A DNA stretch of 64,000 bases, from NCBI GenBank assembly GCA_945865935.1, contig CAMBFI010000002.1, positions 186,001 to 250,000 of the forward strand. The letters run 5' to 3'. The notes beneath the pieces were generated by a model that saw nothing but the letters and a program-made list of their open reading frames with translations, had not been told where the DNA came from and did no database searches. This DNA comes from Bordetella parapertussis. GTDB taxonomy: Bacteria > Pseudomonadota > Gammaproteobacteria > Burkholderiales > Burkholderiaceae_B. The first letter of the stretch is position 1. Each line of letters opens with the position of its first letter. Below, piece by piece: positions 1-64,000 of this stretch. The translations under genes were made by a program, and so were the position numbers.

Positions 1-1
1 A

Positions 2-145
2 ATCAGCGCAGGCAACGTCCTGGGTAAGGGCTACACCGCCGGAGTTGGCATGTCGATCGGTACCGCCTTTGGTCGTATCGCCGGCACACAAGCTGCCGCA
101 GCAGCAAAGAAAATAAAAGAAGGAGTGCAGCATGCAACCGCTTGA
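2..145 (+). CDS. tcuA: FAD-dependent tricarballylate dehydrogenase, 3' end only
   Basis: The window opens inside this gene, so only the last 47 codons and the TGA stop are visible. The tail contains [19 protein letters not shown], the glycine-rich C-terminal segment that closes the FAD site in the FAD_binding_2 / fumarate-reductase-like family. The stop lies 14 bases inside tcuB, so the two are probably translationally coupled. In the characterised Salmonella pathway TcuA oxidises tricarballylate to cis-aconitate and passes electrons to TcuB. The assignment rests mostly on the tcuB neighbour; another flavoprotein of the same family paired with a TcuB-like partner is possible. A full-length paralogue lies at 24149-25660. 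Confidence 0.7.
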
Positions 146-1319
146 ATCCCTGACCCGCGAAGCACAAGATCTGGCCGGGAAAACTGAACACTCGATCTCT
201 TGGCACAACAAAGGCATTTCGGAAAACGAAGCCGAGGTTGCCCGTCAAATGCAGATTTGTAACGCCTGCCGCTACTGCGAGGGCTTTTGCGCAGTATTCC
301 CAGCGATGGCACGTCGCCTGCAATTCGACAGTAAAGCGGACTTAAATTATCTGGCTAACCTCTGTCACAACTGTGGCGCCTGTCTACACGCCTGCCAGTA
401 CGCACCACCACACGAGTTTATGGTGAACGTGCCGCAGGCCATGGCAAAAGTACGGATGGAAACCTACACCGACTTTGCATGGCCCGCCCCTCTCGGCAAG
501 CTGTATAAAAATAACGGCCTGACCGTATCGCTTGCAGCGGCCTTTGGCCTGGCACTTTTTCTAGTGTTGACGGTCCTGTCGACAGGCAAGCTATTGCATG
601 AGCCGCTTGCTGGTAACTTCTATGCCATCTTCCCCCACAACACACTCGTATTGATGTTCGGTCTTACGTTCGGTTTTGCGGTCCTTGCCTTAGGGATCGG
701 AGTTAAACGCTTCTGGAGCGAAATCACGCCGGGACAGGCGACGGGTGAAGCGATCGGCGAAGCTGCGCACAACGCTCTAAAACTCAAATATCTCGATGGC
801 GGGCACGGCGACGGCTGCAACGATGAAGACGATCGCTTCACGCTGCGACGCAGACGCTACCATCATCTGACGTTTTACGGCTTTATGTTGTGTTTTGCTT
901 CGACCTCTGTCGCGACGCTTTATCACTACATTTTTGGGTTGCAGGCACCCTACGCCTATACCAGCCTGCCAGTGATTCTCGGCACCGTGGGGGGCATCGG
1001 CCTGCTCATTGGGCCGGCTGGCTTGCTGTGGCTCAACCTCAATCGCTCTGCCTTGCACGGTGACGCTGCACAAAAACCAATGGATATCGGATTTATATCT
1101 TTGCTGTTTTTAACCAGCTTAACTGGCCTCGCGCTTTTAATATGGCGTGACACGAGCGCCATGGCACTTTTGCTTGCCATTCACCTAGGAATCGTCATGG
1201 CACTTTTCCTTACCTTGCCCTACGGGAAATTTGCGCACGGCGTCTACAGAAGTGCGGCGTTGCTGAAATGGTCAATTGAAAAACGCATGCCCAACAAGCT
1301 TTCGCTCGGCTCCGACTAA
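132..1319 (+). CDS. tcuB: TcuB-like 4Fe-4S membrane protein (electron transfer from TcuA)
   Basis: 395 aa. TcuB re-oxidises the flavin of TcuA and hands electrons to the membrane quinone pool. Two ferredoxin-type cysteine sets are visible: C43, C46, C49, C53 ([11 protein letters not shown]) and C78, C81, C84, C88 ([12 protein letters not shown]). These are followed by about six hydrophobic segments from residue 130 on, as expected for the integral membrane half. A good ribosome binding site (GAAGGAG, 119-125) precedes the ATG, and the start lies inside the end of tcuA. No tcuC transporter follows: the next gene is convergent and ends 4 bases away. Confidence in the TcuB family is high; the exact substrate of the pair is inferred. 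Confidence 0.85.
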
Positions 1320-1323
1320 ACAG

Positions 1324-2316
1324 CTACCGCGCGTCGGTCTTGCTTGGGAAGCCCGCTGTATGCGATCCGAGCAGGCGGCGCAACCCGAGCCACTGCTGCG
1401 CCCAGAAACTGCGGCCATAGTCACGGCCTCCGTCCTCAGGCAACTGGTCATGTATGCCGGTTTTAGCGTACTGCGTATCAAAGCGTGCTGTCTTAAACAG
1501 GATATCCCACAAGGGGAATAGAACAGCGAAGTTATGCCCCTTAGCAGGCCCAGCTGAGGACTCGTTGTATTCGATGGAGTGGTGGTAGCGATGGAACTTG
1601 GGGCTGACGATCAGCCAGTTACCCAGCTTGCCAAACGATAGGCGAATGTTGCCGTGCGAGTAGCTTTCAACCAGCTGCGTCAAGACAACAATCAAAATAA
1701 ATTGTCCCGGTGGTACGCCTACTAATTTAGCGATAAACACAAACACAATGCTGCGCAACAAACTGTCGAGCAAGTGATTGCGGTTATCGCTCCACATCGT
1801 CATCTGACGTTGGCTGTGGTGCACCGCATGCAGGCTCCAAAACCAAGCGTAGCGGTGCTGCGCACGGTGGTAAAAATAATCAACTGCATCAAAGATGAGC
1901 AGATAGATCACGAAGCTTACCCAGGCGATATCCGTAACACCGGGCCAAACCTGATCGACATGAAAGGTCGTAAATCCGGCGACCCGTGCCTGTCCAAAGA
2001 GCGCATCGGCCAAGGGCACCACAGAAAAAAACAAAACAAGTCGAAACAGTCCGAGTCGATGAATGAGTGTGTACAAAATGTCGTTGCGTATTTCCCTGCG
2101 ATTGCTCACGGGCTCGACAGGTCGCCAGCGCTGTAACGCACCAAAAACAATGGCGATCATTGCGATTTGTAATAGGCCGATCAACAACCACATCGTCCCG
2201 TTAAAGGCGTCCTCAAGATAGCCACTCAAACCAAGATTAAAAAATAATGGCTGCACAATCGCCTCAAAGAGCCATTGGTGTACTTGATCAAACAGGTCAG
2301 TTGCGAATTGAATCAT
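1324..2316 (-). CDS. Sterol desaturase / fatty acid hydroxylase family membrane protein
   Basis: 330 aa from the ATG at 2316; a GTG directly before it would add one residue. Members of this family are integral membrane di-iron enzymes that hydroxylate or desaturate lipids. The histidine boxes are all present: HRAQH, HAVHH (in SLHAVHHS) and HRYHH near the C terminus. Four or five hydrophobic segments flank them (for example residues 35-60, 80-105 and 125-145). The start lies inside the end of the NodB-like gene (20-base overlap), which suggests coupled translation as the last gene of a leftward cassette. The substrate is unknown. Bacteria of this group do not generally make sterols, so a hopanoid, fatty-acyl or other lipid is more likely; this is inference. 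Confidence 0.8.
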   Translation of the reverse strand: MIQFATDLFDQVHQWLFEAIVQPLFFNLGLSGYLEDAFNGTMWLLIGLLQIAMIAIVFGALQRWRPVEPVSNRREIRNDILYTLIHRLGLFRLVLFFSVVPLADALFGQARVAGFTTFHVDQVWPGVTDIAWVSFVIYLLIFDAVDYFYHRAQHRYAWFWSLHAVHHSQRQMTMWSDNRNHLLDSLLRSIVFVFIAKLVGVPPGQFILIVVLTQLVESYSHGNIRLSFGKLGNWLIVSPKFHRYHHSIEYNESSAGPAKGHNFAVLFPLWDILFKTARFDTQYAKTGIHDQLPEDGGRDYGRSFWAQQWLGLRRLLGSHTAGFPSKTDAR

Positions 2317-3127
2317 CACTATTCTTTATCAAAGGTTGCGCCACAGGTGGCGGGCTCTGGACATACGCGGGATGAGTATCGATCGTCGCAAAACAAAAGC
2401 CACGTGACTTTAGGCCTTCAATTAAAGGCTCTAGGACCGCCGGCGCCCAAGGATCTTTGCGCGACCAAATTCCCAAGTGTGCTATCAGGATATCTCCAGA
2501 CCGAATGTTCCGCAATGCGCGCTCCAACAACACAGCATTAGGATACTGTTCACTAGACAGCTCATCACCCAAAAACCCTGCTGGCGCCCAGCCTACATGC
2601 TTGTATCCACATGCTTGCGCGGCTTGCAAGAGTGCGGGCGAGGTGTGCCCCCCTGCCGATCTAAACAGCGGCAACATTCTGCGTCCCGTCATTTCTTCAA
2701 ACCGCTCACCCGGCCGCGCGAGCTCGCGGCAATAGTCTTGCGCACTCCAGATCTGGTTCTTGCCTTGAAGCGGTCCGGCGCTTGCCCGAACCCGGAACGA
2801 GCCATCAGGCAAGTCTGCCCGCCAATACACATGGTCATAGGTGTGCGAAGCAAAGACGTGCCCCTGTTCGGCCATCACTTCCCACCACGGCGCCCACTCA
2901 TCGTCTAGGCTAGTACCGCCGGTACGCGTGAGCTCATTCGCCAAAAAAAAGCTTGCGCGAACGCCTTGCCGCTTCAACACGTCTTCAATCAGCGGTGCCA
3001 CTTCCATATGACCCGTATCAAAGGTCAGGTAAACCGGGCGGCTACAGCTCGGCGGCAACGACTGAGCGTGCGCAATCGAGGCGGACAGGCTAAGGGCGAC
3101 AGCCCAACCCTTAATCCCGGCTCGCAT
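2297..3127 (-). CDS. Polysaccharide deacetylase (NodB homology) family, secreted
   Basis: 276 aa. An N-terminal signal peptide ends near AHA-Q (residue 21), so the enzyme is probably periplasmic or exported. The NodB fold is recognisable from motif 1, TFDTGH (residues 35-40), motif 2, SHTYDH (94-99, the H-x3-H zinc pair), and the later LFRSAGGHTSP segment. In typical members motif 1 is TFDDG, where the second Asp binds metal. Here that position is Thr, so metal binding or activity may differ, or this may be a subfamily trait. It overlaps the upstream propeller gene by 17 bases and the downstream desaturase-like gene by 20, giving a tightly coupled trio. The glycan or other acyl substrate is not known. 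Confidence 0.8.
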   Translation of the reverse strand: MRAGIKGWAVALSLSASIAHAQSLPPSCSRPVYLTFDTGHMEVAPLIEDVLKRQGVRASFFLANELTRTGGTSLDDEWAPWWEVMAEQGHVFASHTYDHVYWRADLPDGSFRVRASAGPLQGKNQIWSAQDYCRELARPGERFEEMTGRRMLPLFRSAGGHTSPALLQAAQACGYKHVGWAPAGFLGDELSSEQYPNAVLLERALRNIRSGDILIAHLGIWSRKDPWAPAVLEPLIEGLKSRGFCFATIDTHPAYVQSPPPVAQPLIKNSDDSIRN

Positions 3128-4115
3128 GATTTAGCGTCCATACGCCGTGCGGTGACTTACCGACAGGGATCTGTTTCACCACTGCCTTTTTTTCAAGATC
3201 AATCACGGCAAGCCTTCCAGCCCAGCGCGCTGTCACGAGGAGTGTCTTGCCGTCTGCCAACATTTCCATACAATCTGGTCCGGCTGGCGTTTTATACGTG
3301 TCAACGACTTTTAATGTCGTCCAGTCGATGCGACTAATCGTATTTGCGCTGCGGTTGCTCACGAACACATGCCGCTTATCCCCCTGAGAACGGAAGGCAT
3401 GCGCGCCTTTCCCTGTCGGGATGCGCGTTTTAAGGACGGCCTTGCCGGTCGACATATCGTACGCCTCAACCGCATCCTCGCCTGTCAGGCCGATCAACAG
3501 CGTTTTGTCATCGGGTGTCAGATATAAATCGGCAGGGATCTTGCCGACGCTAATCGTCCATAGCCGCTTTTGCGTCGCTAACTCGATCGCCGTCAATTGA
3601 TTGCTATCCTGCAACGTAATATAGGCAACCGTGCTTTTACTATCGATTGCAATATGGCTCGGCGTTTTCCCTGCTGGCACACGCTTGACCAAATGCATCT
3701 TGAACTCTTCGCCGACACGCTCCCAGCGATAGATATCGACGTGATCCAACCGGTTAGCGGCTGTCACAAACCATTTCATGTCTGGAGAAAACCGCAAATG
3801 GTAAGGGTCGAGAATCCCCGTCATCGTGCGCTGCACTGCCGCAGTCTTTGGATCGAGAAAAGTAATAGAGTCGCCCTCAGCATTGGCTACCATGACTGAC
3901 TTGTTGTCAGGCGTCAGATACAAGTGGTGGGGCTCCTTGCCCACTGGGATCCGCTTTATTTCCGTATACGTCTGAGGATCAATCACGCTCACATCTGCGT
4001 TAAGCGAGTTCAGTACAAGAATCGGTGGGGCGGCCCACACGCTCGCGGCAAGAAGTCCGCACAGAGCAAAGGCGAACCGCACGGTGGCGGCATAGATCGA
4101 TCGATTAAGTGTCAT
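3111..4115 (-). CDS. YVTN-type beta-propeller protein, periplasmic
   Basis: 334 aa. An N-terminal signal peptide is followed by WA-AP near residue 29. The rest consists of repeating blades carrying variants of (P)xxLxLTPDxKxxxVxN, for example PHHLYLTPDNKSVMVAN and PADLYLTPDDKTLLIGL, the hallmark of seven-bladed YncE/YVTN propellers. These folds usually bind partners or small ligands and seldom carry conserved catalysis, so no reaction is proposed. It is the first gene of a cassette overlapping the NodB-like gene by 17 bases. Its upstream region contains three AACTGTA repeats (see 4132-4161). Confidence 0.8.
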   Translation of the reverse strand: MTLNRSIYAATVRFAFALCGLLAASVWAAPPILVLNSLNADVSVIDPQTYTEIKRIPVGKEPHHLYLTPDNKSVMVANAEGDSITFLDPKTAAVQRTMTGILDPYHLRFSPDMKWFVTAANRLDHVDIYRWERVGEEFKMHLVKRVPAGKTPSHIAIDSKSTVAYITLQDSNQLTAIELATQKRLWTISVGKIPADLYLTPDDKTLLIGLTGEDAVEAYDMSTGKAVLKTRIPTGKGAHAFRSQGDKRHVFVSNRSANTISRIDWTTLKVVDTYKTPAGPDCMEMLADGKTLLVTARWAGRLAVIDLEKKAVVKQIPVGKSPHGVWTLNHASRD

Positions 4116-4131
4116 GTAAAGCCATTCATAC

Positions 4132-4161
4132 GTTGAACTGTAGTTGAACTGTAAAACTGTA
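4132..4161. promoter_or_regulatory. Cluster of three AACTGTA repeats upstream of the propeller cassette
   Basis: Two tandem copies of the 11-mer GTTGAACTGTA (4132-4142 and 4143-4153) are followed by a further AACTGTA at 4155-4161. The 11-base period equals one helical turn, as in operator arrays. The cluster lies 17-46 bases upstream of the propeller ATG. The same heptamer is repeated between the MocR-type gene and the transaminase (7093-7155), so one regulator could bind both. Operator function is inference; only the repeats are seen. Confidence 0.5.
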
Positions 4162-4172
4162 TTTTCCGTTTG

Positions 4173-5105
4173 CTAAGGCTTGGGCGCAAGCGGTCGATGC
4201 ACCTTCGCTCCTGCGTGTGGCGCACGCATCATCAAGATGCTGCCTGACTCGGATTCCGTGCAATACAAATCTCTATTTTCCGCACCCCCAAACGCCACGT
4301 TCGTGACCACGTGTTGCGTTGGACTCGTCCAGACAAAAATTGGTTCCCCACGCGGATTAATCAACCACACATAACCCAGACCTGGATTGGCCATGGCAAG
4401 GTTACCCGCGACATCCATAGCCAAGCCATCCGGGCCACTTGGACCGTAGGACGTAAAGAATTGACCCACCTTTGCAACGCTGCCATCGCTCATGAGCGGC
4501 GCACGCCATACACAATTACCGCGCGTGACCCCAACGTACAAGACTTTCTCGTCGGGGGAAAGTACAAGTCCGTTAGGGCTAGGTACATTGCTGAGCAGTA
4601 AGTCGAGTTTGCCAGAAGGTTGCAAGCGATAGACTCGGCCCGTCGGATCGTGCATACCGGACTGGCCTTGGTCAGTGAAATATATATTGCCTTGTGCATC
4701 GCAAGTCAGATCGTTGACGCCCTTGAAACTCTCGGTATTGCGTCGAGCAAGATAGGGCTCAATCTTTCCAGATTGAATCGTTAAGCGCATCAATCCGTTC
4801 TTGTAGTCCGTAATCAGAAGTTCCTCGTCCGACAAAAACTTCATGCCGTTAGGTTCGCCGTCATATTCGACGATCTGCGTCCAATCGCCTTTCGGGTCGA
4901 TACGAAAGACTCGCCCAAAAATAATATCGGTCACATACAAGTTGCCCTGCGCATCAAAGACCGGGCCCTCCAGGAACGAGTCCATCGCAGCGCCGCCGCG
5001 GTTGGCATCCGCCCAAGCCGAACGGACACCCGTGCGTCGGAACTTGCCAGGCATCTCGGTGAACACCTCGGCCATCACACATTCTGGGGCTTGTCTGAAA
5101 AACAT
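4173..5105 (-). CDS. SMP-30/gluconolactonase/LRE-like beta-propeller protein
   Basis: 310 aa. The family is six-bladed and includes lactonases that use a divalent metal. Visible features: EGPVFDAQGNLYVTD near residue 45, with the Glu typical of the metal site; PNGMKFLSDEELLITD; GVNDLTCDAQGNIYFTD; PNGLVLSPDEKVLYVG; and GPDGLAMDVAGNLAMA, which together supply the E/N/N/D-type metal ligands of the SMP-30 family. No signal peptide is evident, so the protein is probably cytoplasmic. It is followed leftward by the propeller gene after 57 bases. A sugar-acid lactone or related ester is the usual substrate class; the actual one cannot be read from sequence. Confidence 0.8.
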   Translation of the reverse strand: MFFRQAPECVMAEVFTEMPGKFRRTGVRSAWADANRGGAAMDSFLEGPVFDAQGNLYVTDIIFGRVFRIDPKGDWTQIVEYDGEPNGMKFLSDEELLITDYKNGLMRLTIQSGKIEPYLARRNTESFKGVNDLTCDAQGNIYFTDQGQSGMHDPTGRVYRLQPSGKLDLLLSNVPSPNGLVLSPDEKVLYVGVTRGNCVWRAPLMSDGSVAKVGQFFTSYGPSGPDGLAMDVAGNLAMANPGLGYVWLINPRGEPIFVWTSPTQHVVTNVAFGGAENRDLYCTESESGSILMMRAPHAGAKVHRPLAPKP

Positions 5106-5137
5106 ATTTTCTCGCTTAATTTATTCCGTACGACATT

Positions 5138-5168
5138 TTGACAGGTTCTGGCAGAAATTCACTAAAAT
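5138..5168 (+). promoter_or_regulatory. Candidate sigma-70 promoter for lrp
   Basis: A perfect -35 hexamer TTGACA (5138-5143) is followed by TAAAAT (5163-5168) at a long 19-base spacing, or ACTAAA at 17. The lrp start codon is 18 bases beyond the -10 and is preceded by AGGAG, so any leader would be very short. The -35 is convincing; the -10 choice is uncertain. Confidence 0.45.
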
Positions 5169-5186
5169 GCCTACACAGGAGACACC

Positions 5187-5654
5187 ATGCGCCCACTTGA
5201 TCGAATCGATCTAAAAATTCTAGACGTACTACAACGCGACGGTCGGATCTCCATGACGGATCTCGCCGAGCGCGTGAGCCTCTCAGCCACGCCTTGTTCA
5301 GAACGCGTCCGGCGACTAGAGCGCGAGGGCGTCATCACCGGTTACTACGCGCGGGTCAACCCGGCAGCGCTCGGAAAAAATCTACTTGTTTTCCTAGAGA
5401 TCAAATTATCCGCCAAGTCGGGCGACGTCTTCGACAAGGTAAAGAAGGAGCTGGAATACGTCCCAGAGGTGATGGAGTGCCATCTCGTATCAGGCGATTT
5501 TGACTACTTAATCAAAGCGCGGCTTCCAGAGATGAATAAATACCGACAGCTGCTCGGCGAAATCCTCAAACGACTTCCTGCTTCCGCAGAGTCTCGTAGC
5601 TATGTGGTGATGGAAGAGATCAAAGAGACGCTTTACCTAGCGGTTGACCGGTAA
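5187..5654 (+). CDS. lrp: Leucine-responsive regulator Lrp (Lrp/AsnC family)
   Basis: 155 aa. A DNA-binding protein that responds to amino acids and controls amino-acid metabolism. The N-terminal helix-turn-helix (residues about 5-60) contains LDRIDLKILDVLQRDGRIS and TPCSERVRRLEREGVI, and the C-terminal RAM/AsnC ligand domain contains ECHLVSGDFDYLIKARLPEM and SYVVMEEIKETLYL. These segments closely match E. coli Lrp, much more so than the second family member at 13946. The start is supported by AGGAG nine bases upstream. It is divergent from the SMP-30-like gene and convergent with the MocR-type gene (15-base gap). Confidence 0.88.
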   Translation: MRPLDRIDLKILDVLQRDGRISMTDLAERVSLSATPCSERVRRLEREGVITGYYARVNPAALGKNLLVFLEIKLSAKSGDVFDKVKKELEYVPEVMECHLVSGDFDYLIKARLPEMNKYRQLLGEILKRLPASAESRSYVVMEEIKETLYLAVDR

Positions 5655-5669
5655 AGCATCCGCTTGTCT

Positions 5670-7079
5670 TTAAACCTTGGGCGGCAGAGACCGTATAAAG
5701 GACCACAAGTCCTCGTTGTTCGATGTCGCAACATTGAAACGAAACCAACTCGAGGGCTGGTCATTCGGCCGAAAGTACGAACCAGGGGCGAGCCAAATCC
5801 CTCGATCCAAGGCCCGTGTCGCGACCGCAATGCTTCGATCGGGCTGGACGGGCAATTTTGCCCATAAAAATAAGCCCGCCTGAGGCTCAACAAAAATCTC
5901 AAGGCCCGCCTCCCGCATGCTCTGCGCAACCGTTTGGTGTGCACTACGCAATTTCTCAGTAATAAAGCGTACATGCTTGTCGTAGTGCCCTTCGCTCAAC
6001 ACATTGGCCACTACACGTTCGGTCACTTCGGATGACGTCAACCCGACAGCCATTTTGGTTCGGGCCAGATCCGCCAAGACTTCCGCATGCGCAGCCAGGT
6101 AGCCCACGCGCAACGTGGGCGCAATGGTTTTAGAGAACCCGGAAATGTAGATCACTCTATGCAACCCCTCCAGAGACGCCAAGCAGGCCGCCTCAGGCGG
6201 CGCGAGCTCGCGATAAATATCATCCTCAATGACCCACAAACCGTAACGATCTGTCAACGCGAGCAACCGCTGTGCGTTCGCCTTAGACAATGAGCTGCCT
6301 GAGGGATTTTGTAAAACCGTATTGACGAAAATGGCTTTCGGTCGCATCGTTTGCAGCACGTGTTCAAGTTGTTCGAAGTCATAGCCATCTTGCGTACGGG
6401 CCACGCCAATGACATTGAGTCCGGCGAGCTGGAGAATCTGCAAAAGATTGCAGTAGCAAGGATCTTCCACAACCACCGTATCGCCAGGTCGCAACAATGT
6501 ACGCACCACCAAATCGAGTGCTTGGGTCGCACCTTGGGTCAATAATATGTTGCTTGGCTCTACCGGCACATCAAAGCGTCTTAACGACAGCGCAATATGC
6601 TCACGCAAAGCGCCCATCCCATACGGGTGGCCATACCCACCAAACCGCGGACCCGGGACGCGTCCCAATGCGCGCAGCGCATGCTGCAGACCACTTTCGT
6701 TGATCCACTCGCCAGGAATCCAACCGCAACCGGCTTTACTCGGGACCGAGTGATCTGCAAAGACATCGGACAAAAGCCAGGCGGCGCTTAATGTGGGGGC
6801 AGACCAAATGGGAGCGGGGGCGATCACCGAGGAGGTCAAACCCGCAACGCGGTACGCGGCGCCTCGGCGCGCCACCAAATGCCCCAACTCAACCAGGCGT
6901 TGATACGCCTGAGCGACGGTGAACGGACTGATCGCTTGTCCACGCGCGAGCGCGCGCACCGAAGGCAGCGCGTCGCCCGCACGCAATGTGCGCGCCTCAA
7001 TCGCACGCGCAACGCCATCTACAATCTGCTCGACTAGACCCAGATTGGACTGTCGATCTAAGACCAGAGCTAATGTCAT
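5670..7079 (-). CDS. MocR-type transcriptional regulator (GntR HTH fused to aminotransferase domain)
   Basis: 469 aa. An N-terminal GntR winged helix (residues about 12-80, with GDALPSVRALARGQAISPFT) is joined to a fold-type I aminotransferase-like domain (about 100-465). The latter includes TQGATQALDLVVRTLLRPGD and the PLP-lysine region GFSKTIAPTLRVGYLA. MocR proteins use PLP, often with an amine ligand, to activate the neighbouring divergent gene and repress themselves. Here that neighbour is the transaminase at 7217, and the 137-base gap carries strong repeats (7089-7159). Known relatives include GabR, TauR and PdxR. Control of beta-alanine, GABA or a similar omega-amino acid is the best inference; the effector is not shown. 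Confidence 0.87.
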   Translation of the reverse strand: MTLALVLDRQSNLGLVEQIVDGVARAIEARTLRAGDALPSVRALARGQAISPFTVAQAYQRLVELGHLVARRGAAYRVAGLTSSVIAPAPIWSAPTLSAAWLLSDVFADHSVPSKAGCGWIPGEWINESGLQHALRALGRVPGPRFGGYGHPYGMGALREHIALSLRRFDVPVEPSNILLTQGATQALDLVVRTLLRPGDTVVVEDPCYCNLLQILQLAGLNVIGVARTQDGYDFEQLEHVLQTMRPKAIFVNTVLQNPSGSSLSKANAQRLLALTDRYGLWVIEDDIYRELAPPEAACLASLEGLHRVIYISGFSKTIAPTLRVGYLAAHAEVLADLARTKMAVGLTSSEVTERVVANVLSEGHYDKHVRFITEKLRSAHQTVAQSMREAGLEIFVEPQAGLFLWAKLPVQPDRSIAVATRALDRGIWLAPGSYFRPNDQPSSWFRFNVATSNNEDLWSFIRSLPPKV

Positions 7080-7088
7080 CGCTGTTTA

Positions 7089-7159
7089 CCAGTACAGTTC
7101 GAGGCAAATAAGCCCCTATTTTCAATACAGTTTGCCATAATGTACTGTAACTGTACTGG
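7089..7159. promoter_or_regulatory. Operator array between MocR-type gene and transaminase
   Basis: A perfect 11-bp inverted repeat has CCAGTACAGTT at 7089-7099 and AACTGTACTGG at 7149-7159, with centres 60 bp apart. Between them are TACAGTT (7126-7132) and TGTACTG (7141-7147); the last is an 11-bp direct repeat of TGTACTG at 7152-7158. MocR regulators are known to bind direct and inverted half-sites in such divergent gaps. The left arm ends 10 bases before the regulator ATG, fitting autorepression. Confidence 0.7.
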
Positions 7160-7216
7160 CAAAAACCAAGTTTCACCCGTTACAGTGGTGCATTCGCTCG
7201 AAAACGGAGACCTCCC

Positions 7217-8563
7217 ATGAACGCTATTACCGAAAACATCAGCCTGTCTACCGATCTGGACATGGCCAATTTCTGGATGCCTTTTACTGGCAACAAGCAA
7301 TTTAAAGCTGCACCGCGCATTCTGAAAAGCGCAAAAGGCATGTACTTCACGACAGCGGATGGCCAGAAAGTACTGGATGCAAGTGCCGGGCTCTGGTGCG
7401 TGAACGCGGGTCACTGCCGTGACGAAATTACCGAAGCTGTACACAAGCAAATGATGGAGCTCGACTACGCGCCTCCATTCCAAATGGGTCACCCACTCGC
7501 CTTTGAAGCAGCGAAAAAAATTGCTGAGGTGATGCCTGCCGGCCTTGACCGTATCTTCTTTGCGAACTCGGGCTCCGAGGCCGTTGACACCGCACTCAAA
7601 ATGGCACTCGCCTACCACCGCGCACGCGGTGAAGGTCAGCGTACGCGTTTGATCGGTCGCGAGCGCGGCTATAGTGGCGTGGGCTTCGGTGGCATCTCTG
7701 TTGGTGGCATCCTGGCAAACCGCAAAGCCTACTCAGGCGCACTGATCCCTGGTGTGGATCACATTTCCCACACACACAACTTGGCTGAAATGGCCTATAG
7801 CAAAGGGCAGCCTGCATGGGGTGCTCACCTGGCGGATGATCTCGAGCGCCTGTGCGCACTGCATGATCCCTCAACGATTGCCGCAGTGATTGTTGAGCCC
7901 GTTGCAGGCTCGACCGGCGTACTGGTGCCGCCTCAGGGTTACTTGCAGCGTCTGCGCGAAATTTGTACTAAGCACGGCATCCTCTTGATATTCGACGAGG
8001 TGATCACCGGCTTTGGTCGTTTGGGTAAAGCCACCGCCAGCGAACTCGTAGGCGTCACGCCAGACATTCTCACCATGGCCAAAGCGATGAACAACGCAGC
8101 GATCCCGATGTCAGGTGTCGCAGCAAGTCGTCAAGTCCATGACACGATCGTTAACGGCAGTGCTGGTGGCGCAATTGAATTCTTCCACGGCTATACCTAC
8201 TCATCGCATCCAACGGCCGCAGCTGCTTGCTTAGCCACACAAGAAATCTACCGCAAGGAAGGTTTGTTTGCCCGCGCTGCAGGCTTAGCGCCCAAGTTCG
8301 AAAAAGAGATCCACGCGTTGCGCGGCGAGCCTTTCGTCAAAGATATCCGCAACCTTGGCCTGATGGGTGCCGTTGAACTGCAGTCGCGTGACGGTGCACC
8401 AGGTGCACGTGCTTATGACGTGTTCCTCAAGTGTATGGAAAAAGGTGTGTTGGCGCGCTTTACCGGCGACATCATGGCTTTCTCGCCACCACTGATCGTA
8501 TCGGAAGGCCAGATCGAAGAAATCTTCGCAACGGTTAAAAAGGTTCTGCACGAAGTCGCCTAA
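7217..8563 (+). CDS. Omega-amino acid:pyruvate aminotransferase (class III, beta-alanine type)
   Basis: 448 aa, the usual length for the Pseudomonas beta-alanine:pyruvate transaminase, which it resembles throughout (WMPFTGNKQF near the start, FANSGSEAVDTALKMALAYH, ILLIFDEVITGFGRLG, EFFHGYTYSSHPTAAAA). The PLP lysine is K289 in TMAKAMNNAAIPMSG, and the cofactor Asp lies in FDEVITGFGR. The enzyme moves the amino group of an omega-amino acid to pyruvate, giving alanine and a semialdehyde. GGAG stands upstream of the ATG. It is divergent from a MocR-type regulator that probably controls it. No semialdehyde dehydrogenase follows; a terminator does. Beta-alanine is the leading substrate, but taurine, GABA or other amines are possible. 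Confidence 0.87.
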   Translation: MNAITENISLSTDLDMANFWMPFTGNKQFKAAPRILKSAKGMYFTTADGQKVLDASAGLWCVNAGHCRDEITEAVHKQMMELDYAPPFQMGHPLAFEAAKKIAEVMPAGLDRIFFANSGSEAVDTALKMALAYHRARGEGQRTRLIGRERGYSGVGFGGISVGGILANRKAYSGALIPGVDHISHTHNLAEMAYSKGQPAWGAHLADDLERLCALHDPSTIAAVIVEPVAGSTGVLVPPQGYLQRLREICTKHGILLIFDEVITGFGRLGKATASELVGVTPDILTMAKAMNNAAIPMSGVAASRQVHDTIVNGSAGGAIEFFHGYTYSSHPTAAAACLATQEIYRKEGLFARAAGLAPKFEKEIHALRGEPFVKDIRNLGLMGAVELQSRDGAPGARAYDVFLKCMEKGVLARFTGDIMAFSPPLIVSEGQIEEIFATVKKVLHEVA

Positions 8564-8583
8564 GCAACCTCGCGTAACACCTG

Positions 8584-8609
8584 AAGGGGCGCCTTGTGCG
8601 CCCCTTTTT
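8584..8609 (+). terminator. Rho-independent terminator after the transaminase
   Basis: Stem GGGGCGC (8586-8592) pairs with GCGCCCC (8598-8604) around the loop CTTGT, extended by A-T pairs, and is followed by TTTTT (8605-8609). It begins 20 bases after the stop codon. Confidence 0.9.
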
Positions 8610-8702
8610 CGTACCTCGAAGATCTCTCTGCTGCAGGTCGCCGCTCAGATACAATCAATCAACATTTTTATCTGTATTCCCCTCACTGGAATCCTTCACC
8701 TC

Positions 8703-10295
8703 ATGAACTACCAACTGCCGTTCCCCTCTGGCCGTCAACCCGTGTTGGCGCGTAACGTTGTCTCGACCTCGCAACCTTTGGCTTCTCAAGCAGGCGCTGC
8801 CGCCTTCGCACGTGGCGGTAACGCGATTGATGCGGCACTGGCTGCTGCGATCACATTGACTGTTGTCGAGCCAACCATGAACGGTATCGGTGGTGACGCT
8901 TTCGCTATCTTGTGGGATGGCAAAGCCTTACACGGACTAAACGCCTCTGGACGCGCTCCTGCCGCATGGTCGCCCGAGCGCTTCAAAGGTATGGCCGCCA
9001 TGCCGCACCGCGGCTGGGAATCCGTCACCGTTCCGGGCGTGGTTTCACAATGGGTAGAGCTGTCGAGCAAGTTCGGCAAGCTCCCTTTTGAGGACCTCTT
9101 CAAAGATGCGATCCGACACGCGCGCGACGGCTTCCCTGTCAGCCCCGTGATCGCACGTCAATGGAAAGATGCTGCCGCCGAATTACATATGCATCCAGGC
9201 TTTGAGGCATTCATGCCTAATGGTCGTGCGCCCGAAGCCGGAGAGATCTGGCGCTTTCCAGATCAAGCCGACACGCTCGAAGACATCGCCCGTACAAAGG
9301 GTGAGTCGTTCTACCGTGGTCGCCTCGCAAAAGCGATCGCGGCATTTGCAAAAGAATGTGGCGCTGCAATGACCGAGGCCGATCTAGCCGCTCACCGCTG
9401 CGACTGGGTTGGAACGGTATCTACGAACTACCAGGGCTATGACGTACATGAGATCCCACCTAACGGGCAGGGACTCACTGCTCTGCTCGCACTGAACTTA
9501 ATTGAGCAGTTGCCCTACGCGCAAACGAAACCCGGCTCTGCCGAACGCATGCACCTTGAAGTGGAATGTATGCGCGCAGCCTTTGCAGATTTGTATGCGC
9601 ACGTAGCAGATCCCGAGTTCATGAAAGTGACTGCAAAAGATTTGCTCAGCAAATCGTATGCAAAAGAGCGGGCCAAACTAATCGACCCAAAGAAAGCAGG
9701 ATCCTATCTGCCTGGCCAACCCCCTTCGGGCGGCACGATTTATATGTGCGCGACAGACACCGAAGGGCGCATGATCTCCTACATTCAGTCGAACTTCAAA
9801 GGGTTCGGTTCGGGCGTGGTCGTACCCAAGACAGGTATCGCGCTGCAAAACCGCGGATCGGGTTTTGTCACGACTCCAGGTCACCCGAACTTAGTCGGCG
9901 GTGGTAAGCGTCCGATGCACACCATCATTCCAGCCTTCCTCATGCGTGATGGCAAACCAGACATGGCCTTTGGCGTGATGGGTGGCAACATGCAAGCGCA
10001 GGGCCACATGCAAATGGTGTTGCGTTACGTCACTGAGAAGCACAACCCACAAGCTTGCTCTGACTCACCACGCTGGCGCATCAACGACATCGGCGAGCTC
10101 ACGGTTGAAGCCGGTGTACATCCCGCTGTTGTTGAAGGTTTGCGTGCGATGGGCCACAAGCCGATCGTTGCACCGGCCGATAGCCTTGACTTCGGCAGCG
10201 CCCAGTTGATTGCGCGCTTACCAGGCGACAAAGCGCCTTACGCCTATGTTGCGGGCTCTGACCACCGGCGTGACGGTCAGGCAGTCGGCTACTAG
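8703..10295 (+). CDS. Gamma-glutamyltransferase family protein (Ntn hydrolase)
   Basis: 530 aa. Gamma-glutamyltransferase-like enzymes are made as a precursor that cleaves itself before a catalytic Thr and then cleave or transfer gamma-glutamyl or related acyl groups. Family features: AAFARGGNAIDAALAAAIT and PTMNGIGGDAFAIL near the N terminus, and SGGTIYMCATDTEG, with Thr345 as the expected self-cleavage residue, followed by GSGVVVPKTGIALQNRG and FGVMGGNMQAQGHMQMV. No signal peptide is seen, unlike classical periplasmic Ggt, so a cytoplasmic YwrD-like hydrolase or acylase is likely. TACAAT at 8650-8655 may be its -10. It is convergent with the pirin gene. The substrate is undetermined. Confidence 0.85.
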   Translation: MNYQLPFPSGRQPVLARNVVSTSQPLASQAGAAAFARGGNAIDAALAAAITLTVVEPTMNGIGGDAFAILWDGKALHGLNASGRAPAAWSPERFKGMAAMPHRGWESVTVPGVVSQWVELSSKFGKLPFEDLFKDAIRHARDGFPVSPVIARQWKDAAAELHMHPGFEAFMPNGRAPEAGEIWRFPDQADTLEDIARTKGESFYRGRLAKAIAAFAKECGAAMTEADLAAHRCDWVGTVSTNYQGYDVHEIPPNGQGLTALLALNLIEQLPYAQTKPGSAERMHLEVECMRAAFADLYAHVADPEFMKVTAKDLLSKSYAKERAKLIDPKKAGSYLPGQPPSGGTIYMCATDTEGRMISYIQSNFKGFGSGVVVPKTGIALQNRGSGFVTTPGHPNLVGGGKRPMHTIIPAFLMRDGKPDMAFGVMGGNMQAQGHMQMVLRYVTEKHNPQACSDSPRWRINDIGELTVEAGVHPAVVEGLRAMGHKPIVAPADSLDFGSAQLIARLPGDKAPYAYVAGSDHRRDGQAVGY

Positions 10296-10332
10296 CGAGA
10301 CCGTCGCAGCGGACATCTCTGGCCGTCATCAC

Positions 10333-11196
10333 TTACGCGATTCGTCCGAAACGCCCGCCGTTGAAGTCTTCAATTGCCTGAACGATCTCGGCCTTTGTGT
10401 TCATCACAAAAGGGCCGTGGCCGGAGATCGGTTCTTCAATTGGTTCGCCGCATAACAGCAGCGCAACGGTATCTTCAAGAACGTGCACAGCGATATCTTG
10501 CCCCGCATGTTCATACATCAGCATCTGTGCATCCGTCGCGACAGCACCGTCTTGCGCTTGAACTGCACCATGCAGCACAACTAGCCCGGCGCTCCAGCCC
10601 GCTGGCACCGGAATCGTGAGCGCTGCGCCTTTTTTCAATTTCAAGTCTATAACCTGCATCGGGGTGAACGTACGTGCCGGACCGGTTTCACCGCCGAACG
10701 ATCCGGCAATCACACGCGCCGTGCCAGAGCCGTCCGCCAGGGCGAACTCCGGAATCTGTTGGCGCAGAATCGGTTGATATCCAGGCGATGTCATTTTGTC
10801 TTTAGCTGGTAAGTTGACCCACAGCTGAATCATTTGCAGTACGCCGCCCGCTCGCGCGAATGCCGCAGAGTGGAACTCTTCGTGCAAGATACCAGCGCCT
10901 GCCGTCATCCATTGCACCTCACCCGGACCAATCACGCCACCTTGACCCGTGGAGTCCTTGTGTTCGACTTCGCCCTCATAGACGAAGGTCACCGTCTCAA
11001 ACCCTCGATGCGGATGGGAGCCCACGCCTTTACGCTCGGCTGTGGCCGGAAATTGCTTCGGGCCCGCAAAATCCAACATCAAGAATGGACTCATCTCCCT
11101 ACCCAAGTCTTGATAGAAAAATAGTGTGCGCACGGGAAAGCCGTCTCCGACCCAGTGACCACGATCATTACCCTGCACGCTCATTAATTTTTTCAT
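10333..11196 (-). CDS. Pirin family protein
   Basis: 287 aa, a bicupin metal-binding protein. The N-terminal cupin has H61 and H63 (GSHPHRGFETVT) and H105 and E107 (MTAGAGILHEE), which match the spacing of the iron ligands in human pirin. The C-terminal pirin domain includes GAVQAQDGAVATDAQMLMY. Some bacterial pirins have quercetinase-like dioxygenase activity or bind metabolic enzymes; which role applies here cannot be told. The gene stands alone, convergent with the gamma-glutamyltransferase-like gene (37-base gap). Confidence 0.9.
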   Translation of the reverse strand: MKKLMSVQGNDRGHWVGDGFPVRTLFFYQDLGREMSPFLMLDFAGPKQFPATAERKGVGSHPHRGFETVTFVYEGEVEHKDSTGQGGVIGPGEVQWMTAGAGILHEEFHSAAFARAGGVLQMIQLWVNLPAKDKMTSPGYQPILRQQIPEFALADGSGTARVIAGSFGGETGPARTFTPMQVIDLKLKKGAALTIPVPAGWSAGLVVLHGAVQAQDGAVATDAQMLMYEHAGQDIAVHVLEDTVALLLCGEPIEEPISGHGPFVMNTKAEIVQAIEDFNGGRFGRIA

Positions 11197-11231
11197 AGAT
11201 AGAGATTAACCGTTATTGATGGGGTGTCATG

Positions 11232-11945
11232 TCACACAACATCTTGTGAATTTGTTTGGGCCGCTTGCGATAGACCTACCCCAGCGCGCCTAAGAAATAC
11301 GAACACATGATCGCCAAATACATATTCACTCTGCTCAAGTCCGTTGGAGTGCGGCGCGAACTCCTCAAACAACTGGTAGTTTTTGACGTCTTCCAATTTG
11401 AAGTCGATATGGGATGGGCTATTGCTGTATCCCAAAACAAGCACACCATTACTTTTCATAATCGTCTTAAGACCGGCAAACAAATCTTCGCATTGATCGA
11501 TTTGATTGACACCGAAGCCAATTAAACCGTTGGCGATAATGACATCAAACTGATCATGCAAGTATTGCCGTGTGAGCTCTGTTGCCGAGCCTATTCGATG
11601 GTTATGCACATCACCATAAATCGCCTTACTAGGGTCTCTGTCAATGGTGAAGAACTTTGCAGAAAACCGCGACCGATAATGCCAACTTCGTTTGTCGGTG
11701 CCAATGAACAAACATTGCGCGGACTCGTGGTTCAGCACTGTGTCTAAATAATTAAAAATATCATGCTCTAAAAACAATCGGTTCGCTGACTTATGGGGGA
11801 ACTCAACTCCCCAGGTAACCGCTAGCCGCGGCGCAAGCTTAAACAGTAATGTTTTGAGTTTATTTTTTAGCTTCAACATGTGCGGTCTACTTCGAATTTT
11901 CCGGCCACTTTCTTTGCGACTGTTGTGGTCTTGAATACGCGTCAT
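11232..11945 (-). CDS. Putative SAM-dependent methyltransferase-like protein
   Basis: 237 aa from the ATG at 11945; a TTG precedes it and an internal ATG at 11879 (MLKLKNKL) is an alternative. The fold is suggested by a motif-I-like CLFIGTDKRSWHY, an acidic strand end FFTIDRDPSKAIYGD, and DQFDVIIANGLIGFGVNQID followed by IMKSNGVLVLGYSN, the order seen in class I methyltransferases. The motif I glycines are poor, so SAM binding is not certain. The gene is clearly more A+T-rich than its neighbours: the two 60-base lines from 11701 and 11761 hold 23 and 29 G+C. It begins 6 bases past the glmS stop, suggesting insertion behind a housekeeping gene. The substrate is unknown. Confidence 0.55.
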   Translation of the reverse strand: MTRIQDHNSRKESGRKIRSRPHMLKLKNKLKTLLFKLAPRLAVTWGVEFPHKSANRLFLEHDIFNYLDTVLNHESAQCLFIGTDKRSWHYRSRFSAKFFTIDRDPSKAIYGDVHNHRIGSATELTRQYLHDQFDVIIANGLIGFGVNQIDQCEDLFAGLKTIMKSNGVLVLGYSNSPSHIDFKLEDVKNYQLFEEFAPHSNGLEQSEYVFGDHVFVFLRRAGVGLSQAAQTNSQDVV

Positions 11946-11951
11946 CAAACA

Positions 11952-13784
11952 TTATTCTACCGTCACACTCTTTGCCAGATTGCGTGGCTTATCAACATCT
12001 GTGCCGCGCGCACAGGCTGTGTGATAGGCCAGCAGCTGCAGCGGAATCGTGTGCAGAATAGGGGAGAGTAAACCGTAGTTCTCAGGCATACGGATCACGT
12101 GCACACCTTCGCTGCTCGCGAGCTTGGTATCTGCGTCGGCAAACACATACAACTCGCCACCACGCGCGCGCACTTCGTGCATGTTCGATTTCAGCTTCTC
12201 AAGCAAGGCGTCGTTCGGTGCAATGGTCACCACTGGCATCAACTCTGTCACCAACGCTAAAGGCCCATGCTTAAGTTCACCGGCTGGGTAGGCCTCAGCA
12301 TGGATATAGCTAATTTCTTTTAACTTCAACGCACCCTCGAGTGCGATGGGATAGTGCATCCCTCGACCTAAGAATAAGGCGTTCTCTTTCGTCGCAAAAC
12401 GATCAGCCCAGGCCATGATTTGTGGCTCAAGTGCCAGCACTGCGCTAATGGCAGCAGGCAGGTGACGCAACGCTTTGACATGCGCCGCCTCTTGGTCTTG
12501 GGGCAGCCGGCCGTGCGCGTGCGCCAAGGCCAAGGTCAGCATAAACAAGGCCGTCAATTGTGTTGTAAAGGCTTTGGTCGACGCCACGCCAATCTCAACG
12601 CCCGCCCGAGTGATGTATGCCAACTTGCACTCACGCACCATTGCGCTCGTCGACACATTACAAATGGTGAGGGTCTGTTCCATCCCTAACCCTCGTGCAT
12701 GCTTAAGTGCGGCAAGCGTATCGGCCGTTTCGCCGGACTGCGAGATCGTCACGACCAATGTTTTTGGATGCGGCACACTTTCACGATAGCGGTACTCACT
12801 TGCGATTTCGACCGCGACAGGGATCTGCGTAACCGCCTCAATCCAGTACTTCGCGGTTAAGCCCGCGTAGTAGCTGGTGCCGCAAGCAAGAATGAGCACG
12901 CGATCAATCTCTTCAAAGGTCTCTCGCGCACCCGCACCAAACAACTCTGGGGTGACGGACTCGACGTCTTCAAGCGTGTCCCCGACCGCGCGCGGCTGTT
13001 CAAAAATTTCCTTTTGCATGTAATGGCGATACGGGCCAAGCTCTGCCGCACCCGTATGAACATGCACCGTATTAATTTTCCGATCGACTCGCTTGCCCGC
13101 CTGGTCCATGATCCAGACGTTTCCTAACTGCAAATCCGCAACATCACCGTCTTCAAGATAAATAATTTGATCCGTTGTGCCCGCAAGCGCTAGCGCATCG
13201 GAGGCCAAAAAGTTTTCCTCCTTCCCGCGGCCAATCACGAGAGGGGACCCTTGGCGAGCAGCAACGATGCGATGCGGCTCGTCGCGACAAAATACGGCGA
13301 TTGCATACGCACCATGCAAGCGACGCACAGTTTGCTGTACGGCCTCAAGCAAGTCGCCGTTGTACACATGGCGAATCAAGTGCGCGATCACCTCGGTGTC
13401 GGTCTGGCTCTCAAAGGTAAAGCCGGCCGCCTGCAGCTCCGTGCGTAGCGCCTCGTGATTCTCAATAATGCCGTTATGCACCAAGGCAACGCTCGGCTCT
13501 TCTGCCCCGAGGGCAGAAAAGTGTGGGTGGGCGTTACGCGTGACCGGTGCGCCGTGCGTCGCCCACCGGGTGTGGGCAATCCCGGTAAAGCCAGCGATAT
13601 GGTTGCGGGCGATGTCCGCGGCCAACTCAGCAACCCGGTCTGTGCTGCGCGCACGGCGTAACCCACCGTTATCGTATACAGCCACCCCACACGAGTCATA
13701 ACCGCGATACTCGAGCCGCTTAAGACCTTCGACCAAGATTGGGGTGATATCACGCGAAGCGACCGCAGCAACAATTCCGCACAT
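11952..13784 (-). CDS. glmS: Glutamine--fructose-6-phosphate aminotransferase (isomerising)
   Basis: 610 aa, full length. It makes glucosamine-6-phosphate from fructose-6-phosphate and glutamine, the first step to UDP-GlcNAc for peptidoglycan and LPS. The protein starts MCGIVAAV, so after Met removal Cys is the N-terminal glutaminase nucleophile. [14 protein letters not shown] and [13 protein letters not shown] are glutaminase motifs. Two SIS isomerase domains follow ([44 protein letters not shown]), and the C terminus is the typical [13 protein letters not shown]. glmU, which uses the product downstream, is at 28249-29628. The upstream gap is shared with an Lrp-family gene and holds AT-rich palindromes. 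I see no glmS ribozyme. Confidence 0.97.
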
Positions 13785-13834
13785 AAAGCGTCTCCTAAGG
13801 ATCGTACTATTGTGCCAATATTTGTTGACTATTT

Positions 13835-13909
13835 ATTTCATAAAATAAATATTTATGAAATAATTAATTTCATATTAATATTAATGAAATATAATTTCAT
13901 TAATATGAT
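13835..13909. promoter_or_regulatory. AT-rich palindrome array between glmS and an Lrp-type regulator
   Basis: ATTTCATAAA (13835-13844) pairs with TTTATGAAAT (13852-13861). ATTTCAT (13867-13873) pairs with ATGAAAT (13884-13890). A third ATTTCAT lies at 13894-13900, followed by ATGAT. The first two centres are about 30 bp apart, three helical turns. Lrp/AsnC proteins bind as multimers to phased palindromes, so autoregulation of the adjacent gene at 13946 is likely, and glmS may be affected as well. Confidence 0.65.
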
Positions 13910-13945
13910 CCGCCTAATGATCCCACGTCGTTTAAACAGACACTC

Positions 13946-14416
13946 ATGACCCTCTCCGCTCTGGACGATCTCGATCGACGTATTCTGGATCAACTCCAAC
14001 AGGATGCTTCACTCACGAACCACGCCTTGGCTGAACGGGTGCACGCCTCGCCCCCAACCTGTATGCGTCGCGTCAAACGGCTCAAGGCGCTCGGCGTGAT
14101 CGCCAAGCAGGTCGCTATTCTCAATCCAGAGAAGCTCGGTAGCGCGCTCACAGCCATTGTTGAGGTCACCCTCGACGCGCAGTCGTCCGAACAACTCCCT
14201 TTATTTGAAGCCGCGATGCAAAATGAACGTGCGGTACAGCAATGCTATCGGGTATCGACCGGGCCCGACTTTGTATTGATTATTCAGGTCAAAGATATGG
14301 CGGCTTATCATGCCTTGGTGCATCGCTCACTCACCGCCCAAGCTAACGTCCGTAACGTTCGCACTTTTTTCTCTGTACATCGCAGCAAGTTTGAAACGCT
14401 CACTGCATTAACCTAA
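13946..14416 (+). CDS. Lrp/AsnC family transcriptional regulator
   Basis: 156 aa. The helix-turn-helix at residues about 6-60 (LDRRILDQLQQDASLTNHAL, TCMRRVKRLKALGVIAKQ) is followed by a RAM ligand domain with CYRVSTGPDFVLIIQVKDM and RTFFSVHRSKFETLTAL. It is more divergent from E. coli Lrp than the gene at 5187, so it is probably a local regulator. It lies 29 bases upstream of a 2-hydroxyacid dehydrogenase in the same direction, which may be its target, and is divergent from glmS across a gap full of ATTTCAT palindromes. The effector, probably an amino or organic acid, is unknown. Confidence 0.85.
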   Translation: MTLSALDDLDRRILDQLQQDASLTNHALAERVHASPPTCMRRVKRLKALGVIAKQVAILNPEKLGSALTAIVEVTLDAQSSEQLPLFEAAMQNERAVQQCYRVSTGPDFVLIIQVKDMAAYHALVHRSLTAQANVRNVRTFFSVHRSKFETLTALT

Positions 14417-14445
14417 CCACTGCCCACGCAGGTTAAGCTCTTAAT

Positions 14446-15477
14446 ATGAAAAAACTACTCCGACTCGCCATTCTTGACGACTACCAAGATCTCGCCCACC
14501 GCATTGTTGACTGGAGCCAGATCCCAGGTCTATCTGTTGTTGCGTTCAAAGATCATGTCTACACCGAAGACGACTTGGTTGCCCGACTCCAGGGCTTTGA
14601 TGGTGTGATGCGTATCCGTGAACGCACAGAATTCCCACGCTCCGTCTTGACCCGCCTGCCGCAACTCAAGTTCATACTAGCAACCGGTATGCGTAATGCT
14701 CGCTCATTAGACCTGCAGGCGACCGATGAACTTGGTGTTACGGTCTGCACAACCGAGGCCATGCATCAAAGTACGGTTGAGGTCACTTGGGCGCTCATCC
14801 TCGGATTGTTTCGCGCGATTCCGCAAGAAACTGCTTCCGTGCGTGCTGGGGGCTGGCAAACAACAGTGGGCGATGGTGTGGCCGGCAAGACCTTGGGTAT
14901 CATCGGCTTAGGCAACATGGGGATCCCTGTCGCGAAGATCGGACGCATCCTCGGAATGCGCGTGATTGCCTGGAGTCAGAATTTGACGCAAGAGCGCGCA
15001 ACGCCGCATGATGTGATCTGTGTGACCAAGGACGAACTGATCGAAACTTCCGATGCGATTACGATCCATCATCCGCTCACCGACGCAAGTCTCGGCCTCT
15101 TAGGTAAGAATGAGCTCGCGCGCATGAAACCCAGCGCCTATCTGGTGAACACTTCTCGCGCACAGATTGTGGATGAAGAGGCCTTAATCCATGCACTGAC
15201 CGCAAGAAAAATCGGCGGCGCAGCCTTGGATGTCTTCACGTGTGAGCCTCTGCCACAAAACCATCCCTTCAGAAACTTGCCTAACGTGATTGCCACCCCG
15301 CATATTGGGTTCGTCACACAAGAAAATATGACTGAATTTTTTTCTCAGTCCTATAAAAATCTCGTCGCCTATCTTGCCGGTCAACCCATCAATGTGATCA
15401 ACGCAGCGCATCCCTTTTTGCCAGAGTCACAGGTCGCCAAGCAGATGCACAAAAGTCCTCTGCATTCAAAAAGTTAA
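14446..15477 (+). CDS. D-isomer-specific 2-hydroxyacid dehydrogenase (NAD-dependent)
   Basis: 343 aa. Converts between a 2-keto acid and a D-2-hydroxy acid. The NAD-binding loop is LGIIGLGNMGIP (residues about 148-160). The catalytic residues of the family are visible: Arg in VNTSRAQIVDEEAL, Glu in DVFTCEPLP, and His in ATPHIGFVT. It is second in a rightward set (Lrp-type gene, this gene, GntR/FCD regulator, MmgE/PrpD enzyme) with short gaps, pointing to a catabolic role in the adjoining organic-acid island. The family also includes phosphoglycerate and glyoxylate/hydroxypyruvate reductases; the substrate cannot be decided by eye. Confidence 0.85.
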   Translation: MKKLLRLAILDDYQDLAHRIVDWSQIPGLSVVAFKDHVYTEDDLVARLQGFDGVMRIRERTEFPRSVLTRLPQLKFILATGMRNARSLDLQATDELGVTVCTTEAMHQSTVEVTWALILGLFRAIPQETASVRAGGWQTTVGDGVAGKTLGIIGLGNMGIPVAKIGRILGMRVIAWSQNLTQERATPHDVICVTKDELIETSDAITIHHPLTDASLGLLGKNELARMKPSAYLVNTSRAQIVDEEALIHALTARKIGGAALDVFTCEPLPQNHPFRNLPNVIATPHIGFVTQENMTEFFSQSYKNLVAYLAGQPINVINAAHPFLPESQVAKQMHKSPLHSKS

Positions 15478-15510
15478 TGCTTTTAGAAATACGTTCGGCG
15501 TAACAAAACG

Positions 15511-16206
15511 ATGAAAAATCCACCTACTGCTCGCGTCAAAAAATCAACTCTGGCGGCTGCACTCGAGAATGATTTGCCAGGTGGCGAACGGGCCTATCGC
15601 TACATCCGACAAGCCCTCGCAAGCCAGCAGCTGATGCCTGGCGATCGTCTGCGTGAAGTAGAGCTCGCCGAGATGATCGGCCTGAGTCGCACACCGATTC
15701 GCGAGGCCCTTGCCAGACTGGAGTCTGAAGGTCTTGTTGTCCATGATTCCACGCTTGGAATCATGGTCGCAGAGCTTGACTACAGCATGGTGACCGAACT
15801 TTACTTTATGCGCGAAGTGCTAGAGGGCACTGCAGCCAGGCTTGCGGCGCAACATGCCTCAAGCGTTGAAATCTCCTTGCTTGAAGACATGTGCGAACAG
15901 TACGCCAACTCTGTCGGTGACGATGCAAAACTGGCCAGTAGCAATCGACAGTTTCACGAGATGCTCTATAACTGCAGTCACAATAGATATCTGATCAAAA
16001 TGTTAAAGACGCTGCACGACACCTTAACGTTGTTAGGCAACACGACACTGACAGATCCCAAACGCGTCAAGGACACCATCAAAGAGCACGAGGCGGTTGT
16101 AGCTGGAATCCGCAAGCACGATCCAGAGGCCGCAGAAAAAGCGCTCCGCGCACATATTTACGCTTCGCAAAAGATGCGTATTCGTCGACTCATTTCAAAT
16201 CAATAA
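15511..16206 (+). CDS. GntR family regulator, FadR subfamily (FCD domain)
   Basis: 231 aa. The winged helix (residues about 20-90) contains GDRLREVELAEMIGLSRTPI and REALARLESEGLVVHDSTLG. The FCD ligand domain follows (VTELYFMREVLEGTAARLAA, NRQFHEMLYNCSHNRYLIKM, IKEHEAVVAGIRKHDPEAAE), where the His residues typically hold a metal that contacts an organic-acid effector. It lies 7 bases upstream of an MmgE/PrpD gene. The best candidate for the ATAC-N4-GTAT sites at 18494 and 25731, it would then control the whole catabolic island; that link is inference. Confidence 0.9.
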   Translation: MKNPPTARVKKSTLAAALENDLPGGERAYRYIRQALASQQLMPGDRLREVELAEMIGLSRTPIREALARLESEGLVVHDSTLGIMVAELDYSMVTELYFMREVLEGTAARLAAQHASSVEISLLEDMCEQYANSVGDDAKLASSNRQFHEMLYNCSHNRYLIKMLKTLHDTLTLLGNTTLTDPKRVKDTIKEHEAVVAGIRKHDPEAAEKALRAHIYASQKMRIRRLISNQ

Positions 16207-16213
16207 GCGCCTG

Positions 16214-17587
16214 ATGTCTAAGAATATAACTCTCGATTTTGTAGCGTTGCTACGTGCATGGTCTATTGAGGATCCTGCGCTGGTCCGCATGGCACGTTTG
16301 TTACTGATCGATGGGCTCGCGGTTGCGCTGGCCGGCTCAGACCAGCCGGGTCCGCGCCTCGCCGCGGCTCTGGCTCGTGAACAAGGCGGCAAAGAATCAG
16401 CCACGGTTATTGGTCAAGGGTTTTCAACCTCACTATCCCAAGCAGCCCAAATCAATGGGCTGTCTATGCATGTGCTGGACTATGAGCCGATGTGGAATCC
16501 CCCTAATCATACGCTCTCGACAATGCTGCCTGGCTTACTCGCGTTAGCTGAGCAGCGTGAAGCGCAAGGTGCAGGTCCCCAGGGCGCACGGCTTCTGCGC
16601 GCACTCCTCAAAGGCGTCGAAGCGCAAGGGCGGTTGCGCTTGTCGTCTGGTCAGATCGAACCACGCGAGCTTAGCTTGCATCCTCCGGGCGTCGTGGGTC
16701 CTTTGGCTTGTGCGATTGCGTGCGGGGATTTCTTAGAGCTGTCTGAAGCACAACATGTAGCAGCCGTTGGTATTGCGGCATCACGCGCGGGTGGCGTGCT
16801 CGCGAACGTTGGCTCAATGACCAAGGCACTTCATTGCGCAGATGCCTGTCGCAGCGGACTTGAAGCAGCGCTACTCGCTCAAAGCGGGTTTACTGCTGAT
16901 ACGGATGCGCTGGCTGGTCCACGCGGTTACGGGTATGCCTATTTTGGTGATCGCTTCGATTCATCACAGCTCGTGGCGCCCTTGCTTGTGCCGCGTGTGC
17001 TCACACCTGGTCCGGCATGGAAATTGTTTCCCTCGCAATATGCAACCCATTTCGTCATTACGGCGGCGCTAGACTGCCGCGCTGAAATCGCAGACCCCAA
17101 CAGCATTAGGCGTGTGGAGATTCTGACTCCGTTAATGCCCTATATCGATCGACCGACTCCAACCTCCGGACTGGATGGTAAGTTTTCGCTCCAGTATTGC
17201 GTCGTGGCAGCACTACTCGATGCTCGTCTTAACCTAGATTCTTTTAGTGATGCACGGCGCTTTGCCGAAGATGCCACGCGCCTATTGTCTGTCACGCAAC
17301 TGACGCAAACGGCCGAGATTTCTGGGCGCCTGGACGCCATGCATGTTGAGGTTTGCGTCACGCTCGTCGATGGAACCGTTGTTCGCCACCAATGTGCGGC
17401 CCCACTTGGAAGTTGGTCGCGCCCTATTGCAGCAGAGGTTGTAGAGGACAAAGCCCACGACCTGATTGACCGACGTATCACGCCAACGTTGGCGAATACA
17501 TTCTGGTCTGAGCTCGACGCGCCGCCTCAGGCGCTCCGAATCTCGACGTTGATGGCATGCCTTACTGCGGATCAATCACTCGGCTAA
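16214..17587 (+). CDS. MmgE/PrpD family protein, divergent member
   Basis: 457 aa. The family includes 2-methylcitrate dehydratase, cis-aconitate decarboxylase and iminodisuccinate epimerase. Family landmarks are visible: MHVLDYEPMWNPPNHTLST, SLHPPGVVGPLACAIA, and GSMTKALHCADACRSGLEAA, matching the TKPLHxG lysine region. The usual CCGxTHP segment reads FPSQYATHFVI here, so the second half of the active site differs from the paralogue at 22640 and the substrate probably differs too. It is translated with the GntR gene (7-base gap) and its 3' end overlaps the convergent dehydrogenase gene by 26 bases. Exact reaction unknown. Confidence 0.8.
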   Translation: MSKNITLDFVALLRAWSIEDPALVRMARLLLIDGLAVALAGSDQPGPRLAAALAREQGGKESATVIGQGFSTSLSQAAQINGLSMHVLDYEPMWNPPNHTLSTMLPGLLALAEQREAQGAGPQGARLLRALLKGVEAQGRLRLSSGQIEPRELSLHPPGVVGPLACAIACGDFLELSEAQHVAAVGIAASRAGGVLANVGSMTKALHCADACRSGLEAALLAQSGFTADTDALAGPRGYGYAYFGDRFDSSQLVAPLLVPRVLTPGPAWKLFPSQYATHFVITAALDCRAEIADPNSIRRVEILTPLMPYIDRPTPTSGLDGKFSLQYCVVAALLDARLNLDSFSDARRFAEDATRLLSVTQLTQTAEISGRLDAMHVEVCVTLVDGTVVRHQCAAPLGSWSRPIAAEVVEDKAHDLIDRRITPTLANTFWSELDAPPQALRISTLMACLTADQSLG

Positions 17588-18443
17588 CGACCGGGTGGTA
17601 GGCGTCTTGGTCGCCACGCGCACGCGCTAAATCGTACAGGCGTTGTACATTTCGAGCACCCGCCGCATCGACTCCTGTGTCTTGCGCAAGCTCCAGTGCA
17701 TAACGTAAGTCTTTCACAGCATAGTCGACAGAAAAAGCTCTCTCGGGGAAGTCGCCAGGAATCATTGCTTTCAGACCGTGATTGCGCAAAGCAAAGCTGT
17801 CTGCAGAACCCAACGAGAGGGTTTCGAATAGCGTTTGGGGGTCTACCCCTGACCGGCGGGCAATCGCTCGCGCTTCCGCTAAAGCAACCACCGTTTCAAA
17901 CAACACCATATTATTCAGTATCTTGGTGATTTGTCCGGCCCCGACCCCACCACAAAGAGTGATTTCGCTCGCAAAGCACGCAATCAAGGGTTTGACCACC
18001 GCAAACTGCTCGGCCGTGGCACCAACCATTACCGACAACGTGCCTGCTTCGGCTGCCGCGCGTGTTCGGGCAACGGGCGCATCGATCAGCGTGACGCCAC
18101 GCGCCTTGAACTCCTCAAACAAAGCACGCGTTAATTTGACGGGGGAAGTGCTGAGATCCACCACTGTCTGACCCGCTCGTGCATGGGCCAGCAGACCGTC
18201 GGGCTGGCGGGCAACGTCGGCCACGACTTCGCCAGAAGGCAAGGATAGAAAAACAAACTCGCTTGCCTGCATGACGTGGGCCACTGACTGTGCCGGACTA
18301 ACCGCGGCACCAAGCCGAGTCAACGGCGCCGCTTGGGTGTCGTAGGCAAGAATCTGTTGCCCCATCTTTTGAGCTAAGTTGCGGCACATTGGCTCACCCA
18401 TGACACCAAGACCGATAAATCCAATTTTTTTAATGGTGCTCAT
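17562..18443 (-). CDS. NAD(P)-dependent beta-hydroxyacid dehydrogenase (3-hydroxyisobutyrate dehydrogenase-like)
   Basis: 293 aa from MSTIKKIGFIGLGVMG at 18443. The frame stays open for 54 more codons upstream, but those residues have no family character and would cover the promoter gap. The dinucleotide site is GFIGLGVMGEPMCRNLA. The substrate motif is DAPVARTRAAAEAGTLSVMV, where most members have DAPVSGG, and the catalytic Lys lies in GAGQITKILNNMVLFE. Such enzymes oxidise 3-hydroxy acids such as 3-hydroxyisobutyrate or tartronate semialdehyde partners. The altered DAPV segment hints at an unusual substrate. It is divergent from the ABC importer genes and shares their gap with an ATAC-N4-GTAT motif. 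Confidence 0.85.
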   Translation of the reverse strand: MSTIKKIGFIGLGVMGEPMCRNLAQKMGQQILAYDTQAAPLTRLGAAVSPAQSVAHVMQASEFVFLSLPSGEVVADVARQPDGLLAHARAGQTVVDLSTSPVKLTRALFEEFKARGVTLIDAPVARTRAAAEAGTLSVMVGATAEQFAVVKPLIACFASEITLCGGVGAGQITKILNNMVLFETVVALAEARAIARRSGVDPQTLFETLSLGSADSFALRNHGLKAMIPGDFPERAFSVDYAVKDLRYALELAQDTGVDAAGARNVQRLYDLARARGDQDAYHPVVSRVIDPQ

Positions 18444-18493
18444 ACGCCGCTCACTATTCATAAGTCTTGACATCTGTGCCAGGATTCGTGAAT

Positions 18494-18505
18494 ATACTGC
18501 TGTAT
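18494..18505. promoter_or_regulatory. Candidate GntR/FCD operator ATAC-TGCT-GTAT
   Basis: A 12-base inverted repeat, ATAC-N4-GTAT, lies in the 134-base gap between the divergent dehydrogenase and substrate-binding-protein genes. The same pattern (ATAC-AGTT-GTAT) is found at 25731-25742 upstream of the TcuA-like gene. Symmetric sites with TAC/GTA half-sites of this size are typical of FCD regulators; one is encoded at 15511. Confidence 0.45.
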
Positions 18506-18577
18506 TTACGCGTCGTTCGAACGCGCCACCCATAACGGATTCCCCTGCCAACGATAGGGTCAATCTCGGAGACAAAC

Positions 18578-19672
18578 ATGTTGGTTCAGCCCCTCTTCCG
18601 CTCAAACGGACTTTCTACTCATGCGTGGAGAGTTGCATTAGATAAGTGCTTACTCGCTCTTCTTGCTGCTTGTCTCATCGTCGCCTCTCCGTTTGCCCTT
18701 TCGCAGACCAATGACTGGCCGGCAATCGAGGCCGCAGCGCGCAAAGAAGGCAAAGTGATGATGTATCACAACCTGAACCCAGCAGGTGCCGAACGCCTTG
18801 CCAACGAGTTTCGTAAGGCATACCCAGCCATCAAAATGGAAATGACGCGTCTCGGGAGCGCGCCTCTGATCCAACGGTTTGGCACCGAATTCTCGTCGGG
18901 CCGGCATCTCGCCGACGTCATGATCACCTTTCCAGACCAGCGTATTTTTAACGGCATGAAGGGCGGCTGGATGGCGAAGTGGACACCGCCCGAGCTTAAA
19001 AACTTCCCCGCTGCCGTGAATCACGACCAACAAAACATGTTGTTCAACGTTCAAACCGCGCGCGAAGGGATTATCTATAACAAACAACGGGTAAAGCCTG
19101 CTGACGTACCCAAGGAGTGGGCCGATCTTTTTGACCCGAAATGGAAGGGACGTATCGGCATGAACCCCCCATGGCGGTCTGTGTCGATTCAGGGCGTCGT
19201 GGCCTATTGGGACAAGCTTGGCCTCGGTGACACCGCTGCAAAAATGAAAGACAACAACGTACGCTTCTTTGAAGGCTCTGGGGGTATTATTCAGGCAGTC
19301 ATTCGCGGCGATGTGCATGTCGCCGAAATTACCGATCTCCCAGTAAACGTTGCGCTGGCGGACGGTGCGCCAATCGGCATAGTCTATCCTAAGTCTGGAA
19401 CAACGCTCTCGCTGGGGTATATGTTTGTCGCCGAAAAAGCGCCGAACCCGAACGCAGGAAAAGTTTTAGCGAACTGGCTGATGACCGAAAAGGGACAAAA
19501 CTTTCTACAAGAATTTGCGGGACTCGCCGTCACACGCAAGGGGGCACCTCCGCTGTCTCACCTCCCAGCCACAGCATCGTTACCCAACACGATCGATGGT
19601 CTTGAGTTACTACCGCCCGCCAAACAAAAACAAATTGTTGATCACTGGCGCACGACCTTCGGTATTCAATAA
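18578..19672 (+). CDS. ABC transporter substrate-binding protein, Fe(3+)/AfuA type
   Basis: 364 aa. A long N-terminal region with a hydrophobic stretch (CLLALLAACLIVASPFAL) gives a signal peptide cleaved near residue 43. The mature protein starts with NDWPAIEAAARKEGKVMMYH and has the extracellular solute-binding fold of the AfuA/FbpA group (LADVMITFPDQRIFNGMKGG, AREGIIYNKQRVKPADVPKE, SGGIIQAVIRGDVHVAEIT). GGAG precedes the ATG. It forms an importer with the next two genes. Although the family is named for iron, many members carry organic acids, phosphonates or sugar phosphates, and the surrounding catabolic genes favour an organic acid here. Confidence 0.85.
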   Translation: MLVQPLFRSNGLSTHAWRVALDKCLLALLAACLIVASPFALSQTNDWPAIEAAARKEGKVMMYHNLNPAGAERLANEFRKAYPAIKMEMTRLGSAPLIQRFGTEFSSGRHLADVMITFPDQRIFNGMKGGWMAKWTPPELKNFPAAVNHDQQNMLFNVQTAREGIIYNKQRVKPADVPKEWADLFDPKWKGRIGMNPPWRSVSIQGVVAYWDKLGLGDTAAKMKDNNVRFFEGSGGIIQAVIRGDVHVAEITDLPVNVALADGAPIGIVYPKSGTTLSLGYMFVAEKAPNPNAGKVLANWLMTEKGQNFLQEFAGLAVTRKGAPPLSHLPATASLPNTIDGLELLPPAKQKQIVDHWRTTFGIQ

Positions 19673-19687
19673 TTAGTCTTACAGTTC

Positions 19688-19718
19688 TTTTAGGCCGGTT
19701 ACGATGACCGGCCTAAAA
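19688..19718. other. Strong intercistronic hairpin in the ABC importer operon
   Basis: A perfect 12-bp stem, TTTTAGGCCGGT (19688-19699) with ACCGGCCTAAAA (19707-19718), has a 7-base loop. It lies 15 bases after the binding-protein stop. No U-tract follows the stem, so it resembles an mRNA-stabilising or partial-termination hairpin that lets the binding protein be made in excess over the permease. It also covers the most upstream ATG of the permease frame (19704), arguing for the later start at 19746. Confidence 0.6.
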
Positions 19719-19745
19719 AATTATGCCCCGCGGAAAACGAAGAAC

Positions 19746-21527
19746 ATGAATAGTGAGCGTCATATTTCGACCCCACAACAGCCGACTGCGCTCGCGCCGA
19801 TCTTTCGCAATGCGAGCATATTCGATAGTGGTCGCTTACTCGGCACAATCTATCTTGTTACATTTTTTATTGTCGCCGCTCTGGTTGCGATTCCGCTTCT
19901 TGCCCTGCTGTACGGCAGCCTGCGAAGCGCGGCGCCAGGACAGGCTGGGGAATGGACACTTCGTAACTGGGAGGGCCTGTTTTCAAGCGGTGTGCTCGGG
20001 ACGTTTTACACCACGATTCTAATTGGCGTGGCCTCTGCTGTGATTGCAGCAGTCGTTGGTACAGCGATTGCGCTGATCGTGCATCGTACTGATTTTCGTA
20101 AGGGTAACGCGGTTACCGCGCTAGTGAGTCTCAGTTTTTTTCTGCCTTCTTTTATTTTGGCGATGGCGTGGATCATTATCGGTTCGCCAGGAGGCTTAAT
20201 TAACGGCGTCCTCGAATCGCTATTCGGTTCAGAGACCTGGAAAGTTGACGCGTACACAAAAAGCGGGATGATTTTTGTAACCGTCTTACACCAAATTCCT
20301 TTTGTGTATTTGATGATGCGCGGCCCCATTCTGGGAATCGACGCAACATTCGAAGAGGCTGCTCGCGCAGCTGGGGCCTCTCCTTTCAGCGTATTGAGAC
20401 GCATCACGCTACCGCTACTTGGTTTTTCAATTACCTCTAGCCTAGTACTCACCTTCATTCTTTCCATTGAACAATTCGCTATCCCTGCTCTGATGGGGAT
20501 TCCTGGCCGAATCTCTGTTCTCGCGACACAACTATATTTGTTAGTGCAATTTCCCCCGCCCGACTATGGCTTAGCCGCCGCAATCGGCTTGACGCTCAGT
20601 GCCTTAACCGGCGGAGCCATCTGGCTTCAGCGCCGTATTGCGCGCAGCAACCGCTTAACCGTCACGACAGGTAAGGCCGGGCGCCTCACGCTGATTGAAC
20701 TTGGCAAATGGAGATGGGCGGCAAACACGCTTTGTTGGGGCTATATCCTCTGCGCGCTGATCCTGCCCGTCATCATTCTTGCCTATGTCTCTGTTCTAAA
20801 GTATTTCAGCGCTAACCCGTTTGAAGGCGCGTATACCTGGCGAAACTATTTGTTCCTCTTTGAGTCGGACGCGACCCTGCGCTCTTTCTGGAACACGCTC
20901 ATCGTGTCAGGGCTCGGCGCGCTGTTAGGGGTCGGCTTAGCCTCCTTCATTAGCTACTTCACGCTGCGTCATCGTCCTCCAGGCTATCGAACGCTGGACT
21001 TTATTGCCAGCCTCCCATTTGGCGTCCCAGGCGTTGTGATCGGACTCGGACTGCTCTGGGCCTATGCTTACCTTCCTTTACCCATCTATGGGACGCTGAG
21101 TATTCTGGTCATCTCCTTCATCACCCGCTTTCTGTCGTATGCAACGGAAACGGTTGGCGGGCGGATGATTCAAATTGATAAAAGCCTCGAGGAAGCTGCC
21201 TGGACGGCGGGTGCAACGCGCCTACAAGGCATTAAGCGGATACTGGTTCCACTGGCCATGCCCTCCCTACAAGGCGCATACTTCCTGCTGTTTATGGCGT
21301 TCTTCCGAGAAATCGCCTCGGCGGTACTTCTCTACACTGCATCGACAAGCGTTTTATCGACGTCGATTTGGTCATTCTTCGAACAAGCGAATTGGGGACT
21401 TGCCAGTTCGCTGTCTTTAGTAGGCATGGTCGTCGTGTTTATCGCCATGTATCTGCTCATGCTGATAACCAATCATCGGCCCTCCATGAAACTCCTTGAC
21501 CGCAGCAAAACGCCCGCCGTCAAATAA
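19746..21527 (+). CDS. ABC transporter permease, fused two-domain AfuB/FbpB type
   Basis: 593 aa from MNSERHISTPQQ; the GGAAAACGAAGA stretch upstream is a suitable ribosome site, and the earlier ATG at 19704 is within a hairpin. About 12 membrane segments are arranged as two BPD_transp_1 halves. Each half carries the EAA loop that contacts the ATPase: EEAARAAGASPFSVLRRITL near residue 205 and EEAAWTAGATRLQGIKRILV near residue 480. The fused arrangement is usual for the Fe(3+)/2-aminoethylphosphonate class. It is followed by the ATPase gene after 25 bases. The substrate is set by the binding protein and is not known. Confidence 0.9.
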   Translation: MNSERHISTPQQPTALAPIFRNASIFDSGRLLGTIYLVTFFIVAALVAIPLLALLYGSLRSAAPGQAGEWTLRNWEGLFSSGVLGTFYTTILIGVASAVIAAVVGTAIALIVHRTDFRKGNAVTALVSLSFFLPSFILAMAWIIIGSPGGLINGVLESLFGSETWKVDAYTKSGMIFVTVLHQIPFVYLMMRGPILGIDATFEEAARAAGASPFSVLRRITLPLLGFSITSSLVLTFILSIEQFAIPALMGIPGRISVLATQLYLLVQFPPPDYGLAAAIGLTLSALTGGAIWLQRRIARSNRLTVTTGKAGRLTLIELGKWRWAANTLCWGYILCALILPVIILAYVSVLKYFSANPFEGAYTWRNYLFLFESDATLRSFWNTLIVSGLGALLGVGLASFISYFTLRHRPPGYRTLDFIASLPFGVPGVVIGLGLLWAYAYLPLPIYGTLSILVISFITRFLSYATETVGGRMIQIDKSLEEAAWTAGATRLQGIKRILVPLAMPSLQGAYFLLFMAFFREIASAVLLYTASTSVLSTSIWSFFEQANWGLASSLSLVGMVVVFIAMYLLMLITNHRPSMKLLDRSKTPAVK

Positions 21528-21552
21528 CACTGCACAACTGGATAGAATCACT

Positions 21553-22623
21553 ATGGGTATCCGAGTTAGTAATCTCATCAAAGTATTTGGTCAAACAACG
21601 ATTGTGCATGGCATTTCCTTCGATGTCGCAGACGGTGAGTTTGTGACATTGCTTGGGCCAAGCGGCTGCGGAAAAACCACCACCTTGCGCTGCATCGCCG
21701 GACTTGAACGCACGAACGGTGGAACGATCGAGATCGATGGTCGAATTGTTTCCCAACCCGAGGCCGATATCTTCATCGCTCCGCATGAGCGCGACCTTGG
21801 TATGGTGTTTCAGTCTTACGCGATCTGGCCGCACATGAGCGTCGCGGAAAACGTGGCTTTTCCCCTCATTGCACGCAACGTAGATAGCGCAACCATTCCC
21901 GAAGCGGTCGCCTGGGCGCTAGACGTGGTCGGCCTCTCTAGCCTTGCCGGTCGTCAGCCCTCCGAACTTTCGGGTGGCCAGCAACAGCGTGTCGCACTTG
22001 CGCGCGCAATCGTAGGCAAGCCAAAAGTGCTTTTATTCGATGAGCCACTTTCCAACCTAGACGCCCGTTTACGTGATCGCACACGCGCTGAAATCAGTCG
22101 GATTCAAAAAGAGCTCGCCATCCCCGCGGTCTATGTCACCCACGATCAAGCGGAAGCGTTATCCATGTCAGATCGCGTCATCGTCATGGACGCTGGACTC
22201 ATCGTGGAAGAGGGTCAGCCGCGCGCGCTTTACCGCCGCCCGGCAAACAGATTTACTGCTGACTTTATCGGTGCAGCAAATTTTCTAACGCTCACCTGTC
22301 GCAACCAGCAATGGTTTGCCCCTGATGGGTCTTCCATCACCCTTGCTCAGCCCGTCGCTGGGAAAGAGGGTGAGCAACGTACTGCCATATTACGCGCAGA
22401 GGATCTGCGGCTACAGGCGCGCTCGGCTGCTGTGCAGTCTGACCGCATCAACACCCTGAGTGGCGTCATTGAACACATTCAGTATATGGGCCCGCACATT
22501 GAGTATTCCGTGAAGGTTCAAGACACAACCCTCAATGTGCTTGACCAGATCGAGTTTACGCGTGACGACCCCGTCTTAGTGACCTTCAGTCCGACCGACC
22601 TCCACCTGCTGCCGAACAACTGA
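21553..22623 (+). CDS. ABC transporter ATP-binding protein (AfuC/PotA class)
   Basis: 356 aa from MGIRVSNLIKVFGQ, with GGATAG upstream; a frame extension back to 21496 would overlap the permease and has no family character. Walker A is GPSGCGKTT, the signature is LSGGQQQR, Walker B is KVLLFDEPLSNLD, and the switch His lies in VYVTHDQAEALSMSD. A C-terminal TOBE-like domain follows from about residue 240. It powers import by the preceding permease. It is the last gene of the rightward unit and is convergent with the second MmgE/PrpD gene (16-base gap). Confidence 0.92.
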   Translation: MGIRVSNLIKVFGQTTIVHGISFDVADGEFVTLLGPSGCGKTTTLRCIAGLERTNGGTIEIDGRIVSQPEADIFIAPHERDLGMVFQSYAIWPHMSVAENVAFPLIARNVDSATIPEAVAWALDVVGLSSLAGRQPSELSGGQQQRVALARAIVGKPKVLLFDEPLSNLDARLRDRTRAEISRIQKELAIPAVYVTHDQAEALSMSDRVIVMDAGLIVEEGQPRALYRRPANRFTADFIGAANFLTLTCRNQQWFAPDGSSITLAQPVAGKEGEQRTAILRAEDLRLQARSAAVQSDRINTLSGVIEHIQYMGPHIEYSVKVQDTTLNVLDQIEFTRDDPVLVTFSPTDLHLLPNN

Positions 22624-22639
22624 CACCGTCACACGCGGC

Positions 22640-24127
22640 TTACGGTACCCAAGATGTCTCTTGAAGGACATTTGTACCGTTGCCTCCCCCGCTCGTGTCG
22701 ATGTGCGTCTGCGTTCTGCCGGCTTGCCCGGGCAGCGCGCGCTTGACCAACAGCTTGGCGACCGCTCGGATATCTGCCGCTTTTTCTAAGGTTTCTAATC
22801 TTTCAAAAAGTGGTGGTATGTCCGCACGCGGCAGTGCAGTCTTAGCGCAGTCGTTAAATTTTTCCCACATCTCATCGCTCGTCATGGGGTAAGTGATCCC
22901 GCGACCAACAAGATTGCTAATTTTGCGCGTGAGTGACTGTCCATTTTTTAAAGTGACCGTCACTTCCGCGCCAAACTGCTCTGGCGAGTCATCCGCCATG
23001 TCGGGATGTGGTCCCGCCGACAGTTTGCCCATAATGTCACGAACGTCCGCATCAAAATGTGCCTCGCCCTCAAAATCAGCAAGCCGCACCGCGCCAGAAA
23101 CGAGTGCGCGCGCGACCGCGTACTGAACCGAGAATTTTGCCTCAAGCGGCGTCTGCGGATTCGGATTATTCGTATGCGGTAAGCGACGCTTATGCACAAG
23201 CACCTCTACCTTCGCGACCTCTTTGAGATCGATTGCTTCTTCTCTGCGTAAATTCAGCATCATCGTGACCGGCGGGTGTGTACTTCCACAGCACGGGAAT
23301 TGCTTGAGGCCCATCTCAGAGCTGAGCACTTCGAGGGGATTCGCCCAATTCTCAAACATCAATTCAGCATTGAAGTTTCCCGGGCCGTTAAATGCGTTCA
23401 GGAAGCCCTGCTTATGCTCAAGTGTCGCGACGTTTGCGTTGTAACCCGACTCTGCCAACAACACGGCCAACAGGCCATTACGTGCGCACTGGCCCACATG
23501 CAAAGGCTTGACCATGGTGCCAAAGTTCGATTTCAACCCAGAAGCGAAGGACGCAGCGATGGCCAACGCAGTCGCCATTTTCTGCTTATCCAAACCGATC
23601 AAATAGCCACACGCTGCTGCTGCGCCAAATACACCAAGCGTTGCAGTAGGATGCCAACCCTTGTCGTAGTGATAAAAGTTCACGGCACGCGCGATTCGAA
23701 TCTCTGTTTCAATTCCTACAACATAGGCATGAATCAGCTTCAGGCCCGTCACGCCCCGCTCTTCAGCCAGTGCGAACAAAGGTGCGACAAGCGGCGCTGA
23801 TTGATGCCCGCCCATCGGCTGGCTAAAGTCGTCGTAATCGTGCGCATGCGAGCCCACGCCATTAATAAAGCTGGCGTCAAGCGCCGAGGTCTTGATCGCC
23901 GTGCCGAACACCGTGGACGCGCCAGGCGAAGTTCCTACTCCTAGCACTTTAAACAAATTGGTCACGCAAGGTTCGGTGACTCCCGCAAGCGTGACACCAA
24001 TCGTATCGATAATCGCCGTGCGGGATAGGGAGATCACCTGATCATTAATCAGTGACGTATCAAACTCACAAATCAACTCTGCAAGTCGAGTGAGCAAAGT
24101 TTGTGGCTCTGTTGCCTGATCGGACAT
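22640..24127 (-). CDS. MmgE/PrpD family protein, canonical active-site member
   Basis: 495 aa. It carries the full set of family landmarks: GVGSHAHDYDDFSQPMGGHQ, KGWHPTATLGVFGAAAA, NFGTMVKPLHVGQCARNGLL and LKQFPCCGSTHPPVTMML, corresponding to the Asp, His and Lys residues lining the active site in cis-aconitate decarboxylase and 2-methylcitrate dehydratase. It is 38 residues longer than the paralogue at 16214. It follows the TcuA-like flavoprotein gene by 21 bases in the same direction, suggesting the flavoenzyme makes an unsaturated di- or tricarboxylate that this enzyme hydrates, isomerises or decarboxylates. That order of reactions is inference. Confidence 0.85.
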   Translation of the reverse strand: MSDQATEPQTLLTRLAELICEFDTSLINDQVISLSRTAIIDTIGVTLAGVTEPCVTNLFKVLGVGTSPGASTVFGTAIKTSALDASFINGVGSHAHDYDDFSQPMGGHQSAPLVAPLFALAEERGVTGLKLIHAYVVGIETEIRIARAVNFYHYDKGWHPTATLGVFGAAAACGYLIGLDKQKMATALAIAASFASGLKSNFGTMVKPLHVGQCARNGLLAVLLAESGYNANVATLEHKQGFLNAFNGPGNFNAELMFENWANPLEVLSSEMGLKQFPCCGSTHPPVTMMLNLRREEAIDLKEVAKVEVLVHKRRLPHTNNPNPQTPLEAKFSVQYAVARALVSGAVRLADFEGEAHFDADVRDIMGKLSAGPHPDMADDSPEQFGAEVTVTLKNGQSLTRKISNLVGRGITYPMTSDEMWEKFNDCAKTALPRADIPPLFERLETLEKAADIRAVAKLLVKRALPGQAGRTQTHIDTSGGGNGTNVLQETSWVP

Positions 24128-24148
24128 GATACGTCTCCTCCTTTCGGA

Positions 24149-25660
24149 TTAAGCGGCTTTCGCCAAGGCTTTGCCAGTGCTTAAGGCAGCTGCCTGACGA
24201 CCAGCAATACGGCCGAATGTTGCACCGGACACCAACCCGGTTCCCGCCGGGTAATTGTCGTAGAACAAGCCACCGATCATTTCGCCGCAAGCGAACAGCC
24301 CTTTGATTGGGCGCCAATCTGTACCCACCACTTGCGTATTCTCATCCACTCGTAGACCGCCAAAGGTGAAGGTAATTCCACCTGTTGCGCTGTAGGCGTA
24401 ATACGGCGCTTTCTCAAGCTTCGTCGCCCAGTTGGTTTTTTCTAATGCTAAGCCTTGGGTCGACAAGCCATCTTTCTGTGACGGATCAAAACCGTCGTCC
24501 GCATGCTTGGCTGCAGCGTTGTATTCAAGAACCGTTTTGAGTGCTTGTTTTTTATCATCGATGTCTAGCTGCTCAATCAACCCCTCGATGGTGTCAGACA
24601 TGATTGGCTCGCTTGTCGAATAGCGTGGCTCGAGCAAATGCACGACCTGGGAATCAAACAGTTGATATGCCTTCGCACCGGGTTCAGCCAAAATCGCACG
24701 TCCATATTTTGCATAAGTGAACATGGCTCCGTCTGCGCCTTCGTCGACAAAGCGCTTGCCCACGCGATTGATCATGACGCCATACAAATAGCTCAATCGG
24801 TTACTGCGATCCGTCATCTCACGCGGTGCGAAATTACCCCAGTCAGCAGAAATCGGCGTGGCATGACATCCACTCCACTGACCCCAAGGCATCGCGCCAA
24901 GGTTCATCGCCATACGCAAACCATCGCCCTGGTTGTGCGGCGTACCGCGGACTTTCGCTGCACCAACGAGCGGGCCGATATGCTGGGTGCGCATTTGTAC
25001 GTTTGCTTCAAACCCGCCACATCCAAGCACCACAGCTTTAGCGTGCAACTCTCGTACGCCATTGTCATCACGCACCGTCACGCCGCACACGGCTCCGGTT
25101 TCGTCCTGTAGCAGCCCGACGACTGCGGCGCCATAGCGCACTTCAATGCCCATGCGTTCACAGGTCGCAAACCAACTACGCGAGAGTCCCACCCCTTCGT
25201 GCTCGGCACGCACCACAAGGCCGCGTGCCCAAACGATTCGATTGCCCTTTCTGACACCCGTGAGCGTAATCGCTGGCTCCATCGGCACCTTACCGACCTC
25301 ACTCATCCAAAAGACCGTATCCTTTGAATTATTGACAAGCACGTGCGAAAGAACAGGGTCTGTCTGCCCAGAGGTCACGCGCATCAGATCGCCGTGAAAG
25401 TCATCTTTCGTATAAGGCGCAATGCCAGAATAAAAGTCTTCGTATTCTTGCTCAACGCCTGGCAACAAGGGGCCAATTTCTTTGGGATCGTCAAAAGCGA
25501 AACGCAACACGCCACCGCTCCAGTGTGTATTGCCGCCGCGCATCTCACGTGGGGCTTTTTCAAGCACCACCACGCGCTGAGCGCCATTTTCTTTGGCCGA
25601 TACGGCCGCCGCCAACGCAGCATTCCCTGCACCCACAACGATCACGTCAAATTCATTCAT
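24149..25660 (-). CDS. FAD-dependent TcuA-like dehydrogenase
   Basis: 503 aa. The N-terminal FAD site is DVIVVGAGNAALAAAVSAKE with LEKAPREMRGGNTHWSGG; further family segments are VLGCGGFEANVQMRTQHIGP, ATGGITFTFGGLRVDENTQV and TGLVSGATFGRIAGRQAA at the end. These match the FAD_binding_2 family containing tricarballylate dehydrogenase TcuA and fumarate-reductase flavoproteins. Unlike the tcuA at the start of the window it has no adjacent TcuB electron acceptor; the next gene is an MmgE/PrpD enzyme. GGAG lies before the ATG. It probably oxidises or reduces a C-C bond next to a carboxylate; the substrate is unknown and electrons may go to a non-local partner. Confidence 0.85.
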   Translation of the reverse strand: MNEFDVIVVGAGNAALAAAVSAKENGAQRVVVLEKAPREMRGGNTHWSGGVLRFAFDDPKEIGPLLPGVEQEYEDFYSGIAPYTKDDFHGDLMRVTSGQTDPVLSHVLVNNSKDTVFWMSEVGKVPMEPAITLTGVRKGNRIVWARGLVVRAEHEGVGLSRSWFATCERMGIEVRYGAAVVGLLQDETGAVCGVTVRDDNGVRELHAKAVVLGCGGFEANVQMRTQHIGPLVGAAKVRGTPHNQGDGLRMAMNLGAMPWGQWSGCHATPISADWGNFAPREMTDRSNRLSYLYGVMINRVGKRFVDEGADGAMFTYAKYGRAILAEPGAKAYQLFDSQVVHLLEPRYSTSEPIMSDTIEGLIEQLDIDDKKQALKTVLEYNAAAKHADDGFDPSQKDGLSTQGLALEKTNWATKLEKAPYYAYSATGGITFTFGGLRVDENTQVVGTDWRPIKGLFACGEMIGGLFYDNYPAGTGLVSGATFGRIAGRQAAALSTGKALAKAA

Positions 25661-25730
25661 TTTTTGTCTCCACTACCCATTGATCAGGTCAGCCTCATGA
25701 CGCGCAAAGGGCTTGCGGATCATGTTTTGC

Positions 25731-25742
25731 ATACAGTTGTAT
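25731..25742. promoter_or_regulatory. Candidate GntR/FCD operator ATAC-AGTT-GTAT
   Basis: This inverted repeat lies about 70 bases upstream of the TcuA-like gene, close to TACAAT and other AT-rich promoter-like sequence on the minus strand. It has the same ATAC-N4-GTAT pattern as 18494-18505. It also contains one TACAGTT heptamer, which alone could be chance. Confidence 0.45.
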
Positions 25743-25803
25743 TTTATTGTATTACGCCCGAGAGGTAAAGCTTTAGCGGCTCTGCCACCTTGCGCCTTCA
25801 CCC

Positions 25804-26868
25804 TCACGCCTGCGCAACGACTTGGCGATACAAACTTTCGTACGTTTGCACCATCGTGTCAACACCATAGCGCAGCCGGACCTCACGAAGCGCTCGTGCA
25901 GCCAGGACTGCGCCGCGCGCAGGCTCGTCAAGTAGCTGTCCAATCTGTTCGGCCAACCCTCGGGCATCGCCTGGTGTACATAAAAGGCCTCGCTCGTCTG
26001 CGAGTAACTCCTTTAAACCACCCGCTTGGGTCGCGACCACCGGCACTTCTTGCGCCATGGCATCGAGCACGCTGCTGCCAAGCGCCTCCTGACGCGACGC
26101 CATCACAAATACGTTCAGTGCCGCAAACAACTGCTCGACACCAGACTCAAATCCCAGTAGCCGGTAGCGCTTACCCAAGCCTAGCTCGTGTAATGCTTGC
26201 CGCGCGGCGTCGGCTGCCGCGCCGTCTGCGCCCCAGTGTACAAACGTCACGTCTGAATATTTTGCACACACTTGCGCTGCGGCTTGGATCAAGGTGACAG
26301 GATCTTTCTCTGGTGACAGGGCGGCCGCCGTACCGATCAAACGCTGCCCCACCAAATTTTCACGCTCGAGAAATTCCCGCACACGCGAAGGATTGGGCGC
26401 AACAACGGGGACAGCGCTCGGAATGACTTGGACCGACAGCTCCATTGCTCGCATCGCTGCGGCAGCCGCCTCACTGATTGCAACGCGCGCATCGGTATAG
26501 GCCCATTTCAGACGAGAAAATCCACTAAAGCCAACAATCGGAAAACTTGTCCGTCTTGAAAAAACTATCGGCCGACGATGCAAGGGCTTAGCCAACAGCG
26601 CCCAAGCCAACACATTAGCGGTCTGCACATGCAACACATCGTAAGCCGCGCCATGACGCCCCAGCCACAGGCCAAACTCAGCAGCGCTCTTGGCTGCGTG
26701 GGTCTTCAGGCCTTCCGACTGTGCGCGGGCCTCCAACACACTGCCGCCCCTCACCAGCAACTCAACCTCGTGCCCCCGCTCACACAATCCCAACGCCGTG
26801 AGGAGGGTTTGTCGTTCACCCCCTCGCCAACCCCGCTCTGAATTGATCTGCAGGATACGCATCCGCAC
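25804..26868 (-). CDS. Glycosyltransferase family 4 protein
   Basis: 354 aa. The two-domain GT-B fold is recognisable from the N-terminal ILQINSERGWRGGERQTLL (glycine-rich acceptor loop) and the C-terminal nucleotide-sugar region FVMASRQEALGSSVLDAMAQ followed by EVPVVATQAGGLKELL, which holds the E-x7-E motif of GT4 retaining enzymes. It probably adds a sugar to LPS, O-antigen or another surface glycan in the cytoplasm. It shares one base with the end of the MFS gene, which in turn overlaps glmU, so the three are likely cotranscribed. Donor and acceptor are unknown. Confidence 0.88.
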   Translation of the reverse strand: MRMRILQINSERGWRGGERQTLLTALGLCERGHEVELLVRGGSVLEARAQSEGLKTHAAKSAAEFGLWLGRHGAAYDVLHVQTANVLAWALLAKPLHRRPIVFSRRTSFPIVGFSGFSRLKWAYTDARVAISEAAAAAMRAMELSVQVIPSAVPVVAPNPSRVREFLERENLVGQRLIGTAAALSPEKDPVTLIQAAAQVCAKYSDVTFVHWGADGAAADAARQALHELGLGKRYRLLGFESGVEQLFAALNVFVMASRQEALGSSVLDAMAQEVPVVATQAGGLKELLADERGLLCTPGDARGLAEQIGQLLDEPARGAVLAARALREVRLRYGVDTMVQTYESLYRQVVAQA

Positions 26869-28256
26869 TAGCCGTCCGCGCGCGAGCGTGGCGCTTGAAA
26901 ATAGCGCAGCGTGTTCACACCGACTGCTATCAAGGCAAATCCTATTGCGACGCAGAGTCCAAGCATAGGTCCACCACTAAAACCAAAACTAAACACCACG
27001 GCAACGATGGCCGCACCAAACGTTTGACTAAATACCCGCGTCGTCGCCTGTAGTCCGCCCACAGCACCCGCGCGGTTACGTGGCGCCGAACCTAACATGA
27101 CACGATTATTTGGCGTTTGAAAAAATCCAAACCCAATTCCTGCCAAGACCATCGCAGTAAACAGCCACGCGTCTGACGCACTCGTGGGCATCACCACCAC
27201 TAAGCCCAAACCAATCGCCATCGCCGCCGCACCTAGCCCACTCAATATGGCCACAGGGAATCGATCCGACAGCGGCCCCGCGATCGCAGCGATCAGTGCT
27301 GCCCCCACGGGCCAACCCGCCATCAGCACACCTACGGCCATTTGAGGGCGATTAAGTGTCACTTGCAAATAAAACGGCAGCGAAACCATCGTGGCCATCT
27401 GCGCACAAAACGTACTGGCCGAGGCCGCTAACGCAAACCGCATCGCGGGAATTCTGAAAAGATCAACCGGCACAAGCGGTGCGGTCTGCTTCGCCGAGCG
27501 TCGCACCAGAGCCCAGCCAATCACAAACGAAGCACTTAGTAGGGCCACGGCAAGCAAAAAGTTTGTCGATAACGCGTCAATTCCCAGGATGAGCAACGCA
27601 ATCGTTGTCATGCTCAGCGCAGCCGCAAACCAATCGTAAGGCGCCGAGATACGTGGCACATCGGGTAGGTAACGCACCCCAAGCATCGTGAGGATGCCCA
27701 CCGGCAAATTAAATAGAAAGATCCACTCCCAGGTCGTAAAAGACAGAATGAATGCGCCGATTGAAGGTCCGATCACCGAGGACACCGCAACCGTCATCGC
27801 GTTTAGACCAATGCCGCGCCCGATTAAATGCGGGGGATAAATGTTTCGGACCAGCGCACCAAACAGACACATAATGGCTGAGCCACCAAGCCCTTGAAAA
27901 ATGCGTGCGCCCAACAACACCGGCATCGACGGCGCCAACGCGCTGCACAACGACGCAAGAATAAAGGTCCACAGCCCGTAATAAAACAATCGCTTAAACC
28001 CGATACGCTCCCCAATCGCCGACATGGGAAGCAAGGTCATCGCCACGGTCAGGGTATAAGCGTTAACCACCCACACCACGGCAGAATCAGAGACTTTCAG
28101 GTCTTGTGCAATCGAAGGAAGCGCAACGTTCGTCATCGTGGAATCCAACACTGCAAGCGTCAATCCCGCCGCAAGAGCCAGTGCTGCTTTTCTACGTCGC
28201 GCTGTCGGTAGTCCTTCGTGCGCATCTGCTGCGCGGGGCGCTTGTGCTTCAGTCAT
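26868..28256 (-). CDS. MFS transporter, DHA2 (EmrB/QacA-like) family
   Basis: 462 aa with about 14 hydrophobic segments. The start, [20 protein letters not shown], is typical of 14-TM drug:proton antiporters (motif D1), and the motif-A-like loop [15 protein letters not shown] and motif-C-like segment [20 protein letters not shown] follow. It exports drugs or metabolites using the proton gradient. It overlaps glmU by 8 bases and the glycosyltransferase by 1. Substrate unknown. Confidence 0.9.
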
Positions 28257-29628
28257 CCTTACGCTTTTTAACCGGCCGCTTCCAGCCTTCGATCGTCACT
28301 TGTTTTGCTCGGGATACGGTTAGCTGTCCGGCGGGCGCATCGCGCGTGAGGGTCGTGCCCGCACCGAGCGTAGCCCCCTTGCCGACACGCACCGGCGCAA
28401 CGAGTTGCGTATCTGAACCAATAAAAGCATCGTCTTCAATCGTTGTGCGGTGCTTGTTCACGCCATCGTAATTGCAAGTAATGGTGCCCGCACCAATATT
28501 GACGCGCTCACCTACGTCGGCATCACCCACATAGGCAAGATGATTTGCCTTGCTGCCTTTACCGAGATTCGTGTTTTTAATTTCGACAAAATTACCCACG
28601 TGTGTTGCATCTGCCAACTTGGCGCCAGGACGCAAGCGTGCATACGGGCCAATGTGTGCATCCGCACCCACCTCAGCCTGCTCCAGATGACTAAAGGACT
28701 CGATGCGCGTGGCGGCCCCTAGCGTGACATTGCGCAGAACGCAGTGCGCGCCGATCCGCACGCCATCGGCAAGGACAACGCGCCCTTCAAACACACAACC
28801 CACATCAATAAAGACGTCTTGGCCGCACAACAACTCACCACGTAAATCAAAACGCGCCGGGTCAACGATCGTGACGCCAGCCTCTAACTGCCTGCGGGCA
28901 AGCTCACGCTGCCAAAGACGCTCGAGCTCCGCTTGCTGCAAGCGGCTATTCACACCGAGCGTTTCAAAACTGGCGACTGGATGCGCCACGTTGACAGAGA
29001 TCCCCTCTGCAACGGCCAACCCAACAATATCGGTCAGATAGTATTCACCCTGCGCATTATTATTCGTGAGCTTTGCGAGCCAGGACTTCAGTTGCCGTGT
29101 CGGCACAGCCATGATTCCTGTGTTGACCTCTTGGATGGCCCGCTGCTCAGGTGTGGCGTCTTTGTGCTCGACGATCGCGCTGACATTGCCTTGGGCGTCG
29201 CGTACGATGCGACCGTAACCCGTCGCGTCTGACACAATCTCAGTAAGAATCGCTACGCCGCTTGCACGCGCGTTGAGCAACGCTCGCAAGGTATCGGGCT
29301 GAACAAGCGGCACGTCACCATACAAAATAATCGTCACGTCGTCTGCGAGAGACTCTTGCAACAAGGGCACCGCTTGCAGAACCGCATGACCGGTTCCTAG
29401 CTGCGGTTGCTGTAGCGCGAACTGTAAGTCTTCTTGTGCGGCGTAGGCCTGCTTAACATGCTCTGCACCATGCCCAACAACGATGGCAATGCGCTGTGCA
29501 CCCAAGGCACGCGCGCTATCTAAAACATGCGTCAACATCGGTCGGCCGGCAATCGGGTGCAGCACTTTGGGTAAATTAGACTGCATGCGCTTGCCCTGTC
29601 CGGCAGCAAGAATCACGATGTTAAGCAT
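28249..29628 (-). CDS. glmU: Bifunctional N-acetylglucosamine-1-phosphate uridyltransferase / glucosamine-1-phosphate acetyltransferase
   Basis: 459 aa, full length. It acetylates glucosamine-1-phosphate and then makes UDP-GlcNAc for cell wall and LPS. The N-terminal pyrophosphorylase domain has [19 protein letters not shown] and [14 protein letters not shown]. The C-terminal left-handed beta-helix (from about residue 250) has hexapeptide repeats and [19 protein letters not shown] with [20 protein letters not shown], including the acetyltransferase His region. Its first-step partner glmS is at 11952. An overlapping MFS gene follows. Confidence 0.96.
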
Positions 29629-29646
29629 AGTGGGATCGAGAAAAAG

Positions 29647-30174
29647 TTAATTTGATGATTTTCGAGTAGTCCGCTTAGTCGCTTTTTTTTCCGTTGTCGT
29701 TTTTTTAGCTGTGGCGCCCGCCGCATCGGCGCCGCCCATGCTTGCGGCACTCGCCGCCGCCACTTGACTAAACTGTTGGGTCAGCATGTTCCACCAGGCT
29801 TGTGCCGCAGCAGGCACCTCACTTGGTGCAGCGGCTGCCGGCTCTTGTGCCCTCGGCGTGGCTGCTGCAACAAAAGACTTCAAGGTCGCAATCGTTGCGA
29901 GCTGCACTTCCATCCCCTGAATCGTGCTGCTCAACATCGACAAATTCAACTTCAACCAGTTTTCCACTGATTTCAGTTCAGCGATCTTGCGCTCGAGCTC
30001 TTCAGGATTCATGGATGGCGTCAAGCCGACCCCTGCCCCCATACCAGCTGGGCCGGCCAAGCCTGCGAAGGCCTTGCGCATCATTTCCATACTGGCAAAA
30101 AGTGGATTGTTGGCCATGTCGCCGGTTTGACCGAGTCCGGGCAACACAAAAGGGTTGGAAGAGGATCCAGTCAT
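29647..30174 (-). CDS. PhaM-like polyhydroxyalkanoate granule regulatory protein
   Basis: 175 aa. PhaM of Ralstonia activates PHA synthase and links granules to the nucleoid. Here a conserved middle part, NPEELERKIAELKSVENWLK followed by LNLSMLSSTIQGMEVQLATI, predicts a helical coiled segment. The C-terminal third is Ala-rich and ends in a Lys/Thr/Arg tail (KKTTTEKKATKRTTRKSSN) suited to DNA binding. No PHA genes are in the window. The family assignment is good; an actual role in granules depends on whether the genome makes PHA. Confidence 0.75.
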   Translation of the reverse strand: MTGSSSNPFVLPGLGQTGDMANNPLFASMEMMRKAFAGLAGPAGMGAGVGLTPSMNPEELERKIAELKSVENWLKLNLSMLSSTIQGMEVQLATIATLKSFVAAATPRAQEPAAAAPSEVPAAAQAWWNMLTQQFSQVAAASAASMGGADAAGATAKKTTTEKKATKRTTRKSSN

Positions 30175-30317
30175 GACATGCCCAAACTTGAAAGGGGATA
30201 ACCCCTAGATATTACTCGTATACGCCCACTCAGCAACAGAGCGCGTTGGTAAAGAAAAATGTCGGCCAAATTGGTCTTAGCAGGCAAACGGAACAAGATA
30301 TTCTGGGACAATACGGT

Positions 30318-30536
30318 ATGCAAGACACCATCACCCTGCCCGAATTAGAAGCCGCCATCAATTTTTGGCGCCAACGTAGCCCTTCAGTCGGTGAAGAACT
30401 GCGCCTATGCGCGCAGGCCTCTAGCTTGGCAACCCCTTATGCACTCATGATTATCCAGCGCCGCGCTCAAATGCTCGTGACCGAGATGCCCGAAAAGGCT
30501 CAAGCGGCATTAACGGAATGGTTGGCACAGCGCTAA
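30318..30536 (+). CDS. DUF3717 domain-containing small protein
   Basis: 72 aa from the ATG at 30318 (MQDTITLPELEAAINFWRQR). A TTG 24 codons upstream keeps the frame open, but the family normally begins near this Met. The core ELEAAINFWRQRSPS and ATPYALMIIQ match the DUF3717 pattern widespread in Burkholderiales. It is a soluble helical protein with no known function. It is divergent from the PhaM-like gene and convergent with the SCO gene. Confidence 0.75.
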   Translation: MQDTITLPELEAAINFWRQRSPSVGEELRLCAQASSLATPYALMIIQRRAQMLVTEMPEKAQAALTEWLAQR

Positions 30537-30563
30537 GGCGCGCGCCCAGTCTGCCCAAAAGCT

Positions 30564-31181
30564 CTACTTCAGCAGTAACTTGATGTCGTGCGCAAGCGCA
30601 GCAGTGCCAGCGGTGTTGCTGACCAAGACGCGCGCATCCCCTTTGGGATCAAGCAAATAAAACGACGAGCTGTGATCCATGCTGTAGCCGCCCTTTGCGG
30701 CCGGCGCCTTGGCGTAATAGGCTTTGAAGGATGCAGCGACCTGCTTGATTTGGGCTGGCGTACCAGTCAAGCCTAAAAAGCTAGCGTTAAACCCGGAAAC
30801 ATACGCACGCAACACTTCGGGGCTATCACGCTCTGGGTCGACGGTAATCATTAACACTTGCACGCGACTGGCCTGGTCCCCCAGCGTTCGCATCATCTCG
30901 GAAAGCTCAGCAAGCGCCGTCGGGCAAATGTCGGGGCATTGCGTAAAACCAAAAAATACCAGTTGAACTTTTCCGGCAAAGTCCGTGGAAGTGTAGCTTT
31001 TACCGTCCATGCCAGCCAGTGCCCAGCCGCCACCTATTTTTGTTCCGGAAATATCACTGCCTTTAAACTTTACGGACGAACTCTCCCCACACGCCGACAC
31101 GCCGGCGATGAGGACCGCCAGCCCGAAGCTAAGCAGCGCTCGTCGAACGAGTGTAGGGCCGACAGGAGTCGTCAAGCGCAT
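30564..31181 (-). CDS. SCO1/SenC family copper chaperone for cytochrome oxidase
   Basis: 205 aa lipoprotein: the signal ends in the lipobox GVSAC, with the lipid Cys at residue 31. The thioredoxin fold has the copper-binding CxxxC in GFTQCPDICPTALAEL and the third ligand His in YSMDHSSSFYLLDPKGD. SCO proteins deliver copper to, or reduce, the CuA site of oxidase subunit II. It is the last gene of the leftward oxidase run, 3 bases after cyoE. A second SCO-like protein without the His is at 33191. Confidence 0.93.
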   Translation of the reverse strand: MRLTTPVGPTLVRRALLSFGLAVLIAGVSACGESSSVKFKGSDISGTKIGGGWALAGMDGKSYTSTDFAGKVQLVFFGFTQCPDICPTALAELSEMMRTLGDQASRVQVLMITVDPERDSPEVLRAYVSGFNASFLGLTGTPAQIKQVAASFKAYYAKAPAAKGGYSMDHSSSFYLLDPKGDARVLVSNTAGTAALAHDIKLLLK

Positions 31182-31184
31182 CGA

Positions 31185-32081
31185 TTAGCCGCCCACCACG
31201 ATTAGCCAATGGTCCACTAAGAGTGCGGCAAATAAAAGCGACAAATAAAGGATTGAAAACCGAAAAAGTTTTCTTGCTAGTTCGTCGCTATAGACGCGGT
31301 ACAGCTTCCATGCGTACCAAACAAACAACGCGCCGAGCAAAAGCGCAGACAACAAATACAACCAGCCACTCATGGCAACGATGTAGGGCAATACCGTCGT
31401 TGCGACCAAGGCAACGCTGTAAAGAAGGATGTGCAGACGGGTAAATTGCTGCCCATGGGTAACCGGCAGCATGGGCAAGCCTGCGTTGGCGTAATCATGC
31501 GTTCGATACAAAGCAAGCGCCCAAAAGTGCGGCGGCGTCCAGATAAAAATAATCAGCACCAAGAGCCACGCCTCTGCGGGGACTGAGTCTGCGACTGCCG
31601 CCCAACCCAAAGCAGGTGGCATCGCACCAGACAGCCCGCCAATCACAATATTTTGTGGCGTGCGCGGCTTCAAAATCATGGTGTAGATCACGGCATAACC
31701 CACGAAGGTCGCAAAGGTTAGCCACATCGTGAGCGAATTCACCCAGCGATACAACACGAACATACCAAGCCCACCCAGTACGCCCGAGAACACAATCACT
31801 TGGATAGGCGAGATCGTCCCGGTGGCCGTCGCACGCCTAGCCGTACGCAGCATGCGCGCGTCGATGCGTTGCTCGATCAGACAGTTCACCGCAAAAGCTG
31901 CCGCCGCAAGCAACCAAATCCCGATGGTGCCAGCAATCACTTTCTGTAAATCAGGCAGCGTCGGCGTCGCCAAAAACATACCGATGACGGCACAAAATAC
32001 CGCTAATTGCGTGACGCGTGGCTTCGTAAGCACCAAATATTGGCGCAAGAGGCTGGGGGACGAGGCAGTGGCGCTAGTCAT
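31185..32081 (-). CDS. cyoE: Protoheme IX farnesyltransferase (heme O synthase)
   Basis: 298 aa from [16 protein letters not shown] at 32081. A longer frame reaches 32189 but would overlap the heme A synthase gene by 89 bases. UbiA-type prenyltransferase with about nine membrane segments; the prenyl-diphosphate/Mg motif region is [19 protein letters not shown] near residue 65. It converts heme B to heme O, which the neighbouring CtaA converts to heme A for the aa3 oxidase. Also called ctaB. Confidence 0.94.
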
Positions 32082-32100
32082 GAGAGTTGATTTAAAAAGT

Positions 32101-33168
32101 CTAGCCTGATTGTACTTGTTGTCCCGGACCAGCTTGAACAGAAAGGCGATAAACAATCGTGACCGTGGCCAGCACCAAGCCAGCCGCACCCCCGTTGTGC
32201 AGGACTGCGATCAACAGCGGCCAATGAAAGAAAATCGTTGTCAGTCCCGTCACAAGCTGTGCCGTCAACAGAATTAAAACCAATTGTGCAGGGCCACGCG
32301 TCGCCCTATCCGCGAGTAATCGCCATGCCAAGAGGCCGAGCACGGCAAACACAACAAACGCAAAATTACGATGTACCCAATGGATGCCCGTCAATGCCGT
32401 CTGGGAGATCATTTCACCGCTAGGCATCTCGCCCAGCCCACGCACCACAGAAAAGCCATTGCGCAAGTCCATCTCCGGCATCCAACTGCCATGACAGGTT
32501 GGAAAATCCATACAAGCCAGGGCTGCGTAATTTGTACTCACCCAACCCCCCAGTACGATTTGCACGGCCAACAACACCACCCCCAGTAACGCCCACGATC
32601 GATATCTGACGGTCGCAACCGCTGGCCGATCGTACGCGCGCTCGCGTGCCGCGAGCCATGTCATCAGTCCTAATAGAAACATGCCGCCAAACAGATGAGC
32701 TGTGACGACGGCGGGCATCAACTTATGCGTCACCGTCCAAGCACCAAACGCCCCCTGTATACACACAGCCACCAACGTACCGATCGCAAGCTTGGGCGAA
32801 TACCCAAGTGCGGTGCGATGGCGCCAGCCAAGCCCTGCAATGAAAATGATCAGCAATCCCAGCAAGGCGCCAACGTAGCGATGAATCATTTCGATCCAGG
32901 CTTTAGGCAAGGTCACTGGGCCATCAGGCATCACTTTGGCCGCTTCACGGATGGAGTCCAGCGCACCAATCGGCGTGACGCTGCCATAACAGCCCGGCCA
33001 ATCAGGGCAGCCCAGGCCAGAATCTGTCAGCCGCACGAAAGCGCCAAACATGATGAGATCTAAGGTCAAGAACCATGTCAAAAAGACAATGCGTCGATAG
33101 CGGGCGCGCGCCGCATCATGCGTTGTCGGTTTCGTTGCGATAGGCTCGTTCATCACCTTACTTTCCAT
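32101..33168 (-). CDS. ctaA: Heme A synthase (COX15/CtaA family)
   Basis: 355 aa, eight membrane segments. The conserved heme-ligand histidines appear in [23 protein letters not shown] and [28 protein letters not shown] is the first periplasmic loop with its Cys pair, and [14 protein letters not shown] the second. It oxidises heme O to heme A. The first ATG is chosen because GAAGAG lies just upstream; a second ATG five codons in is possible. Part of the leftward oxidase run. Confidence 0.93.
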
Positions 33169-33190
33169 TCAGTCTCTTCACTATCTTTCA

Positions 33191-33835
33191 CTATCCGATC
33201 CGCGAGTTGGCAATCAATTTACGAATCTGGTTACGGAATTTTTCAGGGTCTGCTTCAGGCGGATATTGCAAAATCAAGTTGCCCCGCGGATCGATGACCC
33301 ACAGAGGCTTTGCCAGCGCCTCACGCGCCTCAGCATCCGACACCTGCGGAAGTAAAAACTGCTTCAACACCTCTGGCTTAATGCGCACCATCACCGCACC
33401 TTTATAAGCCTCGAGCACTTTCTCCGGCACGGGTGCGTCATCGGTAATAAACCATATGCGCATTAAACGCTCAACATGCTTACCCTGACTCGCGTGCGAG
33501 TTACGCAAGATAAACAGCTTGCGTGCGCAGGACTCTGGGCACGCTGCGTCATCTGCAGCGAGCAGTAACCACTTACCTTTAAGCGAATTTAAATCGAAAG
33601 GCTTTCCATCCAATGTCGTTGCGGGCAACGCCGACACACTCGGAATAGGGCGCTGCGGATCGATCAGCGTGCCGTAGCTCGCACTACCCTCCGGTCGCAA
33701 GCTTGGATTGAAATAAACGAGTAAAGCCCCAAGAACGGGAGCCAAGCTCATGAGAAAAATAGCAATCAACGGTCCACGGCCACGAGGCTTCGCAGCAACT
33801 AGGGGTTCAGGTTTCACGGAGGTATTCACACACAT
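33191..33835 (-). CDS. Membrane-anchored SCO-like thioredoxin-fold protein of the oxidase cluster
   Basis: 214 aa. One N-terminal membrane anchor (GPLIAIFLMSLAPVLGALLV, residues about 21-40) leaves a periplasmic domain. LPATTLDGKPFDLNSLKGKW followed by DDAACPESCARKLFILRN places a CxxxC exactly where SCO proteins hold copper, but no His occurs at the usual third-ligand position (the tail reads PLWVIDPRGNLILQYPPEAD). It may be a thiol-redox helper rather than a copper carrier. It lies between SURF1 and heme A synthase, a position held by similar proteins in related bacteria. Function inferred from context only. Confidence 0.7.
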   Translation of the reverse strand: MCVNTSVKPEPLVAAKPRGRGPLIAIFLMSLAPVLGALLVYFNPSLRPEGSASYGTLIDPQRPIPSVSALPATTLDGKPFDLNSLKGKWLLLAADDAACPESCARKLFILRNSHASQGKHVERLMRIWFITDDAPVPEKVLEAYKGAVMVRIKPEVLKQFLLPQVSDAEAREALAKPLWVIDPRGNLILQYPPEADPEKFRNQIRKLIANSRIG

Positions 33836-33843
33836 CCCATTTG

Positions 33844-34638
33844 TTAAGTTTGTCGACGTCTACGGCGAACAAAGCGCCACAGCACGACACAACATGCAAT
33901 CAAGGCAATGGCCGCGAACCCAAACCATTGGGTCGCATACCCAACATTCTTGTCTGCATCCAACGATGGCAAGGGCCAGTTACGTACGAGTCCATCCTGC
34001 GCAGGACTACGTTGCAGCAACACCAAGGGCAAAAACTTCAACCCTGTGCGCTCGGCCAACGAAGCAAGGTCCAAATTTTGCACGCGAGCGATAATAGAAG
34101 TATCCACCCAGCCTGCTTCGGTTGCAGCAATACCCTTCCATGACAAAGGCAAACCACTGTCCTCGCCTTTTTGACTAGTCCACAACTCAAACAGTCGAGG
34201 GACACGCAACGACATTTCGCCTTCGATCGTCTGTCGACTCGCCAACGTTTCTATTTTAGGTGCCTGTTGGGATCCGATGGGACGGGGAACCCAGCCCCGC
34301 ACGACCAACACGGCCGAGCCACCCTCAAGCACCAGCGGCGTCGCCAGCCATAAGCCTGGGCGACCATCTAAATTACGATTGTCCAGCAGCACGCTGAACT
34401 GCCCCGCCCACTGCCCTGTTGCCGACGCCGCTCGCCAGGGCTGAACCGCTTCTGTGGTCATGTTGGGGAGTATCTCAAGCGGTGCCGCCTGACGACCTCG
34501 CTCAATCTCGGCGCTAATGGCCCGTCGCTCATCGGCACGGTTTAACTGCCACCGCCCAAGCGAACCGCACACGAGCGCCACGGTCCCAAGCAGCAGCAAC
34601 GCAAGCAAAGTGAGCCTATTGGACGAAGAGTGCTGCAT
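33844..34638 (-). CDS. SURF1 family cytochrome oxidase assembly protein
   Basis: 264 aa. Two membrane segments, near residues 10-28 and 238-256, flank a periplasmic domain, the standard SURF1 layout. Typical sequences are LGRWQLNRADERRAI after the first helix, LLDNRNLDGRPGLWLATPLV, VLVVRGWVPRP in the middle and NVGYATQWFGFAAIALIACC at the end. SURF1 assists heme A delivery to subunit I. Its start is divergent from the small DUF2909 gene. Confidence 0.92.
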   Translation of the reverse strand: MQHSSSNRLTLLALLLLGTVALVCGSLGRWQLNRADERRAISAEIERGRQAAPLEILPNMTTEAVQPWRAASATGQWAGQFSVLLDNRNLDGRPGLWLATPLVLEGGSAVLVVRGWVPRPIGSQQAPKIETLASRQTIEGEMSLRVPRLFELWTSQKGEDSGLPLSWKGIAATEAGWVDTSIIARVQNLDLASLAERTGLKFLPLVLLQRSPAQDGLVRNWPLPSLDADKNVGYATQWFGFAAIALIACCVVLWRFVRRRRRQT

Positions 34639-34673
34639 GTCTGCGATAATTCCTTTTTATCTGAGGGACTTTA

Positions 34674-34877
34674 ATGCGTATCTTTGTGATCATTGCATTC
34701 ATTGGAATTCTAGGTAGCCTTGGTTCAGCATTGTTTTATCTGATGCGAGACAAAGGCACTTCAAACAAGACGGTCAACGCGCTCACTGTGCGCATCGGTA
34801 TTTCCGTCGCTCTGTTTTTGTTCCTGCTTTTTTCCCACTGGATGGGGTGGATAGAAACGACAGGCTTTCAACGTTAA
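34674..34877 (+). CDS. Twin transmembrane small protein, DUF2909 family
   Basis: 67 aa with two hydrophobic helices (residues about 3-24 and 42-60) separated by a charged loop, MRDKGTSNKTVNALTVR. Matches the DUF2909 proteins found beside oxidase subunit III and SURF1 in Burkholderiales; an assembly or stabilising role is often supposed but unproven. It is the only rightward gene within the oxidase block and ends in a bidirectional terminator. Confidence 0.8.
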   Translation: MRIFVIIAFIGILGSLGSALFYLMRDKGTSNKTVNALTVRIGISVALFLFLLFSHWMGWIETTGFQR

Positions 34878-34898
34878 CGCCCCACCTTAAAAACAAAG

Positions 34899-34922
34899 AG
34901 GCCAGCTAAGCCGGCCTATTTT
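34899..34922. terminator. Bidirectional terminator between DUF2909 and coxC
   Basis: AGGCC (34899-34903) pairs with GGCCT (34913-34917), and GC pairs with GC inside, around the loop TAA with one mismatch. TATTTTG follows on the plus strand and CTTTGTTTTT on the minus strand, so it can serve both convergent genes. Confidence 0.8.
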
Positions 34923-34946
34923 GTTCCGTATGGTCAGACTGGCGGC

Positions 34947-35822
34947 TTAGAACCAATACACAAAAAGATACAGTCCTAGCCAAACTACGTCGACAAAGTG
35001 CCAATACCACGCCGCACCTTCAAAGCCAAAATGATGATCGGCTGTGAAATGACCTTTAAGCAAACGGATCCAAATAACAGTCAGCATTGTTGCGCCCAAC
35101 AACACATGAAAGCCGTGGAACCCCGTCAGCATGAAAAATAATGAGCCGAAAGCGCCCGAGTTGAACTTTAAGTTCAAGTCTGTGTAGGCGTGGTAGTACT
35201 CATAGCCCTGGCAGATCACAAAGATAAAGCCAAGCACAATCGTCGCAAACAACCACAGGCTTGCCTTACTACGATGATTTTCACGCAACGCATGGTGAGA
35301 AATCGTCAGCGTCACGCCTGAGCTCAACAACAGAGCCGTGTTAATCGTGGGCAACCAGAAGGGGCCCATGGTTTGAAACGACTCAACCACTCCAGCTGGG
35401 CCGAGGTTTGGCCATACGGCATTGAAGTCTGGCCACAACAACTGCTTGTGATCCAAATCACCTAGCCATGGCAAGGTAATCGTACGGGTATACCAAAGCG
35501 CGCCAAAGAATGCCGCAAAGAACATGACTTCAGAGAAGATGAACCAGCTCATACTCCAACGATAGGAGAGGTCAATGCGCTGGCTATTCATGCCGGCCTC
35601 AGACTCATGGATGGCATCACCAAACCAGTAGTACAAAACCACAAACAAGCCAAGCACGCCAGCCAGCACCGCCCACTTTGCGGGGCTCACGCCGTTGATC
35701 CAAGCAGAAGCTCCAAGCATCACGACCAACAAACAGACGCTCGCGCGCACAGGATGCGCAGAGTCTGGTGGCACATAGTAATAAGGTGCCTCTTTACCGT
35801 GGACCGAGTGGGATGCACTCAT
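34947..35822 (-). CDS. coxC: Cytochrome c oxidase subunit III
   Basis: 291 aa. Start taken at MSASHSVHGKEAP (35822), which has GGAG 8 bases upstream; an ATG four codons earlier is less well placed. Seven membrane segments, with the typical SYRWSMSWFIFSEVMFFAAF, LLLSSGVTLTISHHALRENH and GFHGFHVLLGATMLTVIWIR. Subunit III stabilises the aa3 oxidase core in the inner membrane. Also named ctaE. Confidence 0.95.
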   Translation of the reverse strand: MSASHSVHGKEAPYYYVPPDSAHPVRASVCLLVVMLGASAWINGVSPAKWAVLAGVLGLFVVLYYWFGDAIHESEAGMNSQRIDLSYRWSMSWFIFSEVMFFAAFFGALWYTRTITLPWLGDLDHKQLLWPDFNAVWPNLGPAGVVESFQTMGPFWLPTINTALLLSSGVTLTISHHALRENHRSKASLWLFATIVLGFIFVICQGYEYYHAYTDLNLKFNSGAFGSLFFMLTGFHGFHVLLGATMLTVIWIRLLKGHFTADHHFGFEGAAWYWHFVDVVWLGLYLFVYWF

Positions 35823-35850
35823 AGTGTTCTCCATGCTGCGAATAGTTAAA

Positions 35851-36075
35851 TTATTTAAAACTAGACAATACCAAGCCCACGATGGTGACTAGGCTGACCA
35901 CGAACAATACTCCAAACAATAAGCCTGCAACGACCAAGTGCACAGGATTAAGCTTTTCAATGTCCTCTTGATATCCCGTGCCCTTTCTAACTCCAAACAT
36001 CGCCCAGGCGATCGCCTTGAGCGTCTGAAAGAAGTTAAGCTTGCGCTGCGCTAACCGCTTGAGATCTTCGCTCAT
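35851..36075 (-). CDS. DUF2970 domain-containing small membrane protein
   Basis: 74 aa. A cytosolic start (FFQTLKAIAWAMFGVRKGTG, EDIEKLNPVHLVVAGLLFG) leads to one or two hydrophobic segments. The FGVRK-x-DIEKLNPVH pattern is the DUF2970 hallmark. It lies between the small assembly protein and subunit III, as in related bacteria, but there ctaG usually stands next to it and here it does not. Function unknown. Confidence 0.82.
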   Translation of the reverse strand: MSEDLKRLAQRKLNFFQTLKAIAWAMFGVRKGTGYQEDIEKLNPVHLVVAGLLFGVLFVVSLVTIVGLVLSSFK

Positions 36076-36097
36076 AACTTAGCGTGTTCCGTTATGT

Positions 36098-36220
36098 TCA
36101 AGCGAAAAAATGCGTATAAAACTGACGACTGATTGTCCACCCGAACAGCGCTAAAACCAGCACGAGGAAAATCAAACCTGCTCGTCTATTTTTTTTGCGT
36201 TGCTCTGGTGTCATCCCCAT
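36098..36220 (-). CDS. Cytochrome oxidase small assembly protein
   Basis: 40 aa: MGMTPEQRKKNRRAG, then one hydrophobic helix (LIFLVLVLALFGWTIS) and a short tail. It starts 4 bases after the ctaD stop codon, so it was probably kept for translational coupling. Small single-helix proteins with this basic start are found after ctaD in Burkholderiales. A longer open frame to 36331 lies inside ctaD and is not used. Confidence 0.75.
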   Translation of the reverse strand: MGMTPEQRKKNRRAGLIFLVLVLALFGWTISRQFYTHFFA

Positions 36221-36224
36221 CGCC

Positions 36225-37856
36225 TTACTTAACCTCAGGGGGTGTTTCGAAAGTATGGAATGGGGCAGGCGAAGGTACCGTCCACTCCAACCCTTCAGCG
36301 CCTTCCCATGGCTTGGCGGCAGCCCGCTCACCTTTTCCGGCGTAGGCTTTCAACACGATGTACAAGAATAACAGCTGCGACAGACCAAACCAGAATGCAC
36401 CAAGTGTTGCGACCTGGTGGAAATCAGTGAACTGCGCCGCATAATCTGCGTAGCGACGTGGCATACCGGCTAGGCCCATGAAGTGCATGGGGAAGAACGT
36501 GATGTTGAACGAAATCATGCTCATCCAGAAGTGCCACTTGCCCAGGCGCTCGTCATACATATATCCCGACCACTTGGGTAGCCAGTAATAGGTCCCTGCG
36601 AATAGTCCAAACAGGGAGCCGGCAACCAACACGTAATGAAAGTGTGCAACCACGTAATACGTATCGTGCACCTGAATATCGATTGGGGCCATTGACAAGA
36701 TCAAGCCAGTAAACCCGCCGATCGTAAACACAAAAATAAAGCCGATCGAAAACAGCATCGGGGTTTCAAATGTCATCGAACCACGCCACATCGTCGCGAC
36801 CCAGTTAAAGACTTTCACACCCGTAGGGATGGAAATCAACATGGTCGCATACATAAAATAGAGCTGGCCTGTCACCGGCATACCGGTCGCAAACATGTGG
36901 TGTGCCCAAACAATGAATGAGAGGATCGCGATTGATGCTGTTGCGTACACCATCGATGCATAACCAAACAACTGTTTACGGGCGAACGCTGGGATAATTG
37001 CCGACACAATTCCAAACGCCGGCAAAATCATGATGTACACCTCGGGGTGACCAAAGAACCAGAAAATATGCTGGTAAAGAACTGGGTCACCGCCAACCGC
37101 TGCGTTAAAGAAGCCTGTACCGAAATGACGGTCCGTCAAGACCATTGTGATCGCAGCCGCCAAGACGGGCATCACGGCAATGAGTAGATAAGCGGTAATC
37201 AGCCATGTCCAGCAAAACAAAGGCATCTTCATCAAGGTCATGCCAGGCGCACGCATGTTCAAGATTGTCACGACGATGTTAATCGCGCCCATGATGGACG
37301 AGGCGCCCATCAGGTGCATAGCAAAAATCGCCATGTCCATTCCTGGGCCCATCTGTGAGGTCAGTGGCGCATAGAGCGTCCAGCCTGCTGCCGTTGCACC
37401 ACCTGGCACAAAAAACGAACTCGACAACAAGAGACCCGCTACGGGCAGAAGCCAGAAACTGAAGTTGTTCATGCGCGCGAAGGCCATGTCCGATGCACCA
37501 ATCTGCAAAGGGATCATCCAGTTCGCGAAGCCAACGAAGGCAGGCATGATGGCGCCAAACACCATAATCAAACCATGCATGGTCGTGAATTGGTTGAACA
37601 GCTCAGGGCGGAAGAACTGCAAACCGGGCTGAAACAGCTCCGTACGCAGCAACAACGCCAAGACGCCTCCAAGCATAAGCATCGCGAACGAGAAAATCAG
37701 GTACATCGTTCCGATGTCTTTATGGTTGGTCGCAAATAACCAACGGCGCCAACCATGCAAGGATGGGCCGTGATGGTCGTGATCGTGTGCGTGGTCGTGA
37801 TCATGCCCATGACCGTGGCCGTGACCTGCTACGTGATCTGCTGGAACGCTACTCAT
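36225..37856 (-). CDS. ctaD: Cytochrome c oxidase subunit I
   Basis: 543 aa, 12 membrane segments. Heme and CuB ligands are all present: FFGHPEVYIMILP (CuB His cross-linked to Tyr), FIVWAHHMFATGMPV (CuB His pair) and VVAHFHYVLVAGS (heme ligands). This is the catalytic subunit that reduces oxygen and pumps protons. The N terminus before HGWRRWLFATNHKDIG is extended and contains 11 His in residues 8-29, a possible copper-binding segment also known from some relatives. The next genes are the small assembly protein and DUF2970; no ctaG is found. Confidence 0.96.
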   Translation of the reverse strand: MSSVPADHVAGHGHGHGHDHDHAHDHDHHGPSLHGWRRWLFATNHKDIGTMYLIFSFAMLMLGGVLALLLRTELFQPGLQFFRPELFNQFTTMHGLIMVFGAIMPAFVGFANWMIPLQIGASDMAFARMNNFSFWLLPVAGLLLSSSFFVPGGATAAGWTLYAPLTSQMGPGMDMAIFAMHLMGASSIMGAINIVVTILNMRAPGMTLMKMPLFCWTWLITAYLLIAVMPVLAAAITMVLTDRHFGTGFFNAAVGGDPVLYQHIFWFFGHPEVYIMILPAFGIVSAIIPAFARKQLFGYASMVYATASIAILSFIVWAHHMFATGMPVTGQLYFMYATMLISIPTGVKVFNWVATMWRGSMTFETPMLFSIGFIFVFTIGGFTGLILSMAPIDIQVHDTYYVVAHFHYVLVAGSLFGLFAGTYYWLPKWSGYMYDERLGKWHFWMSMISFNITFFPMHFMGLAGMPRRYADYAAQFTDFHQVATLGAFWFGLSQLLFLYIVLKAYAGKGERAAAKPWEGAEGLEWTVPSPAPFHTFETPPEVK

Positions 37857-37962
37857 GTTGGACTCCTATCCCACTTTAAGCTGTCACCAACATACTCTGT
37901 TGGTGATCAACGCATCTTTACGAACAACCGCAACCATATGCGGCCGCATCACTCTACCTAAC

Positions 37963-39120
37963 TTATCGTGCTGCCTTGATATCCGCCGGCGCCACCACGG
38001 GATCCTGGCCCTTTCCTGCATTGGTCCAAGACGCACGTGAGTAAGTAATCACGGCAGCGATTTCAACATCGTTTAACTGTGCAGCGAACGATTGCATCGC
38101 AGTACCAGGCTTGCCCTTAAGCAAAATCTGGATGTTATCCGCCTTGGGGCCCATCACAATCTTGCTCGCATCAAGCGCAGGGAACGCACCCACTACCCCT
38201 TTACCGCTTCCTTGGTGGCAAGCTACGCAATTTGCCGCGTAGACTTTCTCTCCGCGAGCGATCAGCTCAGGGCCGGTCCATTCTTTGTTAGGATCGTCAG
38301 CCTGCGCAGCAAGCAGTTTTTTCTGTTCATCCGCCCACTTAGCGTAGTCAGCTTCAGACACGACCTTGACAACGATTGGCATAAACGCGTGATCTTTACC
38401 GCAGAGCTCCGTACATTGCCCGCGATACTCACCGATTTTGTCAGCACGAAACCACGTATTGCGTATGAAACCCGGGATCGCATCTTGCTTGACGGCTAGG
38501 TCTGGAACCATCCATGAGTGAATCACGTCGGCTGCAGTGACGGCAACGCGGACCTTTTTACCGACTGGGACGACAAGGGGATTGTCCACTTCCATCAAGT
38601 AAGTTGGGCTCTTGGGCTCGCGACCCTCAATCTGCGCACGCGGCGTAGCCAGGTTAGAGAGAATCTTTACGCCAGTGGCTGGGCCGTCGATGTACTCGTA
38701 CCCCCATTTCCACTGGTAACCGGTCACTTTGACCGTAAGATCTGCACCGCTGGTGTCTTTCATCGCAACGACTGTGCGTGTTGCGGGCAGGGCCATGGCA
38801 ATCACGATCAAGAAAGGCACGACCGTCCAAGCGACTTCGACACCCATGTGCTCGTGGAAGGTGGCAGACTTATACCCCTTGGACTTTCGGTGGGCCCAGA
38901 TTGAGTAAAACATCACGCCAAAAACGGCGACGAAGATCACCAGACAAACGATGAGCATGAACCAGTGCAGCCAAGCCACGTCGCGCGCGATCTGGTTGAC
39001 TCCCTCGGAAAGATTAAGTTGGTTGACACGCGGGCCACCCGGCATGTCTTTAACTTGTGCACTGGCAGCGCCAATCCAGAACATGGCACAGGCACCCAGC
39101 AACCCTGTCAACTTCTTCAT
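37963..39120 (-). CDS. coxB: Cytochrome c oxidase subunit II with C-terminal cytochrome c domain
   Basis: 385 aa from MKKLTGLLGAC (39120), with GAGG upstream. A signal peptide ending at ASA-Q is followed by two membrane helices (residues about 55-80 and 98-118). The CuA site is QCTELCGKDHAFMPIVV (C-x3-C-x3-H plus Met). A fused cytochrome c domain follows with heme motif CVACHQGSGKG and a later Met region, as in caa3-type oxidases. It accepts electrons and passes them to subunit I. First gene of the leftward oxidase operon. Confidence 0.95.
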   Translation of the reverse strand: MKKLTGLLGACAMFWIGAASAQVKDMPGGPRVNQLNLSEGVNQIARDVAWLHWFMLIVCLVIFVAVFGVMFYSIWAHRKSKGYKSATFHEHMGVEVAWTVVPFLIVIAMALPATRTVVAMKDTSGADLTVKVTGYQWKWGYEYIDGPATGVKILSNLATPRAQIEGREPKSPTYLMEVDNPLVVPVGKKVRVAVTAADVIHSWMVPDLAVKQDAIPGFIRNTWFRADKIGEYRGQCTELCGKDHAFMPIVVKVVSEADYAKWADEQKKLLAAQADDPNKEWTGPELIARGEKVYAANCVACHQGSGKGVVGAFPALDASKIVMGPKADNIQILLKGKPGTAMQSFAAQLNDVEIAAVITYSRASWTNAGKGQDPVVAPADIKAAR

Positions 39121-39262
39121 GCTTACCTCGAAACACATCGCACTTCTCTGTTCACGAGTGAGCTTTAACCCGCGACAGATACTGCGCAAAAATTATCAGA
39201 GGGCTTAAGCCGCGGCAAGGCCACGTACGCATAAGCCCGCGCATCGTATGGAAACGGGTCAT

Positions 39263-39268
39263 ATTATA
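39263..39268 (-). promoter_or_regulatory. Candidate -10 element for the oxidase operon
   Basis: A perfect TATAAT on the minus strand lies about 145 bases upstream of the coxB ATG. The hexamer 17 bases further up (GAGCAA) is a poor -35, so an activator or extended leader is possible. Only the -10 is supported. Confidence 0.4.
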
Positions 39269-39329
39269 GCGGAGGCTCGCTTAGCTTGCTCCGCTACAAT
39301 CGTAAAACCCCATTTGACAATCAATATCA

Positions 39330-40163
39330 ATGCAACAGACCAACCGCTTGCCCAACAAAGCCGAGTTGTACCGCTTTCTGCAGACCTTACTGTCTCGCGC
39401 GGCGCAGGCCCCACACCACGGCTCTCTGCCATTGTTTATCGCTGGCCGTCGCTGCGGAACGCTATTTCCAGGGGCTGTTTCAGCCATCGCCAACATGCCC
39501 GGGGTCGAGCTTGCGGCCAATCGCGTCGATTTTGGACGCAATCACCCGACCGGCGTTGCGCTGAATAACCTATTGGCTGAAATCGCCCAAGCCTTGCGAC
39601 AGGCCGGCAAAACACCCGGTTGGCGTGGCGAATTGTTAGATGTGATGCCAGACACCCCCGACAGTGCACCGATCGGTGCAATTGAACGCGGCACCATGCG
39701 CCCACTCGGGCTGATTACACAGGCCGTGCACTTAAGCGGCTGGTCGCAAGACGGCAAACTATGGGTGGCCAGGCGCTCCCTGACCAAAGCCACTGACCCA
39801 GGCATGTGGGACACCTTGGTCGGAGGTTTGGTGAGTGCTGGGGAGCCCGCCGACTTAGCGCTCGAGCGTGAGTCGGACGAAGAGGCCGGACTCGATCGTG
39901 CGGACATACAGAATCGGTCGCCCCTGCGTAAGATCACCCGTATGCAACGCCAAATCCCAGAGGGATACCAATGTGAAGAGGTTCTAACCTGTGAGTGCGA
40001 GCTCACAGACGGCATCATCCCAAAAAATCGGGATGGTGAGGTGATGGAGATAGACTGTTTTGCGCCGAAAACGGTCTATGAAATGCTGGTGGCAGGCGAC
40101 TTTACGCTTGAGGCCTCGATCGTATTGACCGAAGACTTATGGCGCCGCGCGCCCAAAAATTAA
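39330..40163 (+). CDS. NUDIX hydrolase with DUF4743 N-terminal domain
   Basis: 277 aa. The N-terminal third (FIAGRRCGTLFPGAVSAIA) resembles the DUF4743 domain of thiamine-pyrophosphokinase-related NUDIX proteins. The C-terminal NUDIX box is complete in GLVSAGEPADLALERESDEE followed by AGL (G-x5-E-x7-REx2EExGL). It hydrolyses a nucleoside-diphosphate derivative; the substrate is not known, though this architecture has been linked to damaged thiamine forms. Its stop overlaps the end of rpoH by 4 bases on the other strand. Confidence 0.85.
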   Translation: MQQTNRLPNKAELYRFLQTLLSRAAQAPHHGSLPLFIAGRRCGTLFPGAVSAIANMPGVELAANRVDFGRNHPTGVALNNLLAEIAQALRQAGKTPGWRGELLDVMPDTPDSAPIGAIERGTMRPLGLITQAVHLSGWSQDGKLWVARRSLTKATDPGMWDTLVGGLVSAGEPADLALERESDEEAGLDRADIQNRSPLRKITRMQRQIPEGYQCEEVLTCECELTDGIIPKNRDGEVMEIDCFAPKTVYEMLVAGDFTLEASIVLTEDLWRRAPKN

Positions 40164-41044
40164 GCGCTTAGCGCCACTCGCATTTTTTTCATCGCAGCGA
40201 CCTCGATTTGACGGATACGTTCAGCGGAGACGCCAAACTCTGCCGCCAAGTCGTGCAAGGTTGCGCCGCCCTCATCTTGCAACCAGCGCGCGCGAACGAT
40301 GCGCTGTGAGCGCTCGTCGAGTTGCTCAAGCGCCTTTTCCAAACCGCTGCCATGCAGGGCGTCCGCGTCTCGCCGAGCGAGAACTTGCGCGGGATCCGCA
40401 TGGCCGTTGTCTGACAGGTAGGCAATGGGCGCGTACACGTCGTCATCGTCGTTCTGGTTTTCGAGCGATATTTCACGCCCAGACATACGCACTTCCATCT
40501 CACGTACGTCCTCTTGGCGGACTTTTAGGTTAGCCGCAATTTCGTCAACTTGACGGGGATCGAGGGTTTGCCCATCAGGGCGCATGCTACGCAAATTAAA
40601 GAAAAGCTTACGCTGCGCCTTCGTTGTGGCAACTTTTACCATCCGCCAGTTGCGGACGATATATTCATGAATTTCTGCTTTGATCCAATGCACGGCGAAC
40701 GACACCAATCGCACGCCACGCTCAGGATCAAATCGCTTAACGGCCTTCATCAGGCCAACGTTGCCCTCTTGAATCAGGTCCGCATGCGGCAGGCCGTACC
40801 CAAGGTACTGTCGCGCCACCGAAACGACTAAACGCAAATGCGACAACACCAATTCACGGGCCGCAGCAATGTCCTGCTCGTCGCGCAGACGACGCGCAAG
40901 CAAATTCTCTTGCTCAGCCGAGAGCATCGGCAGTCGGTTGACCGTCGAAATGTAGGCATCAATCGTCCCCAATGCGCCGGGGTTCGATATCGCCATTGCG
41001 AGTTGTGAAGGCTGCAGTATCAAAGCGGTAGAACTCGTTGTCAT
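40160..41044 (-). CDS. rpoH: RNA polymerase sigma-32 (heat-shock) factor
   Basis: 294 aa. Sigma-70 regions 2 (LRLVVSVARQYLGYGLPHAD, DLIQEGNVGLMKAVKRFDPE, SFAVHWIKAEIHEYIVRNWR) and 4 (VSAERIRQIEVAAMKKM) are clear, and the RpoH box QRKLFFNLR at residues 144-152 identifies sigma-32. It directs transcription of heat-shock genes. A perfect CIRCE element lies 38 bases upstream of its start (41082-41108), so HrcA probably represses it. The 3' end overlaps the NUDIX gene by 4 bases. Confidence 0.96.
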   Translation of the reverse strand: MTTSSTALILQPSQLAMAISNPGALGTIDAYISTVNRLPMLSAEQENLLARRLRDEQDIAAARELVLSHLRLVVSVARQYLGYGLPHADLIQEGNVGLMKAVKRFDPERGVRLVSFAVHWIKAEIHEYIVRNWRMVKVATTKAQRKLFFNLRSMRPDGQTLDPRQVDEIAANLKVRQEDVREMEVRMSGREISLENQNDDDDVYAPIAYLSDNGHADPAQVLARRDADALHGSGLEKALEQLDERSQRIVRARWLQDEGGATLHDLAAEFGVSAERIRQIEVAAMKKMRVALSA

Positions 41045-41081
41045 TAAACTAGCTCCTTACCTCGGAGCTTTCGATGCCATT

Positions 41082-41108
41082 TTAGCACTCTGGGCTAGCG
41101 AGTGCTAA
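41082..41108. promoter_or_regulatory. CIRCE element (HrcA operator) upstream of rpoH
   Basis: TTAGCACTC (41082-41090), nine bases TGGGCTAGC, then GAGTGCTAA (41100-41108): an exact match to the consensus TTAGCACTC-N9-GAGTGCTAA. It is in the rpoH leader region, 38 bases from the ATG, and 117 bases before the YjiK-like gene on the other side. HrcA is the known repressor bound here. Confidence 0.93.
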
Positions 41109-41225
41109 TAAGACGATTGATTTGTGTAAAAGTTCCGCAATTCTTGCGAGGGTGTTAATCTCAGCATGCTCCGGGCGCAACGCTGCCGTGATTGGTAGCC
41201 GTAACGTCCGTCCCTGGATTTGGGT

Positions 41226-42173
41226 ATGTCCGATTTAGTCAAATTTCTTTCAAAGATCCTGCTGGCCTGTCTACTCGTCATTGGTGTAGGCTGGGCGACC
41301 TACATCGGCGTGCGCTACTACCACGCTGAACAGGTGGCCTACCGATGGATTTCAGGCCTCGCGGCTAAACAAGCGGCCTGGGAGAAAAAGATTGCTGAAT
41401 CCGGCGGCAACACGCTGACTGGTTATGCTGGACCAACCGAGCCCCAAGTGGTTGACACGCAAGTGGGGGGCAAGTTCTCCGGCTTGACCTACGACCCCCT
41501 GCAAAAGCGCTTGTGGACGGTAGTTAATAAGCCCACCGCGCTGGTTGCCCTTTCAACCGATGGCCAAGTGTTGGCGACCTACCCCGTCAAAGGGATGTCT
41601 GACATCGATGGCGTGGCGTGGCTCGGGGGAAATAAAATCGGGTTAGTAAACGGGCGTCGTAACCGGGTGGTGATCACGGAAGTGCCCGCAACACCTCAAG
41701 TGCTTGATGTCACTAGGGCTTTTGCCTTAGTCTTGCGCTTCACCGAAGGTGAAGATGCGAACTATGGGTTTAATGGCCTAGGTTATGACCTCAAACGCGA
41801 TCGCCTGTACCTGTCCAAAGAGCACAGTCCGCGCGCGCTTTACCGCATTAGTGGCCTGAACAATCTACAAGCGGCTGACTCCCGAGGGCTACGGATTGAA
41901 AACATCAGTCATTGGCTCAATGATGTCCCCTTCGCGACGGACCTCTCCTCTGTCGAGGTCGATCCAACCACCGGCCGCGTTTACCTGTTGAGTGAAGAAT
42001 CCCAGCTCATCGTGCAGCTCGATGGAGACAGCGGTGATGGCAAGGGCATGCTGTCCCTTTCTACAAAAGGAAATAAGCCTTTGCCCCGCCCTGAAGGAAT
42101 CGCCACTGATGATGAGGGAAACATTTACATCGTCAGCGAGCCCAATCTCTTCTACAAGCTAAAGAAGCCCTGA
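41226..42173 (+). CDS. YjiK / SdiA-regulated family beta-propeller protein
   Basis: 315 aa from the ATG at 41226; a TTG two codons earlier is an alternative. One N-terminal membrane helix (ILLACLLVIGVGWATYIGV) anchors a periplasmic domain. The SdiA-regulated fold is seen in FSGLTYDPLQKRLWTVVNKP, MSDIDGVAWLGGNKIGLVNG, FNGLGYDLKRDRLYLSKEHS, DLSSVEVDPTTGRVYLLSEE and RPEGIATDDEGNIYIVSEPN, a propeller with metal-binding acidic residues. Function in bacteria is not established. It ends in a hairpin that includes its stop codon. Confidence 0.82.
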   Translation: MSDLVKFLSKILLACLLVIGVGWATYIGVRYYHAEQVAYRWISGLAAKQAAWEKKIAESGGNTLTGYAGPTEPQVVDTQVGGKFSGLTYDPLQKRLWTVVNKPTALVALSTDGQVLATYPVKGMSDIDGVAWLGGNKIGLVNGRRNRVVITEVPATPQVLDVTRAFALVLRFTEGEDANYGFNGLGYDLKRDRLYLSKEHSPRALYRISGLNNLQAADSRGLRIENISHWLNDVPFATDLSSVEVDPTTGRVYLLSEESQLIVQLDGDSGDGKGMLSLSTKGNKPLPRPEGIATDDEGNIYIVSEPNLFYKLKKP

Positions 42174-42183
42174 GTCAGGGCTT
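42165..42183 (+). terminator. Hairpin spanning the stop codon of the YjiK-like gene
   Basis: AAGCCCTGA (42165-42173) and TCAGGGCTT (42175-42183) form a perfect palindrome, in practice a 7-bp stem with loop GAGTC, followed by only TTA. The TGA stop (42171-42173) is inside it. A weak terminator or 3'-end stabiliser. Confidence 0.5.
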
Positions 42184-42195
42184 TATCCGAATTCA

Positions 42196-42903
42196 ATGGC
42201 CAGGCTCGCCCGACTGTATGCCGAGGGTTTTGCTCAACTTGCGCAAGCCCAGTTCAAGCACCAACCCGATGCTCTGGTGCGCCAGTCCTTAACCCTACAG
42301 TTTGCAGACATTGGGCGCTGGCTTAGATTGGCATTAGCTGAAACCGACACCCTGCTGCACGGATGGGTCGTAACACCTAGCAGCCTGACCCTGCTCGCCA
42401 CGCCCGGCGACGAAACCAGCCTAGCCCGCAGCATCCAACAGGTGGGGCGCCATCTGGCCAGTCGACTTCACGCGGGTGGCGTCTTTGAGGGGCGGTTTCA
42501 CTCCACCATTGCCCAGCCGCAGCGCTGGCTGTTGCCCTGCCTGATTTGGCTTGAGCGTCAGCCGGTACGCGAGGGCCTCGTCACTGAGGCAGACATCTGG
42601 CGTTGGTCCTCTGCGGGTGCCCACACAGGTAGCCTGGGGGCCTCTGCCGTCGGCCTCCAGCCACACGCCGACTACTGGGCTTGTGGCAACACACCCTTTG
42701 ATCGACAAGCGGTCTACCGCCGACTGTTACAAGAGGGCAACGCGGCATCGGACGATGCGCAGGTGCAGGCCTGCTTGCTTGGCCAATGGGGCCTCGGCGA
42801 CGACGCTTTCCTGACTGAACTCGGCAAGCTTGCCAATCGGCGTGTGCGGCCCGAGAGACGCGGGCGACCAAAAAAATCGACGTCGGATAAAACTTCGGCC
42901 TAA
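42196..42903 (+). CDS. RAYT (REP-associated tyrosine transposase)-derived protein lacking catalytic residues
   Basis: 235 aa. The frame matches RAYT / Y1-transposase proteins from end to end: MARLARLY start, LATP motif, GVFEGRFHS (family: G-x-WEGRY/F), WLLPCLIWLERQPVREGLV (family: YLLxCMRYIELNPVRAGMV), WRWSSAGAH, and the C-terminal DDAFLTELGKLANRRV with RGRPKK. However, the HUH segment MPNHVHLL is TPSSLTLL (residues 60-67, both His lost) and the tyrosine of RYIELNPVRA is Trp118. It therefore cannot be a normal Y1 nuclease; a domesticated DNA-binding protein is the likely reading. The frame is intact, which argues against simple decay. It is followed by a REP-like hairpin (42916-42980). Confidence 0.75.
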   Translation: MARLARLYAEGFAQLAQAQFKHQPDALVRQSLTLQFADIGRWLRLALAETDTLLHGWVVTPSSLTLLATPGDETSLARSIQQVGRHLASRLHAGGVFEGRFHSTIAQPQRWLLPCLIWLERQPVREGLVTEADIWRWSSAGAHTGSLGASAVGLQPHADYWACGNTPFDRQAVYRRLLQEGNAASDDAQVQACLLGQWGLGDDAFLTELGKLANRRVRPERRGRPKKSTSDKTSA

Positions 42904-42915
42904 CGCCAAAACAAT

Positions 42916-42980
42916 GGTGCGTCCCTAATTAAGAAAAGACAAGCCTTCTATCTTATTAATTGGGGACGCACCCCAATTAA
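42916..42980. repeat. REP-like inverted repeat after the RAYT-derived gene
   Basis: Outer arms of 17 bases (42916-42932 and 42956-42972; GGTGCGTCCCTAATTAA and its near complement, one G-T type mismatch) enclose 23 bases. The right arm also forms its own perfect hairpin: TTAATTGGGG (42956-42965), loop ACGCA, CCCCAATTAA (42971-42980). The two foldings exclude each other. Short GGGGACGCACC hairpins next to RAYT genes are typical REP elements. Confidence 0.7.
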
Positions 42981-43058
42981 TTTCCTTGCGCCCCCACAAA
43001 ACCAAGCGTATTGTTTCTCCCTCGCACTGCAACATGGCGCAAGCCCTCGGAGCTTTTT

Positions 43059-47798
<4,740 letters not shown>

Positions 47799-47807
47799 GG
47801 AATTATC

Positions 47808-49274
47808 ATGGGAAAAATTACTGGATTTCTCGAAGTCAATCGGTTGCAAGAAGCATCCGAGGTCCCAGCGAATCGCCTCAAACACTGGCGCGAGTTCGTC
47901 CTCCACCTAACAGACGAACAAGCAGGCAAACAAGCCGCGCGCTGCATGGACTGCGGCATCCCGTTTTGCAACAACGGCTGTCCTGTTAACAACATCATCC
48001 CCGACTGGAATGATCTTGTTTATCGCCAAAACTGGCGGGGTGCGTTAGACGTACTGCACTCCACCAACAACTTCCCAGAATTCACGGGCCGTATCTGTCC
48101 TGCCCCCTGCGAAGCGGCCTGCACACTCAATATCAATAACGACGCGGTGGGCATCAAGTCCATTGAGCACGCCATCATCGACAAGGGTTGGTCTGAAGGC
48201 TGGGTCACGCCCCAACCGCCTGAGCAAAAGACGGGCAAAAAGGTTGCCGTCATCGGCTCGGGTCCTGCAGGTCTGGCTTGCGCGCAGCAATTGACACGCG
48301 TCGGTCACGACGTCACCGTCTTTGAAAAAAATGATCGAATCGGTGGTTTGCTTCGCTATGGCATTCCTGATTTCAAGCTTGAAAAGCAGTTAATCGATCA
48401 GCGTGTGGCGCAAATGCAAGCCGAAGGTGTCACCTTCAAAACCTCGCACTACATCGGTCAGGCTGGGGATTCGCCTGACAAAGCGCTCACGGTCAAGACG
48501 CCCGAAGCGCTTAAAAAAGAGTTTGATGCTGTCGTATTGGCGGGCGGCTGCGAGACACCTCGCGATCTACCCGTCACCGGGCGTGAGCTCGATGGCGTGA
48601 TGTATGCCATGGACTTCCTGCGCCCACAGAACAAAATCGTTGCGGGAGACAAAGTCGCTGGTCAAGTGTTGGCAAAGGGCAAACACGTGGTCGTAATTGG
48701 CGGCGGCGATACCGGTTCAGACTGCGTCGGGACCAGTAATCGCCATGGCGCGAAGTCGGTCACGCAGATCGAGTTGATGCCTCGTCCCCCTGAAAACGAA
48801 AATAAAGCGCTAACCTGGCCTTACTGGCCCGCGAAACTGCGCACCTCATCCTCTCACGAAGAGGGTGCAGAGCGTGACTGGGCACTGACCACCAAATCAC
48901 TGGTTGGCAAGAATGGCAAAGTGGAAAAACTCGTCGCTTGCCGCGTCGAGTGGGTCAAGGACGAGTCGACTGGCCAGATGAAAATGCAGGAAGTGAAGGG
49001 CTCTGAGTTCGATATTCAAGCCGATCTCGTCTTGTTAGCAATGGGTTTTGTCGCCCCAGTAAGCAACATACTCAAAGCCTTCGGTATCGATCAAGACCCC
49101 CGTGGCAACGCTCGCGCCAATACGGAAGACTACCGTAGTAGTGACGACAAGGTTTTCGCCGCGGGTGATATGCGCCGTGGCCAGTCCTTAGTGGTATGGG
49201 CCATTCGGGAAGGTCGTCAGTGCGCACGCTCGGTAGATGAGTTCCTGATGGGCTCGAGCGTCTTGCCTCGCTAA
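47808..49274 (+). CDS. gltD: Glutamate synthase small subunit
   Basis: 488 aa. The N-terminal cysteine-rich domain holds two 4Fe-4S clusters ([36 protein letters not shown]). FAD site: [24 protein letters not shown] site: [19 protein letters not shown]-terminal FAD-contact region: [19 protein letters not shown]. It takes electrons from NADPH and gives them to GltB. Translated right after gltB with AAGGA upstream. Confidence 0.97.
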
Positions 49275-49395
49275 AGACCTCTAAGACGCTGCAATTACGG
49301 TGCAGATAGCGGGCTGTCGGGGCTACAATACGGCCTCGACTGCCCACATGCTCTGACCGAGCTTTACGGCAAAGACCCGATACTTTTGGTTCAAC

Positions 49396-50229
49396 ATGCC
49401 CTCGCCCGCCTCCACCCCTAACAATCCGGTGCTACGCCTAGATAGCGTCTCCTTAGGCTATGGCGATTTCACTGTGCTGCGCGACATTTCCCTCGAAGTG
49501 TCCCGCGGCCAGGTGGTGGCCATGATGGGCGGCTCGGGTTCAGGCAAAACAACCTTGCTGCGCGCCGCCACTGGACAGTTGCGGGCACGCGCTGGCGTGG
49601 TGACCTTGTTTGATCAAGATCTGGCGCAGACCGACGCCCGCCAACTTCAGGCCCTGCGTCAACGCATGGGCGTTTTGTTTCAACAAGGCGCGCTCTTCAC
49701 CGATTTAAATGTGTTTGAGAACGTCGCATTCCCCCTGCGCGAACACGCTTCGCTCACCCAAGCCGAGACGCTCTCCCGCGTGCTGAACACCCTAGATTCT
49801 GTCGGCTTACGCTGCGCCGCGCATCTCAAAGTTTCTGAAGTGTCGGGCGGCATGGCTCGGCGCGTGGCCTTGGCGCGCGCCGTCATTCTTGAACCAGAGC
49901 TCGTTTTATATGACGAGCCTTTCGCCGGTCTCGATCCGATTTCCTTAGGCATCACAGCGCGACTCATCCGCAACCTGTCCGACCGCCTCGGTTGCGCAAG
50001 CGTCGTCATCACCCACGACATCGCAGAGTCCTTCGCGATTGCGGATCAGGTATACCTTGTCGGCCAAGGCTGCATCAAAGCACACGGCGCACCTGCCACG
50101 CTCCACGCTTCAACTGACCCTTACGTACAACAATTTTTAAATGGCCATCCCGACGGACCGGTCCCGTTCGAATATCCAAGCACGCCGGCCTTTGAATCTT
50201 GGCTGGCGCGGCAAGGAGCCCTCCAATGA
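49396..50229 (+). CDS. mlaF: MlaF, ATP-binding protein of the phospholipid transport system
   Basis: 277 aa. Walker A is [18 protein letters not shown], the signature is [14 protein letters not shown], Walker B is [15 protein letters not shown] and the switch His lies in [15 protein letters not shown]. The C-terminal tail after residue 240 is longer than the core. Energises MlaE for lipid movement between inner and outer membranes. Start of a long rightward gene run; TACAAT at 49324-49329 may be its -10. Its stop overlaps the mlaE start (ATGA). Confidence 0.93.
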
Positions 50230-51011
50230 CCTCTCCAAAGGGTATTGCCGCACTTGGGGCCGCAGTACGCAAACGAGTCATCGGTCTGGGCGTCTTCACC
50301 CGTTTCTTTATTCGCTTACTTGCAGCCAGTAGCATTGTGTTCAAGCGCCCGCGGCTCGTCTCGCAACAGATTCACTTTATCGGTAACCACTCCTTATTGA
50401 TCATTGCGGTATCGGGGCTCTTTGTCGGTTTCGTGTTGGGTCTGCAAGGCTATTACACGCTAAACCGCTATGGCTCCGAAGAAGCGCTCGGGTTGTTGGT
50501 CGCACTATCTCTTACCCGCGAACTCGGACCCGTGGTCACTGCGCTCCTGTTTGCCGGACGCGCCGGCACGTCGCTTACCGCAGAAATTGGGCTAATGAGA
50601 GCCGGCGAACAACTGGCCGCAATGGAAGTGATGGCCGTTGACCCCGTGCGGCGTGTATTAGCACCCCGCTTTTGGGGTGGCGTCATTGCCATGCCTGTCT
50701 TGGCCGCCGTTTTTTCAATGGTGGGCATTCTGGGGGGTTGGATTGTAGGGGTGCTACTGATCGGCATTGATACCGGCGCGTTCTGGTCGCAAATGCAAAG
50801 CGGTGTCGATGTATGGAAAGACGTCATGAATGGCGTGATTAAAAGTATTGTGTTCGGCGTGGCGGTCACTCTCATCGCACTATTTGAGGGCTGGCAGGCT
50901 CGGCCCACGCCTGAAGGGGTCGCACGCGCCACCACACGCACGGTCGTCGCAGGCTCACTTGCCGTACTAGGTCTCGATTTTCTGCTAACCGCCTTGATGT
51001 TCAGTAACTAA
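50226..51011 (+). CDS. mlaE: MlaE, permease of the phospholipid transport system
   Basis: 261 aa from [14 protein letters not shown], overlapping the mlaF stop by 4 bases. Five or six hydrophobic segments with the MlaE-family sequences [20 protein letters not shown] and [20 protein letters not shown] followed by [14 protein letters not shown]. It forms the inner-membrane channel with MlaF and MlaD. Confidence 0.94.
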
Positions 51012-51025
51012 TTTCGGAGTCAAAT

Positions 51026-51520
51026 ATGTCCAACGAAAAAACAGATTGGTGGGTAGGGCTCTTCGTGTTGCTCGGGGCGATCGCCCTGACCTTCCTCGCG
51101 TTGCGCGCAGGCAACCTCAGTAGCTTTTCCTTCGCACCCACTTATTCGCTGACCGCAAAGTTTGACAACATCGGCGGCCTTAAGGTGCGAGCGCCTGTCA
51201 AAAGCGCTGGTGTCGTCGTGGGACGCGTCGCGTCCATCACCCTCGACGAGAAGACTTTCCAAGCGGTCGTCACCTTGCAGATGCAAAAATCCTATCAGTT
51301 TCCGCTGGACTCCTCAGCAAAGATCCTAACTTCGGGGCTTCTTGGCGAGCAATACATCGGCCTTGAACCTGGTGGGGATGATGCCGCGTTAGCTGCTGGC
51401 GCCACGATCAAGCTCACTCAAAGCGCGATCGTGCTAGAAAGCCTCATCAGTCAGTTTTTATACGGTCAAGCCGAGAAACAAGGCAGCCCCCAAGCCACAA
51501 CGCCGCCTGCGGCAAAGTAG
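51026..51520 (+). CDS. mlaD: MlaD, MCE-domain protein of the phospholipid transport system
   Basis: 164 aa. One N-terminal membrane helix (WVGLFVLLGAIALTFLALRA) is followed by the MCE domain (YSLTAKFDNIGGLKVRAPVK, VGRVASITLDEKTF, ILTSGLLGEQYIGLEPGGDD). MlaD forms a hexameric ring that carries lipid across the periplasm. A short Thr/Ala/Pro tail ends the protein. GGAG lies before the ATG. Confidence 0.94.
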   Translation: MSNEKTDWWVGLFVLLGAIALTFLALRAGNLSSFSFAPTYSLTAKFDNIGGLKVRAPVKSAGVVVGRVASITLDEKTFQAVVTLQMQKSYQFPLDSSAKILTSGLLGEQYIGLEPGGDDAALAAGATIKLTQSAIVLESLISQFLYGQAEKQGSPQATTPPAAK

Positions 51521-51532
51521 CGCCTTCATCCT

Positions 51533-52297
51533 ATGAACACAACATCTCTACGTCGTTGGCTAAGCGCCGTTGCTCTCTGCGCGCTGACAGGGTGTGTCTC
51601 GACACAACCCGCAGGGACAGCAAACACCAACGATCCACTCGAAGCCTCCAACCGTGCGATGTTTGATGTCAATGAAACTATTGATCGTGCCGTTTTTAAG
51701 CCTGTCGCCGAGGCCTATGCGTTTATTACGCCCCAGCCTGTTCGCTCCTGTATCTACAATATTTTTCTGAACATTGGCGACGTCTGGTCGATGTTCAACA
51801 GCGCCATACAAGGTCGCCAAGTGGATGCGCTCAACACCATGGGTCGCATTCTGCTGAACACCACCGCGGGCCTTGGGGGCTGTCTTGATCTAGCGAGCGC
51901 ACGCGGTGCGCAACGCATTCCAAATGATTTTGGTGTCACACTCGGCGTCTGGGGTGTCAGCGCTGGGCCCTATGTCGTGCTGCCTATTATTGGCGCCTCG
52001 ACGCTACGAGATGGCTCGGGAAAAATCGTTGACCTCTACGTCAACCAAGTCGGCTGGGGCTCAACTGTGAGCAACATCGACCTCAGAAACTCACTCTATG
52101 GCTTAGAGGCCGTTGTCAGACGTGAGGCGCTGCTCGATATTTCGAATGTGATTGACCGTACCGCAATCGATCGCTACAGCTTCATTCGTGACGCCTACCT
52201 GAAGCGTCGGAGCGCACAGATTCGCGATCCAGGTGCAGAGGCTGAAGCCCCGCCGAACTATGAAGACGTCGAAACAGAAACAACTGATAAAAAATAG
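51533..52297 (+). CDS. mlaA: MlaA (VacJ), outer-membrane lipoprotein of the Mla system
   Basis: 254 aa. Lipobox ALTGC (lipid Cys about residue 21). Family features: NDPLEASNRAMFDVNETIDR, KPVAEAYAFITPQPVRSCIY, ILLNTTAGLGGCLDLASARG, FGVTLGVWGVSAGPYVVLPI. It removes misplaced phospholipid from the outer leaflet and passes it to MlaC. In many bacteria mlaA is elsewhere; here it lies inside the operon, as in other betaproteobacteria. The C-terminal tail is acidic. Confidence 0.94.
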   Translation: MNTTSLRRWLSAVALCALTGCVSTQPAGTANTNDPLEASNRAMFDVNETIDRAVFKPVAEAYAFITPQPVRSCIYNIFLNIGDVWSMFNSAIQGRQVDALNTMGRILLNTTAGLGGCLDLASARGAQRIPNDFGVTLGVWGVSAGPYVVLPIIGASTLRDGSGKIVDLYVNQVGWGSTVSNIDLRNSLYGLEAVVRREALLDISNVIDRTAIDRYSFIRDAYLKRRSAQIRDPGAEAEAPPNYEDVETETTDKK

Positions 52298-52312
52298 CAA
52301 GGTATAACAACC

Positions 52313-52945
52313 ATGACTCTCTCTTTTTTACGCCTCTCTGCCCAACTCACTCTCCTGGTCGGTCTGATCGCGAGCGCTCCTGCGCTCGCCCAAACCAAGC
52401 CAAATGCGATGGGGGCTCCGAACGAGTTCGTACAGCAAGTGGCCGATCAGGTTCTCGCGGCACTTAAGGCAGATGCTGCGGTAAAGGCCGGGGACACCGC
52501 TCGTATCAATCAAATCGTCGACGAGCTGATCCTGCCCTACGTTAATTTTGAAAAAACAACGCGTCTCGCAGCCGGGCGCAACTGGCGGGATGCCACGGCC
52601 GAACAAAAAGCGGCACTTGTTAAAGCGTTCCGAGGCACGCTCTCGCGTACCTATAGTGGCGCATTTACACGCGTCGATGCGGGCACCGCAATGAAAACAC
52701 TCGCGTTTCGCGGCGATGCTGCGGCTGCCGATGTGGTTGTGAAATCCCAGGTGATGCAAAGCAGCAATACACAACCGATCGCGTTGGACTACCGGCTTGA
52801 AAAAACGAACGAGGGTTGGAAAATTTACGATCTGAACGTCGAAAACATCTGGCTCATCGAAAACTATCGGAACCAATTCACCCAAGAAATCAGTAAAAGT
52901 GGTATCGATGGTCTGATCGCGGCACTTAACAAACGAGCTCAATAA
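52313..52945 (+). CDS. mlaC: MlaC, periplasmic phospholipid carrier
   Basis: 210 aa. Signal peptide with cleavage near ALAQ (residue 27). MlaC/Ttg2D family features: ADQVLAALKADAAVKAGD, LILPYVNFEKTTRLAAGRNW, FRGTLSRTYSGAF and YRLEKTNEGWKIYDLNVENI. It ferries a phospholipid between MlaA and MlaD. Only 6 bases separate it from the next ABC gene, so no mlaB (STAS domain) gene lies at its usual place. Confidence 0.93.
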   Translation: MTLSFLRLSAQLTLLVGLIASAPALAQTKPNAMGAPNEFVQQVADQVLAALKADAAVKAGDTARINQIVDELILPYVNFEKTTRLAAGRNWRDATAEQKAALVKAFRGTLSRTYSGAFTRVDAGTAMKTLAFRGDAAAADVVVKSQVMQSSNTQPIALDYRLEKTNEGWKIYDLNVENIWLIENYRNQFTQEISKSGIDGLIAALNKRAQ

Positions 52946-52951
52946 CAATTC

Positions 52952-53743
52952 ATGCATGCTGTTTCTCTCGATCACGTTTCAAAAATCTATGCGCCGCGTG
53001 CAACGGGCTGGCGCGGATTGTTCATGCCGCCGACTGGCGCTGGGTTTCAGGCCCTCACCGACGTTTCCTTCACCGTCGATCACGGGGAGTTTTTTGCACT
53101 GCTTGGGCCCAACGGCGCGGGCAAAACCACTCTCATTTCGGTTCTAGCTGGATTAAGCCGACCCACCAGTGGTCGCGCGAGCATCTACGGACATGATGTC
53201 GTCACGGATTACCAAGCTGCCCGACGCTCGCTCGGAGTCGTGCCACAAGAACTCGTCTACGATCCGTTTTTTACCGTGCGTGAAACACTACGCATTCAAT
53301 CTGGCTATTTTGGCTTTCGCCGTAATGACGACTGGATCGATGAAATCTTGGCTAACCTAGGTCTCACCGACAAGGCCGATGAAAACATGCGTGCGCTATC
53401 GGGCGGGATGAAACGCCGCGTGCTGGTGGCGCAAGCCCTAGTGCATCGTCCGCCCGTCATTATTTTGGATGAACCCACTGCTGGTGTAGACGTAGATCTG
53501 CGTCGAAGTTTGTGGGAATTTATTTCTCGACTAAATCGGGACGGCCACACCATTCTATTGACCACGCATTATCTTGAAGAAGCACAAGCGCTCTGTGGCC
53601 GTATCGCCATGCTCAAGCGCGGCAAACTGGTTGCCCTAGACACAACGCAAGCTCTGCTCGCGCGTGCGGGCGGAAATCTGGAACAAGCGTTCGTACAGAT
53701 CATGAATGCCGATAACGAAAATACAACTGAGGTGCTCGCGTGA
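52952..53743 (+). CDS. ABC-2 type transporter ATP-binding protein (YadG-like)
   Basis: 263 aa. Walker [18 protein letters not shown], signature [15 protein letters not shown], Walker [20 protein letters not shown], switch His in [15 protein letters not shown]. Pairs with the permease that follows (GTGA overlap). The E. coli relatives YadG/YadH are of unclear function; in betaproteobacteria this pair commonly follows mlaC, suggesting an envelope lipid or glycan export role. The substrate is unknown. Confidence 0.88.
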
Positions 53744-54531
53744 CTACACCCGTTCTTACCGTGCGCGCTGGGGCAGGCTCAGGATTTCCAACGCTGCTGG
53801 GCAAGGAATTGCTGCGTTTTTGGAAAGTTGGTTTTCAGACGATTGCCGCACCCGTCATTACAGCGTTACTGTATTTGGTGATCTTCGCTCAAGTGTTGCA
53901 AGATCGCGTCCAGGTGTATGGCAGTGTGCCCTACACCGCTTTCCTCATTCCCGGCCTCATGATGATGAGTATGTTGCAAAACGCCTTTGCAAACCCATCG
54001 TCTTCGCTTATTCAAAGTCGTGTGACGGGCAACCTCGTTTTTGTGCTGCTGCCGCCCATTACGCATCGCGAGTTTTTTAGTGCCTATGTGCTGGCGGGTA
54101 TCGTGCGCGGCATCGCGGTCGGGGCCTTCGTGTGGCTTGTGTCGCTTTACTTTGCACCGCTCTCGGTTAAGCACCCAGTCTGGATGCTTGTCTTTGCTGT
54201 GCTTTCTTGCGGCATCATGTCTATCCTTGGCCTGATTGCAGGGCTGACTTCCGAAAAATTTGATCAATTGGCCGCCTTTCAAAACTTTTTGATCATGCCT
54301 GCTACATTTCTATCTGGCGTTTTTTATTCCATTCACTCCTTGCCTGTTTTTTGGCAACATGTATCACATTGGAATCCGCTGTTCTACACCATCGATGGCT
54401 TTCGATACGGGTTTTTTGGGGTGGCGGATGTGTCACCCTGGCATAGCCTAGCTGTTGTCGCAGGAGTATTTGGTGTGCTGACTGTCTTTGCCTTGAGACT
54501 CCTGGGCAATGGCTACAAACTTAGAACTTAA
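53740..54531 (+). CDS. ABC-2 type transporter permease (YadH-like)
   Basis: 263 aa, six hydrophobic segments. Start is GTG, overlapping the stop of the ATPase gene (GTGA). ABC-2 permease features: VPYTAFLIPGLMMMSMLQNA, LLPPITHREFFSAYVLAGIV and LIMPATFLSGVFYSIHSLPV. Exporter with the preceding ATPase; substrate unknown. Confidence 0.88.
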   Translation: MTTPVLTVRAGAGSGFPTLLGKELLRFWKVGFQTIAAPVITALLYLVIFAQVLQDRVQVYGSVPYTAFLIPGLMMMSMLQNAFANPSSSLIQSRVTGNLVFVLLPPITHREFFSAYVLAGIVRGIAVGAFVWLVSLYFAPLSVKHPVWMLVFAVLSCGIMSILGLIAGLTSEKFDQLAAFQNFLIMPATFLSGVFYSIHSLPVFWQHVSHWNPLFYTIDGFRYGFFGVADVSPWHSLAVVAGVFGVLTVFALRLLGNGYKLRT

Positions 54532-54547
54532 AAGGACGTTGATCACT

Positions 54548-54789
54548 ATGCTGCCCACCCCAGAAAACATTCGTACTTATATCGCCGATGGCCTGGACTG
54601 CGAACATATTGAAGTGACCGGTGACGGCGCCCATTTCGAGGCGGTCATCGTAAGTGCTGCGTTTACAGGCAAGCGTCTGATTGCGCGCCACCAACTCGTG
54701 TATGCCGCACTGGGCGACCGCATGAAACAAGAGATTCACGCACTCTCCATGCAGACACTGACCCCTGAAGAGTTCAATGGAAACCGCTA

Positions 54790-54790
<1 letters not shown>
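54548..54790 (+). CDS. ibaG: BolA family protein (IbaG-like)
   Basis: 80 aa from [15 protein letters not shown], with AAGGACG upstream; an earlier ATG at 54509 lies inside the permease gene. The BolA/KH-like fold is seen in [20 protein letters not shown] and [20 protein letters not shown], with the conserved His of the family in RHQLVY. It probably binds a monothiol glutaredoxin and an Fe-S cluster. Placement directly before murA (stop and start share a base) is shared with E. coli and other proteobacteria, supporting the IbaG subtype. Confidence 0.87.
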
Positions 54791-56046
<1,256 letters not shown>

Positions 56047-56056
56047 AGGAAACCTC

Positions 56057-56728
56057 ATGAGCACGCAAGCGCTCGATCGGCCACTGACGATGGCGCTCTC
56101 AAAAGGGCGCATTTTTGAAGAAACCCTGCCTCTGCTGGAGGCGGCGGGCATTCGCGTGGGCGAAAATCCCGAGCAATCCCGCAAACTCATTATCGCGACA
56201 AGCGATCCGAATTTGCGCTTAATTATCGTACGCGCCTCTGATGTCCCAACCTATGTTGAGTACGGCGCAGCAGACCTCGGCATTGCGGGTAAAGACGTAC
56301 TCATCGAGCACGCGGCCCAGCACCCAGGTGGCCTGTACCAACCGATTGATCTGAATATTGCAAAGTGTCGATTGGCCGTTGCCGTGCGCAAAGGCTTTGA
56401 TTACAGCGCTGCAGTGCATCAGGGCGCGCGTTTGCGTGTCGCCACAAAATACACGCAAGCGGCCCGCGAGCACTTTGCGGCCAAAGGGGTCTATGTCGAC
56501 CTCATTAAGCTCTATGGCTCCATGGAGCTCGCGCCGCTCGTCGGCTTAGCCGATGCGATTGTCGATCTTGTTTCAACCGGCAATACTCTTAAGGCGAACG
56601 ATCTGGTCGCTGTTGAGGACATCATGCCGATTTCATCCCGGTTGGTTGTGAACCGCGCAGCGCTAAAAACTCGGCACACGCAATTGCAGCCCCTTCTTGA
56701 TGCCTTCGAACGTGCGAGCCGCGAGTAA
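56057..56728 (+). CDS. hisG: ATP phosphoribosyltransferase, short catalytic form
   Basis: 223 aa. The short HisG lacks the C-terminal regulatory domain and needs HisZ, a HisRS-like partner not found in this window. It joins ATP and PRPP in the first step of histidine synthesis. Features: [60 protein letters not shown] and [20 protein letters not shown]. Starts the his block; 2 bases from hisD. Confidence 0.95.
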
Positions 56729-56730
56729 TC

Positions 56731-58035
56731 ATGTCGACGATCACTAGACTGAAATCATCGGCGCCGGACTTTGAAGCGACGCTCAAAAAACTACTGGCTT
56801 TTGATGCAGAGCAAGACGATGCGATCGAGGCCGTCACGGCTCAAATCTTGCAACGCGTGCGTCGCGAAGGGGACGCCGCCCTGCTCGAACTCACCAATCA
56901 GTTTGACCAAGTCAACGCGGCTAACGTTGCCGCGCTTGAAATACCTAAACAAGAGTGGGAGCAAGCGCTTACAAGCTTGCCTGTCCCTCAGAGAAAAGCG
57001 CTTGAGGTTGCCGCAGCGCGCGTGCGCGCCTATCACGACCACCAGCGCCAAGAGAGCTGGTCTTACGTCGAGCAAGACGGCACCAAGCTGGGGCAACAAA
57101 TTACGCCTTTAGATCGCGTCGGCCTCTACGTCCCGGGTGGCAAAGCCGCCTATCCCTCATCGGTCCTCATGAACGCAATTCCCGCCAAAGTAGCGGGTGT
57201 GTCCGAAGTGATTATGGTCACGCCGACGCCACACGGCCAGCGCAACGCCATGGTGTTGGCTGCGGCGGCGATTGCCGGCGTGGATCGTTGCTTTGCGATC
57301 GGTGGCGCCCAAGCAGTTGGCGCACTAGCCTACGGTACGGAGACGGTCCCTGCGGTTGACAAGATCGTGGGGCCGGGCAACGCCTACGTCGCTGCAGCCA
57401 AACGACGTGTGTTTGGCACAGTCGGAATCGATATGATCGCTGGGCCAAGTGAAATTTTGATTATTTGTGACGGCAAGACGCCCGCTGACTGGATCGCCAT
57501 GGACCTGTTTTCACAGGCAGAACACGACGAACTGGCTCAGGCAATCTTGCTTTGCCCGGATGCACACTATCTTGACGCCGTTGAGGCTTCGATCGCGCGT
57601 CTGTTGCCCACCATGCCACGCGCTGACATTATTCGCACGAGTCTGCGCGATCGTGGCGCCCTGATTCATGTGCGCGACCTCGCCGAAGCTTGCGAGATCA
57701 GCAACCGTATCGCCCCCGAACACCTTGAAGTCTCTACCGAATATCCAGAGCAATGGTTGCCCCGCTTGCGCCACGCTGGCGCTATTTTTATGGGGGCGCA
57801 CAGCTCCGAAGCGCTCGGCGACTATTGTGCCGGACCAAACCATGTGTTGCCCACGTCACGCACCGCGCGATTTTCCTCGCCCTTGGGGGTCTACGACTTT
57901 CAAAAGCGTTCGAGCCTGATCCATGTGTCTGCCGCCGGGGCGCAAACATTGGGCAAAATCGCCAATGAACTCGCCTTGGGAGAGGGACTCTCTGCGCACG
58001 CGGCCAGCGCTAGTTTCCGACTCACAGATAAGTAA
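56731..58035 (+). CDS. hisD: Histidinol dehydrogenase
   Basis: 434 aa. Zinc enzyme that oxidises histidinol to histidine in two NAD-dependent steps. Features: [59 protein letters not shown], zinc and catalytic region [17 protein letters not shown], and [18 protein letters not shown]. Followed by a 70-base gap where relatives usually carry hisC. Confidence 0.96.
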
Positions 58036-58071
58036 TCGGCCTACATCAGTCATAAACGACCCAGACCGCCA

Positions 58072-58077
58072 TACAAT
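58072..58077 (+). promoter_or_regulatory. Candidate internal -10 between hisD and hisB
   Basis: TACAAT stands 29 bases before the hisB ATG in the 70-base hisD-hisB gap. No convincing -35 precedes it (GTCATA at 17 bases). It could give an internal promoter for hisB and downstream genes. Confidence 0.3.
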
Positions 58078-58105
58078 ATCGAGTCCGATGATACGAGTGC
58101 ACGAC

Positions 58106-58693
58106 ATGCGTACTGCAGAAATTACCCGCAACACAAACGAAACGCGTATTCGCGTGGCGATCAACTTAGATGGCACCGGCCGCCAGAAACTCAATACCGG
58201 CGTGCCCTTTCTAGATCACATGCTTGACCAGATCGCGCGCCATGGCTTGATCGATCTCGACGTCCATGCAGAAGGTGATTTGCACATTGATGCACACCAC
58301 ACCGTGGAAGATGTGGGGATCACGCTTGGCCAGGCAATCGCGAAGGCTGTTGGCGATAAGGCGGGTATGCGTCGTTACGGTCACGCCTATGTGCCCCTTG
58401 ACGAAGCGCTCTCACGCGTGGTGGTCGACTTCTCTGGTCGTCCCGGGTTGCAGTTTCATGTTCCGTTCACCCGCGCACGCGTGGGTGACTTTGATGTTGA
58501 TCTGACGATCGAGTTCTTCCAAGGACTCGTGAACCACGCTCTGTTGACGATGCACATCGACAACCTGCGCGGCGTCAACGCGCATCACCAGTGCGAAACA
58601 ATTTTCAAAGCGACTGGACGCGCGCTACGTATGGCGCTCGAACTCGATCCACGGATTGCTGGCGTGGTGCCTTCGACCAAAGGCGTGCTCTAG
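58106..58693 (+). CDS. hisB: Imidazoleglycerol-phosphate dehydratase
   Basis: 195 aa from [17 protein letters not shown], the usual length of the monofunctional enzyme; an ATG six codons earlier is possible, and a still longer frame into hisD is not credible. Manganese-binding motifs are present: [37 protein letters not shown] and [15 protein letters not shown]. There is no histidinol-phosphatase domain, so a separate HisN-type phosphatase must be elsewhere. Confidence 0.95.
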
Positions 58694-58696
58694 CCT

Positions 58697-59353
58697 ATGA
58701 CTTCCATTGCCATCGTCGATTACGGCATGGGCAACTACCACTCCGTCGAACGGGCCTTGCGCCACGCAGCGCCTGAGGCTGATATTCGTCTGTGCAAGCG
58801 CGCGCAAGACATTGACGCCGCAGATCGCGTCGTGTTTCCTGGACAAGGTGCGATGTCAGATTGCATGCGCACCTTAGACGAAGCTGGCTTGCGGGAGGCT
58901 GTTGTGCGCGCCGCGCGTAACAAGCCTTTGCTGGGTGTTTGTGTCGGCGAACAAATGCTCTTTGAACGCAGCGACGAAGGCAATACAACAAGCTTGGGTA
59001 TTTTCAAAGGCGAAGTCAAACGCTTCAATGGCCCGCTCTTTGCAGAACAGTTCGGCGAACAAACCGATCGTGCCAGTCGACTCAAAGTCCCGCACATGGG
59101 CTGGAATCCTGTTCGTCAAACACGCCCCCATGCGCTTTGGGCGGGCATTGTTGATTCCACTCCGTTTTATTTTGTGCACAGTTACTACGCTGCCCCAACC
59201 GACCCTGCGTTAACCGTGGGTCAGAGCCAGTACGGCGTGCTGTTTACCTGCGCTGTTGCACATGAAAATATCTTTGCCGTACAGTTTCACCCCGAAAAAA
59301 GTGCTGATTCGGGTTTGCGTCTTTACCGTAATTTTGTAGACTGGAACCCTTAA
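58697..59353 (+). CDS. hisH: Imidazole glycerol phosphate synthase, glutaminase subunit
   Basis: 218 aa. Class I glutamine amidotransferase with nucleophile Cys in [13 protein letters not shown], oxyanion region [12 protein letters not shown] and the His-Glu pair in [15 protein letters not shown]. It supplies ammonia to HisF. Three bases after hisB. Confidence 0.95.
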
Positions 59354-59421
59354 CCCAACCGAGCGATAGGTGCGCACGCATAATGTGTACGATGCCGTCC
59401 CGCTCTTGATCACAAAAAGAT

Positions 59422-60162
59422 ATGCTGCTGATCCCTGCAATTGACCTCAAAGACGGTCGCTGTGTAAGACTCCGCCAAGGCGACATGGAGGATGCGACCG
59501 TGTTCTCCGAAGATCCTGTCGCGATGGCGATGCACTGGTATGACCTAGGCGCGCGTCGTCTGCATCTCGTCGACCTCAACGGTGCCGTCGCCGGCAAACC
59601 TAAAAACGAAGCCATCATTAAAGCGATCGTTAACTCCGTTGGCTCCGAGATGCCGGTGCAAATTGGTGGGGGCATCCGTGACCTCGACACGATTGAACGC
59701 TATCTTGATTTTGGTATCTCTTACGTCATCATCGGCACTGCTGCCGTGAAAAATCCAGGGTTCTTGCATGACGCCTGCGGCGCTTTCCCTGGAAGCATCA
59801 TTGTCGGGCTTGACGCCAAAGACGGCAAAGTTGCGACCGACGGTTGGAGCAAGCTCACCAAACACGACGTCACAGACTTGGCTAAAAAGTTTGAAGACTA
59901 TGGCTGTGAAGCAATTATCTACACCGATATCGGTCGAGATGGCATGCTGAGTGGCGTAAACATCGAAGCCACGGTTCGGCTCGCCCAACACGTCCGCATC
60001 CCGGTGATCGCTTCAGGTGGCGTGACGGACTTGCGCGACATCGATGCCTTATGTGCGGTTGAAGAAGAAGGTATCGAAGGCGCAATCCTGGGTCGCAGCA
60101 TCTACGAAGGCACGCTGGACTTCGAAGCCGCGCAACTACGCGCTGACGAACTTTCACCATGA
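59422..60162 (+). CDS. hisA: 1-(5-phosphoribosyl)-5-[(5-phosphoribosylamino)methylideneamino]imidazole-4-carboxamide isomerase
   Basis: 246 aa, half-barrel repeat TIM fold. Catalytic Asp in [19 protein letters not shown] and in [17 protein letters not shown]; phosphate loops [15 protein letters not shown] and [16 protein letters not shown]. Homologous to HisF, with which its end overlaps by 4 bases. A 68-base gap separates it from hisH. Confidence 0.96.
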
Positions 60163-60962
60163 CCATCTCAACGGCGCCGAGCGCGGTCAGCGGACTGACT
60201 CGTCGCATTATTCCCTGCCTAGATGTCACAGCTGGGCGAGTTGTTAAAGGCGTGAACTTTGTCCAGCTCGTTGACGCCGGTGATCCGGTTGAGATCGCAC
60301 GACGCTACAACGAACAAGGTGCGGATGAGCTTACATTTTTAGACATCACGGCAACGAGTGATGGCCGCGATTTGATTTTGCCCATCATCGAACAAGTCGC
60401 CTCACAGGTGTTCATCCCTCTGACTGTTGGGGGGGGCGTCCGACAAGTCAGCGATGTCCAGCGCTTGCTTAATGCGGGTGCCGATAAGATTTCAATGAAC
60501 AGCGCCGCCGTCGCCAACCCAGACCTCGTGCGCGCCGCCTCGGATTATCACGGGTCCCAATGCATCGTTGTGGCGATTGATGCGAGACGCGTCAAAGATG
60601 CACCGACTCCGACCTGGGAAGTATTTACCCACGGTGGTCGCAAGGGAACAGGTCTTGACGCAGTGGCGTGGGCCCGCAAGATGGCTGAATACGGTGCTGG
60701 CGAAATCTTGCTCACCAGCATGGATCGTGACGGTACTAAATCAGGTTTTGATCTGGAGCTCACTCGCCTAGTATCAGACGCTGTCGCAGTCCCAGTGATC
60801 GCCTCTGGTGGTGTGGGAACCCTACAACATCTTGCTGATGGCGTGACGCTCGGCGGTGCAAGCGCCGTTTTGGCGGCTAGCATTTTTCACTACGGCGAGT
60901 TCACCGTGCGCGAGGCAAAAGATTTCATGGCATCCCGCGGTATTCCAGTCAGGCGAGGCTAA
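60159..60962 (+). CDS. hisF: Imidazole glycerol phosphate synthase, cyclase subunit
   Basis: 267 aa. TIM barrel with catalytic Asp in [20 protein letters not shown] and in [37 protein letters not shown] and [16 protein letters not shown] are phosphate loops. Uses ammonia from HisH to close the imidazole ring. It overlaps hisA (ATGA) and shares one base with hisI. Confidence 0.96.
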
Positions 60963-61402
60963 TGATGTCAACGCTCAACACAAACGCTGCATTGCCCTCT
61001 TGGCTTGCCGATGTGCGCTTTGATACACACGGATTGGTGCCGGCCATTGCGCAGGACGCCGTCAGCGGTCAAATTCTGATGGTCGCTTGGATGAACGCCG
61101 AATCGCTCGCAGAAACCGCACAAACCGGACGTGCCGTATTCTGGTCGCGCTCCCGCAACCGCCTGTGGCGCAAGGGAGAGGAGTCCGGCCATGTGCAACG
61201 CGTGCTGGAGCTTCGCCTAGACTGCGATGCAGATGTGATTTTGCTAAAAGTTGAACAACTTGGCGGTATTGCCTGCCACACTGGTCGTGCGAGCTGTTTT
61301 TACCAGCGACTAGAGACTCAAACCGAGTCCTCGGGCAATGCCATTCTCAAATGGGTTACTGTTGATCCCGTGCTTAAAGACCCCGAACTCATCTACAAAT
61401 GA
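60962..61402 (+). CDS. hisI: Phosphoribosyl-AMP cyclohydrolase
   Basis: 146 aa; start at 60962, with a second ATG directly after. Zinc and substrate residues in [40 protein letters not shown] and [18 protein letters not shown]. Separate from hisE, as usual in betaproteobacteria; the pair overlaps by 4 bases. Confidence 0.95.
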
Positions 61403-61743
61403 CGCCAAATACCCCTGAAGCCGTCTTACAGAGGCTTGCCGATCTGCTCGAAACCCGACTACCCAGTCGCGGTGGAGATCCATCCACGTCTTACGTCGCA
61501 AAGCTTTTTTCAAAAGGGCCCGAAGCAGCGCTCAAGAAAATTGGTGAAGAAGCAACCGAATTGGTGATGGCGGCCAAAGACGGACAGGCAGACAGAATCG
61601 TGGCAGAAATGGCCGATTTATGGTTTCATTGTCTCGTTGTGTTGGCGGAAAACGGTTTGCGCCCCGAGCGGGTAACAGCAGAGCTTGCGCGCCGCGAAGG
61701 CCTGTCAGGGCTTGCCGAAAAAGCCAGCCGAACGGAAAAATAA
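61399..61743 (+). CDS. hisE: Phosphoribosyl-ATP pyrophosphatase
   Basis: 114 aa. MazG-like helical fold with metal ligands in [17 protein letters not shown] and [20 protein letters not shown]. Second step of histidine synthesis. It ends the his block; 49 bases follow before hinT. Confidence 0.94.
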
Positions 61744-61792
61744 TCCTAGTATTCGGGATTTTTCATCAAACCTCTTGGCAATAGAACGTATC

Positions 61793-62161
61793 ATGAGCGA
61801 ACAGTGCATTTTTTGTAAGATCGTCGAGGGAAAAATTCCTGCAAAAATCGTCTACCAAGATGAAGATTGTGTGGTTTTTCATGACATTAACCCAGCTGCG
61901 CCGGTACATTTGCTCATGGTTCCACGCAAACATGTTGTCTCAATGCAAGAAATTTTGTCCGAAGATGCCCTGTGGTTAGGTAGAATACTGTCTAAGGTTC
62001 CCGAGATCGCCATCCAAAATGGCTGCAATCCGGGGCCAGCGGGAGGATTTCGTCTCACGGCGAACGCTGGCATTGAGGGCGGACAAGAAGTCCCTCACCT
62101 TCATTTTCATATTTTGGGTGGTAAACGTCCCTGGCAGGGACAAAAATCCATCGCACTCTAA
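61793..62161 (+). CDS. hinT: HIT family purine nucleotide hydrolase (HinT)
   Basis: 122 aa from [20 protein letters not shown]; the longer upstream frame runs into hisE. Histidine-triad motif HLHFHILGG near the C terminus and [20 protein letters not shown] in the middle. It cleaves nucleoside phosphoramidates. The position between hisE and tatA is common in Burkholderiales. Confidence 0.92.
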
Positions 62162-62175
62162 TTCGGAGAATACTC

Positions 62176-62424
62176 ATGGGTAGTTTTAGCATTTGGCACT
62201 GGTTAATCGTTCTCGTTATCGTTGCGCTCATTTTCGGCACGAAGAAAATCCGCAACATCGGCGCAGATCTTGGTGGCGCGGTAAAAGGTTTTAAAGAAGG
62301 AATGAAAGATCCGAACGCTAAAGAAGGTGACACGCCTGCGGCCGCTGAGGCAGCACCTGCGCAACGCGTTGCCTCAAATGAAACTGTTGATGTGCAGGCC
62401 AAAGAAAAATCCAGCGCCCAATAA
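62176..62424 (+). CDS. tatA: Sec-independent protein translocase subunit TatA
   Basis: 82 aa. Short periplasmic start, one membrane helix ([15 protein letters not shown]) and amphipathic helix [20 protein letters not shown], then a charged Ala/Glu-rich tail. Forms the pore of the Tat system with TatB and TatC. GGAG stands upstream. Confidence 0.95.
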
Positions 62425-62469
62425 TTTTTGCTGGATCGCTCTGTCCGGAGCTACTTTGGTGCATAAAAC

Positions 62470-63141
62470 ATGTTTGATGTCAGCTTTACTGAACTACTCG
62501 TAATCGGGGTCATTGCGCTTGTCGTTATTGGCCCTGAACGTCTCCCTAAGGTAGCGCGCACGCTCGGTCACCTGGTGGGCCGAGCGCAGCGCTATGTCAG
62601 TGACGTCAAGTCAGACATCCAACGCGAAGTTGAGCTCGATGAACTTCGTAAGCTGAAGGACCAAATGCAAGACGCTGCGCAAAGTGTGCAGAGTAGCTTG
62701 CAGAGCACAAGTGATGCGCTCACCAAGCCTCTCGAGGCACTTGAGCAAAACACGATGTCGACCTTCAATGAAGCGACTGCCGGCCTGAAAGAAGCGACGT
62801 CATTTAACACGCCCGCGTCCGAGCCTGTCGCCGACGCGGCGTCAACCAAACCCAGTTTAATTAACGCCGCACCGAACCAAAACAGCAACTTGCACGCCGC
62901 ATCTCCTGGAAGCACGCCTGTTGCCTCGAGCGAGAGCGCAGCGATGACGCCGGAAGCTGCGCTTGCCAACGCGTCGCAAACGCAGGGGATGACCGGGCTC
63001 TTTGATACGCCAGTTCAAACTGAATTCGAGATTGCGAGCACGGCTGACTTCGAGTCTGCGGCTCGCAAAGCGCAAGAAACAGAAAAAGCTTTGGCCAGTG
63101 CGCCGACTTCAGCTACCCCTCCGTCGGGATCAAAATCTTGA
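62470..63141 (+). CDS. tatB: Sec-independent protein translocase subunit TatB
   Basis: 223 aa. N-terminal helix with FTELLVIGVIALVVIGPERL and PKVARTLGHLVGRAQRYVSD, typical of TatB, then a coiled part (QREVELDELRKLKDQMQDAA) and a long low-complexity Ala/Ser/Thr/Pro tail from about residue 100. TatB receives twin-arginine substrates with TatC. The tail is long for the family. Confidence 0.93.
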   Translation: MFDVSFTELLVIGVIALVVIGPERLPKVARTLGHLVGRAQRYVSDVKSDIQREVELDELRKLKDQMQDAAQSVQSSLQSTSDALTKPLEALEQNTMSTFNEATAGLKEATSFNTPASEPVADAASTKPSLINAAPNQNSNLHAASPGSTPVASSESAAMTPEAALANASQTQGMTGLFDTPVQTEFEIASTADFESAARKAQETEKALASAPTSATPPSGSKS

Positions 63142-63929
63142 GCAACACAGAAAAAACCGCTGAGCCCGGCGAACAAAACGAAAGTTTTATGTCGCACCTG
63201 GTTGAACTGCGCTCGCGCCTGTTACGAGCAGTCGGCACAATCGTTGTGATCTTTTTTGTTTTATTTCTCTATCCTGGCGCCTCGGACATCTACGATCTGC
63301 TTGCGGCACCCATGCTGGCCTCCTTGCCAGAGGGCACCCGCATGATTGCAACCGGCGTGATCACGCCCTTCATGGTGCCTGTCAAGGTCACGATGATGGC
63401 CGCTTTTGTAATTGCTCTGCCCGTTGTCCTGTATCAAGTCTGGGCCTTTGTTGCACCAGGACTGTACAAACACGAGCAAAATTTAGCCTTACCTCTGATC
63501 GTTTCAAGCTCGCTGCTGTTTTTGATAGGAATGGCCTTTTGTTACTTTGTTGTGTTCAAAACAGTCTTTAGCTTCATCGCTTCATTTGCGCCGCAATCGA
63601 TTACACCGGCGCCGGATATCGAGGCATACCTGACGTTTGTCATGACGATGTTTTTGGCCTTTGGGCTCACGTTTGAAGTCCCTGTCGCGGTTGTCCTTCT
63701 CGTTCGGATGGGGATTGTGACGATCAAGCAACTGAGCGAAGCCCGTGGTTATGTCATCGTTGGGGCGTTTGTGATCGCCGCCGTCGTCACTCCACCCGAT
63801 GTCGTCAGCCAATTTTTGTTGGCCGTTCCGCTCTGCATCCTCTACGAGATCGGACTCTTAGTCGCCCGGGGGATCAAGCCCCGCAAGAAAGAAGAGGAAA
63901 AGACGACAACACCCGAGTCCACAAGCTGA
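63138..63929 (+). CDS. tatC: Sec-independent protein translocase subunit TatC
   Basis: 263 aa if started at the TTG that overlaps the tatB stop (TTGA); an ATG at 63189 before SHLVELRSRLLRA is the alternative. Six membrane segments; core motifs SFMSHLVELRSRLLRAVGT and FVMTMFLAFGLTFEVPVAVV with the conserved Phe/Glu. Main receptor for twin-arginine signals. Last gene of the long rightward run. Confidence 0.94.
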   Translation: MSNTEKTAEPGEQNESFMSHLVELRSRLLRAVGTIVVIFFVLFLYPGASDIYDLLAAPMLASLPEGTRMIATGVITPFMVPVKVTMMAAFVIALPVVLYQVWAFVAPGLYKHEQNLALPLIVSSSLLFLIGMAFCYFVVFKTVFSFIASFAPQSITPAPDIEAYLTFVMTMFLAFGLTFEVPVAVVLLVRMGIVTIKQLSEARGYVIVGAFVIAAVVTPPDVVSQFLLAVPLCILYEIGLLVARGIKPRKKEEEKTTTPESTS

Positions 63930-63955
63930 AAACGGGCTGTTATCAAAGAACTCTT

Positions 63956-63974
63956 ACAACAAATCTCTTGTTGT
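63956..63974 (+). terminator. Weak hairpin after tatC
   Basis: ACAACAA (63956-63962) pairs with TTGTTGT (63968-63974) around ATCTC, followed by CTTAGTATTT. Low G+C and no clean U-tract; a possible terminator only. Confidence 0.3.
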
Positions 63975-64000
63975 CTTAGTATTTAAGGTATATCTTTTAG

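Follow-up and report, generated by a model that had tools for sequence, protein, structure and literature searches.

The control of rpoH, the gene of the heat-shock sigma factor sigma-32, is known in its textbook form from E. coli, where it works through an RNA thermometer and chaperone-driven turnover of sigma-32. In the Bordetella parapertussis DNA considered here, a CIRCE element, the operator of the repressor HrcA, lies directly before rpoH. As HrcA needs GroEL for its folding and activity in those systems where this has been studied, the question is what such a repressor might do at the gene of the heat-shock activator, and on which promoter or promoters it might act. We address this question using the window, i.e., the whole stretch of 64 kb that was analysed, the genome to which it belongs (3.25 Mb in 54 contigs, 97% complete) and the DNA upstream of rpoH in related genomes.

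The palindrome TTAGCACTC-N9-GAGTGCTAA at positions 41082-41108 (no strand assigned) agrees with the HrcA consensus at all 18 of its 18 arm positions, so that the exact match claimed in the preliminary description stands. It is the sole match with up to three mismatches in the 64-kb window, while the dinucleotide-shuffled window gives 0.02 such matches on average. The gene downstream, at 40160-41044 on the minus strand and coding for 294 amino acids, is rpoH as had been stated, with profile matches of 400.8 bits to TIGR02392 (cut-off 323.1) and 415.8 bits to NF005143, and with the Pfam sigma-70 regions 1.2, 2 and 4 matched in its product. By RpoH, the nearest named loci are Alcaligenaceae-like, e.g., those of Achromobacter and Bordetella, with 75-78% identity. 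A Shine-Dalgarno sequence, AGGAG, can be read at 41053-41057 on the minus strand, and 37 bases (41045-41081) separate CIRCE from the rpoH ATG, one fewer than the 38 counted before.

The preliminary description had placed HrcA above rpoH in a hierarchical circuit, had proposed a scan of the genome for further CIRCE copies and had held that a genome with no hrcA would speak against the circuit. The gene hrcA is present, with 218 bits to PF01628 and 308.5 bits to TIGR00331 (cut-off 197.2), and no HrcA match is found in the E. coli control genome. The scan with up to three mismatches gives two CIRCEs, both exact, the one before rpoH and another at C15:20008-20034, located 65 bp upstream of a groES open reading frame; the reversed pattern used as the control gives one match per strand. 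Since the second of the two CIRCEs found lies at groES, HrcA would govern the chaperonin as well as the sigma factor that activates the heat-shock regulon at large.

If CIRCE before rpoH is an operator, it would be expected to be kept together with hrcA, and the comparison with relatives bears on this point. A CIRCE with up to two mismatches occurs somewhere in 59 of 61 genomes (the source genome and 60 relatives). For the DNA upstream of rpoH we compared 32 members of the genus, the source genome included, 108 genomes of the order and 77 genomes from elsewhere in the class, calling a CIRCE where at least 15 of the 18 arm positions agree, a score that one of 3220 shuffled upstream regions reaches. 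In the genus CIRCE stands before rpoH in 32 of 32 sequences with 17 or 18 of the 18 arm positions kept, where the scoring of 30 upstream pieces is circular in that they were cut around CIRCE itself, and a separate check of the loci places CIRCE just before rpoH in each of them. In the order sample the site is present in 95 of 98 genomes with hrcA versus none of the ten without it, the latter being spread over six families; in the class sample, drawn from beyond the order, it is present in 58 of 63 versus 2 of 14, genomes with no listed hrcA match being scored here as hrcA-negative. The Fisher values of 7e-12 and 1.3e-8, respectively, overstate the independence of the genomes, which share descent.

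The samples and the exceptions are as follows. For the order, 110 genomes were searched; the contingency table leaves out two of them that have no rpoH match (G179 and G194) and does not count the additional copy of rpoH in G196. For the class, the 77 genomes are a non-random part of the 102 non-order genomes with rpoH, consisting of the 17 best-ranked and 60 of the other 85, the rows left out being every fourth row, both G090 copies and the last four rows. Three genomes of the order have hrcA and no CIRCE reaching 15 positions, namely G044 and G175, both scoring 14 of 18, and G232, in which the match to hrcA is weak, partial and interrupted by an internal stop. In the class the same holds at rpoH for G071, G094, G122, G157 and G164, while G074 and G171 keep CIRCE with no hrcA detected. 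Thus the site is conserved with hrcA and mostly absent where hrcA is absent, with exceptions, and this pattern argues strongly for reading it as an operator; together with the presence of hrcA, it supports the proposed position of HrcA above rpoH. Two further observations concern the number of sites. In one lineage (L243, genome G068) the perfect CIRCE at rpoH is immediately preceded by another palindrome, CIRCE-like but imperfect, and HrcA operators may be arranged there in tandem. In one genus member (L024, genome G030) two identical perfect CIRCEs lie 155 bp apart, at C43:3747 and 3902, with rpoH being located on a different contig.

It could be supposed that the operator serves not rpoH but the gene on its other side, which is transcribed divergently at 41220-42173 and codes for a protein with an SdiA-regulated domain (PF06977, 205.5 bits). 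This gene is indeed conserved beside rpoH in the genus, in 29 of 30 loci. Outside the genus, however, no match to it occurs in the 700-base flanks of 11 named loci, whereas CIRCE with at least 16 of 18 positions precedes rpoH in all 79 usable named loci, drawn from the 80 loci that match the query best (L346 was left out, its flank being too short), among them loci of Bordetella, Ralstonia, Cupriavidus, Burkholderia, Chromobacterium and Nitrosospira. We thus hold an operator for the divergent gene to be extremely improbable. It is noted that this gene may have a promoter sequence of its own: the sequence AGATTAACAC (minus strand) at 41152-41161, 15 bases upstream of the sigma-E-type -35 element discussed below, is conserved in 90% or more of the 32 sequences of the genus, and its plus strand, GTGTTAATCT, resembles a putative extended -10 element of the divergent gene.

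On the minus strand at 41109-41136 we predict a promoter of the sigma-E (RpoE/ECF02) type, with the -35 element GGAACTT at 41136-41130, a spacer of 15 bases and the -10 element GTCTTA at 41114-41109, which directly abuts CIRCE. The elements and their spacing are those of the sigma-E consensus (a GGAACTT-like -35, a TCTNA-like -10 and the usual distance), and the pattern GGAACTT-N15-STCTNA has its sole exact match in the genome upstream of rpoH. The gene rpoE is present, with 301.5 bits to TIGR02939 (cut-off 236.15); the open reading frame after it resembles an anti-sigma factor gene by its position alone. No exact sigma-E consensus was found before rpoE in the source genome. Sites with one mismatch number 8, versus 34 matches of the reversed pattern; we therefore rejected a wider sigma-E regulon drawn from the genome scan, which holds no such signal. 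Since one-mismatch sites are not commoner than in the reversed control, the weight of the sigma-E reading lies in conservation.

This conservation takes two forms. Within the genus, every one of the 32 sequences has GAAC beginning 27 bases ahead of CIRCE, and the genus consensus brings out CGGAACTTT and cGTC.tA. (In one Bordetella genome of the comparison, TGAACTT and AGTCGAA immediately precede CIRCE.) Among 159 CIRCE-bearing sequences from outside the genus, GAAC begins at a distance of 15 or 16 bases ahead of CIRCE in 97 and is missing from there in the other 62, so that the sigma-E element is not universal. The CIRCE spacer opens with T-N-A in 63 of these 97 sequences, versus 18 of the other 62 and none of the 32 in the genus. 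In the 63 sequences the CTC of the first arm together with TNA of the spacer makes a sigma-E-like -10 element, CTCTNA, inside CIRCE itself. The composite GGAACTT-N9-CIRCE with TNA, with up to three mismatches, is found in 153 of 370 genomes of the class, the reversed-pattern columns being zero, and is absent in 217, among them the source genome, in which the spacing differs. When 30 composite loci were retrieved, rpoH was present in 29. In the remaining one (L312, genome G139), a match with three mismatches, neither rpoH nor groES was found within its 1.6 kb, and this case is unexplained. It is also noted that in G122 a composite match at C8:47853-47895 does not share a contig with the CIRCE-less rpoH of this genome, and possibly marks a second rpoH or another target. 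Moreover, among 30 upstream regions with CIRCE scores below 15, sigma-E-like sequences judged with hand-set patterns occur in 8, versus 0.8 on average and 4 at most over 200 shuffles.

With the two forms of the sigma-E-type promoter at hand, another reading of the palindrome can be weighed, namely, that it acts mainly in the rpoH leader as an mRNA stem-loop or stabiliser of the 5' end rather than as an operator in DNA. CIRCE could form an RNA hairpin of 9 bp, and CIRCE hairpins influence mRNA stability in some bacteria. Against this, the site is mostly missing where hrcA is missing, and the sequence kept is that of the HrcA consensus, not that of any hairpin. In addition, a transcript starting from the sigma-E-type -10 element inside CIRCE would presumably leave the first arm untranscribed. 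A role mainly in RNA is thus, in our judgement, very unlikely. A separate structure can be drawn in the leader of the source genome, where positions 41051-41069 can fold as AGCUCC-N7-GGAGCU, a 6-bp hairpin covering part of the Shine-Dalgarno sequence, and it is possible that this hairpin is a local RNA thermometer. No Rfam thermometer appears for the rpoH leader among the matches up to an E-value of 5. In the 30 of 32 genus sequences with a recognised site, the pairing of the Shine-Dalgarno sequence exceeds that of shuffled leaders in 18, with means of 0.65 and 0.66 and hence no excess, GAGG having been scored instead of GGAG in the closest clade of the window, so that the result applies to the genus outside that clade.

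To separate what belongs to rpoH from what belongs to CIRCE in general, the CIRCEs before groES in the same order can serve as the control. From 30 such loci 27 are usable, L283, L292 and L301 being dropped for having no CIRCE reaching 15 positions (an initial tally of GAAC still counted these three). At the 27 loci there is no GAAC at -15, -16 or -27, and the spacer starts with TNA in none. What is found instead is CTTGAA within 60 bases upstream, in 20 of 27 groES sites versus 6 of 191 rpoH sites, and CC-N-TA[TC] adjoining CIRCE in 18 of 27 groES loci, which resembles a sigma-32 promoter. Since the groES CIRCEs are without the sigma-E elements, these elements belong to rpoH rather than to CIRCE generally.

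A further difference lies inside and just beyond the palindrome. At the third base beyond CIRCE, 185 of 191 rpoH sites have a T, as compared with none of 27 groES sites. With this T, the second arm reads as TGC-TAANAT, which has the form of the extended -10 consensus TGnTAnnnT, and 18 bp upstream the first arm supplies TTAGCA or TTGGCA (TTRGCA), similar to a -35 element. In the window, the sigma-70-like promoter so predicted spans 41079-41108 on the minus strand, with TTAGCA at 41108-41103, a spacer of 18 bp and the extended -10 element TGC-TAAAAT, of which the hexamer is at 41084-41079. Moreover, in the rpoH sites position 3 of CIRCE is off the consensus in 62 of 191, while its mirror position 25 is so in 1 of 191; in the groES sites the two positions are off the consensus in 2 and 2 of 27. 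The symmetry of HrcA alone would make positions 3 and 25 vary alike, and the asymmetry at rpoH departs from this expectation. A related case is G183, in which hrcA is not detected: its palindrome has decayed to 13 of 18, with GAACTTT and GTGNTAAAA kept as compared with its congener G226, which has hrcA. This case, as well as the CIRCE-less regions with sigma-E-like sequences, lends support to the view that the promoter function can outlive HrcA.

By contrast, one could hold that HrcA-CIRCE control and the sigma-E promoter are real while no use is made of the sigma-70-like promoter, the asymmetry of the arms and the conservation of the T arising, for example, from constraints on the start site or the untranslated leader. 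The argument for the sigma-70-like promoter is indeed wholly one of conservation. Against this, the positions conserved are those of an extended -10 element, and the groES CIRCEs have neither the T nor the asymmetry of the arms. Note also that the T lies at a fixed distance from CIRCE and not from the GAAC of the sigma-E element, which shifts from -27 in the genus to -15 or -16 in 97 of 159 other sequences, and thus the T is not part of the sigma-E promoter. We therefore take an unused sigma-70-like sequence to be a possible but rather doubtful explanation. With the pattern and the asymmetry both being strong, a sigma-70-like promoter is probably embedded in the CIRCE of rpoH.

Taken together, we consider it likely, with good confidence, that the CIRCE before rpoH functions as an operator at which HrcA represses this gene through the sigma-E-type and probably also the sigma-70-like promoter in a GroEL-sensitive manner. 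The pathway that the sequences suggest can be described as follows. Active HrcA would bind the palindrome at rpoH. The bound HrcA would block the sigma-E-type promoter, whose -10 element abuts CIRCE here and shares bases with CIRCE in many relatives, and would probably also block the sigma-70-like promoter that the CIRCE arms make up. When protein folding is under stress, GroEL would be occupied, HrcA activity would be lost and rpoH would be derepressed, while envelope stress would add to the drive on rpoH through sigma-E. The raised expression of rpoH would then give more sigma-32 and with it the wider heat-shock response, with groESL standing under the same repressor. In a more general form, to which we lean slightly, the rpoH CIRCE of beta- and gammaproteobacteria would be a composite of an HrcA operator, a sigma-70-like extended -10 promoter with the arms as its -35 and -10 elements and, for many lineages, a portion of a sigma-E promoter, by which HrcA could gate both the basal and the envelope-stress synthesis of sigma-32. 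This composite would be ancestral in the class and lost with hrcA, only the promoters being left in some lines without hrcA. In this respect the preliminary description was incomplete: the sigma-E and sigma-70-like elements next to or overlapping the operator had escaped it, and it took as local a site that is widespread.

If this is true, the transcription of rpoH in many beta- and gammaproteobacteria with a retained hrcA is controlled by a GroEL-sensitive repressor sitting on promoter sequences, the sigma-E promoter included, and the folding state of the cytoplasm, the stress of the envelope and the sigma-32 regulon meet at one short stretch of DNA. It would then also be possible to test how the arrangement in E. 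coli originated, by comparing lineages that lost hrcA. The targeting of rpoH by HrcA has been proposed before; the overlap of promoters with the operator appears to be new, since in the open-licence PubMed Central literature we recognised, in the titles and abstract openings among the matches listed, no description of an HrcA, sigma-E and sigma-70 overlap at rpoH. The study of Permina and Gelfand reportedly treats beta- and gammaproteobacteria, and it probably contains the basic prediction of rpoH as an HrcA candidate in betaproteobacteria.

It is useful to compare this arrangement with known systems. The nearest comparison is within the same order, where the CIRCE of groESL is like that of rpoH in being the same operator with promoter-like sequence directly upstream, and is unlike it in that the upstream sequence is sigma-32-like, the T at +3 is lacking and the arms are symmetric. 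For Geobacter sulfurreducens, a prediction of the HrcA regulon places CIRCE before rpoH at -51 (PMC545781, Table 8), so that the comparative-genomic precedent mentioned in the preliminary description for betaproteobacteria is borne out at least for Geobacter. As in the source genome, the site there is the same perfect consensus, with groESL as the constant member and rpoH as an additional one; it is a prediction only, and, unlike here, no overlapping sigma-E or sigma-70 promoter is described in the parts consulted (PMC545781). Moreover, according to the same parts, hrcA-grpE-dnaKJ also carries CIRCE in Geobacter sulfurreducens (PMC545781), while in the source genome CIRCE with up to three mismatches is found at groES and rpoH only. 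As regards the promoter, in Bordetella bronchiseptica SigE transcribed the promoter of fam, the rpoH homologue, in vitro (PMC3490749), in a paper from which the word HrcA is absent and which, as far as the portions seen go, does not discuss CIRCE. An RpoE-type promoter before rpoH, as predicted in the source genome, is thus shared with rpoHP3 of E. coli and with fam of Bordetella bronchiseptica, as described in the accessible part of that study (PMC3490749).
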